Assembly: GCA_022822785.1 (NCBI GenBank)
Contig: JAJEAL010000013.1
Location: 73,118 to 116,453 of the forward strand
From: Candidatus Poribacteria bacterium
GTDB taxonomy: Bacteria; Poribacteria; WGA-4E; PCPOR2b
Direction of reading: 5' to 3'
DNA: 43,336 bases
Shown here: positions 1-43,336 of the stretch, piece after piece
Layout of the letters: the number at the start of each line of letters is the position of its first letter
Position numbering within the stretch: position 1 is the first letter of the stretch
Translations under genes and position numbers: made by a program
The notes under the pieces: model-generated
The model's input: only the letters and a program-made list of their open reading frames with translations
Databases searched by the model: none
What the model was told of the DNA's origin: nothing

Positions 1-2
1 CC

Positions 3-293
3 GGCGAGATGGCAGCGGATGCCATCAATGAAGCGTTGGAAAAAGAGGATTTTTCCGCAGCGCAGTTGGGGTGTTTTGGGCCGGACTTTGTCGCAGGGAT
101 GGAAGCGATTCGTAAATTAGTGTACGCCTTCTACACAAAAGATTTCAGTTTCGCAAGATTTTTGAAACGTTTTCCGGAGTGTCAGCAGGGAATCGTTGAT
201 ATTCTTAGTGGCAACGTCTATCGAACAGATGTGACCGGAATTTTCGGACCAATGGCGGAGATGTGTCACCTACCTGAAGATATGGGGTTGTGA
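3..293 (+). CDS. C-terminal end of an FAD-dependent oxidoreductase (geranylgeranyl reductase / halogenase-like), 5' partial
   Basis: The frame is open to the left edge, so the start lies outside the window; about 96 residues remain. The first visible residues, GEMAADAINEAL, match the conserved end of the FAD-binding fold of the geranylgeranyl-reductase / tryptophan-halogenase-like group, where a Gly-Glu-hydrophobic-Ala segment binds FAD and leads into a helix. The rest (FYTKDFSFARFLKRFP, then DILSGNVYR) resembles the C-terminal helical cap of the same group. Such enzymes use a tightly bound FAD to reduce, hydroxylate or halogenate a substrate, so the exact reaction cannot be told from this fragment. 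The gene ends 44 bases before the stop of the convergent TPR gene. Confidence 0.6.
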   Translation, partial: GEMAADAINEALEKEDFSAAQLGCFGPDFVAGMEAIRKLVYAFYTKDFSFARFLKRFPECQQGIVDILSGNVYRTDVTGIFGPMAEMCHLPEDMGL

Positions 294-337
294 CACGTAA
301 TATCTAACGAAGAGCTTTTTGGCACCACGAATTATTC

Positions 338-2341
338 CTAAGGAGTAGGCTGGGGGGAGTCAACCTTCATCTGAGTCTTTATCACTTTGAGGCGCTGCTG
401 CACACGATAGTGGCGAGACGGATTCGGGTTAACTTTAATGAATTCTTCCCATAACGCCACTGCCTCATCCCCAAATCCTTGCGACAGGTAATATTGCCCG
501 AGCACAAGAGGCACAACATCCGAATATGGGTCTTTCTCTATAGACGATCTAAAGGCAGCAAACCCGATATTCACCTCCCCTTTGAGCATAGCAAGTTGGC
601 CGTGCCCGTATAGTATCAGCGAGTGTTCCGGATATTCGGTGGTAAGGGCATCTATCATCGTTTGTGCATTAGCTTCCATCCCGCTTTTGTAGGCGGACAT
701 TGCAGCATGAACCGTCGCATAAATGCGCTGGTTATTGAGTAACCGCTCTTTGAATTCGCTCGTAGCTCGCTTCTTTTCACGTTGAGCAATACGTGCGGCG
801 GCCTCGTACTTCGATTTTGCACGGGCGTAATTGCCATACCTGTAACAAATATCTCCGAGTGCTTTTTCGCCAGCATAGCTGGTTTCCACGGAGAAAGCCT
901 TGTTGTTCTGTGCATCAACAAGGTCTTGGAAGATTTTCGCCCTCTCCGTATCTTTCAGCTGGTAGTAGAGTACTTCAGCAAGGCTTTGAAGCGCGTCAAT
1001 ATAGTCCGTGTCAGCGGCAACAGCACGTTCAAAGTATTCTCTCGCCTCCTCTATCTCTCCCATCCTTTGGTAAACCAATCCGAGTTTCCAGTAAAGCTCC
1101 GGCGCCTTGGAAAAGCTAAGTCCCAAGACAGAGTTGTAGGTTTCAATGGCTTTTGCATACTCTCCATTAACATATTGGGTGGCACCCGATGTGATAATCG
1201 AATCGAGAATTTTTTTATCTTTTTTTATGGCTTTTTCCAACACCTTACGTGCCCGCTGATGCAACCCAAGTTTGCGGTAACAGACAGATAAACGGACATA
1301 GTGATACGGGTCTACCATCACTTCATGCTGCTCCGTAAGCTCAATCCCTTGATGAAATAAAGCCCCAGCGTTACGATAATCCTCGCTTTGGAACATGGCG
1401 TTGGCAATCATCAGCATAGCATCGTAATAGGTACCCTGCCCATCCATCCGAATTGGTCCGAAAGCTTTCATGATCTCTTGAGGGCTCACACCGAAACCGG
1501 AGTCTGTGACAGAACGTGTATCATCCATTGCGGGATTCAATTCAACCCCGCCCCTTGGACGGTCTCGTTCACGACGCACCTGTTGCTTATCTAAAAAGCG
1601 TTCATATTTTGACGCCAACGGCGGATCCGGTTCTGGGATAGTCGCTCCCATTAATCGGAGTTCTCGTTTTGCCTCTTCAATTGTTTCTTCAGTACCTTCG
1701 ATTCTGCCATACCGTTTGACAAGAGATTGATAAGTTCGCTTTGCTTCTTTTTCATCCCCTAGAAATTTTCTCTGGAGTCGGGCTTTATTGATGAATGCTT
1801 GCCCTGCGCGTTTCCCATCTGGATGGCGATTTGCCACATTGTCGTAAATCTCTATGGCTTTCTCAAAGTTCCCGGCATTTTCGTGGCTTTTGGCAAGCAT
1901 TAGTTGTGCATTATGGCTATTTTCAAGGTATGAAAACTGGTTAACAACAGTGTCAAAGGATTTCTGCGCTAATTCATAGTCCGCCACTTTGAAGTAGTAA
2001 ACTCCCAGACGATAATGCGCCTCGGCAGTTTCCTCACTGTCAGGGGTGATATTAATCAGGTCCTGATATATTCTCACCCCCGCTTCTGGTCGATTCATCC
2101 TATCAATATATAATTTGCCGATGGCTAATTGTGCCCTACGAGCCGCTGCGGTTTCCGGTTTTGTATCAATCACCGTTTGGTATATATCAACTGCGCCCTG
2201 ATAGTCACCTCCTTGGGCACGCTGGTCCGCCAGTCTGTGGCTATTTGTTGAAAGACACGCATACTGTGTGATTGCTATTACAACAATTACAACCAGCGTT
2301 TTAACGCAAGTTGCTAGGTAGTCCACAGATCGAGTTTCCAT
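338..2341 (-). CDS. Membrane-anchored tetratricopeptide (TPR) repeat protein
   Basis: A 667-residue protein with one hydrophobic N-terminal helix (about residues 12-30) followed by many TPR-like helix pairs. Good examples are GDYQGAVDIYQTVI, ADYELAQKSFDTVV, GNFEKAIEIYDNVA, GEYAKAIETYNSVLG and GEIEEAREYFERAV. TPR arrays bind partner proteins, and no enzymatic motif is visible. A cysteine follows the hydrophobic helix (QYAC), but the lipobox is poor, so lipoprotein processing is uncertain. I chose the ATG at 2341 rather than the GTG at 2350 because AGTAGGTG lies 7 bases before the ATG. A charged, Pro/Arg-rich stretch around residues 230-265 separates two blocks of repeats. The upstream gap holds a dispersed hairpin element. 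It may act in envelope assembly; that is inference. Confidence 0.85.
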   Translation of the reverse strand: METRSVDYLATCVKTLVVIVVIAITQYACLSTNSHRLADQRAQGGDYQGAVDIYQTVIDTKPETAAARRAQLAIGKLYIDRMNRPEAGVRIYQDLINITPDSEETAEAHYRLGVYYFKVADYELAQKSFDTVVNQFSYLENSHNAQLMLAKSHENAGNFEKAIEIYDNVANRHPDGKRAGQAFINKARLQRKFLGDEKEAKRTYQSLVKRYGRIEGTEETIEEAKRELRLMGATIPEPDPPLASKYERFLDKQQVRRERDRPRGGVELNPAMDDTRSVTDSGFGVSPQEIMKAFGPIRMDGQGTYYDAMLMIANAMFQSEDYRNAGALFHQGIELTEQHEVMVDPYHYVRLSVCYRKLGLHQRARKVLEKAIKKDKKILDSIITSGATQYVNGEYAKAIETYNSVLGLSFSKAPELYWKLGLVYQRMGEIEEAREYFERAVAADTDYIDALQSLAEVLYYQLKDTERAKIFQDLVDAQNNKAFSVETSYAGEKALGDICYRYGNYARAKSKYEAAARIAQREKKRATSEFKERLLNNQRIYATVHAAMSAYKSGMEANAQTMIDALTTEYPEHSLILYGHGQLAMLKGEVNIGFAAFRSSIEKDPYSDVVPLVLGQYYLSQGFGDEAVALWEEFIKVNPNPSRHYRVQQRLKVIKTQMKVDSPQPTP

Positions 2342-2368
2342 ATTCGACACCTACTGTAAATAATCAGG

Positions 2369-2440
2369 CTCGTGTTAAATGCGACAGAAACCGAGTTGTC
2401 AAAAACAACTCAGTTTCTCTTCGCACATCGGATTTCAAAC
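2369..2440. repeat. Dispersed hairpin element, GAAACCGAG family, copy 1
   Basis: The arms GAAACCGAGTTGT (2387-2399) and ACAACTCAGTTTC (2405-2417) form a 13-bp hairpin with one mismatch and a 5-base loop. The left flank GCTCGTGTTAAATGCGACA resembles the flank of the better-preserved copy near 38660, and TCTTCGCAC follows the right arm in both. It sits upstream of the TPR gene. The TTGACA within it on the minus strand has no good -10 partner. Confidence 0.7.
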
Positions 2441-2482
2441 ACCACCTGCTATAGGAGATTTGACACAGCGACACAGTAGCGG

Positions 2483-3325
2483 TTAAGTCATCGTATCCCA
2501 ACGGCTTGGATTTACGCCGGCACCGTCTCGCGCGAACATATCTTCCGGACGATGATCAAGCTCCCAACTCCAACCTTTGGTATTAAGTGGTTGGAGAAAA
2601 CGACGTGCGACTTCAGGCGCTTTCGCCAAATCTTCCGCATTCCATTCGTCTACAGGTTGGATAGGAGACGCCCACGCAGGTCGATAGCCGTAAAGCAATA
2701 CCCGACGTATTCCGGCTGTTCCCTTGTAAGGATGGGCACCGTGAAAGATACGAGGCCCGAAGAGTACAGCATCTCCTGCTTTCGCCGGCAGCGCGACCTC
2801 TTCAGGATGGGCGTCGTATCGGATATAGGGCTGCGCGTCAGGGTGGAGACAGAGATGTGAGCGTGGGATAAGGCGGAAGGGACCGTTCTCCGGGGTGAGG
2901 TCATCCAGATAGTAGGAGACACGAACAATCACCGGGGCGGTCCAGAGGTAACCACCAAGATTCGATCCGTAAGGATAGCCGTCAGTGTGCATAGCGACGC
3001 CAATCGCCCCCGGTTTGTAATACCGGTATCCACCGCTGAAGAAGATGATATCGGGTCCAATCACACGCTCCAAGAATTTAATGACCGGCGGGTTAGCAAT
3101 GAGTTCACCCAAGGCGCATCCATGCCATTGGGGTTGGCAGGTGGCGTTCCCTTGCCGGTCATGGTAGCTGCTGTGCTCGGTAGGCAAACGAGCGGTCTCT
3201 GCCCGTAGTTGCTCGACTTGCTCAGGAGTGAGCGCGTCTGGGAGCACGACATATCCCTCAACTTCGAGGTGACGAATCTGGTCAGGAAGTGACAGCTCCC
3301 GCCAATCAGTTGTAACGATATTCAT
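2483..3325 (-). CDS. PhyH-family Fe(II)/2-oxoglutarate dioxygenase
   Basis: A 280-residue protein, the usual length for the phytanoyl-CoA dioxygenase family. The iron triad is visible: H113-T-D115 (AMHTDGYPYG) and H195 (IFHGAHPY), with Arg207/208 (IRRVLLYGYRP) as the likely 2-oxoglutarate carboxylate ligand. The FRLIPRSH strand and AKAGDAVLFGPRIFHG are typical of the fold. Such enzymes hydroxylate an organic substrate using O2 and 2-oxoglutarate; the substrate cannot be inferred. GGGGG lies 6 bases before the ATG. It lies 81 bases downstream of a Gfo/Idh/MocA gene on the same strand, a pairing I often associate with catabolic clusters in this kind of genome. Confidence 0.9.
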   Translation of the reverse strand: MNIVTTDWRELSLPDQIRHLEVEGYVVLPDALTPEQVEQLRAETARLPTEHSSYHDRQGNATCQPQWHGCALGELIANPPVIKFLERVIGPDIIFFSGGYRYYKPGAIGVAMHTDGYPYGSNLGGYLWTAPVIVRVSYYLDDLTPENGPFRLIPRSHLCLHPDAQPYIRYDAHPEEVALPAKAGDAVLFGPRIFHGAHPYKGTAGIRRVLLYGYRPAWASPIQPVDEWNAEDLAKAPEVARRFLQPLNTKGWSWELDHRPEDMFARDGAGVNPSRWDTMT

Positions 3326-3406
3326 CGGTTCCCCCTTTCCGATGATTGTATTGATCGATGACTCACGGTAGAATTCTACAAACCGATCAGCCCTCTTGAC
3401 TTCAGA

Positions 3407-4438
3407 TTACAACGGTAGTGAAATGGCTTTGCCGCTCATCATGCTGCGTGTAACGGCTTCGGTAAATTCCATATACTTCACACCATCTTCAAAATTTGTA
3501 TGGGTGATGACTTCATTCCCGCGAATCGCACTGATAAACTCCTCTTCCACTCGCCAACCACCCTCTTCTTCGGCAGGGATAGGAATTTCGGCAAGCGCAT
3601 CATCGCCGTTCTGTCCCCCGTAGAGATTATTATTGGCAAAACGTAGAGTGCCCGTGCTACCGAATATGAACGCTTCAGGACCGTCAACCAAACCGGAGAC
3701 ATTGGAAATCTGCACGTGCATCTGTGCCCCACACGCCATGTCGCCTACAATATCGATATGCTGTGGAATCCGAGTAGGACGCATAACACCGTCCGCATCC
3801 TTGCGCATCCTGACATAGGTTTTCCCCATCGCCATAACTGATGTCGCTTCGCCAACCCAACGCAGCAGCGCTTCATACCAGATACCCATGCTCATGATAT
3901 TGAGGCCGCTCAAGTTAAAGTCGTCGCGCCAGTGCATAGCCGCATCAGGGTCTAGGAAAGTGCCGCCCGCACGGACCTCAATCGCCAAGACATCGCCGAT
4001 ATAACCTTCAGCGATGAGACGTTTGATAGTGTTATCCACACGCAGGGAGAACGGTGAGGGCACGATTTGCGCGATTAGATGCACATTCTCACGAGAGGCG
4101 CTGCGCATCGTATGCGCCTCCTGTGCGTTCATAGCCATTCGCGCCTCACACATCACATGCTTATCTGCCGCTAACGCTGCCAATGTAACGCGGCAGTGCA
4201 TGTAGGGCCAGGTGCCAATAACAATTGCATTGGTATCCGAGGCAGCAACCAGTTCCTGCCAGTTTTCGTAGATTGTTGGGATGCCGAACTCCTGTGCGAC
4301 TCGCTCAGAAGATTCGCGGCTACGGTTGCAGACGCTGATAACTTCGACGCCATCAATTGCCTGGAGTTTTGGAATATGGTGGGTTCTTGTGTTGGCACCA
4401 GCACCGACAACACCCACACGAATTGTATCATTACTCAT
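3407..4438 (-). CDS. Gfo/Idh/MocA-family oxidoreductase with altered EKP motif
   Basis: A 343-residue protein with an N-terminal Rossmann fold (RVGVVGAGANTRTHHIP, NAD(P)-binding) and the C-terminal alpha/beta domain of the family (DVLAIEVRAGGTFLDPDAAMHWR; GLVDGPEAFIFGSTGTLRF). Members usually oxidise or reduce sugars, inositols or their acids with NAD(P). The conserved Glu-Lys-Pro motif, which carries the catalytic lysine, reads E98-A99-R100 here (HVMCEARMAMNAQEA), so normal hydride-transfer chemistry is in doubt. AAGGAGG lies 6 bases before the ATG. It is the first gene of a probable two-gene unit with the PhyH gene after it and is divergent from the second PhyH gene. Confidence 0.88.
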   Translation of the reverse strand: MSNDTIRVGVVGAGANTRTHHIPKLQAIDGVEVISVCNRSRESSERVAQEFGIPTIYENWQELVAASDTNAIVIGTWPYMHCRVTLAALAADKHVMCEARMAMNAQEAHTMRSASRENVHLIAQIVPSPFSLRVDNTIKRLIAEGYIGDVLAIEVRAGGTFLDPDAAMHWRDDFNLSGLNIMSMGIWYEALLRWVGEATSVMAMGKTYVRMRKDADGVMRPTRIPQHIDIVGDMACGAQMHVQISNVSGLVDGPEAFIFGSTGTLRFANNNLYGGQNGDDALAEIPIPAEEEGGWRVEEEFISAIRGNEVITHTNFEDGVKYMEFTEAVTRSMMSGKAISLPL

Positions 4439-4577
4439 ATCTATCCTCCTTCATCGTGGAACGGGGTAATCCCCTCTTTTTCAACAAATGAATCCTTGCT
4501 AATGGATAAGGCATTGTCCCATTTTACCTTGGATTGATAGGTAAGTCAACGCCTTTCCAACACTTGCCAAAAAGGAT

Positions 4578-4606
4578 TTGACAGTCTCAGTTCTTTTTAG
4601 TATGAT
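4578..4606 (+). promoter_or_regulatory. Sigma70-type promoter for the second PhyH gene
   Basis: TTGACA (4578-4583), a 17-base spacer and TATGAT (4601-4606). The start codon is 66 bases further on. Confidence 0.7.
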
Positions 4607-4671
4607 GGCGACAGGAAAAGCGTCTATTACCACTTAACTTTCAGCTATGTTCGGTATTGAAAGGACAACAG

Positions 4672-5517
4672 ATGAACGAACGTGAGAAATTTTTGTTTGA
4701 TCTACAAGGTTTTCTTTTAGTAAAAGACATCCTGACTCCAGAGGAAGTTGATGCGCTCAACGCCGCCGTTGATGCGAATTTTGATAAACAGGTTGAAGAC
4801 AATAATTCAGCTGTCGGCGACTCTAAAACGCTTGCCGGCACACACAAGCGCGGCATGTTCACTGGCATGTTGTCGTGGCCCAAGCCGTGGTGTCAACCGT
4901 TTCGAGATATTATTGTTAACAAGAAGGCGATACCGTACCTAGATGCCATTCACGGAAGAGGTTGGCGATTAGATCACTCCCCTTTTATTTTGACCTCCGA
5001 TCCCGGCACCGAGGGTTTGGTTCTTCACGGTGCGACTAATCACCGATTTTTTGGCGCGGCATATTATATGTACACCAACGGGCAGATGCGGTGCGGGATG
5101 GTGGTACTTCAGTATCAACTTGCAGATGTTGAGGAGGGGGACGGAGGGCTCTGCGTCGTTCCGGGCAGCCACAAAGCCAATTTTCCGTGCCCGAAGGAAA
5201 TCCGAGAGTGGGAAGAAAATCAGGAGATTGTTTATAACGTGCCCGCTAAAGCCGGCGATATGATTATCTTCAACGAGGCGACAATTCATGGAACACTCCC
5301 TTGGACGAATCACGAGCGCGAACGCCGTTCGTTGCTCATCCGCTACTCGCCGAAGTATCTTCACTACGCCGGCGGCTACTACGATGTAACTTTTCCTGAA
5401 TGGGCTGATGAGCTGACTGAAGCGCAGCGTGCACTTTTGGAACCACCTTATATCTACAATCGTCCGTTGCTCGAAGAAGACGGAGAAACGGTCGTCCGTC
5501 CCCGTGCTGAGTACTGA
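4672..5517 (+). CDS. PhyH-family non-haem iron protein with HGA in place of HxD
   Basis: A 281-residue protein with the PhyH fold: an N-terminal helix pair (LTPEEVDALNAAVDANF), EEGDGGLCVVPGSHKANF, AKAGDMIIFNEATIHG and a late Arg-rich strand (RRSLLIRYSPKY). Aligned with the PhyH gene at 2483-3325, the first iron histidine is H119 (codon 5026-5028) and the Asp two residues later is replaced by A121 (LHGATNH). The second histidine is H206. Loss of that carboxylate is the hallmark of Fe/2OG halogenases such as SyrB2, which belong to the same superfamily, but it also occurs in uncharacterised and possibly inactive members. A TTG at 4657 is in frame, but AAGGA lies 6 bases before the ATG at 4672, so I use the ATG. 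Confidence 0.87.
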   Translation: MNEREKFLFDLQGFLLVKDILTPEEVDALNAAVDANFDKQVEDNNSAVGDSKTLAGTHKRGMFTGMLSWPKPWCQPFRDIIVNKKAIPYLDAIHGRGWRLDHSPFILTSDPGTEGLVLHGATNHRFFGAAYYMYTNGQMRCGMVVLQYQLADVEEGDGGLCVVPGSHKANFPCPKEIREWEENQEIVYNVPAKAGDMIIFNEATIHGTLPWTNHERERRSLLIRYSPKYLHYAGGYYDVTFPEWADELTEAQRALLEPPYIYNRPLLEEDGETVVRPRAEY

Positions 5518-5564
5518 TTAGCTTGTAACTATCCAATCGTTCTCCCGGATAATGTGATAAGGCT

Positions 5565-8174
5565 TTATGTTCGGCGTTGATGCCATAGCGCCGAAATTAT
5601 GGCGGTCATTGGAATGGTCAGCACAAGTCCAAGGGTGCCAGCCAGTAGACGCACGATTTCGGCGGACGCAATCCCGACGCTCAAAAGCTCTACTGTGGGA
5701 GATTGGAAAAGGTCAAGATTAGGTGTGGCAACCGCCATAATAAACAGAAATTCTACCCCCAAATAAGCGAACACCAATGTATTGACCATGGTTCCGAGGA
5801 TATCAGTACCGACATTCATTCCGGATGTGATTAACCTCCAAGTAGGCATGTTCGGATTTGCTCGGCGTATCTCTTCCATTGAGGAAGAGACTTCAATGGC
5901 ACCATCAACGGCTACGCCGAGCACCCCCATCAACATTCCTGCGAGGAGCACCTGGCGAAAATCGAAAGGGGGTGTGCGAGTAGCTTCGATGATGTCTGCG
6001 GAGACCGCATTTTCTAACCCAGAGAAATGGAGATAGTTTTGGGCAAACATAACAATCAGCCCGGCGACAAGAATACCCCCCATTGTACCAAGCACGGCTG
6101 AAAAAGTTTTTGGACTTGGACCGATCACAAAGACGAGGGATAGGAATGCAATCATGCCAGAACTCAGGGTAACGATTAGGACAGCATTTTCACCGCGTGA
6201 AATCAACGGGATCATGAAGAAATAGAGAATTAATCCTGAACCGATCATTGCACAAGCAGTACGTATCCCTTCGTTTCGTCCGACAATAATAATTGCCACC
6301 AACATCAATCCAAACATCCAGATTAGAACTCGGTCTCGACCGTACTCTTGGACAAGATTGACCAGACTAATTTGGTCAGGCGACCCTCCGACCCGGCAAA
6401 GGACAATATCGCCCGGTTCCGCGGGGATGCTCAATAGGTCCACTTTATGGTTGAGGATATTCCGCAGGATAATCGTTTGACCCGCGTAGAGCCCCGATAA
6501 CATTTCGACTTTCAGGATATGATGTTCTGTTGTCGCGTCGTAAACATTGAGTTTGCCCTCCGCCTCGCCAGCAGAAAATGTAACCTCATTTTTTTCATCC
6601 CTAATGAGCCATTTGGTATCCCTCCATTCGTGCATTGAAACAGTGAGATCATCGGATAACGGCAGGTTATGGTCCTCAAAGGCTTGTCGTAAATCTTCAG
6701 GCACCTGCCGGCGTTCCAGACCGCTTTTTTCTGTGGCGTCCACACTAAACAGCAGAGGGGCATTCGACTCAAGGAGAGTAATGACTTTCCCCTTAGCATA
6801 TTCCGATCTAGAGGTGAGATTACCATTTGCGTCATGATGTTCGACAATTACGGCTGACGAACGGTTGATTCGATGGTAAAAATATTGTGTGCCCACAAGC
6901 ACAACAACTAGTGCGATTGGCACTGCTAAACGGGCTTTGCTTCTCGGATCATCGGTATGGAATAGCTCTTCAAGCTCCTCCTCCGAGGGTAAATCCTCAT
7001 CAATCTCCGACAGGTTGATTTTCCGATACTTGGTTAAGACACCAGCGATTGTCGCAGCAATTGGAACAGTCAAAACTAACCCGATGGTGCCGACGATTGC
7101 TTGTGTAATAGCGACCGCCGTTGCCTCATCGTTCGCTAAACGGAGGAAGGGGTAAAGGAATCCGACTTCCGGAAATTCAATCCGAGGGAGCAGCATTGTA
7201 ATCATGTATGCCCCAAGGTAGGCGAAGATCAGCGTATCCGCCATCGTTCCCATAATGTCGCGCCCCACATTCAATCCCGCGCGAATAGCTTGGCGCACAG
7301 TGACGTTTGGGTTGACCTGCTTAACTTCATAAACAGAAGAGGAGATGGACATACCGACATCCATCATTGCGCCGACCGCGCCTAGAATCATCCCGGCTGC
7401 AAGAATCCCTTTGAAATCCCAATAATGTGACTCTGGTGTCCGCCATAGGGCAATACCGAGTTCAAGAAATCCAAATTCTTGCGATAATCCGGTAAACAGC
7501 ATTGCCTGTTGGCTGATGACAGACAGAAATCCAACGGCGACTAATCCACCAAGGGTACCTAGTACTCCGGAAATCACCTTAAAGCTGAAGCCAGCAATCA
7601 GCACAAAGGTTGTAAGAGTCAATAACGCAGCGACAAGCAGGGCAGCCGCGATGGGATTAAACCCTTTGAGCGTTAAGGGCACTAAAATATACAAAATACC
7701 AAAAGCAGTGACAAACAGCGTCAATATTGCGCGTATTCCCTTCATGCCGGCGACCAGAATTATTAGGATTCCCAACATCGCGGCAAGATAGAGCAGAAAA
7801 GGTGTTCGGAAATATTCGAGCATTCGTACATCGTCACGTATCTCGCTCAGTGTTGTATCAGCTTGGCGCCTGAGGGGCATTTCAAGGAAAAGGACATCTT
7901 TTGTGCGTATCACCCGATCTCCAAATGCCCGTCCTGTCCAAATGTTGTTGACCTGAACGGTCTCGCCTCGAAATTTCCCAGAGATGACACGAAAAGTTAT
8001 AATCTGATCGACATCTTCGCTTGTATCCACCTTTGTCACCCGTCCGAGGCAGACCAACGACTGCAAGGCTCCATGTTGCACAATCTCGTTGAATCGGAAA
8101 AGCTTGATATGTAGCACTAGGACAGCTACGAGAATTGTTAGTATCCCAAAGATTTTTAGATTTCTTTCATTCAT
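5565..8174 (-). CDS. Double-length YibE/F-family multi-pass membrane protein
   Basis: An 869-residue protein made of two successive YibE/F-like modules. Each has an extracytoplasmic beta-rich part (FRVISGKFRGETVQVNNI in the first, KVEMLSGLYAGQTIILRNIL in the second) followed by several membrane helices. Matching motifs occur in both halves: GVLGTLGGLVAVGF / AVLGTMGGILVAG, AAGMILGAVGAMMDVGMSIS / LAGMLMGVLGVAVDGAIEVS and NVGRDIMGTMADTLIFAYLG / NVGTDILGTMVNTLVFAYLG. An acidic cytoplasmic-type linker (SEIDEDLPSEEELEEL) joins the halves. Known YibE/F proteins carry one module of about 350-420 residues and have no firmly established function; transport has been suggested. AGGAAA precedes the ATG. 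The gene is convergent with the PhyH gene at 4672. Confidence 0.85.
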   Translation of the reverse strand: MNERNLKIFGILTILVAVLVLHIKLFRFNEIVQHGALQSLVCLGRVTKVDTSEDVDQIITFRVISGKFRGETVQVNNIWTGRAFGDRVIRTKDVLFLEMPLRRQADTTLSEIRDDVRMLEYFRTPFLLYLAAMLGILIILVAGMKGIRAILTLFVTAFGILYILVPLTLKGFNPIAAALLVAALLTLTTFVLIAGFSFKVISGVLGTLGGLVAVGFLSVISQQAMLFTGLSQEFGFLELGIALWRTPESHYWDFKGILAAGMILGAVGAMMDVGMSISSSVYEVKQVNPNVTVRQAIRAGLNVGRDIMGTMADTLIFAYLGAYMITMLLPRIEFPEVGFLYPFLRLANDEATAVAITQAIVGTIGLVLTVPIAATIAGVLTKYRKINLSEIDEDLPSEEELEELFHTDDPRSKARLAVPIALVVVLVGTQYFYHRINRSSAVIVEHHDANGNLTSRSEYAKGKVITLLESNAPLLFSVDATEKSGLERRQVPEDLRQAFEDHNLPLSDDLTVSMHEWRDTKWLIRDEKNEVTFSAGEAEGKLNVYDATTEHHILKVEMLSGLYAGQTIILRNILNHKVDLLSIPAEPGDIVLCRVGGSPDQISLVNLVQEYGRDRVLIWMFGLMLVAIIIVGRNEGIRTACAMIGSGLILYFFMIPLISRGENAVLIVTLSSGMIAFLSLVFVIGPSPKTFSAVLGTMGGILVAGLIVMFAQNYLHFSGLENAVSADIIEATRTPPFDFRQVLLAGMLMGVLGVAVDGAIEVSSSMEEIRRANPNMPTWRLITSGMNVGTDILGTMVNTLVFAYLGVEFLFIMAVATPNLDLFQSPTVELLSVGIASAEIVRLLAGTLGLVLTIPMTAIISALWHQRRT

Positions 8175-8445
8175 TCGGATTTTCCTACTGTTTTATTTGT
8201 CCAGATCTCGCGTTTTTCTACCTCTGAAGCGCATTACAGATGCACAACTCGGTGCATTTCGGTTGCCCGTTTAGGTGCGGCGGCGCACCGTGTAATGGAG
8301 TCCCTAAAGTGCGCTCCTATCCCAACTCCACGCCAATCAATTCAATCGAGTTGAAGACCCACCCCACGTAACAGCAATTTTTGTGCCTGTGAATAGCCCA
8401 CAGAAATAGATTTCTCTTGTATTGTTCTTTGAGCGATAACAGTAA

Positions 8446-10275
8446 TTAGCCTACGGTTTGCGCCCTTCGTTCCCTCAAGTGTTTGTGAATTGTTCCCGCA
8501 ACGCCACGCGGTATGCCTTTTACAGCTAGCAGCTCATCAAGACTAGCGTGGCGAATCTTTTCAATCGCTCCAAAATGTTGAAGCAACGCCTGTTTTCGCT
8601 TGGGACCAACGCTTGGAATTTCATCAAGAACCGAGTGACTAAGCGCACGACTTCGCTGTTTTCGGTGATAAGTGACAGCGAATCTATGGGCTTCGTCGCG
8701 CAGCCGCTGAATCAGGTGAAGGGTTGGATTGTCACGGCGCAGCACAATCGGATCTGATCTGCCGGGAAGAAATATATGCTCATATCGCTTGGCAAGCCCA
8801 ATAATCGGGAGGTGACCTAGACCAAGGGCTTCTAGCACTTCGTACGCGGCATTCAACTGTCCTTTGCCACCATCAATCAAAATCAGGTCAGGGAAACGAT
8901 TCTCCTCAATCGCACGACGAAACCGACGGGAAACCACCTCTTGCATCATTGCATAGTCGTTCTGTCCTTCGACCGTGCGAATCTTGAAACGTCGATATTC
9001 AGATTTTGCAGGCACCGCATCCTCCATCACGACCATTGAAGCCACAGGGAATCGATCGCCCAGATTGGAGATATCAAACCCTTCAATTCGAGTCGGGGGA
9101 TGAGGCAGTTTCAGCAACTCTTGTAACTCAATCAGGGCAGGATTATCGTCCGCTTTGAAGACGACGTGCTGTTCTTTCTGTTCAAGGATGAGGCTGGCGT
9201 TCTTCGCTGCCATCTCTACCAACTGACGCTTACGCCCTCGTTGTGGAATATACAATGTTACCTGACTACCCCGCTTCTCAGACAGCCAACGTTTGATGGC
9301 TTCCGGCATCTCAATGTCGTTAGGCAACAGGATGGTTTTCGGAATGAATGACGCATCTTGGTAGTATTGCTGAACAAACGCGGTCACCGTCTCAACGGTG
9401 GAATCGGACGAATTTCTCAGAAAGTAGTGTTCACGCTCGATTAACTTTCCATCACGTATCATCAGCACTTGCACACATGCCTCATCCCCCACTTGCGCCA
9501 CGCCGATTACATCCTCATCTTCCGCCGACGGATTATCAAGATTTTGTTTGGCGATCGCCTCGTTGACATTTTCGATCTGGTCTCGATATCTCGCGGCATT
9601 TTCAAAATCGAGTGCGGCTGCAGCTGTTTGCATTTTTGCCCTTAAATCCTTTAGGACGGTAGCTGTATCTCCGCTGAGAAACCGTCGGACGTTTTTCACA
9701 ATCTGATCGTAATCCTGAACCGTAGTGAGATTTGCACACGGACCCGGACAGCGTTGAATATGATAATCCAAGCAGACCCGATGTAGATTCTCCGATGCCT
9801 TCAGTTCTAGATTACAGGTCCGAATCGGGAACACCTGTGTCAGTTGCTTGATAGTCTGCCGCGTCGCACGGGTATGGACAAAGGGCCCAAAATACTTCGC
9901 CCCATCATTCTCTGTTTGACGGGTGATGTAAAGCCCCGGAAACGGTTCGTTGACCGTCACTTTCAGGTATGGATAACGTTTGTCGTCCTTGAGCCTAATG
10001 TTATAGCGTGGTTGATGTTCTTTAATAAGGTTATTTTCAAGGATTAACGCCTCAACATCACTTGCCGTGAGGATAGCGTCAATATCGTGGACATAGCGCA
10101 GCATTGGTTTGGTCAGGGCATGTGGAGTGGCAGCATTCTGGAAATAAGATCTGACTCGCTGGCGCAAGGAGACCGCTTTGCCGACGTACAATACTTTTCC
10201 CGTGGAGTCTTTCATCAGGTACACGCCGGGGCCGGTGGGTAGACTTGAGAGCTTATCGGTAATCTGTTGGTTCAT
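8446..10275 (-). CDS. uvrC: UvrABC excinuclease subunit C
   Basis: A 609-residue protein of normal UvrC length. In order: a GIY-YIG nuclease domain (GPGVYLMKDSTGKVLYVGKA, R in LRQRVRSYF) for the 3' incision; a cysteine cluster (CNLEL, then CLDYHIQRCPGPC) matching the iron-sulfur ligands of the family; a UVR motif for UvrB contact (ALDFENAARYRDQIENV); the RNase H-like C-terminal nuclease (IEGFDISNLGDRFPVASMVV; LILIDGGKGQLNAA) for the 5' incision; and tandem helix-hairpin-helix motifs (IPSVGPKRKQALLQHFG; VKGIPRGVAGTIHKHL). It acts in nucleotide excision repair with UvrA and UvrB, neither of which is in the window. The ribosome binding site is weak (AGAGAA). The gene downstream of the AlbA_2 gene may be co-transcribed with it. 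Confidence 0.98.
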   Translation of the reverse strand: MNQQITDKLSSLPTGPGVYLMKDSTGKVLYVGKAVSLRQRVRSYFQNAATPHALTKPMLRYVHDIDAILTASDVEALILENNLIKEHQPRYNIRLKDDKRYPYLKVTVNEPFPGLYITRQTENDGAKYFGPFVHTRATRQTIKQLTQVFPIRTCNLELKASENLHRVCLDYHIQRCPGPCANLTTVQDYDQIVKNVRRFLSGDTATVLKDLRAKMQTAAAALDFENAARYRDQIENVNEAIAKQNLDNPSAEDEDVIGVAQVGDEACVQVLMIRDGKLIEREHYFLRNSSDSTVETVTAFVQQYYQDASFIPKTILLPNDIEMPEAIKRWLSEKRGSQVTLYIPQRGRKRQLVEMAAKNASLILEQKEQHVVFKADDNPALIELQELLKLPHPPTRIEGFDISNLGDRFPVASMVVMEDAVPAKSEYRRFKIRTVEGQNDYAMMQEVVSRRFRRAIEENRFPDLILIDGGKGQLNAAYEVLEALGLGHLPIIGLAKRYEHIFLPGRSDPIVLRRDNPTLHLIQRLRDEAHRFAVTYHRKQRSRALSHSVLDEIPSVGPKRKQALLQHFGAIEKIRHASLDELLAVKGIPRGVAGTIHKHLRERRAQTVG

Positions 10276-10312
10276 TTTTAGGTTCTCTGATTAGGAGCAC
10301 AAGATCTGTTTC

Positions 10313-11482
10313 TTAATAGGCACCTAGCGGTCTGTTAAAAACAACTGTAAATGTCTCGGCAACCTTATCTTCAATGAATTGAGGTTCAGGGAGATTGGCT
10401 TTGCGACATTCCTCAATCATTCGGGGAACTCCAGAACCTAAACCACGATAAGGAATTCCTATCTTCGGAACAAATGAGATCAATACCGGATTCCTCACAA
10501 TCTGTATTCCAGCACGGATCGACTCGACCGTCGCTGTATTGGGCAGCTTGCCGGGACTGATGATTTCAACGCGATTATCAAAAATGAAAACGCGGATGCT
10601 ACTACTGATCAGGTAGTCTCGGTGAACAAGCGCGTTGACGACCGCTTCTTCCAAGGCAATTTCGGGAATTTCCAGTATACCGGGAAAATTAAAATTTTGA
10701 CCGTTTTGTCGCTTTCGTAGATTGCGCTTGAGAAATCCCATCGTCCCTTTGAACTGTTCGGCTAAGGTTGATCCGATGTCCTCGCTGTCCAAATATTCTG
10801 TCCCCTCCAAACGGTTACCAATAAATGCGACTGCTTTGACCATCAATTGTGGTCGAATCCGCTGTGGTTCTTTGCCAAAGAGGAGCAGGCCTGCTAACGT
10901 CAGATGCTGTGGCTTGAGAAGTTTTAGGTTTGACAGGATCTGCTCGGTGGAGGTGTTAAGTTGGTCGATTTCCTGATCATATTGTTGCTTGTAGAAATCT
11001 CTAAATCGCAGTAGATCCAGCTCCTCCACACTCGTATGAGCAAGTGGCATCTCATCGGCATACAATGTGCCCGATGCCTGCATCAACCGTCGGAGTTCTT
11101 CCCGTGTTGCCCGGCGTTTATCAGCCCCCACTTTCACCCAAAACGCCGTCTTATTGATAGCATAGGGCTTGTTAGTGCCCAGCGGAATGCTGATGACAAC
11201 GACCAATTTATCGTCGATACTTAGATTTTCCGTCAGCACGATTACAGGAGGCTCAATCTTTTGAGAACAGGTATTTGAAATCCATTGATTGAGTTGGCGG
11301 AGGTCTACAACGCCGGTAACTTCTCCTGAATCTGACATACCAACGATGAGCAACCCGCCCTCGGAATTAAGCATCGCCGCGATCTCTGTAGCTAACGCAT
11401 CAATACTGTCGAATTGGCGTTTGAACTGTGTTTTGGAATCTTCGCCCCGGCTGATGATTTCGTGGAGTTCAGAGGTCGTCAT
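10313..11482 (-). CDS. AlbA_2/Schlafen-domain ATP-binding protein, probable transcriptional regulator
   Basis: A 389-residue protein. The N-terminal part (EDSKTQFKRQFDSIDALATEIAAMLNSEGGLLIVGM, then a GEVTGV turn) is the AlbA_2 / divergent AAA-4 (Schlafen-like) domain thought to bind nucleic acid. The C-terminal part (LPEIALEEAVVNALVHRDYLI; RVFIFDNRVEIISPGKLP; YRGLGSGVPRMIEEC) is the GHKL-like HATPase_c_4 domain usually found with it, often labelled RecG-like or putative transcriptional regulator. The C-terminal winged helix of many longer members is missing, so this is a short form. The stop lies 37 bases before the uvrC start on the same strand. Its target cannot be inferred. Confidence 0.85.
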   Translation of the reverse strand: MTTSELHEIISRGEDSKTQFKRQFDSIDALATEIAAMLNSEGGLLIVGMSDSGEVTGVVDLRQLNQWISNTCSQKIEPPVIVLTENLSIDDKLVVVISIPLGTNKPYAINKTAFWVKVGADKRRATREELRRLMQASGTLYADEMPLAHTSVEELDLLRFRDFYKQQYDQEIDQLNTSTEQILSNLKLLKPQHLTLAGLLLFGKEPQRIRPQLMVKAVAFIGNRLEGTEYLDSEDIGSTLAEQFKGTMGFLKRNLRKRQNGQNFNFPGILEIPEIALEEAVVNALVHRDYLISSSIRVFIFDNRVEIISPGKLPNTATVESIRAGIQIVRNPVLISFVPKIGIPYRGLGSGVPRMIEECRKANLPEPQFIEDKVAETFTVVFNRPLGAY

Positions 11483-11552
11483 CGCGATAGCCCTACCCCA
11501 TTAGCATTAATTATTCAAACTTGACGAGTGCTAAGTAATTACGCTTTAAGTA

Positions 11553-12527
11553 TCACGGCATTACGTTTTGCGGTCTGCCCTCCAAGAAGGCTATGACGTT
11601 ATCAACTACCCCTTCGTTAAGCAGGTCAACTCCCTCTGGCGTCATGTCGGCACAGTGGGGCGAAAGGATAACCTGTTCGCAGGAGAGTAGTGGATGGTCA
11701 GCAGGTGGTGGTTCTTCATCATAGACATCAATCGCCGCGCCGTCGAGATGCCCAGAATTTAGTGCCTCCACGAGGGCACGTGTATCTACTATATCGCCGC
11801 GCGCAACGTTAATCAGCAAAGCGTTGGGCTTCATCAGTTCGAGTTCCCGTTTGCCAATCATTTCCCGACTGTCATCGGTCAGCTTGACGTGGAGACTGAC
11901 GACATCCGCCGTTTGCAACAGTTCATCCAATTCGACATATTGAACTCCGAGTTGCGCCGCCCGTTCTGGTGAGGGATTGAAAGTCCATGCAATCACCTTC
12001 ATGCCTATGGCTCGGCCAAGCCTAGCCATCTCTGCTCCGATGTGTCCTGTACCGATAATCCCTAGTGTTTTTCCTTGGAGATAAATATTGTCCATTCGGG
12101 GCCAACCACCCGCTTTCACGGCTGATGTCATAAACGCAGCACGTTTGGCGGCAGCGAACATCAGTCCAAACCCATGTTCAGCGACAACGGGGGCTGTCCG
12201 ACCGGGTTGATTGCAAATTACAATACCCAGTTCCCTTGCCGTGTCCAAGTCGAGCATATCTGTCCCGATTGAGCACGTCGCAATCAGCCGCAGTTTCGGG
12301 AGTTGGTGCAAGGCCTCGGCGTACCATGTCACAATGCCCCGTGTGTTCATGATAATATCTGCGTCTTTTGCGCGGTCAATCTGTTCCTCAAATGATTCCG
12401 GACGATCGGTGTACAAGACAACATCGCCGTAAGGTTCCAATCGCTCTAGATGTGACGAACCTTGTATCTGCGGCGGGTTATCACCGGGAACAACAATTTT
12501 AACTCGGTCTGATGTCTCTGTTGACAT
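11553..12527 (-). CDS. D-2-hydroxyacid dehydrogenase, NAD-dependent
   Basis: A 324-residue protein of the D-isomer-specific 2-hydroxyacid dehydrogenase family. The Rossmann motif is LGIIGTGHIGAEMARLGRA. The catalytic set is complete: Arg in NVARGDIVD, Glu in DVYDEEPP and His in LSPHCADMT. The family interconverts 2-keto acids and D-2-hydroxy acids (phosphoglycerate, glyoxylate, lactate and others); the substrate is not evident. I start at the ATG at 12527 (MSTETSD) because AAAGGAG lies 8 bases upstream; the frame extends to an ATG at 12545 whose codons overlap that site. It is monocistronic by spacing. Confidence 0.93.
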   Translation of the reverse strand: MSTETSDRVKIVVPGDNPPQIQGSSHLERLEPYGDVVLYTDRPESFEEQIDRAKDADIIMNTRGIVTWYAEALHQLPKLRLIATCSIGTDMLDLDTARELGIVICNQPGRTAPVVAEHGFGLMFAAAKRAAFMTSAVKAGGWPRMDNIYLQGKTLGIIGTGHIGAEMARLGRAIGMKVIAWTFNPSPERAAQLGVQYVELDELLQTADVVSLHVKLTDDSREMIGKRELELMKPNALLINVARGDIVDTRALVEALNSGHLDGAAIDVYDEEPPPADHPLLSCEQVILSPHCADMTPEGVDLLNEGVVDNVIAFLEGRPQNVMP

Positions 12528-12625
12528 ACAGCTTTCTCCTTTCATATTGATTCATTGATGTATTGCCCGCCACCCTACAATTTCTTAAATGAGCCAGACA
12601 AGCATTATATTTTACGTATTGTATC

Positions 12626-13618
12626 TTAATTTATCACAAATAAAATTTTCCCCGTGCGGCCGTTCTGACAGGCATGGACTAGGGCTTCCTTCGCATCAGT
12701 GAGGGGGTATGTTTTCTCAACGGGTACTTCCAATTTGCCCGATGTCACAAGCGGAATCAATTGATCAAACATCTCTTGAATCTCCCCGGTGTCAGCCCGT
12801 TTGTACCACGCATTAATCCAAAAGCCACGAAACCGGAGGTCTTTGAAAATCAGCAGACTGTTGCTCATCTGTAGCGGCTGGAGTCCCATCGCACCATAGG
12901 TGACCAATGTGCCATGATCGCTGAGTGATTTAGCTATCTCGCTCGCGCTTTCTCCACCCACGGCGTTCAATCCAAGCGGGGCATCAGCGTTGCCCGTCAA
13001 GTCCCGAATCTGTTTCGAAAGCGGCATCTCATCGGTGACAACAATATCTGCGCCTTCCGCCTCTAGTTCGGGAATCAGCTCCTTTCGGCGCACGATGTTT
13101 ACGGTTTTCAAGCCGCGGAGACGCGCAATCTGAATCACAGCTCGACCGACGCCGGAATTGGCGGCGTTTTGAATCACCCAGTCGCCCGGCTTGAGGTCAA
13201 CGAACCCTTCAAGCATCCGCCAAGCAGTTGGTGGGTTGACCGATAACATCGCGGCTTGCTCCAGAGGCGTACCATCTGGCAGGGGAATCAGGTTTTTGGC
13301 GTCCGTTACATACGCCTCGCACCAGTTGCCCACCCGGTCTAGCGAGATAACTGGTTGCCCCACACGTAGGTTGGAGACTGCGCTGCCTATTTGCGCAATC
13401 ACACCGGCGCCTTCGTTTCCCGCAATCGCCGGCAAAGGTGAGCGAATCGGATACTTCCCCTCAAGCCTGTTGATGTCCGCAGGATTAATCGGTGAGGCTT
13501 TCATCTCGACCAACACTTGGTTGGGCGCGATGGCGGGGATGTCCCACGTCTCGACGGAGGCAACTTCCTCAGGGATGCCGTACTCGTGATGACAAATGAC
13601 CCTTACTGTTTTTTTCAT
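12626..13618 (-). CDS. MDR-superfamily reductase, enoyl-reductase (MECR/ETR)-like
   Basis: A 330-residue zinc-free medium-chain dehydrogenase/reductase. The N-terminal catalytic domain has KASPINPADINRLEGKYP and LPAIAGNEGAGVI, characteristic of 2-enoyl thioester reductases and related quinone reductases. The NADPH fold has VIQNAANSGVGRAVIQIARLRG. No structural-zinc cysteines are present. These enzymes reduce trans-2-enoyl thioesters or quinones with NADPH. GAGGA lies 4 bases before the ATG. With the related gene at 14434-15498 and the secreted protein between them it forms a loose same-strand series. Confidence 0.88.
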   Translation of the reverse strand: MKKTVRVICHHEYGIPEEVASVETWDIPAIAPNQVLVEMKASPINPADINRLEGKYPIRSPLPAIAGNEGAGVIAQIGSAVSNLRVGQPVISLDRVGNWCEAYVTDAKNLIPLPDGTPLEQAAMLSVNPPTAWRMLEGFVDLKPGDWVIQNAANSGVGRAVIQIARLRGLKTVNIVRRKELIPELEAEGADIVVTDEMPLSKQIRDLTGNADAPLGLNAVGGESASEIAKSLSDHGTLVTYGAMGLQPLQMSNSLLIFKDLRFRGFWINAWYKRADTGEIQEMFDQLIPLVTSGKLEVPVEKTYPLTDAKEALVHACQNGRTGKILFVIN

Positions 13619-13714
13619 TCGATCCTCGTTTCGCGTAATGTCTATGGATTATGATATCGATCTCGCCAAGAAAGCCTAATTCTACGATTCTTAAGCCGTT
13701 CTGAAGATATAATT

Positions 13715-14389
13715 TTATGGACTCACCGCACTGTGCGAGACGCTCGGACGGAAGGACAAAAAGATTCCATACAACGTCCCCCGATCTGCTTTAAGGGGAT
13801 AAATGATGCTACCCAGCAGACTCACCTTTGGCGACACATCAATCTCTAAACCGATCTGTCCTGAGAAGGCACCGCCGCGTGAGGTTTCCTCTCCCAAAGT
13901 CCACCAACTCCTGTCATAAAATGCGAGCGCATAAGGGGCAAACGTCAGCGATGCGTCACCAACAATTTTATGGAAGAATCCAAATCCAACGGAGAGCCCC
14001 AGTGTACTATTCTCGGCACCAGTTCTCTCATCTGCAAAACTACCGAAAAAACTCGCACTCGTCAAACACTTCCAATCGCTTCCGATCAGCGGTTGAATCG
14101 AACTGAGCCCGGAATAAAAAAACGAAATTGGCGACTGTGTAGTTGAGCGTGCATCATCGAAATAAAGCTGTCCCGCCTTGAGAAACCCCTCAATAAATGG
14201 TAGCAGGCCGTATTCAAGGCTGCCAACCGCTGCGACTCGTTCATTAACATACTCTGCGCCTGCCGCGATGCTTGCCTGCCCCATTTTTAATTGGTGGAGG
14301 TTGAAAGGGTGTTCATAGAGTTGGGCGTGCACCTTCGTCAGAACAGTTATCAACAGCAGAGTTGTAACAATTGCTGCTAATTTTCTCAT
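13715..14389 (-). CDS. Secreted protein of unknown function, probably beta-rich (outer-membrane type)
   Basis: A 224-residue protein. A Sec signal peptide is clear: charged MRK, hydrophobic core AAIVTTLLLITVLTKV, cleavage likely after HA before QLYEH. The mature part alternates hydrophobic and polar residues (ASIAAGAEYV, SLEYGLLPFIEGFL, STLGLSVGFGFF, FSGQIGLEIDV, LLGSIIYPL, LYGIFLSFRP), as in small outer-membrane barrels, although the last residues are not an aromatic C-terminal signal. No family was recognised. The start codon lacks a strong ribosome binding site. A predicted barrel would fit a diderm host. Confidence 0.7.
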   Translation of the reverse strand: MRKLAAIVTTLLLITVLTKVHAQLYEHPFNLHQLKMGQASIAAGAEYVNERVAAVGSLEYGLLPFIEGFLKAGQLYFDDARSTTQSPISFFYSGLSSIQPLIGSDWKCLTSASFFGSFADERTGAENSTLGLSVGFGFFHKIVGDASLTFAPYALAFYDRSWWTLGEETSRGGAFSGQIGLEIDVSPKVSLLGSIIYPLKADRGTLYGIFLSFRPSVSHSAVSP

Positions 14390-14433
14390 ATGTGTCGTCT
14401 ACTTGAGGGCGTTCCTTTCTGTTGCCCAAATTC

Positions 14434-15498
14434 TCACGGCGTTAGCACTACTTTCCCAATTGAACCCCGTTCCTCGATTAGGCGGTGTGCCTCAGATGCG
14501 GATGCAAATCGGTATACATGCCGTACCACGGGTCTGAGTTTGCCAACTTGGGCAAGGTCAATCAGTTCCTCCATAATCTCAGGTGAGCGAGATTGTGTAT
14601 TGCTGACACCGCCCCAGCCAATCAGTTTTAGGTTTTTCATCCAGAAGGGCCAGAAATCGACCTGTCCCATTCCTGTGAAAGAGTTTGAGCCAAAACTTAC
14701 CATTCGGGCACCTTCTGCCATGCAATCGAGGTTTCGCGTGAAAACTTCACCCCCGATCGACTCCCACACAACATTGACACCACGCCCGTCCGTAGCTTCT
14801 AGGACCGTTGACACGAAATCATCGGTTCGATAGTTAATCGCCACATCCGCACCAAGTTCTTGGACTAGTTGAAGTTTTGCCTCGCTGCCCGCGGTTGCGA
14901 TAACCTGTGCGCCGAAGTGTTTGGCAAGTTGGACGGCAAGGACACCCGTACCACCGGCAGCGGCGTGAATGAGGACAGTTTCTCCCGTCTGTAAGCCTGC
15001 GGCAACTTTCAATGTATGATACGCGACGGGGGCGTAGTCAAAAGCGGCTGCCTGTTCTGGCGTGAATGACGACGGATAAGCTGTCGGGCTGGGTCTTCCG
15101 TCCGGGCGGGGTTGTAGACCTGTTGCATCAACTATACCGTATTCGACGTATGATCCCGGTCGTAGCCCACCAACTAGATGACGTGTGCCAATTTCAACTC
15201 CTTCGGTATTGGGTCCAAGCCCCACCACCTCCACACACGCCATGCCACCGGGAATGTGGGGTGGATCCTTGATTCCGTAGTGCGCTTCATCTGACGATCC
15301 GATGCGACCGCTGCCACCGTGTCGAATGTGAAGCTGGATGTAATCAATAGCGACAGCGAGCACCTTGACGAGTGCTTCGCCTGCTGTCGGCTCAGGCGTC
15401 GGTATATCTTCGTAGCGCAGCACCTCTGGCCCGCCAAACTCTCGGTATACAGAGGCTTTCATCGTTGGGGGAACTTGGATTTGAGGAGTGTTTTTCAT
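14434..15498 (-). CDS. NADPH:quinone oxidoreductase-like zinc-binding dehydrogenase (MDR superfamily)
   Basis: A 354-residue MDR protein. The catalytic domain opens MKASVYREFGGPEVLRYEDIPTP, the usual start of quinone oxidoreductases. The cofactor site is VLIHAAAGGTGVLAVQLAKHFGAQVIAT (AxxGGxG), and NVVWESIGGEVFTRNL follows. A 20-residue stretch rich in Gly/Pro (VGGLRPGSYVEY) is present, and zinc ligands are not evident. It should reduce quinones or activated alkenes with NADPH. I use the ATG at 15498: AGAGGTGA lies 8 bases upstream, while the GTG at 15510 would start inside that site. Confidence 0.88.
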   Translation of the reverse strand: MKNTPQIQVPPTMKASVYREFGGPEVLRYEDIPTPEPTAGEALVKVLAVAIDYIQLHIRHGGSGRIGSSDEAHYGIKDPPHIPGGMACVEVVGLGPNTEGVEIGTRHLVGGLRPGSYVEYGIVDATGLQPRPDGRPSPTAYPSSFTPEQAAAFDYAPVAYHTLKVAAGLQTGETVLIHAAAGGTGVLAVQLAKHFGAQVIATAGSEAKLQLVQELGADVAINYRTDDFVSTVLEATDGRGVNVVWESIGGEVFTRNLDCMAEGARMVSFGSNSFTGMGQVDFWPFWMKNLKLIGWGGVSNTQSRSPEIMEELIDLAQVGKLRPVVRHVYRFASASEAHRLIEERGSIGKVVLTP

Positions 15499-15657
15499 AG
15501 CTGATGTCACCTCTGTATATTTGGAATTGCATTTGCTGATCTATATTCAAACCGAAACTTTCAATCGTAGATGCGTTTCAGTGTAGCACCAAGCCAAATC
15601 GAAATCAAGGGTTAGTTCGCGTTGAAGACATTGTACAAATGCCTTGGTGATGAATCA

Positions 15658-17058
15658 TCATTTCAAATTTTTCTTAAGTCCAAAATGTGCATCCTGCTGC
15701 TCTCTCAGCGACCATAGCAGCGAATCTGCTGGCGGGTCAATCATCTCTTGGGTGATTAGCGTATCTGCCCCCACATCTCTGGACAAACGATTGCCAGTCA
15801 AGAGATAAAGCGGCAGTGGATTGCCTTCGGCAATGGGAGACGCGGGGAGGATAGCTGCGTCGATATCATCGCTATGACCACCGCCTAAGGTTGTACCTGC
15901 CTTGAGTTCACAGTTTGATCTTGCAACAAGGTCTACATGCGGCTGTACTGCAGCGGCACCGGTAGGGACATTCAGCAGCGCAGCGGAAAGGATGGAGATT
16001 GGGGTTTCCACACCACAGAGATGGTACGGACGATAAATGACCGCCGTCGAGCCACGTCCGTTAGGTATTAGCCCCTTAGTCGTGAGAATCGTGCGAGAGT
16101 AGTCGTTTTCGCACGATACCACAATGAATACCCCGCCGCCTAAACCAGCGTCGTCGGTAGCCCTCAAGCAGGTGACGATTTCGATAACACCGCTTGTCTG
16201 CAAGATGCCGCCTTCCTCTACCGGGCAGAGTACCTCAGGAATCTCGGAAATCCGGACGACGGGCAGGTGTAATGGAGGAGTATCAGGCATTAGCCCCGTA
16301 GCATTCGCTGCTACTGTCATTTCACCCAGATCCGAATTAGAGGTTTTGGGAAGAGATGCCAGAGTCTCACGACGGGCAGGGATATATCGACTAGCCTCTC
16401 CTTCGGGGATGCGATTTAGTGCCCATGCTTCCGATTCGTTTACGGTAATGGCAGCCCTCCCACAAGCAACCGTCCTCGCTTCGGGGTCATAGATACATTC
16501 ATTGTTCCGCGCTTTGCCACCGGAAAGCACCTCTAACCCCAAACTCCGTGCCCACAATATCAAACCGATCAATAAGCCATGTTGATCGCCATCCACAGGG
16601 GTATAGACAACTCCCGCTTTGTCCCCCAAGTGTTGGAGAATTGGTCCGATAACGGCGTCCGTCTCCTTGTTAATCATGGCGATATGCTTTCCGTGTTGGA
16701 TGGCTTGGTAGGCGTGGCGGGCGCCTGCCTCCGGCACACCTGTTGACTCAACAATGACATCTATCGGCATATCCATTAGGAGCATTGGATCTTCCACGAT
16801 CACAAATTTCCCGGATTCCATGGCGCGTATTGCATCGGAACGGCTATCGCACAGAGCAATATCATCGTCAGGAATACCAGCGTGATGATAGGCGAGCCGT
16901 GCGGCTTGCGGATCCACATCCGCAACAATTGGGATTTCCAGCAGCGGTATATAACGCGCTTGGGTGATAACCGCTGTGCCATAGTGCCCACTACCAATGA
17001 GTCCGGCACGGACAGTTCGCTTCTCTTTAACTTGGTCGAACAGATGGTGATAGATCAT
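15658..17058 (-). CDS. DXR-like (DRL) / SAF-domain NAD(P)-dependent oxidoreductase
   Basis: A 466-residue protein. The N-terminal Rossmann domain (RAGLIGSGHYGTAVITQ; IVADVDPQAARLA; DVIVESTGVPEAGARHAYQAI; HIAMINKETDAVIG) resembles homoserine dehydrogenase. The middle (VVYTPVDGDQHGLLIGLILWARSLGLEVLSGGKARN) and C-terminal SAF-like part (GAAAVQPHVDLVARSNCELKAGTTLGG) match the DXR-like family. In Brucella a DRL protein replaces DXP reductoisomerase in isoprenoid synthesis; other members appear to act on sugar acids. Here it is the last gene of an operon with an enolase-superfamily enzyme and an alcohol dehydrogenase, 15 bases after the latter, so a role in sugar-acid catabolism is more likely. AAGGC precedes the ATG. 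Confidence 0.75.
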   Translation of the reverse strand: MIYHHLFDQVKEKRTVRAGLIGSGHYGTAVITQARYIPLLEIPIVADVDPQAARLAYHHAGIPDDDIALCDSRSDAIRAMESGKFVIVEDPMLLMDMPIDVIVESTGVPEAGARHAYQAIQHGKHIAMINKETDAVIGPILQHLGDKAGVVYTPVDGDQHGLLIGLILWARSLGLEVLSGGKARNNECIYDPEARTVACGRAAITVNESEAWALNRIPEGEASRYIPARRETLASLPKTSNSDLGEMTVAANATGLMPDTPPLHLPVVRISEIPEVLCPVEEGGILQTSGVIEIVTCLRATDDAGLGGGVFIVVSCENDYSRTILTTKGLIPNGRGSTAVIYRPYHLCGVETPISILSAALLNVPTGAAAVQPHVDLVARSNCELKAGTTLGGGHSDDIDAAILPASPIAEGNPLPLYLLTGNRLSRDVGADTLITQEMIDPPADSLLWSLREQQDAHFGLKKNLK

Positions 17059-17073
17059 ATTTATGCCTTCATG

Positions 17074-18171
17074 CTAGAACGTCAGCCCGACACGAATGGC
17101 TCCGCCATCCTCGGCAAAGGTAAATGCTTCGTTGATCTGATCAAAGGAGAAGGTGTGGGAGATAATTTTGTGGAACGGATATTTTTCTTGGGTCCGTTTC
17201 AGGAAATCTAGTGCCCGTGCAATAACCCAACCTTCATACACAATCACCCCTCGGATGCTCCTGCTGCACCGCACAATACTGCCCGGATCGATTTCGGTGG
17301 GCATTCCGAGATTGATGTTCCCGATCCAGAGGTATCGCCCGCCCCAGCGGAGCATCTCAACCCCTTCGGACAGGACACGTGGTGAGCCGACAAACTCTGC
17401 GACTAAGTCTGCACCGACCCCTCGCGTGTGGTCAAGCACATATTCAACCCGATCTTTCACGGAGAGTTCATCGACATTGATGAGATGGTCGGCACCAAAT
17501 TCGCGAGCGAGATTCAGCCGTGCCGGCAACCGATCCAAGACGATAATCTGTCCAGCACCCATCTCCTTCGCTACAGCCGTCGCATAAAGCCCAAGTCCAC
17601 CGGCTCCCTGAATCACCACCGTATCGCCGAGCGTGACACCGATTTGGTTAAGCCCATAGATGACCTCTGACAGCGCACAGTTGACCGGTGAAACGAGCGC
17701 GTCGGGCAGTTCATCGGGGACCTTGAAGATCCAGTGTCCCGGTTTCATGTAGTAGTATTCGCCGTATGCTCCGTGGAAGTGCGGCGTTTGGTCGCTCGAC
17801 ACGCCGAGCCAATCTCGATAACGGTTCGGACACCCCGGCTTGCCATTGAGGCACATCCAACAGCAATTGCACGGCTTGAAGTAGGAGTAGGTGATTCGAT
17901 CCCCCTCCGCCAACGGTTGTCCCACGCTATCAGTCTGGATATTCCTTCCCAACTCTTCGATGGTGCCAACCATTTCATGTCCCAACACTTGCGGGATGCC
18001 GCTGTCAATCTTGGGTCCGTGTCCCCGCCAAAAGTGTAGGTCTGAACCGCAGATATTCGCCATACCCATTTTGACCAAGAGATCATCTGGCTCTGTTGAT
18101 GGCACGGGATACTCACGGAACTGCATTGGTGCTTGTGGCTCCGTAAAAATAGCAACTTTTCCTGTCCTCAT
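17074..18171 (-). CDS. Zinc-dependent alcohol/polyol dehydrogenase (MDR superfamily)
   Basis: A 365-residue zinc dehydrogenase. Catalytic zinc residues are visible: Cys in ANICGSDLHFWRG and His-Glu in LGHEMVGTIEELG. The structural zinc site is a four-cysteine loop, CNCCWMCLNGKPGC. The Rossmann site is VVIQGAGGLGLYATAVAKEMGAGQIIVLDR, with Asp at the end of the second strand, favouring NAD over NADP. It should oxidise a secondary alcohol of a sugar, sugar acid or amino alcohol. GAGGAGG lies 8 bases before the ATG. It follows the enolase-superfamily gene by 25 bases and precedes the DRL gene by 15, so the three are very likely one transcript. Confidence 0.93.
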   Translation of the reverse strand: MRTGKVAIFTEPQAPMQFREYPVPSTEPDDLLVKMGMANICGSDLHFWRGHGPKIDSGIPQVLGHEMVGTIEELGRNIQTDSVGQPLAEGDRITYSYFKPCNCCWMCLNGKPGCPNRYRDWLGVSSDQTPHFHGAYGEYYYMKPGHWIFKVPDELPDALVSPVNCALSEVIYGLNQIGVTLGDTVVIQGAGGLGLYATAVAKEMGAGQIIVLDRLPARLNLAREFGADHLINVDELSVKDRVEYVLDHTRGVGADLVAEFVGSPRVLSEGVEMLRWGGRYLWIGNINLGMPTEIDPGSIVRCSRSIRGVIVYEGWVIARALDFLKRTQEKYPFHKIISHTFSFDQINEAFTFAEDGGAIRVGLTF

Positions 18172-18196
18172 TGGGATATCCTCCTCGCTGCTCGTC

Positions 18197-19273
18197 TTAT
18201 GCCGATGCGACGGTCAATTCGTTTAGTTTGTCCGGATCTAACTCAACGCCAAGCCCCGGCCCTTCGGGTGGATAGAGATGGCTGCCTTCTGCGCGGACAC
18301 GCTCCTTCGCCGGTGACGCCGTGTAAAGCACAGGTCCCATTGGATCGCAAGGGAAGGTGAGATTCGGCATCGAAACCCCTAGTTGGATCTGTGCAGACGT
18401 TCCAAGCGTTGATTCCTGATCCGTGCCAATCAGACATCTGAGTCCCGCCGATTCTGCCAGCGCGAATAGACGACGGATATGGGTCGGTCCTCCCGAAACA
18501 CATGCCACATTGAAGACCGTGCAGGCACCGCGCTCAGCTGCTTCGTAACCGAGTGCTAGGTCGTTGATGTGTAGGCTCACCGGCAGATCCATCCGCTTCG
18601 TAAATTCCGCACATACCCGTAGGTCACGTGAGGGTTGCTCAAAATGGAACGGCGTGTGATGCCGTATTACATCGGCGTAACGCAGCGCGGTCTCCCAATC
18701 GTTGAAGCGACCGGAGAAATCGAGTTGTTTGAGCCGAATCTGATCGCCAAATCTCGCCTTCATCTCGGTCAGGAATTCGTTATCCAACGTGCTGTCGCCC
18801 GACACGTAGTAACGGAAGAGATGATGACCCAAATCCACCAACCGTTGCAGGTAGCCTGCGGTCCTCTCAAAATCCTCCCGCACCTGTACGCCCCAAGTTG
18901 GATAACAGCAGTAGACGCTATCACGCATTTTGCCGCCCAGCATTTGGTAGAGGGGCACTCCTTGTACCTTGCCGTTGAGGTCGTAGAGTGCCAAGTCGAT
19001 GGCGGAAGCAAGGTGTAGATTGGTGACGCTGCTGCCGAAGTCCTGCGCCCGTAGGAATTCGTTAATTTCCGTGATACGGGTAGCGTCACGTCCCACCAAT
19101 AGCTCGTTGTAGCGTTTCGCTATCGCGCCCAGATCATCGGCTCTGCTATCCGAGGCTTCCCCCAGCCCTACCGGACCATCGTCCACATACACCTTGACAA
19201 TGACATGCCCCGATATTTGACCGGTATAACGTGGTGTTTCGATTTGAAATGTTTCGATTTTTGTGATTTTCAT
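18197..19273 (-). CDS. Enolase-superfamily enzyme (mandelate racemase / muconate lactonizing type)
   Basis: A 358-residue protein with the capping domain (MKITKIETFQIETPRYTG; VYVDDGPVGLGEAS; ASAIDLALYDLNGKVQGVPLYQMLGG) and the modified TIM barrel. Candidate metal ligands are Asp in RLKQLDFSGRFNDWETAL and Glu in PFHFEQPSRDL. The third position, normally Asp-Glu, reads SLHINDLALG, so the metal site is atypical. The late strand GTDQESTLGTSA is typical of the family. Most members dehydrate or epimerise sugar acids by abstracting the proton next to a carboxylate. It is the first gene of the operon with an alcohol dehydrogenase and DRL protein. AAAGGA lies 7 bases before the ATG. Confidence 0.9.
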   Translation of the reverse strand: MKITKIETFQIETPRYTGQISGHVIVKVYVDDGPVGLGEASDSRADDLGAIAKRYNELLVGRDATRITEINEFLRAQDFGSSVTNLHLASAIDLALYDLNGKVQGVPLYQMLGGKMRDSVYCCYPTWGVQVREDFERTAGYLQRLVDLGHHLFRYYVSGDSTLDNEFLTEMKARFGDQIRLKQLDFSGRFNDWETALRYADVIRHHTPFHFEQPSRDLRVCAEFTKRMDLPVSLHINDLALGYEAAERGACTVFNVACVSGGPTHIRRLFALAESAGLRCLIGTDQESTLGTSAQIQLGVSMPNLTFPCDPMGPVLYTASPAKERVRAEGSHLYPPEGPGLGVELDPDKLNELTVASA

Positions 19274-19351
19274 CCCTTTGTCCTTTCTTTCGGGAGTTCC
19301 CTCAGAAACTCCAAAAGCTGAAACAGGAATTTTGCCCTCTGTCTAGTGATT

Positions 19352-19380
19352 ATTATAACCGACATGGTGCAGTTGTGCAA
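19352..19380 (-). promoter_or_regulatory. Sigma70-type promoter for the enolase-superfamily / ADH / DRL operon
   Basis: On the minus strand TTGCAC (19380-19375), a 17-base spacer and TATAAT (19357-19352). The leader to the ATG at 19273 is about 70 bases. Confidence 0.65.
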
Positions 19381-19521
19381 AGCGGAAATATAGGGAGTGT
19401 CAGAAATGGAGAGCTGTTCTTAGTTCGGAGGGGTTAGAGATTTCAATGAGTGGTTCGGGGAGGCAGTTGAGGATGGGACGCCCTACAATATGTATAAGCG
19501 TCTTAGGAGAAGCGATTGATG

Positions 19522-19836
19522 TTATCGGTTGAGCTGTTTGAGCCAACCCCACATTGTAAACTTCTTGCCCACGGGAGAAACCGAAAAAGGAGAGTTTACC
19601 CATTCAGGATTACTGTCATAATGCGGATTATTGGTGAGTCTACGCTGATTGTTCCCATCAACCTCCATCACATAGATTTCAGAAGTGGGCCAACCGAGTC
19701 TAGGGTGGACATGCCCATCCCTATCAGACATGAAGGTAATCTGTGCCTGCACATCAACACATACCATCAGAAACGCTAGACTCAACACTACAACGACAGC
19801 TAAAATCAAGCATGTGAGACTATATCTTCGTTGCAT
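19522..19836 (-). CDS. Short PD40-family secreted protein, shrunken paralogue
   Basis: A 104-residue protein with the same architecture as its two neighbours but only one PD40 (TolB-like) unit. It has a signal peptide (MQRRYSLTCLILAVVVVLSLAFLMVCVDVQA), then QITFMSDRDGHVHPRLGWPTSEIYVMEVDGNNQRRLTNNP, then the shared tail PFSVSPVGKKFTMWGWLKQLNR. The segment HVHPRLGWPTSEIYVM closely matches HVHPIRGWSTSEIYVM in the copy at 20951-21970, so it probably arose by internal deletion of such a copy. GAGGG lies 8 bases before the ATG. A single blade cannot form a propeller alone; it may be a decaying gene or a truncated partner. Confidence 0.65.
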   Translation of the reverse strand: MQRRYSLTCLILAVVVVLSLAFLMVCVDVQAQITFMSDRDGHVHPRLGWPTSEIYVMEVDGNNQRRLTNNPHYDSNPEWVNSPFSVSPVGKKFTMWGWLKQLNR

Positions 19837-19911
19837 TTGCTATTCCCTCGCTGTTCTTATAAGCGGTCCGTTACCCTTAAACACCGTGCTCTCAATAATG
19901 CCAAATGATAG

Positions 19912-20883
19912 TTATCGGTCAACCTGTTTAAGCTGTCCCCATATCGTGAGCTTTTTACCGGCGGGAGCAACCGAAAAAGCATTCCCAAACCATGCAGGAG
20001 CAGTGTCATCCTCCGGATGATTGGTCAGGTTTCGAGGGTTACTCCCGTCGTCATTCATCACGAAGATTTCAGGGTTTCCATCCACCTCCCTATCAGACAC
20101 AAAGACAATCTGTTTACCGTTTGGAGACCATGACGGTTCCCAATCCTTAAATTGATGATTGGTGAGATTTCGCGGATTGCCGCCATCGGCGTCCATCACG
20201 TAGATTTCACCGTTACCATCCCTCCAAGAATCAAAGGCAATGCGCTTACCGTCAGGAGACCATGAAGGAGAACTGTCCCAAGCGCGATGATTGGTGAGGT
20301 TCTTAGGATTACTCCCATCGGCGTCCATCACGTAGATTTCATTGTTCCCATTCGTCCAAGAATAAAAGGCAATGCGCTTACCATCAGGAGACCAAGAGGG
20401 TGCATAGTCAGGAGCGCGATTATTAGACAGGTTTTTAGGGTTGCCACCATCGGCGTCCATCACGAAGATTTTACTGCCACCCTCCCTATGCGATACAAAG
20501 GCAATCCGTTTGCCGTCCGGGGACCAGGCGGGGTCCGAGTCTTCAAAGTCATTGTCAGAAAGGTTTCGTTGGTCCGCCCCGTCGGCGTCCATCACGTAGA
20601 TTTGCCGGTTCCAATCCTTACCACTCCTATCAGCCGTAAAGACAATCTGTTTGCCGTCCGGGGACCATGAGGGATACTGGTCGTCACCAGGACTGTTAGT
20701 CAGATTTTGCAGATTCCCGCCATCGGTATCCATCACGAAGATCTCCCACTCAAAATCGTCCCAAACTCTATCAGACGAAAAGATAATCCGTGCTTGTGCC
20801 TCAACATCTGGCATCAGCAGCATTAAACCCAAGCCGACAACGCCACACAGAGTCAAATGGACAAGACTGTATCTTCGTTGCAT
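19912..20883 (-). CDS. Secreted PD40 beta-propeller repeat protein (TolB-like)
   Basis: A 323-residue protein: signal peptide (MQRRYSLVHLTLCGVVGLGLMLLMPDVEA), six PD40 units of the form EIYVMDADGGNPRNLTN...WSPDGKRIAF, then the tail FSVAPAGKKLTIWGQLKQVDR. Six such units fit a TolB-type six-bladed propeller. These domains bind proteins or surface polymers; TolB itself works in the periplasm with Pal. No Tol or Pal gene is nearby, so it is not TolB proper. GAGGAGG lies 8 bases before the ATG. The leader is closely similar to that of the copy at 20951, pointing to duplication of the whole unit including its promoter region. Confidence 0.85.
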   Translation of the reverse strand: MQRRYSLVHLTLCGVVGLGLMLLMPDVEAQARIIFSSDRVWDDFEWEIFVMDTDGGNLQNLTNSPGDDQYPSWSPDGKQIVFTADRSGKDWNRQIYVMDADGADQRNLSDNDFEDSDPAWSPDGKRIAFVSHREGGSKIFVMDADGGNPKNLSNNRAPDYAPSWSPDGKRIAFYSWTNGNNEIYVMDADGSNPKNLTNHRAWDSSPSWSPDGKRIAFDSWRDGNGEIYVMDADGGNPRNLTNHQFKDWEPSWSPNGKQIVFVSDREVDGNPEIFVMNDDGSNPRNLTNHPEDDTAPAWFGNAFSVAPAGKKLTIWGQLKQVDR

Positions 20884-21850
20884 CTGCTAATCCTCCTCTG
20901 TTCTCAAATCGGTTTATTATTTTTGAACGCCGTTCTCTCAATAATAACAGTTATCGTTCGACCCGTTTGAGCCAACCCCACATTGTAAATTTCTTGCCCG
21001 TAGGAGCAACCGAAAAAGGTGAATTCAACCATGCAGGACCAAAGTCACCACCCGGATGATTGGTCAGGTTTTGAAGATTACCCCCATTAGCGTCTATCAC
21101 ATAGATTTCATAGTTCCCATCCCTTTCAGAATGGAAGACAATCCGTTCACCGTTGGGGGACCATGAGGGAGAACCGTCCCACGCGCGATGATTGGTCAGT
21201 TTCTGTTGATTGCCACCATCGGCGTCCATCACATAGATCTCAAAGTTCGCTAAGTCACCCTTCCTATCAGACACGAAGGCAATCCGTTCGCCGTCCGGTG
21301 ACCATGAGGGGTGTCTGTCATTATGGCGATTTTCAGTCAGTCTCTGTTCATTCCCCCCATCGGCGTCCATCACGTAAATTTCATAAGTGATGTCCAAGTT
21401 GTGTACAACGTGCCCCTCCCTACGGGCGCTGAAGGCAATGCGCTCACCGTCCGGAGACCATGCGGGGTACCTGTCCTCAGTGAGATTGTTGGTAAGTTTA
21501 CGCTGATTCCCCCCATCGGCGTCCATTACGTAGATTTCAATGTTATGACCCCTATCATTATCCCTATCAGTCTCGAAGACAATGTGTTTACCGTCCGGAG
21601 ACCATGAGGGGTGCCTGTCATCATGGGGATCGTTAGTGAGGTTGTGCTGATTTGTCCCATCGGCGTCCATCACGTAGATTTCAGACGTGGACCAACCACG
21701 TATAGGGTGAACGTGCCCATCCCTCTCCGACACGAAGGCAATCCGTTTACCGTCAAACGACCATAAAGGTGAATGGTCACTAGCGGGGTTATTGGTGAGT
21801 CTACGCGTATTCCCCCCGTCGGCGTCCATCACATAGATCTCAGCGTTCCC
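20020..21850. repeat. Tandem coding repeats in the two PD40 genes
   Basis: A motif reading (plus strand) CGGCGTCCATCACGTAGATT recurs about every 110-150 bases through both genes, one copy per PD40 unit. The nucleotide identity is high enough to suggest recent unit duplication or gene conversion between the paralogues. Confidence 0.8.
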
Positions 21851-21970
21851 ATCCCTATTAGACGAAAAGGCAATCTGTGCCTGTGCCGCAACGGCTATCA
21901 TCAACGGTGTCAGTACGAAGACTACTACATTAGCTAAAATCAAATGGGTGTGATTGTCCCTTTGTTGCAT
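20951..21970 (-). CDS. Secreted PD40 beta-propeller repeat protein (TolB-like)
   Basis: A 339-residue paralogue of the gene at 19912-20883. Signal peptide ends near VAAQAQIAF. Six EIYVMDADGGN units follow, several with inserts (HVHPIRGWSTS, NDRGHNI, HVVHNLDIT) between strands, then the tail FSVAPTGKKFTMWGWLKRVER. The predicted place is the periplasm or cell surface. I use the ATG at 21970, which matches the paralogues and has GGAGG 9 bases upstream, instead of an in-frame TTG at 21994. The leader shares AATAATRAACCGATTTGA with that of the next copy. Function unknown beyond binding. Confidence 0.85.
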   Translation of the reverse strand: MQQRDNHTHLILANVVVFVLTPLMIAVAAQAQIAFSSNRDGNAEIYVMDADGGNTRRLTNNPASDHSPLWSFDGKRIAFVSERDGHVHPIRGWSTSEIYVMDADGTNQHNLTNDPHDDRHPSWSPDGKHIVFETDRDNDRGHNIEIYVMDADGGNQRKLTNNLTEDRYPAWSPDGERIAFSARREGHVVHNLDITYEIYVMDADGGNEQRLTENRHNDRHPSWSPDGERIAFVSDRKGDLANFEIYVMDADGGNQQKLTNHRAWDGSPSWSPNGERIVFHSERDGNYEIYVIDANGGNLQNLTNHPGGDFGPAWLNSPFSVAPTGKKFTMWGWLKRVER

Positions 21971-22190
21971 TTGTCTTCCCTCCTCTATTTTCAAATCGGT
22001 TCATTATTCTTTGGAATGGATAGAGGTCGGATTGTGTCGCCAGCCCCTTTACAATTAAAGCGCGGGGGTGCATAGATATTTTTTTATTATACAGCTATGT
22101 GAGCAATTTATGCAAGCACTTACAGCGAGATGTCGGGAGTCGGAGATCCCTCCTACGGGATGCCCTAGTCGGGAAAACTCGATTGCCCTC

Positions 22191-22219
22191 TTGATTTTAT
22201 TAGGACTGTCCACTATAAT
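22191..22219 (+). promoter_or_regulatory. Sigma70-type promoter for the RraA-family gene
   Basis: TTGATT (22191-22196), a 17-base spacer and TATAAT (22214-22219), 39 bases before the chosen start codon. Confidence 0.7.
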
Positions 22220-22258
22220 GCAGATATATTGACTTTATATTTTTTTCAGGAGATGACG

Positions 22259-23140
22259 ATGGAAAAATTCGCACCACTGAATCTGACACGAGATGAACTG
22301 ATTGAATATACCCGTGAGTGGGCAGGAGAGCGATTCCCTGACGGTCGTCCGAAGGTTTCGGACGACATTATCGAGCGGATGAAAAGTGTATCGGTGACCC
22401 AAGCGTGGGGAACACTGCGCGGTAACGGATACCAGTGGCAGTATGAAGGCAATTGGAAATGTACACACCCGGACGGCGTGCTTGTCGGCAGGGCGTTGAC
22501 GGCTGTCTACATGCCCAGACGACCGGCGATGCGAACCCTGATGGAGGAAAAGGGCGAGCGATGTGGCTGCGTCGGAGATCAGATCTCATGGACCATTGAT
22601 ATGCTAGTTCAAGGAGATGTCTATGTCGCCGACGTTTTTGGCAAGGTCGAGGAAGGTCCAGTCATCGGTGACAACCTCGCGACCGCTATCTACTCAAAAT
22701 CTGGCAATGGTGTGGTCCACGATGCCGCTGTGCGCGACTTGGACGGTATCAAGGAAATCCCCGGATTTACCAGCTTTGTCAGAGGCTGGAGTCCAACCTA
22801 CGCTTCGCCGACGATTATGCTGACGGGGGTTAATACACCGATCCGAATCGGTCAAGCGACAGTTATGCCGGGAGATGTCGTCCTCGGAAAAGAAGATGGC
22901 GTTATTTTTATCCCACCACATCTTGCTGAAACGGTTGTGAAAACTTCTGAACTTGTGCATCTGCGGGATCAATTTGGAAAAACTCGTTTAAGCGAAGATA
23001 AATACACGCCGGGTCAGATCGATGCACGCTGGACGGATGAAATTGAAAAGGATTTCTCCATCTGGCTGGAGGACCATATCGATGAACTACCTGTGCCAAG
23101 GGAGGCCATCGAAGAACTACTAAAGGAACGGACGTGGTAG
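22259..23140 (+). CDS. RraA-family protein (HMG/CHA aldolase-like)
   Basis: A 293-residue protein with the RraA fold: GDVYVADVFGKVEEGPVIGDNLATAIYSKSGNG, then VVHDAAVRDLDGI containing the Arg-Asp pair that binds substrate and Mg2+ in 4-hydroxy-4-methyl-2-oxoglutarate aldolases, then IGQATVMPGDVVLGKEDGVIFIPPHL. E. coli RraA instead inhibits RNase E; the longer N-terminal extension here (about 85 residues) and metabolic neighbours favour an aldolase or related lyase of 2-oxo acids. Two in-frame ATGs lie at 22253 and 22259; AGGAG ends directly before the first, giving normal 6-base spacing only to the second. It is a single-gene unit, convergent with the kinase-fold gene. Confidence 0.85.
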   Translation: MEKFAPLNLTRDELIEYTREWAGERFPDGRPKVSDDIIERMKSVSVTQAWGTLRGNGYQWQYEGNWKCTHPDGVLVGRALTAVYMPRRPAMRTLMEEKGERCGCVGDQISWTIDMLVQGDVYVADVFGKVEEGPVIGDNLATAIYSKSGNGVVHDAAVRDLDGIKEIPGFTSFVRGWSPTYASPTIMLTGVNTPIRIGQATVMPGDVVLGKEDGVIFIPPHLAETVVKTSELVHLRDQFGKTRLSEDKYTPGQIDARWTDEIEKDFSIWLEDHIDELPVPREAIEELLKERTW

Positions 23141-23181
23141 GTTGGCACCAAAGCGAGATTGCCGGTAAGCCCATTGTATCC

Positions 23182-23203
23182 AATAGAAAGCCGTCGTTCT
23201 ATT
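23182..23203. terminator. Possible bidirectional terminator between convergent genes
   Basis: Arms AATAGAA and TTCTATT around an 8-base loop, followed on the plus strand by TTC. The stem is short and A+T-rich. Confidence 0.3.
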
Positions 23204-23204
23204 T

Positions 23205-24296
23205 TCAGGCGTCTCGAAAGGCGGCAATCGTTTCTTGGATGTGTGCTATATCTGGGTCCTCACTCAGGTGAGAAGTAGTAAGCAGCGCCAGCGCCCGTTG
23301 GAACCTTGCCTTTGGGTCGTCCCATGCCTGTAACGTGGCTATGCTTTCTGGGGCGTCTGGTTGGGCTGTAGATTGAAGGAGCCGATGGATAATTAACAAA
23401 TAAAAAAGGAGATGATGACAATCGACTTGCGCGGCAATCTCCGTCGCCGACCAGCCTTCCCGATGTCTGGCAACTTCGGTTGCGTATTCCTGCACAATTT
23501 CTGCGCGTAACAAGCTGATAAAATTCCCGTTCGCCCGGTTTGTTCCGAAGCTGTTGAGTGATTGCACCAAACGCCGCTCGCTCCAGTCCCAACCGATACT
23601 CCCAAAGTCAATGAAGGTCAGGGTATCCCCATCTATCACAATGTTCCGGGCGTTATAATCTAAGCTTCCCAACGCTGGTATTGCCCGATGCAGCCGATTC
23701 GACAGACGATCCCAAATTGTGTCAAGTGTCCCCGCGTGATTAGCCGATATCGGTCCACCTTTCAGCCACGCCAAATAGTCAAGGGTCTTTCTCCCCTGAT
23801 CCAATAAGGTTTGCATCACATCAGGTAGAAACACCGAATAATTGACTGGATATATGTAGGGCTTAAACGTGTCGGCAGATATGGCAAACTCCGCTTCCAG
23901 CTGACAGAACGCTTGGACGGTGTTCTGGACAACCTGTTTCAATTCATCAGGTGAACTTTCTTGTGCGAGGTCATCGAGTGTGGTATCCCCACACCATTCC
24001 ATCAGCAAGCATTTCGCTGAATCCGACCACCAGTAAAGCTCTGGCACACGGCATCCCGCCTGATGCAACCGCAAAAGAACGGAAGTTTCAATTTGAAATG
24101 GCGTAAAAGTGGATTCGCCAACCGGTTGGGGTATCAGATGTTGTTTCAGAAGAAAGGAGCGTCCCATCGCTGTCAGCTGCCAGACATTGTTTCTTTCGAG
24201 CGTGCCGTGTCGAATTGGGATACATTTTATCTGATCCGGTGAAACGTGCAGGTATGCAGCAATCTGTTCGATCACTTGCGGAGGTGGCTGGTTCAT
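23205..24296 (-). CDS. Aminoglycoside phosphotransferase-fold kinase of unknown substrate
   Basis: A 363-residue protein. The N-lobe has SFLLKQHLI with the likely ATP-binding lysine, then a hinge-like CLLMEWCGDTTLDDL. The catalytic loop reads SLDYNARNIVIDGDTLTFIDFGSIGWDW: the usual HGDxxxxN is altered to LDYNARN, keeping Asp and Asn, and the metal-binding Asp is in IDFGS. The fold is shared by choline, homoserine, fructosamine and antibiotic kinases, so the substrate cannot be assigned. There is no good ribosome binding site before the ATG. Confidence 0.8.
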   Translation of the reverse strand: MNQPPPQVIEQIAAYLHVSPDQIKCIPIRHGTLERNNVWQLTAMGRSFLLKQHLIPQPVGESTFTPFQIETSVLLRLHQAGCRVPELYWWSDSAKCLLMEWCGDTTLDDLAQESSPDELKQVVQNTVQAFCQLEAEFAISADTFKPYIYPVNYSVFLPDVMQTLLDQGRKTLDYLAWLKGGPISANHAGTLDTIWDRLSNRLHRAIPALGSLDYNARNIVIDGDTLTFIDFGSIGWDWSERRLVQSLNSFGTNRANGNFISLLRAEIVQEYATEVARHREGWSATEIAAQVDCHHLLFYLLIIHRLLQSTAQPDAPESIATLQAWDDPKARFQRALALLTTSHLSEDPDIAHIQETIAAFRDA

Positions 24297-24453
24297 GCTA
24301 GGATTAAACTCATATAGTACTTACATATTTCAGCACGATTGGCACGGGGCAAGTGCTTTGCGGGGCAAATCCGAAAGGATCCCGTGACAGGGGATACCCC
24401 GCCTACAGTTGGCTGTGCAAATCCTATCACACAAATTTCTTAATTGCAATGAT

Positions 24454-24530
24454 GTAGTAGGCACTTTCCGCTGCACCGTGATTTACACAACGGACACACA
24501 GAGGTACAGCATACGGATTATGCCTACTAC
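24454..24530. repeat. Imperfect inverted repeat, GTAGTAGGCA ends
   Basis: GTAGTAGGCA (24454-24463) is exactly inverted as TGCCTACTAC (24521-24530), and the similarity continues inward (CTTTCCG against rc TAATCCG). It sits between the kinase-fold gene and the ThDP gene. It is small enough to be an extragenic palindromic or MITE-like element. Confidence 0.55.
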
Positions 24531-24544
24531 TTTCCTGTATTGCG

Positions 24545-26116
24545 CTATGCTTTGCGCTTAACCACCTCAATAAGGGAGGGTTTATCTAGGGTGAGCGCTT
24601 TATCAACAGTTGGTTTGAAGTCAGCCTCGTCCTCAACGCAAAAACCGACAGCCCCGAAAGATTCCGCAAACTTGACAAAATCAGGATTGGCAAGATTAAC
24701 CCCCAGCCCCGTTCCAAACCGATCGACCTGCGTCCGTTCAATCGAAGTGAAGGTATTATCGTTCATAACGATTGTGACGATTGGCAGATTATACTTCACA
24801 GCCATCGCTAGCTCCGGACTGTTCATCAGGAACCCTCCATCACCACAGAGCGCAACCATCTTACGGTTTGGATAGGCGACCTGTGCGCCGATTGCTCCGG
24901 GTAATCCAATTCCCATCGCAACGGAAATGCCGGAGAAAATGTACATACCGGGTCCGTAAACGGTGAAATCCTGGAGAGCGGCATAGCCGGTGATATTGAC
25001 ATCCACGCTCAAGATGGAATCGGGAGGCATCGCAGCGCGGAGTTGTTCGATAATCGGAGAACGTTCTGCATAAGCCGCTTGCCTGTGTAATTCACGCAAT
25101 CGTTCGCCCCAACCGTTAGACCGTTCCTTGAGCGCATCATTTAGTTGCCCCAAAACCACCTTGGGATTCGCACTAATTCCGACAGCAGCCGGGTAGTCCC
25201 GATTGATTTCTGCGGGGTCAGCCTCGATATGCAGCAGCGGCTGATTAATCTCCAGCGACCAGTTGCCTGTATCGCGATAAGTAAAGCGTGTGCCGATGGC
25301 AATCAGCAAATCGGATTCCTTCAACCCCACCCGTGTAGCTCGATTATTAAAGACACGTAGAGAGTACGGTGAATCCTCTGGGATTGCGCCTTTGCCCTTC
25401 GCGCTCGTGGCGACGGGTGCGTTAAGCAATCTTGCAAATTCAAGTAATTCTTCCGTCGCGCGTGTGTGACAGATTCCGCCACCTGCAAAAATGAATGGAC
25501 GTTCCGCTTTCTCAATTAGCTGGATTGCTTCATCAACCTCGTCTGGACTTGCGCCCGGTCGCAGCCCCTTATTCATCGGTGGGATGGAGATGTCAGGGTC
25601 GCCCATCTCCGCACGTAATGCGTCGGTAGCGAGCTCGATTAAAACAGGGCGCGGCCGTCCGGAACGTAAGGCACCGAAGGCTCGATTGACGGCACTTGGG
25701 ATTTCTTGGATGTGATGCACAAGCTCTATGTGCTTCGTCATCGGGCCGAACGCCGCTTTTTGATCTAAACCGTGAAACATCTTGCCCGGATCTTTTTTGG
25801 TGAGATGAGAAGGATTTTGTCCGGTGACCAACAGCACGGGCGAGCATGCCGTGTATGCCTCGCCAATCCCAATTGCTGCATTGGCTGCCCCTGGCCCTGG
25901 TACAGTCATACACACACCCACTTCGCCGGTCGCACGAGCATATCCATCAGCCATGAATGCACAACCACCCTCATGGCGTCCCACGTAGTGACGGATTGTA
26001 TCGCGATTTTTATACAGCGATTCATAAACCGGATCCAAGTGCCCACCCGGTATGCCAAAAATGTCTTTAACGCCCTGCGCTTTCAAACATTCGACAAAAA
26101 GTTCTCCACCTGTCAT
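24545..26116 (-). CDS. ThDP-dependent enzyme, acetolactate synthase / benzoylformate decarboxylase-like
   Basis: A 523-residue protein with the three ThDP-enzyme domains. The pyrimidine domain has the catalytic Glu49 (GRHEGGCAFMADGYARATG) and VCMTVPGPGAANA. The central domain has RPFIFAGGGICHTRATEELLEFARLLNAPV. The ThDP-binding domain has GDGGFLMNSPELAMAVKYNLPIVTIVMNDNTF. The family covers acetolactate synthase, glyoxylate carboligase, oxalyl-CoA decarboxylase and others. No small regulatory subunit gene is adjacent, so a catabolic lyase/decarboxylase role is at least as likely as branched-chain amino acid synthesis. I start at the ATG at 26116 with AAAGGAG 7 bases upstream; the frame runs on to 26161. 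Confidence 0.88.
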   Translation of the reverse strand: MTGGELFVECLKAQGVKDIFGIPGGHLDPVYESLYKNRDTIRHYVGRHEGGCAFMADGYARATGEVGVCMTVPGPGAANAAIGIGEAYTACSPVLLVTGQNPSHLTKKDPGKMFHGLDQKAAFGPMTKHIELVHHIQEIPSAVNRAFGALRSGRPRPVLIELATDALRAEMGDPDISIPPMNKGLRPGASPDEVDEAIQLIEKAERPFIFAGGGICHTRATEELLEFARLLNAPVATSAKGKGAIPEDSPYSLRVFNNRATRVGLKESDLLIAIGTRFTYRDTGNWSLEINQPLLHIEADPAEINRDYPAAVGISANPKVVLGQLNDALKERSNGWGERLRELHRQAAYAERSPIIEQLRAAMPPDSILSVDVNITGYAALQDFTVYGPGMYIFSGISVAMGIGLPGAIGAQVAYPNRKMVALCGDGGFLMNSPELAMAVKYNLPIVTIVMNDNTFTSIERTQVDRFGTGLGVNLANPDFVKFAESFGAVGFCVEDEADFKPTVDKALTLDKPSLIEVVKRKA

Positions 26117-26211
26117 TAACGTACTCCTTTCGGTTTCTGTTTTTTTAGGACCTATGAGCAATCATGTTCCACGTACCGTTTTCGCCCGAAAAACAGGTCG
26201 CAGCATGCGTT

Positions 26212-26240
26212 AGCATACCACTATACAGGTTCAAACACAA
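26212..26240 (-). promoter_or_regulatory. Possible promoter of the ThDP-enzyme gene
   Basis: On the minus strand TTGTGT (26240-26235), a 17-base spacer and TATGCT (26217-26212), about 95 bases before the ATG at 26116. Both boxes are imperfect. Confidence 0.35.
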
Positions 26241-26276
26241 GCACAAAAGGTTAGTTGACGTAGGGCGCATTGAGGT

Positions 26277-28190
26277 TTAACCCGATACATTTCTTCGCGC
26301 AACGATAAATCTGCCCTGCCCACGATCAAAAGCTAACTGCGTGTATGTCTTCTCGTCTGCGTGCCAATGGTGTAGCGCACCCTTCTCACCATTCGACGAA
26401 TTCCACTCCTCAACGGTCAATTTTCGCTGAATCTCAATCAACGTTTCGATTGGCTGTTTCTCACGATTGTACAGGTAAAAGAGATTCAAATCTGGAGATT
26501 GGCGGTGTTGAACGGTAATTGCACGCGTTGCTGTATTATCCGGTTTAACGTAAACCTGTATCGGCAGCTTAATATATTTGTGCAGCAGCCGCTCAAGGGC
26601 TGCGATTTTTTGATTCGTCGTCCCTCGTAGGATGGACGTGCGCCAACCATACAGCAATCGTTCAAGCGGATAAGGATCTAAGCCAATCCGACCATTAAGC
26701 AGGTAGGGGACCGGATCCATAGCGATTAACCTCCCGCGCGCCTTGATGAACCGCGTCAACATCTCCACCGTTCTCTCCTGAAGCGCTAAACAAGATGGGA
26801 GCAGTACCGATGAATAATCCCCTCCATTCAAACGCAATACACGCGCTGATTTATCGACTTCCGCTGTGGTAAGCCCCGTCTCGGAAGCGATATCAAAATC
26901 GTATCCAAGTTCCCACACCGCCTGACAGAGCCAACCCCACTCCTTTACCAGCCAATTCCACCCTTTTGAATCGGGTTTCGTCCATAGACTACCAATCGGA
27001 GAAAGGATAAGAATCGATCGCTTGGGCATACCGATTGACAGGAATTGACTAAAGTAACGGGCTGTAAACCGCTCGTTGTAATGAATTCGGTTTTCTTGCC
27101 AAGAATCTTCGACACGCATCCACGAATTGAACCCCAAAGTACTATCTGTAACGTACAGATTTGAATGCGAGACAGATCGGCACAAGCTGACTTGACCCGA
27201 AAAACCTTTTGGAGCTTCCAAGCAGCTCGTAATCTGCTTTGCAATTAAGAACGGTTTGGGTGTAGCTAACTTATTTGCATTGAGTATGGGGCGGTCAGCG
27301 GTTTTCAGAATCGTTGCGATATCAACCTCCAACGCCTTTGCAGTTGAAGGGAAGTTGACAGCAAATTGTAGACCCCATTGATGGGCAAATTCTCTTAGGC
27401 CTCCGACACACACCTCCGCAAACTGGTGAGTCAGTCGCTGCCACAAAAGGGTGCGAATTGTCGCTGAATCGTAGGTTTCGTAACGGATTAGCGGCAGGTG
27501 TGCTAGCAGGTCCGGTTTCAAAGTTTTCGCAAACTGATCACTCCAAGGAATTGCGGTCTCTGACACCCTGAGGGGAGAAAGAAATGTTGGGAACACACAG
27601 CAAAATCCCGCAACGGACTGTTGTATCAGATCCTGAAATTCATGGATATATCGATTCAAGACTTGGTGAGCGAGTGCGTCAACGCCCTGTTCACTCAACA
27701 GGTCATATCCCTGTATCTCCGTTTGGTACGACCGAAAGATTGTTCTGCCTTTCAATCGGTCTGCAATGGAGAGATCCCCCTCGACACAGCGCTGGATGTA
27801 ATCGGTTATATCGTAGCAGGGCGCGTCCGCATTCGTCTCCGCGAGGAGGTAGATACGATCAGATGTTTGGGGGATGTGCCCCCACTTGCAGAGGCGGTTC
27901 TGGATGGCTTCTCTTCCCTCGGTTTGATGGAATGTATGCTCGACAAAATTGAGCCAGAAGCGAGTTCTCTCCGTTACCGTATCAAGCAGAATCCATGCGT
28001 CTATGTCCGCACGTTTCAACTTCTGGAGTGCCACGCGATGAGCATTAATTTCTTTTTGAGTAGTGAGGCGAGGGTATGGGAGCAACACTTCCTCCCTGCC
28101 CCGCGTGCCAGTTCCATCTGACGGGGAGAACGGCGTTTCAAGGAGCTTCCGTGAACCAGTGGAATACCTATCATGCACATTCGCTTTCAT
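26277..28190 (-). CDS. Large protein of unknown family, possibly a glycoside-hydrolase relative
   Basis: A 637-residue soluble protein without signal peptide. I do not recognise a family firmly. The segment VDKSARVLRLNGGDYSSVLLPSCLALQERTVEMLTRFIKARGRLIAMDPVPYLLNGR resembles the flavodoxin-like region of some glycoside hydrolases (GH106 or the trimerisation domain of GH42), where it follows the barrel. The earlier part has WGLQFAVNFPSTAKALEVDI and RSILILSPIGSLWTKPDSKGWNWLVKEWGWL, which would fit a barrel. The end (FYLYNREKQPIETLIEIQ; FIVARRN) looks like a beta-sandwich. The start is a TTG (28193) directly followed by ATG (28190); the ribosome binding site is poor. It lies 72 bases after the HAD gene on the same strand. 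Confidence 0.6.
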   Translation of the reverse strand: MKANVHDRYSTGSRKLLETPFSPSDGTGTRGREEVLLPYPRLTTQKEINAHRVALQKLKRADIDAWILLDTVTERTRFWLNFVEHTFHQTEGREAIQNRLCKWGHIPQTSDRIYLLAETNADAPCYDITDYIQRCVEGDLSIADRLKGRTIFRSYQTEIQGYDLLSEQGVDALAHQVLNRYIHEFQDLIQQSVAGFCCVFPTFLSPLRVSETAIPWSDQFAKTLKPDLLAHLPLIRYETYDSATIRTLLWQRLTHQFAEVCVGGLREFAHQWGLQFAVNFPSTAKALEVDIATILKTADRPILNANKLATPKPFLIAKQITSCLEAPKGFSGQVSLCRSVSHSNLYVTDSTLGFNSWMRVEDSWQENRIHYNERFTARYFSQFLSIGMPKRSILILSPIGSLWTKPDSKGWNWLVKEWGWLCQAVWELGYDFDIASETGLTTAEVDKSARVLRLNGGDYSSVLLPSCLALQERTVEMLTRFIKARGRLIAMDPVPYLLNGRIGLDPYPLERLLYGWRTSILRGTTNQKIAALERLLHKYIKLPIQVYVKPDNTATRAITVQHRQSPDLNLFYLYNREKQPIETLIEIQRKLTVEEWNSSNGEKGALHHWHADEKTYTQLAFDRGQGRFIVARRNVSG

Positions 28191-28261
28191 CAATAGAAAT
28201 TTCCCATTTCAATGCCTCTCAACAAGCAAGGGCAGTGGTTATATCGTTTAAAAAAGAAGAG

Positions 28262-28801
28262 TCAGCGGGGATTGCACTCAGCGTCAGAGTCCACCCCAAC
28301 GGAATCAAGTGTTTCCAGCAGGGCACGGAAGTCGAAAATCGTTTGGTACATCTTCCCGACCCTTACCTCATCCGACGCTTCGTTAAGCCAGATGCCACGA
28401 ATCCCCGACCGATTTGCTCCGATCACATCCTTTTCAAACTCATCGCCTACCATAACCATGTGACATCTATCCATCTCAAGATCTTTCACAATATAGTCAA
28501 AAAAGTCCGGTGTAGGCTTGCTGTGCCCGATAGTCTGGAAACAGTACACTCTATCCAATAGTGAGCGGAGACCGACGCGATCAAGTGCCTTCCAAATTGC
28601 CGTCTCATCCGAATGGATTGAATTTGTAGCAAGGACAAGTGTCCATTGTGGTTGCAGTTGGGTGAGTACCTCCTTGACGTTGGGTAGGACTTCGACACGG
28701 GGCCAGGCAGCCATCGGGCCGCTAAATTCTGGGAAGTCCCGCATTAGAGTATTGCCCCAATCCAACAGGATACATTGGCTCTCTCTATCTCTACCTGACA
28801 T
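28262..28801 (-). CDS. HAD-superfamily hydrolase
   Basis: A 179-residue protein. Motif I reads LLDWGNTL: the nucleophile Asp14 is present, but the second Asp of DxD, the usual general acid of phosphatases, is Gly16. Motif II is LVLATNS, the motif III lysine is in GHSKPTPDFF, and motif IV is MVMVGDEFEKDVIGANRSGIRGIWLN. The overall form is that of a small HAD phosphatase with a short helical cap. Loss of the second Asp occurs in HADs with other chemistry or low phosphatase activity. It probably shares a transcript with the large gene after it. The ribosome binding site is weak. Confidence 0.85.
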   Translation of the reverse strand: MSGRDRESQCILLDWGNTLMRDFPEFSGPMAAWPRVEVLPNVKEVLTQLQPQWTLVLATNSIHSDETAIWKALDRVGLRSLLDRVYCFQTIGHSKPTPDFFDYIVKDLEMDRCHMVMVGDEFEKDVIGANRSGIRGIWLNEASDEVRVGKMYQTIFDFRALLETLDSVGVDSDAECNPR

Positions 28802-28996
28802 CTCTTAATCTCTTTCGCTAAGATTGATCTCTAAACATTGGCTACCCCATTGTCGTCTGAACGGTAGACGGCAGGGAGAACACTTCAACAAATATATCAT
28901 CTTGGGTCCTAGATTGGCGAGTATTCTATCACACAAGGATTACCCCCGCAACGAAAAAGCAGAGACGGTTTTCTCTCCCTACCCAAGGTTTTCAAC

Positions 28997-29026
28997 TTGA
29001 CAACGCAAGCTCAAATGGGAGAAAAT
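28997..29026 (+). promoter_or_regulatory. Possible promoter of the ABC permease gene
   Basis: TTGACA (28997-29002), an 18-base spacer and a weak -10 GAAAAT (29021-29026), 53 bases before the start codon. Confidence 0.4.
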
Positions 29027-29078
29027 AGCGGTTGTAGATGGTTGCAAAAAGCTCGGTGAAACCAGAAAAGGAAAGCAT

Positions 29079-30317
29079 ATGAAACTGTTAGAAGGGGTAC
29101 TCACTGCATTCTCAATTTTACGCTCAAACAAATTGAGGTCATTCTTGACGATGTTGGGCATCGTGATTGGCATTGCCGGCGTTATAGCGATGATGTCCTT
29201 CGGGGAAGGGGCGAAGACACTCCTGATGTGGGAGGTCGAAAAGGTCGGCGGACCGAGCATGTTCGGCGTGTATCGACGCGACTGGATTCGTAAGAACGAG
29301 AAGTGGATGCGGAATCCGAGCAAACACTACCTGAAGATGGAGGATGTGCGGACAATCCAAACAGAATGCCCGTCCGTTGAAGTCGCAACCCCGGAGGCTG
29401 GGGGCAGTGCAACAATCTCGGTTGATGGCAAGCGCAAGTTCTCTCGGATGCAAGCCACCGCTAAAGAGTATCAGATTGCCCGCAAATGGTATAGCGGCTA
29501 TGGCAGATTTCTGTCTGACGACGATCTCAGTCTCTGGAACAAGGTCTGTGTGATTGGTGAGGAAATTTGGAGGGATTTGTTTGCAGAACTTGATCCGATT
29601 GGAAGAGAGATAAAAATTAACAATCAACGATTCACCGTCGTCGGGGTGATGGAGTCTAGAGGTAAGGGACTGGATACAGAGAATAGTGAAGACAACCAAG
29701 TCTTTATTCCGATTACCACAGCGCAAACCCATTTTTGGGGCAATGATGTCGTGGGACATATCCTAATCCGCGCAAAAGATCATCAATCTGTGGATCAGGC
29801 GGTAGAGGAAGTCAAGACAGTGCTGAAACGGAACCACGACGGCGAAGAGTTTTTTGAAACATGGGTCATGAAAGAGGAGCTGAAATCTGCCAACCGAATT
29901 ATCATGATTATTGAGCTCATCCTCGTCATTATCGCTTCTGTAGCTTTGATTGTTGGCGGAATTGGCATTCTCAACATCATGTTAGTGTCCGTCACCGAGC
30001 GTATCCCTGAAATTGGGCTGCGTAAAGCTGTTGGTGCGAAGAGCTTTGATATACGGATACAGTTTCTCATTGAGTCTGTTATCCTGTGTCTTATTGGCAG
30101 TCTGATTGGCGTTGCTCTAGGCGCGGCGCTGGGTAACGGTTTTGCGTGGGCAGTCAGTAAGTTTATGCAGGACGCTATTGAGTGGCCATCAGTTGTCACT
30201 CTTGAATCGGTGTTGACAGCGACGTGTGCGGGCGGGGGTGTTGGCATATTTTTCGGCTATTATCCGGCGAGTCGCGCTGCGAAACTCACGCCAATTGAAG
30301 CACTCAGACACACATAA
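29079..30317 (+). CDS. MacB/FtsX-type ABC transporter permease
   Basis: A 412-residue membrane protein of normal MacB-permease length without an ATPase domain. An N-terminal helix (LRSFLTMLGIVIGIAGVIAMMSFGEG) is followed by a periplasmic MacB_PCD-like domain of about 220 residues (VATPEAGGSATISVDG; DPIGREIKINNQRFTVVGVM), then three helices with the FtsX signature (GGIGILNIMLVSVTERIPEIGLRKAVGAK) and a final PASRAAKLTPIEALRHT. Such permeases act with a LolD/MacB ATPase in export of lipoproteins, peptides or envelope stress substrates. AAAGGA precedes the ATG. The likely ATPase partner lies about 2.8 kb downstream, beyond two genes on the other strand. Confidence 0.93.
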   Translation: MKLLEGVLTAFSILRSNKLRSFLTMLGIVIGIAGVIAMMSFGEGAKTLLMWEVEKVGGPSMFGVYRRDWIRKNEKWMRNPSKHYLKMEDVRTIQTECPSVEVATPEAGGSATISVDGKRKFSRMQATAKEYQIARKWYSGYGRFLSDDDLSLWNKVCVIGEEIWRDLFAELDPIGREIKINNQRFTVVGVMESRGKGLDTENSEDNQVFIPITTAQTHFWGNDVVGHILIRAKDHQSVDQAVEEVKTVLKRNHDGEEFFETWVMKEELKSANRIIMIIELILVIIASVALIVGGIGILNIMLVSVTERIPEIGLRKAVGAKSFDIRIQFLIESVILCLIGSLIGVALGAALGNGFAWAVSKFMQDAIEWPSVVTLESVLTATCAGGGVGIFFGYYPASRAAKLTPIEALRHT

Positions 30318-30350
30318 CGTGTAAAACGCCGTAGAAACGCACTGATGGTG

Positions 30351-30947
30351 TCAGATAAAAATTGTGTTCACGGCTAGTTGAAGGTCTGGGAGGGCTCCAC
30401 TCCGGAGGGTTTCGTCAAGGCCGAAGTGCCCTAACGATTGAGATTGTTCTTTCGTTAATTGCAGCACCTCGACGGATCGGGCTTCACGACTGACTAGCCA
30501 GCACTCCTTGACGCCAATCCGCTGATAATCTGCCAACTTCCCTGATAGCACTTTTTCGGTGTCCGATGCCGAAAGCACTTCGATGACTAAATCTGGCGCG
30601 ATTTCAAGGATCTGTAATTCTTCAATCGCATCAAGACCGGTGCCAGAGAGTTTGTCTTTGTGAATAAACAACACATCGGGTTGACGGGTACGCAATGGAT
30701 GGCGTTGAAGGATAATATCAACTGGTGCGAACAGCACTACGCCAAGATCTCTTTCTTGTACAGGTGGATTAAGTGCCATAACGATGTTCAAAGCTATTTT
30801 TTGATGAGCGGGTATCGGGGCAGGGGATGGCATAAATTCTCCATCAATGATTTCATACGGGTGGTTGATTTCAGGCATCAGCAGGTAGTCCTCAAAGGAG
30901 ATTTTCTTTTTTGTGGCTTCGGTTGTGGGTACAGATATAACGTCCAT
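30351..30947 (-). CDS. Uma2-family putative endonuclease (DUF820)
   Basis: A 198-residue protein with the DUF820 restriction-endonuclease-like fold: SFEDYLLMPEINHPYEIIDGEFM, VDIILQRHPLRTRQPDVLFI and LEIAPDLVIEVLSASD, then KLADYQRIGVKECWLV. The Glu after YEI, the Asp in QPDVLF and the Glu in VIEVLS form the predicted metal site. Family members are abundant in some genomes and their biological role is not established. GGAGGGG lies 3 bases before the ATG. It lies in the gap between two ABC permease genes, 34 bases after thiO. Confidence 0.88.
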   Translation of the reverse strand: MDVISVPTTEATKKKISFEDYLLMPEINHPYEIIDGEFMPSPAPIPAHQKIALNIVMALNPPVQERDLGVVLFAPVDIILQRHPLRTRQPDVLFIHKDKLSGTGLDAIEELQILEIAPDLVIEVLSASDTEKVLSGKLADYQRIGVKECWLVSREARSVEVLQLTKEQSQSLGHFGLDETLRSGALPDLQLAVNTIFI

Positions 30948-30981
30948 GGGCCCCTCCGCTTACGTTTTATGAATTCATCGA

Positions 30982-32085
30982 CTACAGACTAAATGGTGCC
31001 AACGACATTGACGGATTTCCTGTTGTAATCAGTTCACTAATCAGTGCCCCCGTAATTGGAGCGAGTAGAATACCGTTTTTGAAGTGCCCGGTGGCGACAA
31101 ATACATTGTCAAAGCCGGGTAATGCGCCAATATATGGACCGCCCTTCGCGTAAGGACGTAACCCCGCCCATGTCTGTACAAAGGATTTCTCGGCGAGGCT
31201 CGGCATCAACCCAATACCGGCTTCAATCATCTGTCGCGTACCTTCCAACGTTGTCCGCTTATCATAGCCGACAAATTCGACGGTGGCACCGATGAGAATT
31301 TTCCCATCAGACCGGGGGACAAGATAAACCCCTAGTCCGTCAATAACGTGTCGCAGGATTGGCGGCATCGCCTCTGCTAACACCATCTGTCCGCGCGACG
31401 GCTCCATCGGTAGTGCACCTCCGAGTAGTGCAGCAATCCTCCCTGACCAACACCCTGACGCAATTACAAATTTGTCCCCGTAAACACGCTGACCGTTCAC
31501 TTCTACCCCTACCACACGCTCCGTTTCCCGTAAGAACACACTCACAGGATTACCGAGCAGAAATTCCGTTCCGAAAAGCGCCGCCCCTTTTGCTAACGCA
31601 CGCACCAGCTTGGGATTTCTGACCTGGGCATCGTGTGGAAACCGCACCCCACCGACAACCGCTTGCGAAATCGCAGGCTCTAATTCCCAGACCTCCTCCG
31701 GTGTCAGAACCTCTGCAGAAAAGCCTCGATCCAAGCGCCGTGAAGCTAGCCCTGTTAATCCTCGTTTCTCTTCATCAGTAAAGAACACCGAAATTGAGCC
31801 GGACTGGATGAATTCAATATCGATGTGCGTCTCCGCCCGCAATGCGTCTGCCAACGCCGGATAGAGCGCCAAGCTCGCACGGCAGAGCTGGGCATAGGGT
31901 TCATGGGTTGATGCGTGAGATGCCAAAATACCTGCCCCCGCCCACGACGCCTCGCGCCCAACGGTATCCGCCTTATCAATAACTAGTGTTTTTACTTGTG
32001 CTTTGGCGAGGTTATAAGCGATTGCACAACCGATTATCCCGCCGCCAATAACAATCACATCTGCGTGGAGAGATTCAGTATTCAT
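30982..32085 (-). CDS. thiO: Glycine oxidase ThiO (FAD-dependent D-amino acid oxidase family)
   Basis: A 367-residue protein. The FAD-binding GxGxxG is at the N-terminus (VIVIGGGIIGCAIAYNLAKA), followed by GREASWAGAGILASHA, typical of glycine oxidases. Later segments WAGLRPYAKGGPYIGALPGFDNVFVATGHFKNGILLAPITG are the conserved C-terminal FAD contacts. ThiO oxidises glycine to iminoglycine for the thiazole of thiamine; related enzymes act on sarcosine or D-amino acids. No other thiamine gene is nearby, so the physiological substrate is not certain. The ribosome binding site is weak but the promoter is strong. Confidence 0.85.
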   Translation of the reverse strand: MNTESLHADVIVIGGGIIGCAIAYNLAKAQVKTLVIDKADTVGREASWAGAGILASHASTHEPYAQLCRASLALYPALADALRAETHIDIEFIQSGSISVFFTDEEKRGLTGLASRRLDRGFSAEVLTPEEVWELEPAISQAVVGGVRFPHDAQVRNPKLVRALAKGAALFGTEFLLGNPVSVFLRETERVVGVEVNGQRVYGDKFVIASGCWSGRIAALLGGALPMEPSRGQMVLAEAMPPILRHVIDGLGVYLVPRSDGKILIGATVEFVGYDKRTTLEGTRQMIEAGIGLMPSLAEKSFVQTWAGLRPYAKGGPYIGALPGFDNVFVATGHFKNGILLAPITGALISELITTGNPSMSLAPFSL

Positions 32086-32153
32086 AATTTCATTTGATTC
32101 TATAAAAACGCCTAAAAAAAGGTAAAATTATGGTGACGATCATTTGGTCATCG

Positions 32154-32182
32154 ATTATAATAAACCAAGAACTGAATGTCAA
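32154..32182 (-). promoter_or_regulatory. Perfect-consensus sigma70 promoter for thiO
   Basis: On the minus strand TTGACA (32182-32177), a 17-base spacer and TATAAT (32159-32154). The leader to the ATG at 32085 is about 60 bases. Confidence 0.75.
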
Positions 32183-32224
32183 GATCCAAAATAATCCTAT
32201 CACTAAGCATGAAGTTTTGAAAGT

Positions 32225-32296
32225 TCGTTCATGTCAAGAAATAGTACAATGAAGCTGGGTTTTCCGAAAAAGCTGAGTTTCTCTAAACTGCTCAGT
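32225..32296. repeat. Dispersed hairpin element, GAAACCGAG family, degraded copy 2
   Basis: AAGCTGGGTTTT, a short loop, then AAAGCTGAGTTTC, with a left flank GTTCATGTCAAGAAATAGTACAA that parallels the flank GCTCATGTTGAGATTTAGTGCAA of the intact copy at 38652-38757. Several arm positions have diverged. Confidence 0.5.
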
Positions 32297-32352
32297 AGCT
32301 TCCTTTAACGTGAACCTAACAACTTAATATCCTAAATTCGTTCATGCAAGGC

Positions 32353-32381
32353 TTGACTTTATTCTCGGAGCATGATAAAAT
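32353..32381 (+). promoter_or_regulatory. Sigma70-type promoter for the small permease / ATPase / deacylase operon
   Basis: TTGACT (32353-32358), a 17-base spacer and TAAAAT (32376-32381), 36 bases before the TTG start codon. Confidence 0.6.
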
Positions 32382-32416
32382 GAGCGCGCAATTTTAGAAA
32401 TTAGGAGGAACACAAT

Positions 32417-33097
32417 TTGGAACAACGGACACGAAGTACAATTGGACAACAGATTGAACTCCCATTCATGGAATCTGTCAGGATTAGTTTCCAGAGTTTG
32501 ATGATCCGTTTCGGACGATCTGTCATTACGACCGCGGGTATTACGTTGGGAATCGCGTTTCTCGTATCGGTTCTGGTAAACAACGAGGTAAGTGTTGCCA
32601 TGAAGGAGAGCGGCTCACGGCAGGAAATTACTACCTTTGAAGAAGAGGAGCAGGTAGGGGTTTCCATGAAGGATAAATGGTTGATTATCATGTCCTTGAT
32701 AGTCTGCGTCGTAGGAATCGCTAACTCCATGCTGATGGCAGTCACGGAACGTTTTCAAGAGATTGGTACAATGAAGTGTCTCGGCGCCCTGGATCGATTT
32801 GTTGTGAGACTATTCTTATTGGAGTCTGGATTCCAAGGGCTCGCGGGTGCACTCATCGGCGCCCTCATCGGTTGTCTGGGATCGCTGCTTTTAGGACTCA
32901 AGGATTACGGCTTAGATCTATTCTTTTATTTTCCCCTGCTACCGGAGTTGAGTGCACAACCGACGAAATTCGGCGTGCTATTGATTATCCTCGCAGGGTG
33001 TGTGCTCGGCATGATTCTAGCTGTTATCGGGGCGGCGTTTCCGGCGTGGCGTGCAGCAAAGCTACCCCCAGCGGAAGCGATGCGGACTGAAGTTTAG
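32417..33097 (+). CDS. Minimal FtsX-type ABC permease lacking the periplasmic domain
   Basis: A 226-residue protein with a TTG start supported by AGGAGGA 7 bases upstream. The first helix (FGRSVITTAGITLGIAFLVSVLV) is followed after only about 40 charged residues by the FtsX core (IIMSLIVCVVGIANSMLMAVTERFQEIGTMKCLGALDRFVVRLFLLES) and two more helices, ending AFPAWRAAKLPPAEAMRTEV. Compared with MacB-type permeases, about 200 residues of periplasmic domain are missing between helix 1 and helix 2. Helices and coupling motif are intact, so it is more likely a compact permease than a broken gene. It is followed 11 bases later by an ATPase gene. Confidence 0.88.
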   Translation: MEQRTRSTIGQQIELPFMESVRISFQSLMIRFGRSVITTAGITLGIAFLVSVLVNNEVSVAMKESGSRQEITTFEEEEQVGVSMKDKWLIIMSLIVCVVGIANSMLMAVTERFQEIGTMKCLGALDRFVVRLFLLESGFQGLAGALIGALIGCLGSLLLGLKDYGLDLFFYFPLLPELSAQPTKFGVLLIILAGCVLGMILAVIGAAFPAWRAAKLPPAEAMRTEV

Positions 33098-33108
33098 GAG
33101 GAACGTGA

Positions 33109-33837
33109 ATGGCAGACGTTGTTGTTAAAACTGAAAAGGTTGTTAAAGAATACCGCATGGGCACTAATGTGCTCAGAGCACTTGCCGGCATTGATTTAGA
33201 AATCTATACCGGAGAATATATCTCGTTGATGGGGCCGTCTGGTTCAGGCAAATCCACCCTTTTTAATATGATTGGTGCCCTAGACCTTCCGACTTCAGGC
33301 AAAGTTTTCATCGATGGTCAAGATATGGGGCAGCTCAGTCAGGCACAAATTGCATGGTTCCGGTGTCACAGGGTTGGTTATATTTTCCAAAGCTACAATC
33401 TACTACACGTCATGACGGCACTTGAGAACGTCACCCTACCGATGACTTTCGCAGGTCTATCGGCAAGCGAGCGGCGCGATAAAGGAGAAGAACTGCTGGA
33501 ACGAGTTGGATTAGGGGAACGAATTCACCATAGACCTGATGAGTTATCCGGTGGACAGCGGCAGCGTGTAGCCATTGCCCGCGCGTTCGCAAATGGTCCA
33601 AGTATTATCTTGGCGGATGAGCCGACAGCGAACCTTGATACAGTCATCGGACGTGAAATTATCGATTTAATTAAGGAACTTAACGTTGATCAAGGCGTAA
33701 CTGTCATTTCAGCAACTCATGACCTGAAGATGCTTGATGTCTCTGACCGGATTGTCGATATCCGGGATGGATTGGTCGAACGAATCCGGGATCGAGACGA
33801 AATTGAAATCCAAGTCGGTGAAGTCGGAGGACACTAA
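33109..33837 (+). CDS. ABC transporter ATP-binding protein (LolD/MacB-type)
   Basis: A 242-residue ATPase with all motifs: Walker A GPSGSGKST (42-50), Q-loop at YIFQSYNLL, signature LSGGQRQR (146-153), Walker B IILADEP (166-172) and the switch His204 (SATHD). Short size and VLRALAGIDLEIYTGEYISLMGPSG place it in the LolD/MacB group that energises FtsX-fold permeases. AGGAGGA overlaps the stop of the permease gene. It probably serves both the minimal permease and the MacB-type permease at 29079, which lacks an ATPase of its own. Confidence 0.95.
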   Translation: MADVVVKTEKVVKEYRMGTNVLRALAGIDLEIYTGEYISLMGPSGSGKSTLFNMIGALDLPTSGKVFIDGQDMGQLSQAQIAWFRCHRVGYIFQSYNLLHVMTALENVTLPMTFAGLSASERRDKGEELLERVGLGERIHHRPDELSGGQRQRVAIARAFANGPSIILADEPTANLDTVIGREIIDLIKELNVDQGVTVISATHDLKMLDVSDRIVDIRDGLVERIRDRDEIEIQVGEVGGH

Positions 33838-33842
33838 GCGCG

Positions 33843-34826
33843 ATGCGCTTTCAAGAACTTGACATTTCGCAGTTGCCTCGCGCTTCTAAAACGTCTGCCT
33901 GGCTGAATGTCGGTTCACGGGCAGATGGAGGCAACTGGCGATTGCCATTTCTGTATGTGGTAGGCGCAACGCCCGGTTCTACCTTGCTTGTCCTCGGCGC
34001 GGTGCACGGTGACGAATACGAAGGGGTTGAAACCATTCCTGAGGTTTTCCACCGGATAGCGCCCGAAATGCTACGTGGTACGCTATTGATGGTTCCAATT
34101 TGTAATGTGCCTGCGTATGAAGCTGTCCTTCGCAGTAGTCCGATTGACGGGCTGAATCTGGCACGGGTCTTCCCCGGCCACCCAAACGGCACGATTACGC
34201 AACGAATTGCTTACTGGATTACTCAGAAGCTGATTAAACCCGCCGATTTCGTTATTGATTTGCACAGCGGAGGCGTGACCGCCGAAATTCCGTTACTTAT
34301 CGGTTTCACTCATAGCCACGATGCCCTAGGTAGGCGGTCGCGAGCGGGTGCACTTGCCTTTGGTGCACCGGTAGTGTGGGAACATCCACCGCCAATGCCG
34401 CCCGGTCGAAGTTTGTCAGCTGCCACAGATCTGGGTGTACCGGCGATTTATACCGAAGCTGCCGGAGGTGGCTACGCCTACCCCGCCGATGTGAGCTGCT
34501 TCACCGCTGGTGTAATCAACGTGATGAAACACCTTGATATGCTGGACGGCCACCCCGAACCCCAACCCATAACACATCATCTGTCCGGAGATGGCGATAT
34601 GGACAGCGTCATTTCGACACCTGCTGCCGGCTATTTCCGATCCGAAGTCAACCTGCTGGACGACGTTAACACAGGTCAACGGTTGGGCACAGTCCGTGAT
34701 CCATTCGGAGAGGTACTGGCAGAAATTACAAGTGAGAGTGCCGGCGTTGTTATTATGCTGCGACGCGTTCATCGGGTTCATGTCGGTGATAACTTGGCTC
34801 ATGTGACGCGACGTTTAGGCGGTTAG
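33843..34826 (+). CDS. Zinc deacylase of the succinylglutamate desuccinylase / aspartoacylase family
   Basis: A 327-residue protein with the AstE/AspA fold. Zinc ligands are visible: H55 and E58 in LGAVHGDEYEG, and H141 in VIDLHSGG. The substrate-binding Arg is in DGLNLARVFPG. The C-terminal beta domain (TPAAGYFRSEVNLLDDVNTGQRLGTVRDPFGEVLAEI) is typical of the family. It should hydrolyse an N-acyl amino acid or similar amide; the substrate is not evident. The start lies 5 bases after the ATPase gene, with GGAGG inside its end, so it belongs to the same operon. Confidence 0.9.
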   Translation: MRFQELDISQLPRASKTSAWLNVGSRADGGNWRLPFLYVVGATPGSTLLVLGAVHGDEYEGVETIPEVFHRIAPEMLRGTLLMVPICNVPAYEAVLRSSPIDGLNLARVFPGHPNGTITQRIAYWITQKLIKPADFVIDLHSGGVTAEIPLLIGFTHSHDALGRRSRAGALAFGAPVVWEHPPPMPPGRSLSAATDLGVPAIYTEAAGGGYAYPADVSCFTAGVINVMKHLDMLDGHPEPQPITHHLSGDGDMDSVISTPAAGYFRSEVNLLDDVNTGQRLGTVRDPFGEVLAEITSESAGVVIMLRRVHRVHVGDNLAHVTRRLGG

Positions 34827-34997
34827 TTTTTATCGTTCGCGCTTCAATCGCGTTTCTTAAAGTTCTCTCAGTAAATCGGGACTTTAGCAGGCTCAATCTA
34901 CCACACCCCGGTGAGACAACCGCTCCAAAACAGCATCGAGGCAGAACCTTACTCAAGTTTTCGACACATTCACTCACAAACCTCTAACACACTGGGA

Positions 34998-37535
34998 ATG
35001 AAGATGCAAAATACGCTCAATGCGAACAGTTTACTATCACCCGTTGAGGTACTAACCGTACCATACGATCGGGAACGTTTTGAGGATATCGGTCACATGA
35101 CCTGTATGACGTTGGTACTGCTCGGGAATTATGCTCAGACCGGGCACTTTGGTGGACCACTGGCTTACACGCCTTACAACGTCGCACTCCATTTAGCGGG
35201 ACCATCGCTTGGAGGGCTGTGTTATGACTACCGCAATCCTAAACATCCGTTCTGTGACAAGTTCATGCTCGCCGGTGGGCACAACATCCCTACCGCATAC
35301 GCGCTGTGGATGATCATGGGCGAAGCAATGGCACGTCAACACGCAGCAACAGGGGATCCGCGCTACAACGTTGCCCCAGAAATTGCTGTATTGCCGATCG
35401 ATGCACTCGGTTTTCGGCGCGGTGCAGGTGCCCTAAAGACTTTGCTGCAGGAGAACGATTTGGAGGACCATCCCCTTTTTGCACAAGCAAAATTACGCGG
35501 TATTCGGTCGCTAGCAGGGCACTCTGAAACGACCGATTTGACCAACGATGTCAACGGGGGACCTTCAGGTATCGGTATTGCAACGGCGGCAGGCAAAGCG
35601 GCGTTCTGGAACTTTTTGGGGGCACCTGAAGCATTGAAAGTGCTAGCACTCGAGGGCGAATTTGCCATGACGGAAGGACACGCCCAAGAACTAAAGACAC
35701 AAGCACTTGCAATGCAGGTAGGAAAGCGGCTGCGTATTCTGCTCTCTTATAATAACGCTGGTATCGATGATACTTTGGTGGGTGGGGTGATTGATTCCAA
35801 ATATAAACAGTACGAGCTTGAGGAACAGTGGACCTCCTACGGATGGAATGTGTTTGCCCTTGAAAATGGAAACGATTATGATCAGATTCTTGCAGTCCTC
35901 AAAACTATGGAAGACTGGGATCCCGACGACCGGCGCCCCATGATCGTTATCGGCAGGACAGTCAAGGGTTATTGGCCCAGCGCGGTAGATGGGAAGATCG
36001 AGGGTTACGGGGAGCAGTTGGTCAGTTACCCAAGCCACCCGTACGGTCTAAAAATGAACGAAGAATATTTTGTTGCCTTGGCAGCAACCTTTGAGAAGCG
36101 TTACGGGGTGGAATTTGAAGGTATTCGCCAGGGACCGGTAACGGATGAACGCGAGCGTCTGATACAGTTCAAAACCAACATTGACGTAGTCATGTCGCTG
36201 CTTGATCAAAACGGGCTGGGAGACTGGCTTGCCACTCGTCTCACTGATATTGGTGATGCCGTTCAGGATGACTTGCCGCTGCGGGTTGACACCAAACACG
36301 ATCCATTTCTGGACGAACAACTTCGGGCGGAGAATCTTCCGATCGAGCCACAGACGCTCACCGTGACGAATCCGGTGTCGGGCGAGGAACAGGAGGTGGA
36401 GATTTCCCTGTTCAAGGAACCCGGAGAGGTGGCTGGCACCCGTCGAGCAATTTCAGAGATCATCAAGTGGATGAACTATGTGACAGATAACCGCTTTATC
36501 ACTCTTGCCGCAGACCTCTCAGAGTCCATCAATGTTGAACACGGCAGCCTTTGGGGGCATTACAATCCGATTACCAATCCGGCAGGCACCCGATTCAAAG
36601 CACCCATCCAAGAGGCGGGGAACGTGTCAAGCGCTATCGGACTGGTTAGCCAAAGCGCATCGCTCGACCCAGAGAAATTCGCAGGGGTCTGGGCATTAAG
36701 CGGCACCTATGGTGCCTTTACGCCGCTGATGTACCTGCCCGCCCGCGTGTGGAGTCAACAGAATCAAGACAGCCCTTTCCGGATGGGCGTGCTTAACATC
36801 CTTGCTGGCCATTCGGGACCAGAGACCGCCGCTGATGCACGAACGCACTTCGGTATTTTTGCGCCACAGGTGTGGAAACTCTTTCCGCGGGGACAGGCGA
36901 TACATGTTAGTTTCTGGGATTACAACGATGTCGCGCCAGGCTATTTCGCTGCTGCTGAAGCCGCTGCACGCGACCCGCAGGTCGGAGTCATTATCATCGA
37001 AGTCGCCCGCCCGGATTTCCCCGTGGCGGATCGAAGCACGTTTGCAGACACCGATCTCAAGGCGGCAGCCAAAGGGCTATACGTCATCCGCGATTTTGAC
37101 CCGGACACTCCCAAACACGGATATGTAGTCGTCCAAGGTTCTAACTCCACCGTCAACTTGGTCCAGATTATCCCCGAACTGGAGGCAGCGGACATAAACG
37201 TGAAGATCATTGCTGCTGTCAGCGAGGAGTTGTTCGATCTGCAGCCGGATGCCTATCGCCGGTCCGTATTGCCCCCGGAAGCACGATATGACTTGATGGT
37301 GGTGAGCACAGGAACTCAGCGCGTCTTTCCCATCAGAAACTTGGGACCGTTGACAGAGACCTATTCGCTGACAGCAGATTGGGATAACCAGTGGCTCACC
37401 GGTGGAACAGAACCGGATGTGATAGCCGAAGCACATCTTGATAGCGAATCGATCCTCGCCGGGATTAAACGCTTCGCCACCGAGCGGGAGCAGCGTCTAT
37501 CGGGCCAGCGTGAGTTACTGACAGCACTCAGTTAG
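34998..37535 (+). CDS. Transketolase-like ThDP enzyme with altered GDG motif
   Basis: A protein of about 845 residues with transketolase / homodimeric pyruvate dehydrogenase E1 layout: a ThDP-binding N-domain (HFGGPLAYTPYNVALHLAGP; NGGPSGIGIATAAGKAAFW), a pyrimidine-binding middle (NRFITLAADLSESINVEHG; VSSAIGLVSQSASLDPEKFAGVWALSG) and a transketolase C-domain (GYVVVQGSNSTVNLVQIIPELEAADINVKIIAAVS). The cofactor motif GDG...N reads G220-E221-F222, with NNAGIDD further on, so the Mg-binding Asp is Glu. The start is uncertain: GTG at 34911 or ATG at 34998 (weak GGGA); I use 34998 because no ribosome binding site precedes 34911. Substrate unknown; it follows the deacylase gene by 171 bases. Confidence 0.8.
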   Translation: MKMQNTLNANSLLSPVEVLTVPYDRERFEDIGHMTCMTLVLLGNYAQTGHFGGPLAYTPYNVALHLAGPSLGGLCYDYRNPKHPFCDKFMLAGGHNIPTAYALWMIMGEAMARQHAATGDPRYNVAPEIAVLPIDALGFRRGAGALKTLLQENDLEDHPLFAQAKLRGIRSLAGHSETTDLTNDVNGGPSGIGIATAAGKAAFWNFLGAPEALKVLALEGEFAMTEGHAQELKTQALAMQVGKRLRILLSYNNAGIDDTLVGGVIDSKYKQYELEEQWTSYGWNVFALENGNDYDQILAVLKTMEDWDPDDRRPMIVIGRTVKGYWPSAVDGKIEGYGEQLVSYPSHPYGLKMNEEYFVALAATFEKRYGVEFEGIRQGPVTDERERLIQFKTNIDVVMSLLDQNGLGDWLATRLTDIGDAVQDDLPLRVDTKHDPFLDEQLRAENLPIEPQTLTVTNPVSGEEQEVEISLFKEPGEVAGTRRAISEIIKWMNYVTDNRFITLAADLSESINVEHGSLWGHYNPITNPAGTRFKAPIQEAGNVSSAIGLVSQSASLDPEKFAGVWALSGTYGAFTPLMYLPARVWSQQNQDSPFRMGVLNILAGHSGPETAADARTHFGIFAPQVWKLFPRGQAIHVSFWDYNDVAPGYFAAAEAAARDPQVGVIIIEVARPDFPVADRSTFADTDLKAAAKGLYVIRDFDPDTPKHGYVVVQGSNSTVNLVQIIPELEAADINVKIIAAVSEELFDLQPDAYRRSVLPPEARYDLMVVSTGTQRVFPIRNLGPLTETYSLTADWDNQWLTGGTEPDVIAEAHLDSESILAGIKRFATEREQRLSGQRELLTALS

Positions 37536-37563
37536 GTTGATAAGAAACCGCAGCGTATCCACG

Positions 37564-37730
37564 AATTATGGTGAATTAGAGAAATAAGTAGAAATTTTCG
37601 CTCCTTCGTGTATGGTAGGCGCTGTTTCCAACTGCGCCGATGCGGTGCGGGGAGAAACCACACCTACCGGGCCTAGGGGCAATGCGGTTCGGTTTGGAGT
37701 GTCCCAGTAATTCTAAAATCTACCATAAAT
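37564..37730. repeat. MITE-like element A (AATTATGGTG ends)
   Basis: A 167-bp unit starting AATTATGGTGAATTAGA and ending TCTAAAATCTACCATAAAT, an imperfect inversion of the start. It contains a second inverted repeat, GGTAGGCGCTGTTTCC against GAAACCACACCTACC (about 37615-37672). The same end sequence bounds element B. Confidence 0.55.
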
Positions 37731-37893
37731 AGAAGGCTATGATAAACCCCTCCGTCTCATCCCTGATGATGCCAAAGCCTACCTCAATCGGGGCACAACG
37801 AAACTTAGACTAGGACGAATCGCTGCTGCCATCGCCAACTTTGATTACTGGGTTAGGAGATCTGTCAGGGGCGAGACTCACGAAACAGCGTGA
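37729..37893 (+). pseudogene. Remnant of a TPR-repeat gene
   Basis: One frame, without a start codon, reads GYDKPLRLIPDDAKAYLNRG followed by TTKLRLGRIAAAIANFDYW and ends at a TGA at 37891. This is one clear TPR unit (AYLNRG...LGR...AAIANFD), resembling the DAKAYLNRGTAKLRLGRYEEA-type consensus. An in-frame stop precedes it at 37726, at the right end of element A. It is a fragment left by insertions rather than a gene. Confidence 0.65.
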
Positions 37894-37946
37894 TAACCTA
37901 TTCGTCAATTCCTATGTGATGAGACATAATATCCTCTAAGCCCTCT

Positions 37947-38648
37947 TTAGGAGTTACGCACTTCATCTCGTAGTAGCGCATTTCTTAATCCCGCTTGCTT
38001 GGTCTCGGCACGGACTCCCGCCTGTCCCGACTCATCGGGGAAACGGTACGGGGCTTTAAGCCGCCAAACGCTTAAGCCCTGGCGGAATGATTAACTTTTT
38101 ATTTGCGCCATGTTATTCCGATATGTTAAAATAATAATTACAGACGGTAGAGGCAGCTATCAGCTATAATCCTGACAATCCTAGGACTTGCGCAGCTGGT
38201 TCATAAGTCCTCTCCCGGTCTTGGCACGGACTGATTAAGTAGTACAGTCCGCCTGTTCCGTTCCTGTCCCGATGTAGTCAGGGAGGATTCCGAATCACCT
38301 CACTAAAACGCACTAAAACGCACACTCAGGCAAAAAATATGTGAGAATATGTGATAATCCGTAAAAATATGTGACATCTGATTAAAATCAAAGCTAATGT
38401 TCATCAACGATCCGCCCACGACTTACGAAAATATGCAAAATATGTGAGAATATGTGACATTTTGTGACATCAGGGCAGCTTGCACCCTTCAGATTCTAGC
38501 CGCCCGTTTCTTCACCCACCGTCCGGCCTCCCGATAATCAGGGATTCATTGGGCATTGAGGGGCATATTCACAGGCGATAAATCACCGAACTACAAATCG
38601 TAGACTATCGGAACAGAGCCTTCAAGCGTTCAACTGCGTAACTCCTAA
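37947..38648. mobile_element. 702-bp non-coding element with 14-bp perfect terminal inverted repeats
   Basis: TTAGGAGTTACGCA (37947-37960) is exactly inverted as TGCGTAACTCCTAA (38635-38648). If the ends are taken as GGAGTTACGCA the element is flanked by TA on both sides, as for IS630/mariner-type insertion. No transposase frame is inside, so it would be a non-autonomous element. A related motif TAGGACTTGCGCA lies inside at 38182-38194 and forms a small hairpin with AAGTCCT (38205-38211). Confidence 0.6.
38338..38468 (+). repeat. Phased TATGTGA repeats
   Basis: TATGTGA occurs at 38338, 38348, 38368, 38441 and 38451, with the variant TTTGTGA at 38462. Spacings inside each cluster are 10, 20, 10 and 11 bases, about one or two helical turns. 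The unit AAAATATGTGAGAATATGTGA is repeated almost unchanged in both clusters. Confidence 0.6.
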
Positions 38649-38651
38649 TAG

Positions 38652-38757
38652 CATTAAACGCTCATGTTGAGATTTAGTGCAAAGAAACCGAGTTTTTTCT
38701 TCAAAACTCGGTTTCTCTTCGTGCTTTGCACTTTCTTTTTACATGAGCCGCATTAAA
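38652..38757. repeat. Dispersed hairpin element, GAAACCGAG family, intact copy 3
   Basis: Nested perfect arms: GAAACCGAGTTTT (38684-38696) with AAAACTCGGTTTC (38703-38715); AGTGCAAAG (38676-38684) with CTTTGCACT (38724-38732); GCTCATGT (38660-38667) with ACATGAGC (38741-38748). The outermost ATTAAACG / CGCATTAAAT also pairs in part. It begins 4 bases after the 702-bp element and ends where element B begins. Confidence 0.75.
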
Positions 38758-38890
38758 TTATGGTGAATTAGACAAATAAGCGAACAGTTGCCAAAGTCTC
38801 CCGCTTTCCCCCTTGATAAGGGGGGTTAGGGATTTAGGGGGTTAGCTGTACATCTGGAGTATCTAAAAAATTCTAAGATCCACCATAATT
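38756..38890. repeat. MITE-like element B (AATTATGGTG ends)
   Basis: A 135-bp unit with perfect 10-bp ends AATTATGGTG (38756-38765) and CACCATAATT (38881-38890); the similarity continues inward (AATTAGA against GATCTTAGA). Inside, CCCCCTT (38808-38814) and AAGGGGG (38818-38824) form a hairpin, followed by G-rich GGTTAGGGATTTAGGGGG. The ends match element A. Confidence 0.65.
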
Positions 38891-38943
38891 CTCCTGTAGG
38901 AGAAATCTCCCAATCCCGACATCTCACTCTGTGCTATTACTGT

Positions 38944-38972
38944 TTTAACTTTCCAGCAAAATATGTTATAAT
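38944..38972 (+). promoter_or_regulatory. Sigma70-type promoter at the head of the small-gene island
   Basis: TTTAAC (38944-38949), a 17-base spacer and a perfect TATAAT (38967-38972). Transcription would begin near 38979, exactly at the left arm of the predicted leader structure. Confidence 0.65.
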
Positions 38973-38978
38973 TCTCCC

Positions 38979-39064
38979 GGTTTTCGTGGGAGAGGACAAC
39001 GCCACCGCTCGGTGGTGTCTCCCACACCCCATTGTCCGGGCACGAAAGCCAAACCAGAAAACCG
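38979..39064 (+). ncRNA. Structured leader or small RNA candidate
   Basis: Several complementary segments lie in about 85 bases. A: GGTTTTCGTG (38979-38988) with CACGAAAGCC (39041-39050). C: GGACAA (38994-38999) with TTGTCC (39032-39037). D: CCACC (39002-39006) with GGTGG (39011-39015), loop GCTC. These three nest in one long hairpin. Alternatively B: GTGGGAGA (38986-38993) pairs with TCTCCCAC (39018-39025), excluding part of A and crossing C. CGGTTTTC (38978-38985) can also pair with GAAAACCG (39057-39064). It is not tmRNA, SRP RNA, 6S or RNase P RNA by any motif I know. No terminator is seen before the gene at 39199. Confidence 0.5.
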
Positions 39065-39198
39065 AATCCCACAACACCTTATAATCTCAACAGGCAGTCA
39101 CTAACTACGAACGGTTCCGTTCCAACAAACACCACGCCACGACTATACGTCGAGACACGGACACAAGAGAGACAAAATCAACGGCAGGGGGTAAGACA

Positions 39199-39432
39199 AT
39201 GGATTTTTCACAATGGAGCCCCTCGCATCTGATCATAGCCAGCATTACCCTCGCCGTTATAATCGGGCAAGGCATTTTTCTTTTTGGACAACTCGACAAA
39301 CGCATTGATGAACTGAAAACCGAAACGAATCAACGCCTATCGGATATGCACGCTGAAATCCGGGAGGTCCGATTAGAAATCAGCAAGCTGAACCAGAATC
39401 ACATCGACCACCTCACCCGCCACGATTCGTGA
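39199..39432 (+). CDS. Small one-helix membrane protein with coiled coil
   Basis: A 77-residue protein. A hydrophobic helix (HLIIASITLAVIIGQGIFLFG, about residues 10-30) is followed by a charged heptad-like helix (LDKRIDELKTETNQRLSDMHAEIREVRLEISKLNQNH). The layout resembles small membrane-anchored coiled-coil proteins and some holin-like proteins, but no family can be assigned. AGGGGG lies 8 bases before the ATG. It is the first gene after the strong promoter and a 220-base leader. An overlapping frame at 39032-39232 has low complexity and is not considered real. Confidence 0.65.
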   Translation: MDFSQWSPSHLIIASITLAVIIGQGIFLFGQLDKRIDELKTETNQRLSDMHAEIREVRLEISKLNQNHIDHLTRHDS

Positions 39433-39522
39433 GGGGATAAAAGCCCCAAGGCAAGTATACCTCCCCACGCTTGTCTTGTGGCGAAACTTGAAGATATGGG
39501 GATTTGACGAAAGGAGTTATTG

Positions 39523-39888
39523 ATGTATAAAGACCTTTTGGGCAGTAATTGAGAGCATGTAGAAGCACGAATGCGTGATATGGATGCACGCTGTGTGGGG
39601 ACATGTGAATCCGAAGATGCCTACAAAATTCGTAAAAATCTCACAATTAGATTCGACTTTTGCCAGAATAAAGTTAATCGAATTTATTTCATCTACTCTG
39701 GAGAGGTCAGCCCACAACGAGTCATTGAAGAAATAGGCTATCAGTCTGGGGAATACGAAAGAACCGGTCAAATGACTTACACGATACAGTCTTCTGCCGG
39801 TGATCAGTGTATACGGATAGATAGTAATCTGGAAAGAAACAGAACGATAGCATGTCTTTGGAGAACATGTAGTGAAAATCTCCGATAA
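39523..39888 (+). pseudogene. Small cysteine-containing protein gene interrupted by an in-frame TGA
   Basis: AAAGGAG stands 7 bases before an ATG at 39523 that opens MYKDLLGSN and then meets TGA at 39550-39552. The same frame continues EHVEARMRDMDARCVGTCES for 112 codons to a TAA at 39886. Without the TGA it would be a 121-residue protein. Translation from the ATG at 39571 would give 105 residues but has no ribosome binding site. The protein has four or more cysteines (CVGTC; DFCQNKVNRIYF; IACLWRTC) and matches no family I recognise. It may be a nonsense mutation, a sequencing error or recoding. The stop codon lies inside a TCCGATAA hairpin. Confidence 0.55.
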
Positions 39889-39902
39889 TTTCTCTTATCG
39901 GA
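39881..39902 (+). repeat. TCCGATAA hairpin 1
   Basis: Arms TCCGATAA (39881-39888) and TTATCGGA (39895-39902), perfect 8 bp, loop TTTCTC. The left arm carries the TAA stop of the preceding gene. No T-run follows. Confidence 0.7.
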
Positions 39903-39927
39903 TATTCATATTGAAAGGAGAAAGACT

Positions 39928-40290
39928 ATGAACGCAAATCTATTAGAACGGAAACTTACGTTAGAAGCGGAGATCGAAGATGCAAAGAACAAATTAGCTG
40001 CCGCTGAGAAACGAGCGAAACGAGCTGAAGCGAACTTCGCGACGACAGGGGAGGGAGAAGACCTCTCCGCCTACGATGAGGCAATGCACGATTTGGGTGA
40101 TGCGGCAATGCGAGTAGAACGCGCTGAGGAGGCATTGGTTTATGCTTTATATCAGACTGACAAATGCCCAGAATGCGGCGCTGGCAAAACACATTTGCAA
40201 CTGGTAAGTGCCGATTTTTTACTGTGTGATAAATGCAACAAGGCGACCGCAGTGGCAGAGTTGGAACTCCTCGATGCACAATACCAATGA
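39928..40290 (+). CDS. Coiled-coil protein with C-terminal zinc ribbon
   Basis: A 120-residue protein. Residues 5-40 and 53-75 are strongly helical and Ala/Glu/Lys-rich (ERKLTLEAEIEDAKNKL; AEKRAKRAEANF; MRVERAEEALVYAL). A zinc ribbon follows: C80-P-E-C83 and C100-D-K-C103 separated by 16 residues. Such combinations occur in nucleic-acid-binding accessory proteins, but no specific family is evident. AAAGGAG lies 8 bases before the ATG. It sits between hairpin 1 and hairpin 2. Confidence 0.75.
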   Translation: MNANLLERKLTLEAEIEDAKNKLAAAEKRAKRAEANFATTGEGEDLSAYDEAMHDLGDAAMRVERAEEALVYALYQTDKCPECGAGKTHLQLVSADFLLCDKCNKATAVAELELLDAQYQ

Positions 40291-40330
40291 AAAGAATTTC
40301 AAGTGTGAGATTGAAACGCGCCCTGAAACT

Positions 40331-40356
40331 CGTCCGATAAAATCTATTATCGGACG
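40331..40356 (+). repeat. TCCGATAA hairpin 2
   Basis: Arms CGTCCGATAA (40331-40340) and TTATCGGACG (40347-40356), perfect 10 bp, loop AATCTA, followed by TTTA. It lies 40 bases after the zinc-ribbon gene. A half site TGTCCGATAA is at 40450-40459 before the next gene. Confidence 0.75.
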
Positions 40357-40489
40357 TTTAGAGGTTATTTTAGGGGAAAGCAGGGAGGCTTGATCCAGTC
40401 ATAGCAAGGGTTTTAGGGCTTTCACAAATGTAAAAAAATCGCAAAAAATATGTCCGATAAGTGAATTCAAGTAGGAAAGGAGCATCAAT

Positions 40490-40780
40490 ATGGAAGGTTT
40501 ACGACCGAAGCAGCTGGCTCAGAAAGGCGTATCTTATATTGAAAAAGCAATTTTAGATCTCTTGTTTGAAGCAGAGATGAACCACCAGCAAGGATTAGGG
40601 CCTACAGAAATTAGCAGGAGGCTTGGCACTATGCTGTCAGGATCAAGAGGTAATTATCCCAAAGATGGTATCGTTGCCGCTTTTCTAAATAAACTCAAAG
40701 AGCAAGGCTTAGTAAATAATATTGTGCGCGGTGATTGGAGGCTAACCGAGATGGGGCGTGAAAATCGCCGTGACGATTGA
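40490..40780 (+). CDS. Small winged-helix-like DNA-binding protein
   Basis: A 96-residue protein. The order SYIEKAILDLLFEA (helix 1), GLGPTEISRRLGTML (helix 2 and turn), DGIVAAFLNKLKEQGLV (recognition-type helix) and a short wing NNIVRGDWRLTEMGRE fits a winged helix, much like small MarR/PadR-type or restriction-associated wHTH proteins. AAAGGAG lies 7 bases before the ATG. It is followed 16 bases later by a GIY-YIG-like gene. It is a candidate regulator of the island; the target is unknown. Confidence 0.7.
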   Translation: MEGLRPKQLAQKGVSYIEKAILDLLFEAEMNHQQGLGPTEISRRLGTMLSGSRGNYPKDGIVAAFLNKLKEQGLVNNIVRGDWRLTEMGRENRRDD

Positions 40781-40796
40781 TGAAAGGAGCGTCAAT

Positions 40797-41276
40797 ATGC
40801 GAACCGTCAGGGTTGAATGGGAGGGGCCACTCTCTCTTGACGAGATGAAAGCGTTGGATGACGATGACGAGGACTGCGGTTTATACCAAATCTACGGTCA
40901 CCACATCATCTTCGGAGACGATTCTTTGCTCTACGTTGGAATGACAACATGGGCTTTCGAGCAACGATTTTTTAGCGGAAACGACCCTCACATTGATTGG
41001 CTGGAGGAGGAGGAGGGGGTGTCAGTTTATGTAGGTCGAATTGTGGAGGAAGATTATGAGCATGATCCGCCACGTTGGTCGGATTGGGAGAATGTGCTCA
41101 AGGATGCTGAGGCACTTACAATCTACTGGCACTCGCCGCCGTATAATTCGTCCAACATTGGGAGATACAACGGTCAACGGCTGGAAGTCGTGAATCTTGG
41201 TAATTACGGCAGTTTATGTGAAAGATACAGGAGTCGCGATCGTAAAAGGTGGGGGTGGTCCGGCGATTACGGTTAG
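40797..41276 (+). CDS. GIY-YIG-fold nuclease-like protein (short)
   Basis: A 159-residue protein. The GIY half is G28-L-Y30 in CGLYQIYGHHIIFG, the YIG half is Y46-V-G48 in SLLYVGMTTWAFEQRF with Arg57, a later Glu is in KDAEALTIYWHSPPYNSSN (E105) and the final Asn follows PPY. This is the GIY-YIG order with a longer hairpin. I use the ATG at 40797 with AAAGGAG 7 bases upstream; the frame opens earlier, at 40758, inside the previous gene. Known relatives cut DNA in repair, restriction or homing. No DNA-binding domain is attached. The C-terminus is basic (RYRSRDRKRWGW). Confidence 0.7.
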   Translation: MRTVRVEWEGPLSLDEMKALDDDDEDCGLYQIYGHHIIFGDDSLLYVGMTTWAFEQRFFSGNDPHIDWLEEEEGVSVYVGRIVEEDYEHDPPRWSDWENVLKDAEALTIYWHSPPYNSSNIGRYNGQRLEVVNLGNYGSLCERYRSRDRKRWGWSGDYG

Positions 41277-41375
41277 TCTCTTGACTGTCTTCAAATGAAA
41301 GGGGGCAGTTGTTGTAACTCGCCGAAGATGGCAGAGTTGCGGACGAGATTGAATCAATGAAAGGAAAACTAAATA

Positions 41376-42302
41376 ATGGGCTGTATATACATTCTTTGGA
41401 ATACCGTCAACAACAAAGCTTATGTTGGACAGACTAAACATGATACACCCGAACACCGATTTGCTGCTCATCTTGGCGAACCTACCTATTACCGAGATAA
41501 CACCGGCAAAAAAGTAGAATCCAAAAACGAGTCTCGGAACTCTGAAATCGCTAAAGATGTAGAAGAATACGGGAAAGATGCTTTTAGATGCGGGATTCTC
41601 TATGAGAATATACCTACAGACTCACTCGACGACTATGAAGTGATGGCGATGCAACAGTATGATACGATACATCCCAACGGGTATAACAGGAACAGGGGAC
41701 CCGTGAAACTTCAGCATAAGTATAACCCCAAACTTTTACCTCCGTTTGTCAAGGGCATCGAGAAATATGATTATAGCGAAGAATATGATGAGGAATATCA
41801 TGAGGAAGTGGTATATGAGAAATATCAGGACTATCCAACAGTCTCCCCGTGGACAGATGATGGCACATACCCTCGCACAATCTGGAATGTAAACACAATC
41901 ACGCGTAGAGTCTGGACGGTATACGATCAAATCACTGAGAGCTGGTATACAATAGAGCGAAAGGAGATAAAAATGAGCGAAGCCCAAATAGCCTGTGTTA
42001 GAAAAATTTGTATTTTTGTTGATAGTGAGAAGATTGTTGAGAAGGAGATGCTTCAATCAGAGGTTGCTTTTCATGAATCCGATCTGCGCCAAATATCTAA
42101 GGAATTATTGGAAGAAAGGACTAGCAAGCAATGGCATCATACCGTGGATAACCGTGATGAGAATGCAAGGGGAGTTATTCAAAGATGGCAATTTGCAGAC
42201 GTAAACAGAAGACATGCTATGGTTGTATTTGATTATTTCTCTATTCCTGAAAATGATTTTGACGGTACAATTGCTAGTAGGAGTGATGCTGCTCTACTAT
42301 AA
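41376..42302 (+). CDS. GIY-YIG endonuclease domain protein with an unknown C-terminal domain
   Basis: A 308-residue protein. The N-terminal GIY-YIG domain is clear: IYILWNTVNNKAYVGQTKH, Arg28, then GKDAFRCGILYENIPTDSLDDYEVMAMQQYDTIHPNGYN with metal-binding Glu88 and Asn104, as in Seg-type homing and phage nucleases. A Tyr/acidic linker (YDYSEEYDEEYHEEVVYEKY) follows, then a C-terminal region of about 110 residues without recognisable family. AAAGGAG at 41960 with a methionine codon at 41973, in frame, could start that C-terminal part on its own. AAAGGA is 11 bases before the main ATG. The gene ends just where hairpin 3 begins. Confidence 0.8.
   Translation: MGCIYILWNTVNNKAYVGQTKHDTPEHRFAAHLGEPTYYRDNTGKKVESKNESRNSEIAKDVEEYGKDAFRCGILYENIPTDSLDDYEVMAMQQYDTIHPNGYNRNRGPVKLQHKYNPKLLPPFVKGIEKYDYSEEYDEEYHEEVVYEKYQDYPTVSPWTDDGTYPRTIWNVNTITRRVWTVYDQITESWYTIERKEIKMSEAQIACVRKICIFVDSEKIVEKEMLQSEVAFHESDLRQISKELLEERTSKQWHHTVDNRDENARGVIQRWQFADVNRRHAMVVFDYFSIPENDFDGTIASRSDAALL
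41973..42302 (+). CDS. Possible internal in-frame product: C-terminal 109 residues of the GIY-YIG protein
   Basis: AAAGGAG (41960-41966) stands 6 bases before an ATG that is codon 200 of the GIY-YIG gene, and the product would begin MSEAQIACVRKICIF. The site is identical to the ribosome binding sites of the neighbouring genes. Either the protein is also made separately, or two genes became fused by loss of a stop. The product has no recognised domain. Confidence 0.4.
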   Translation: MSEAQIACVRKICIFVDSEKIVEKEMLQSEVAFHESDLRQISKELLEERTSKQWHHTVDNRDENARGVIQRWQFADVNRRHAMVVFDYFSIPENDFDGTIASRSDAALL

Positions 42303-42333
42303 AACGTCCGATAACCCGAATTACCGGAGGTTT
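42302..42333 (+). repeat. TCCGATAA hairpin 3
   Basis: AAACGTCCGATAA, loop CCCGAA, then TTACCGGAGGTTT; 11 of 13 positions pair. It starts at the last base of the stop codon of the GIY-YIG gene. The left arm matches hairpin 2 at all 10 shared positions. Confidence 0.6.
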
Positions 42334-42431
42334 AATGGGAACTGCCCCATGTTTGGTCTTTTATTTCTATTTGGTTGGATTGATTCTGTTTTTGTTGGAA
42401 GCTGAGTTTGTTGGCTTAATTCTGTTAGGTT

Positions 42432-42644
42432 TTATGCAGATTGGAACTCTCTCCACTCGATCTCCAACTGCCGAATCATACTCCGCATTGTGCCAATTTT
42501 GAGGTCTTTGCGCCCAGGGTAAGGGATAACGGCTGAAAGGTTGGTATGTGGATTCAGCCACATGCGATGAGATCCCTTACCTCTGCTTGGGATCTCTTGG
42601 CAGCCCAGTGATTTCAGTTTTTTACTGAATTGTCGATATTTCAT
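42432..42644 (-). CDS. hicA: HicA-family toxin (mRNA interferase)
   Basis: A 70-residue protein with the HicA double-stranded-RNA-binding-like fold: MKYRQFSKKLKSLGCQEIPSRGKGSHRMWLNP. His26 in GSHRMW is the conserved catalytic residue, followed by a strand (SAVIPYPGRKDLKIGTMRSMIRQL) typical of the family. HicA cleaves mRNA and is neutralised by HicB. The ATG overlaps the stop of hicB (TGATG), so translation is coupled, with the antitoxin first. Confidence 0.85.
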   Translation of the reverse strand: MKYRQFSKKLKSLGCQEIPSRGKGSHRMWLNPHTNLSAVIPYPGRKDLKIGTMRSMIRQLEIEWREFQSA

Positions 42645-43018
42645 CAGGCATAGAGTCTTGGTTTTAGGCTGGGAACTCTTACCTGAAACCAGAAGGGAGT
42701 ATTCTCAAAAGATTTGTCTTCTGATTTAACGGGTGTGAGTGTTTCAAACTGGAAGGGTTCTAAGAAGGAACTTTTTTTGTTATCTTGGAAGGGAATTGAT
42801 GAGCCACGTGGCTTATCATCAAGGAGTTGAATACTCTCTGGTAACGGGCGTTCTAAATGCTCATATAGTTCGAGTGTCGTAGCAAAGGCATCTTCCACGT
42901 TCTCTAATGCCTCTTCTATTGAGTCACCTTGAGTTATTAATTCGGGTAGTTCTTGGCAGGTCACAGTGTAACCACCTTCCGGTTGCGGTGCCAAAATGAC
43001 CGTTATTCTGTAACTCAT
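42644..43018 (-). CDS. hicB: HicB-family antitoxin
   Basis: A 124-residue protein. Residues 1-60 form the partial RNase H fold of HicB (YRITVILAPQPEGGYTVTCQELPELITQGDSIEEALENVEDAFATTLELY). The C-terminal half (residues 72-124) is rich in Pro, Phe, Ser and charged residues and shows no ribbon-helix-helix or helix-turn-helix, so DNA binding by this protein is not evident from sequence. AAGGAG lies 9 bases before the ATG. It is the first gene of the hicBA pair. Confidence 0.85.
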   Translation of the reverse strand: MSYRITVILAPQPEGGYTVTCQELPELITQGDSIEEALENVEDAFATTLELYEHLERPLPESIQLLDDKPRGSSIPFQDNKKSSFLEPFQFETLTPVKSEDKSFENTPFWFQVRVPSLKPRLYA

Positions 43019-43082
43019 TGTTAGATTCTCCTTGAAAATTGTCAGGCTTTTATTGACAAATCTTGTCTATTATATGCGATAC

Positions 43083-43120
43083 ATTATACCATACATTTGT
43101 ATGGCAATACAAATGTATGG
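43083..43120 (-). promoter_or_regulatory. hicBA promoter with overlapping perfect palindrome
   Basis: On the minus strand TTGTAT (43112-43107), an 18-base spacer and TATAAT (43088-43083). A perfect palindrome at 43089-43120 has 14-base arms CCATACATTTGTAT and ATACAAATGTATGG around GGCA and covers the -35 box and spacer, which is the expected place for an operator. A second small palindrome, GACAA-ATC-TTGTC, lies at 43055-43067 in the leader. Confidence 0.65.
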
Positions 43121-43241
43121 ATATGCGAACACATCGTTTTATACTATTAGCTCTACTAAAGTTTGTACAATTTTTACGTGCAAAGAGGCAGAAAAGAGGT
43201 TATCCTTTCAGAAATCCATCACAATTTTGAAAGGAGAAATA

Positions 43242-43336
43242 ATGAGCCTCATCTTCTGCCTCACCCATATTTTAACCGATTTTCGTCCGTTATTCAACCG
43301 TCAAAACTTCACCCTATTTTGCACCTTCATAGTCGG
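43242..43336 (+). mobile_element. Start of a transposase gene, 3' partial
   Basis: AAAGGAG lies 5 bases before an ATG at 43242, and the frame stays open to the window end. The 31 visible residues (MSLIFCLTHILTDFRPLFNR, then QNFTLFCTFIVG) resemble the N-terminus of DDE transposases of the IS4/IS701 type, which begin with a hydrophobic helix, an F(R/S)P(L)F motif and a second hydrophobic helix. The element's left terminal repeat could not be placed with confidence between 43121 and 43241. Confidence 0.55.

Follow-up and report, generated by a model that had tools for sequence, protein, structure and literature searches.

The stretch of DNA analysed here (43,336 nucleotides, hereafter the window) comes from the genome of a sponge-symbiont Candidatus Poribacteria. 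On its forward strand, positions 4672 to 5517 encode a 281-amino-acid protein that sequence comparison identifies as a putative Fe(II)/2-oxoglutarate (2OG) oxygenase of the PhyH family (PF05721; E = 4.5e-17, 63.5 bits against a gathering cut-off of 22), belonging to the same clade as HygX. The reading frame starts at the ATG at 4672, with AAAGGA upstream, and the orthologues keep this start as well. The gene had been credited with its own promoter in a preliminary description of the locus, and a sigma-70-like TTGACA-17-TATGAT is indeed found at 4578 to 4606 (forward strand), as a consensus match only (11/12).

Two genes lie upstream on the reverse strand: a Gfo/Idh/MocA-family oxidoreductase (3407 to 4438), a divergent neighbour given here for context only, and a canonical PhyH paralogue (2483 to 3325) with H113-T-D115 and H195, which served as our comparison protein. 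Downstream, an 869-amino-acid membrane protein (5565 to 8174, reverse strand), apparently made of two similar halves and putatively YibE/F-like, adjoins the gene only within the genus. Synteny around the gene as a whole is kept within the genus and gone in other families. For this reason we do not count the MocA gene and the PhyH neighbour as partners, and we rejected the neighbourhood as a clue to the substrate. Among the relatives, neighbouring genes are mostly catabolic (UxuA, MR/MLE, sulfatase, MocA) or housekeeping, and we found no carrier protein, NRPS/PKS or natural-product cluster among the neighbours scanned.

In the AlphaFold model, strand βII of the protein ends with H119-G120-A121 (5026 to 5034, forward strand), in the place where the comparison protein has its H113-T-D115. 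This contrast, the starting point of the preliminary description, holds, as both motifs share the same alignment columns. The rest of the iron and cosubstrate site is retained, as had also been described: the distal iron histidine H206 at the start of strand βVII (5287 to 5289, forward strand), PGSH at residues 164 to 167, and R218-R219 (5323 to 5328, forward strand), which from family knowledge and by analogy with PhyH enzymes we take to be the arginine binding the 2OG C5-carboxylate. Both histidines, the arginine and PGSH are near-invariant among relatives. An intact HxD misplaced elsewhere in the protein is ruled out, since H119 and H206 occupy the canonical columns of the alignment. Orthologues 82-94% identical, all from Candidatus Poribacteria genomes, have HGA or HGS at the motif, and Asp and Glu are absent from position 121 in all relatives of our first collection scan. 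The loss of the acid is thus neither chance nor sequencing error, and we regard the loss of the HxD carboxylate in this protein as confirmed.

Is alanine or glycine at position 121 itself conserved, as would befit a halide-binding site? The check, suggested with the original description, gave a negative answer. Position 121 is A or S in relatives 64-92% identical, T at 60%, D in two relatives at 57-61%, Y at 54% and W at 51%, while G, R, H, N, V, Q and E occur in more distant ones. Judged from these sequences, the variation is drift at a site without a fixed role. Other relatives, 38-73% identical, belong to Latescibacterota, Gemmatimonadota and Chloroflexi bins.

PhyH domains number at least 167 in the window's genome of 5.6 Mb, or roughly one every 34 kb, which agrees with a published account of abundant phyH genes in Poribacteria (PMC3909097). 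Reading the motif from ungapped residues, we classed 137 of the 167 as HxD and 30 as non-HxD (16 HxG, 4 HxA, 3 HxS and others). Across the phylum, 55 of 59 genomes have 4-39 strong matches each to the clade of the window protein. In a quick tree of 222 domains, built with the motif columns removed and with SH-aLRT support values, a single clade holds all 71 non-HxD domains together with four HxD/E members and HygX. The whole clade is supported at 69, a 72-domain subclade that includes HygX at 92 and the local group of HygX at 42; HygX sits on a long branch, and its exact placement is weakly supported. On this tree, the loss of HxD is a trait of one lineage and is not peculiar to one gene, and the clade makes up a large family of HygX relatives that has been overlooked.

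HygX is also the best PDB match of the window protein (4xc9/4xca/4xcb/4zpi; E 4e-11 with the single sequence, 1e-16 with a profile). A Foldseek search with the model returned HygX chains for all of its best 15 matches, some of them with Ni/2OG, Ni/2OG/hygromycin B or Fe bound. A protein of this fold that carries HxG thus binds metal as well as 2OG. The gene for HygX of Streptomyces sp. SAT1 lies in the hygromycin B cluster, adjoining APH(7'')-Ia, and its full-length product, the hygromycin B orthoester (orthosomycin) oxygenase and the sole characterised member of the clade, reads LHGGN ... NEALMHGT. The two proteins have in common a motif without a carboxylate (HGG or HGA) and an N-E-A-x-x-H-G-T turn. 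However, they are only about 20% identical, and the aminoglycoside-type cluster around hygX differs from the unrelated housekeeping and catabolic genes around the window gene; no orthosomycin-type antibiotic cluster was found in the window or near the relatives examined. The abstract of McCulloch's 2015 HygX study is said to mention variation in metal coordination, which would fit a relocated ligand.

Scanning all alignment columns for acids that appear upon loss of HxD, we obtained two strong candidates, E202 and D157. E202 (5275 to 5277, forward strand) lies four residues before the distal histidine, in the turn between strands βVI (197-201) and βVII (206-209), at the metal end of the barrel (AlphaFold model, pLDDT 80). 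An acid occupies its position in 96% of the clade versus 1% of the rest, while R218 is conserved at 97% in both. Counted from the glycine of AGD, an acid is found at +7 in 66/69 non-HxD domains versus 6/151 HxD domains. One branch has Asp in the same place, and another has Asp with a turn one residue longer. This retention, with Asp replacing Glu in two forms, fits a role of the carboxylate at the metal. In three domains, both histidines are present and the acid is absent altogether. D157, whose association with the clade is comparably strong, was rejected, because by standard DSBH topology the turn preceding βIV, in which it falls, is at the opposite end of the barrel; D101, E114, D10 and D34 were set aside as less specific or located in N-terminal helices.

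On the tree, HxD loss and E202 gain amount to roughly one event (4 and 5 changes, respectively). The swap having arisen about once, the tiny Fisher p-values reflect relatedness, that is, conservation within one clade and not repeated coevolution; a covariation test on independent pairs was uninformative, with only two such pairs, as the trait has changed too rarely. EvdO1/EvdO2, EctD and human PAHX share the fold and PF05721 with the window protein and use HxD. In the stretches visible in the PDB matches, EvdO2, EctD and DhiD have no acid at the E202 position. A further comparison comes from HctB, whose halogenase domain is described with two histidine ligands and a Glu (Glu223) four residues before the distal His227; this Glu lies close to the chloride, and one QM/MM model puts it on the Fe-Cl axis (PMC6218459). 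A carboxylate at the E202 position can therefore face the vacated coordination site. Most likely, E202 takes over the carboxylate role of HxD, and we infer from the sequence comparison that it is a direct iron ligand. An alternative acidic ligand was just what the preliminary description had named as evidence against a halogenase; E202 provides a clade-specific candidate for one, its contact with iron being a deduction from conservation and position.

Taken together, these observations suggest that the window protein is probably an active Fe(II)/2OG oxygenase of HygX type that does not halogenate and in which the third iron ligand has moved from HxD to E202. H119 and H206 would hold the iron; the carboxylate lost at A121 would most likely be substituted by E202, at the end of βVI beside H206; and R218/R219 would bind 2OG. 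Attack by O2 and decarboxylation would then yield an Fe(IV)=O species, which would take a hydrogen from the substrate, probably a sugar or another polyol-like compound, with hydroxylation or C-O bond formation as the plausible outcome. The wider proposal, for which we consider the case about evenly balanced, is that the clade forms a widespread branch of 2OG oxygenases, present in numerous copies in the genomes of sponge-associated and marine bacteria, and that its members share a re-sited facial triad H119/H206/E202, the carboxylate being provided by the βVI-βVII turn in place of HxD.

Alternatively, H119 and H206 alone could hold the iron; E202 could be a second-sphere residue, tuning the site or binding substrate, and a water molecule could occupy the third site. 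Human AspH, a functional hydroxylase, has an HXG...H motif, two histidine ligands and no HxD acid (PMC10947486), although it belongs to another 2OG oxygenase family. The three clade domains that keep both histidines without the acid speak for such a site. Against it stands the conservation of the acid in all but three of the 69 non-HxD domains, with its two forms of Glu-to-Asp exchange, and we consider this arrangement unlikely, though still a serious alternative to a relocated ligand.

The preliminary description had named, among other possibilities, an unrecognised halogenase lineage. What stands of this proposal is the lineage: the trait is shared by a recognisable group in which the HxD carboxylate is gone. 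SyrB2-type enzymes have Ala or Gly two residues after the first histidine, and substitution by Asp or Glu at this position eliminates halogenation (PMC4019311). The window protein has this HxA and, around it, a PhyH-like DSBH fold and two iron histidines; its likeness to SyrB2 and CytC3 (TIGR01762) thus extends to the fold, HxA/G, the distal histidine and the arginine. A halide could occupy the vacated Asp site, with E202 in the second sphere as proposed for Glu223 of HctB, a true halogenase with its Glu at an equal offset from the distal histidine. However, that Glu is unique to HctB among halogenases, the others having Ser or Lys (PMC6218459); SyrB2 and CytC3 have Ser where the window protein has E202, and HctB chlorinates carrier-bound acyl chains, while the neighbours scanned here include neither carrier proteins nor a natural-product cluster. 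Ala/Gly is not fixed at position 121, where relatives 51-61% identical have Thr, Tyr, Trp or Asp. With the NCBI chlorinating-enzyme model TIGR01762, the window protein scores 26.9 bits, far short of the cut-off of 226.3. Hygromycin B, the product of the clade member HygX, contains no halogen. On this comparative evidence, halogenation by the window protein is unlikely rather than disproved; for the vacated site, E202 is a conserved candidate acid.

That the protein is degenerate or serves for binding only, as had also been suggested, seems very improbable: a canonical ligand is lost, PhyH genes are present in very many copies and the metal-less N-domains of tandem relatives (see below) show that decay occurs in the clade, but the acid loss is a lineage trait with the rest of the site near-invariant, orthologues have been maintained at 82-94% identity and, within the genus, in synteny, and HygX binds Fe and 2OG.

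The tandem relatives, of about 510-670 amino acids, have two PhyH domains each. In the N-domains, one or both of the iron histidines are missing, often with V or Q instead, while the C-domains keep an intact pair. The acid at the E202 position is present in 7/19 N-domains and 16/19 C-domains (hand count; Fisher p 0.007, relatedness ignored), so it is lost more often where the metal site is lost. Proteins of this kind (L120 and L198 in the window's genome, and L263-L278) represent a pseudoenzyme-enzyme fusion in several bacterial groups. In the three whose C-domain lacks the acid (L120, L198 and L277), the N-domain of the same protein still has Glu or Asp there, as if it supplied the missing acid, though with n=3 only.

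Genome mining takes HxA/G as a mark of iron halogenases (e.g. PMC12871659). The present clade, which can reach dozens of copies in a single genome, bears HxA/G, yet it clusters with an oxygenase and conserves a Glu in the active site. If the triad is indeed re-sited, the HxG/A motif is unreliable as a sign of halogenation, and the usual Asp side of the iron would be opened to bulky substrates. Such proteins could be flagged by a simple rule, an acid seven residues beyond the glycine of AGD, and the clade offers a testable claim on the re-siting of a facial triad.

Four clade members have both acids, HxD/E and the acid at the E202 position. HGD occurs together with E202 in relatives 57-61% identical (G000:C133:2831-3658, which is L071/L147, and L248), possibly as an HxD reversion or relic, and would make a natural pair in which to compare the two sites. 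A clade member with an acid at both positions (L229; LHHE and SEALVHGT) is unannotated on plasmid pBB1 of Cupriavidus necator N-1, at about 2746-3628, in a host that is not among the usual phyla.
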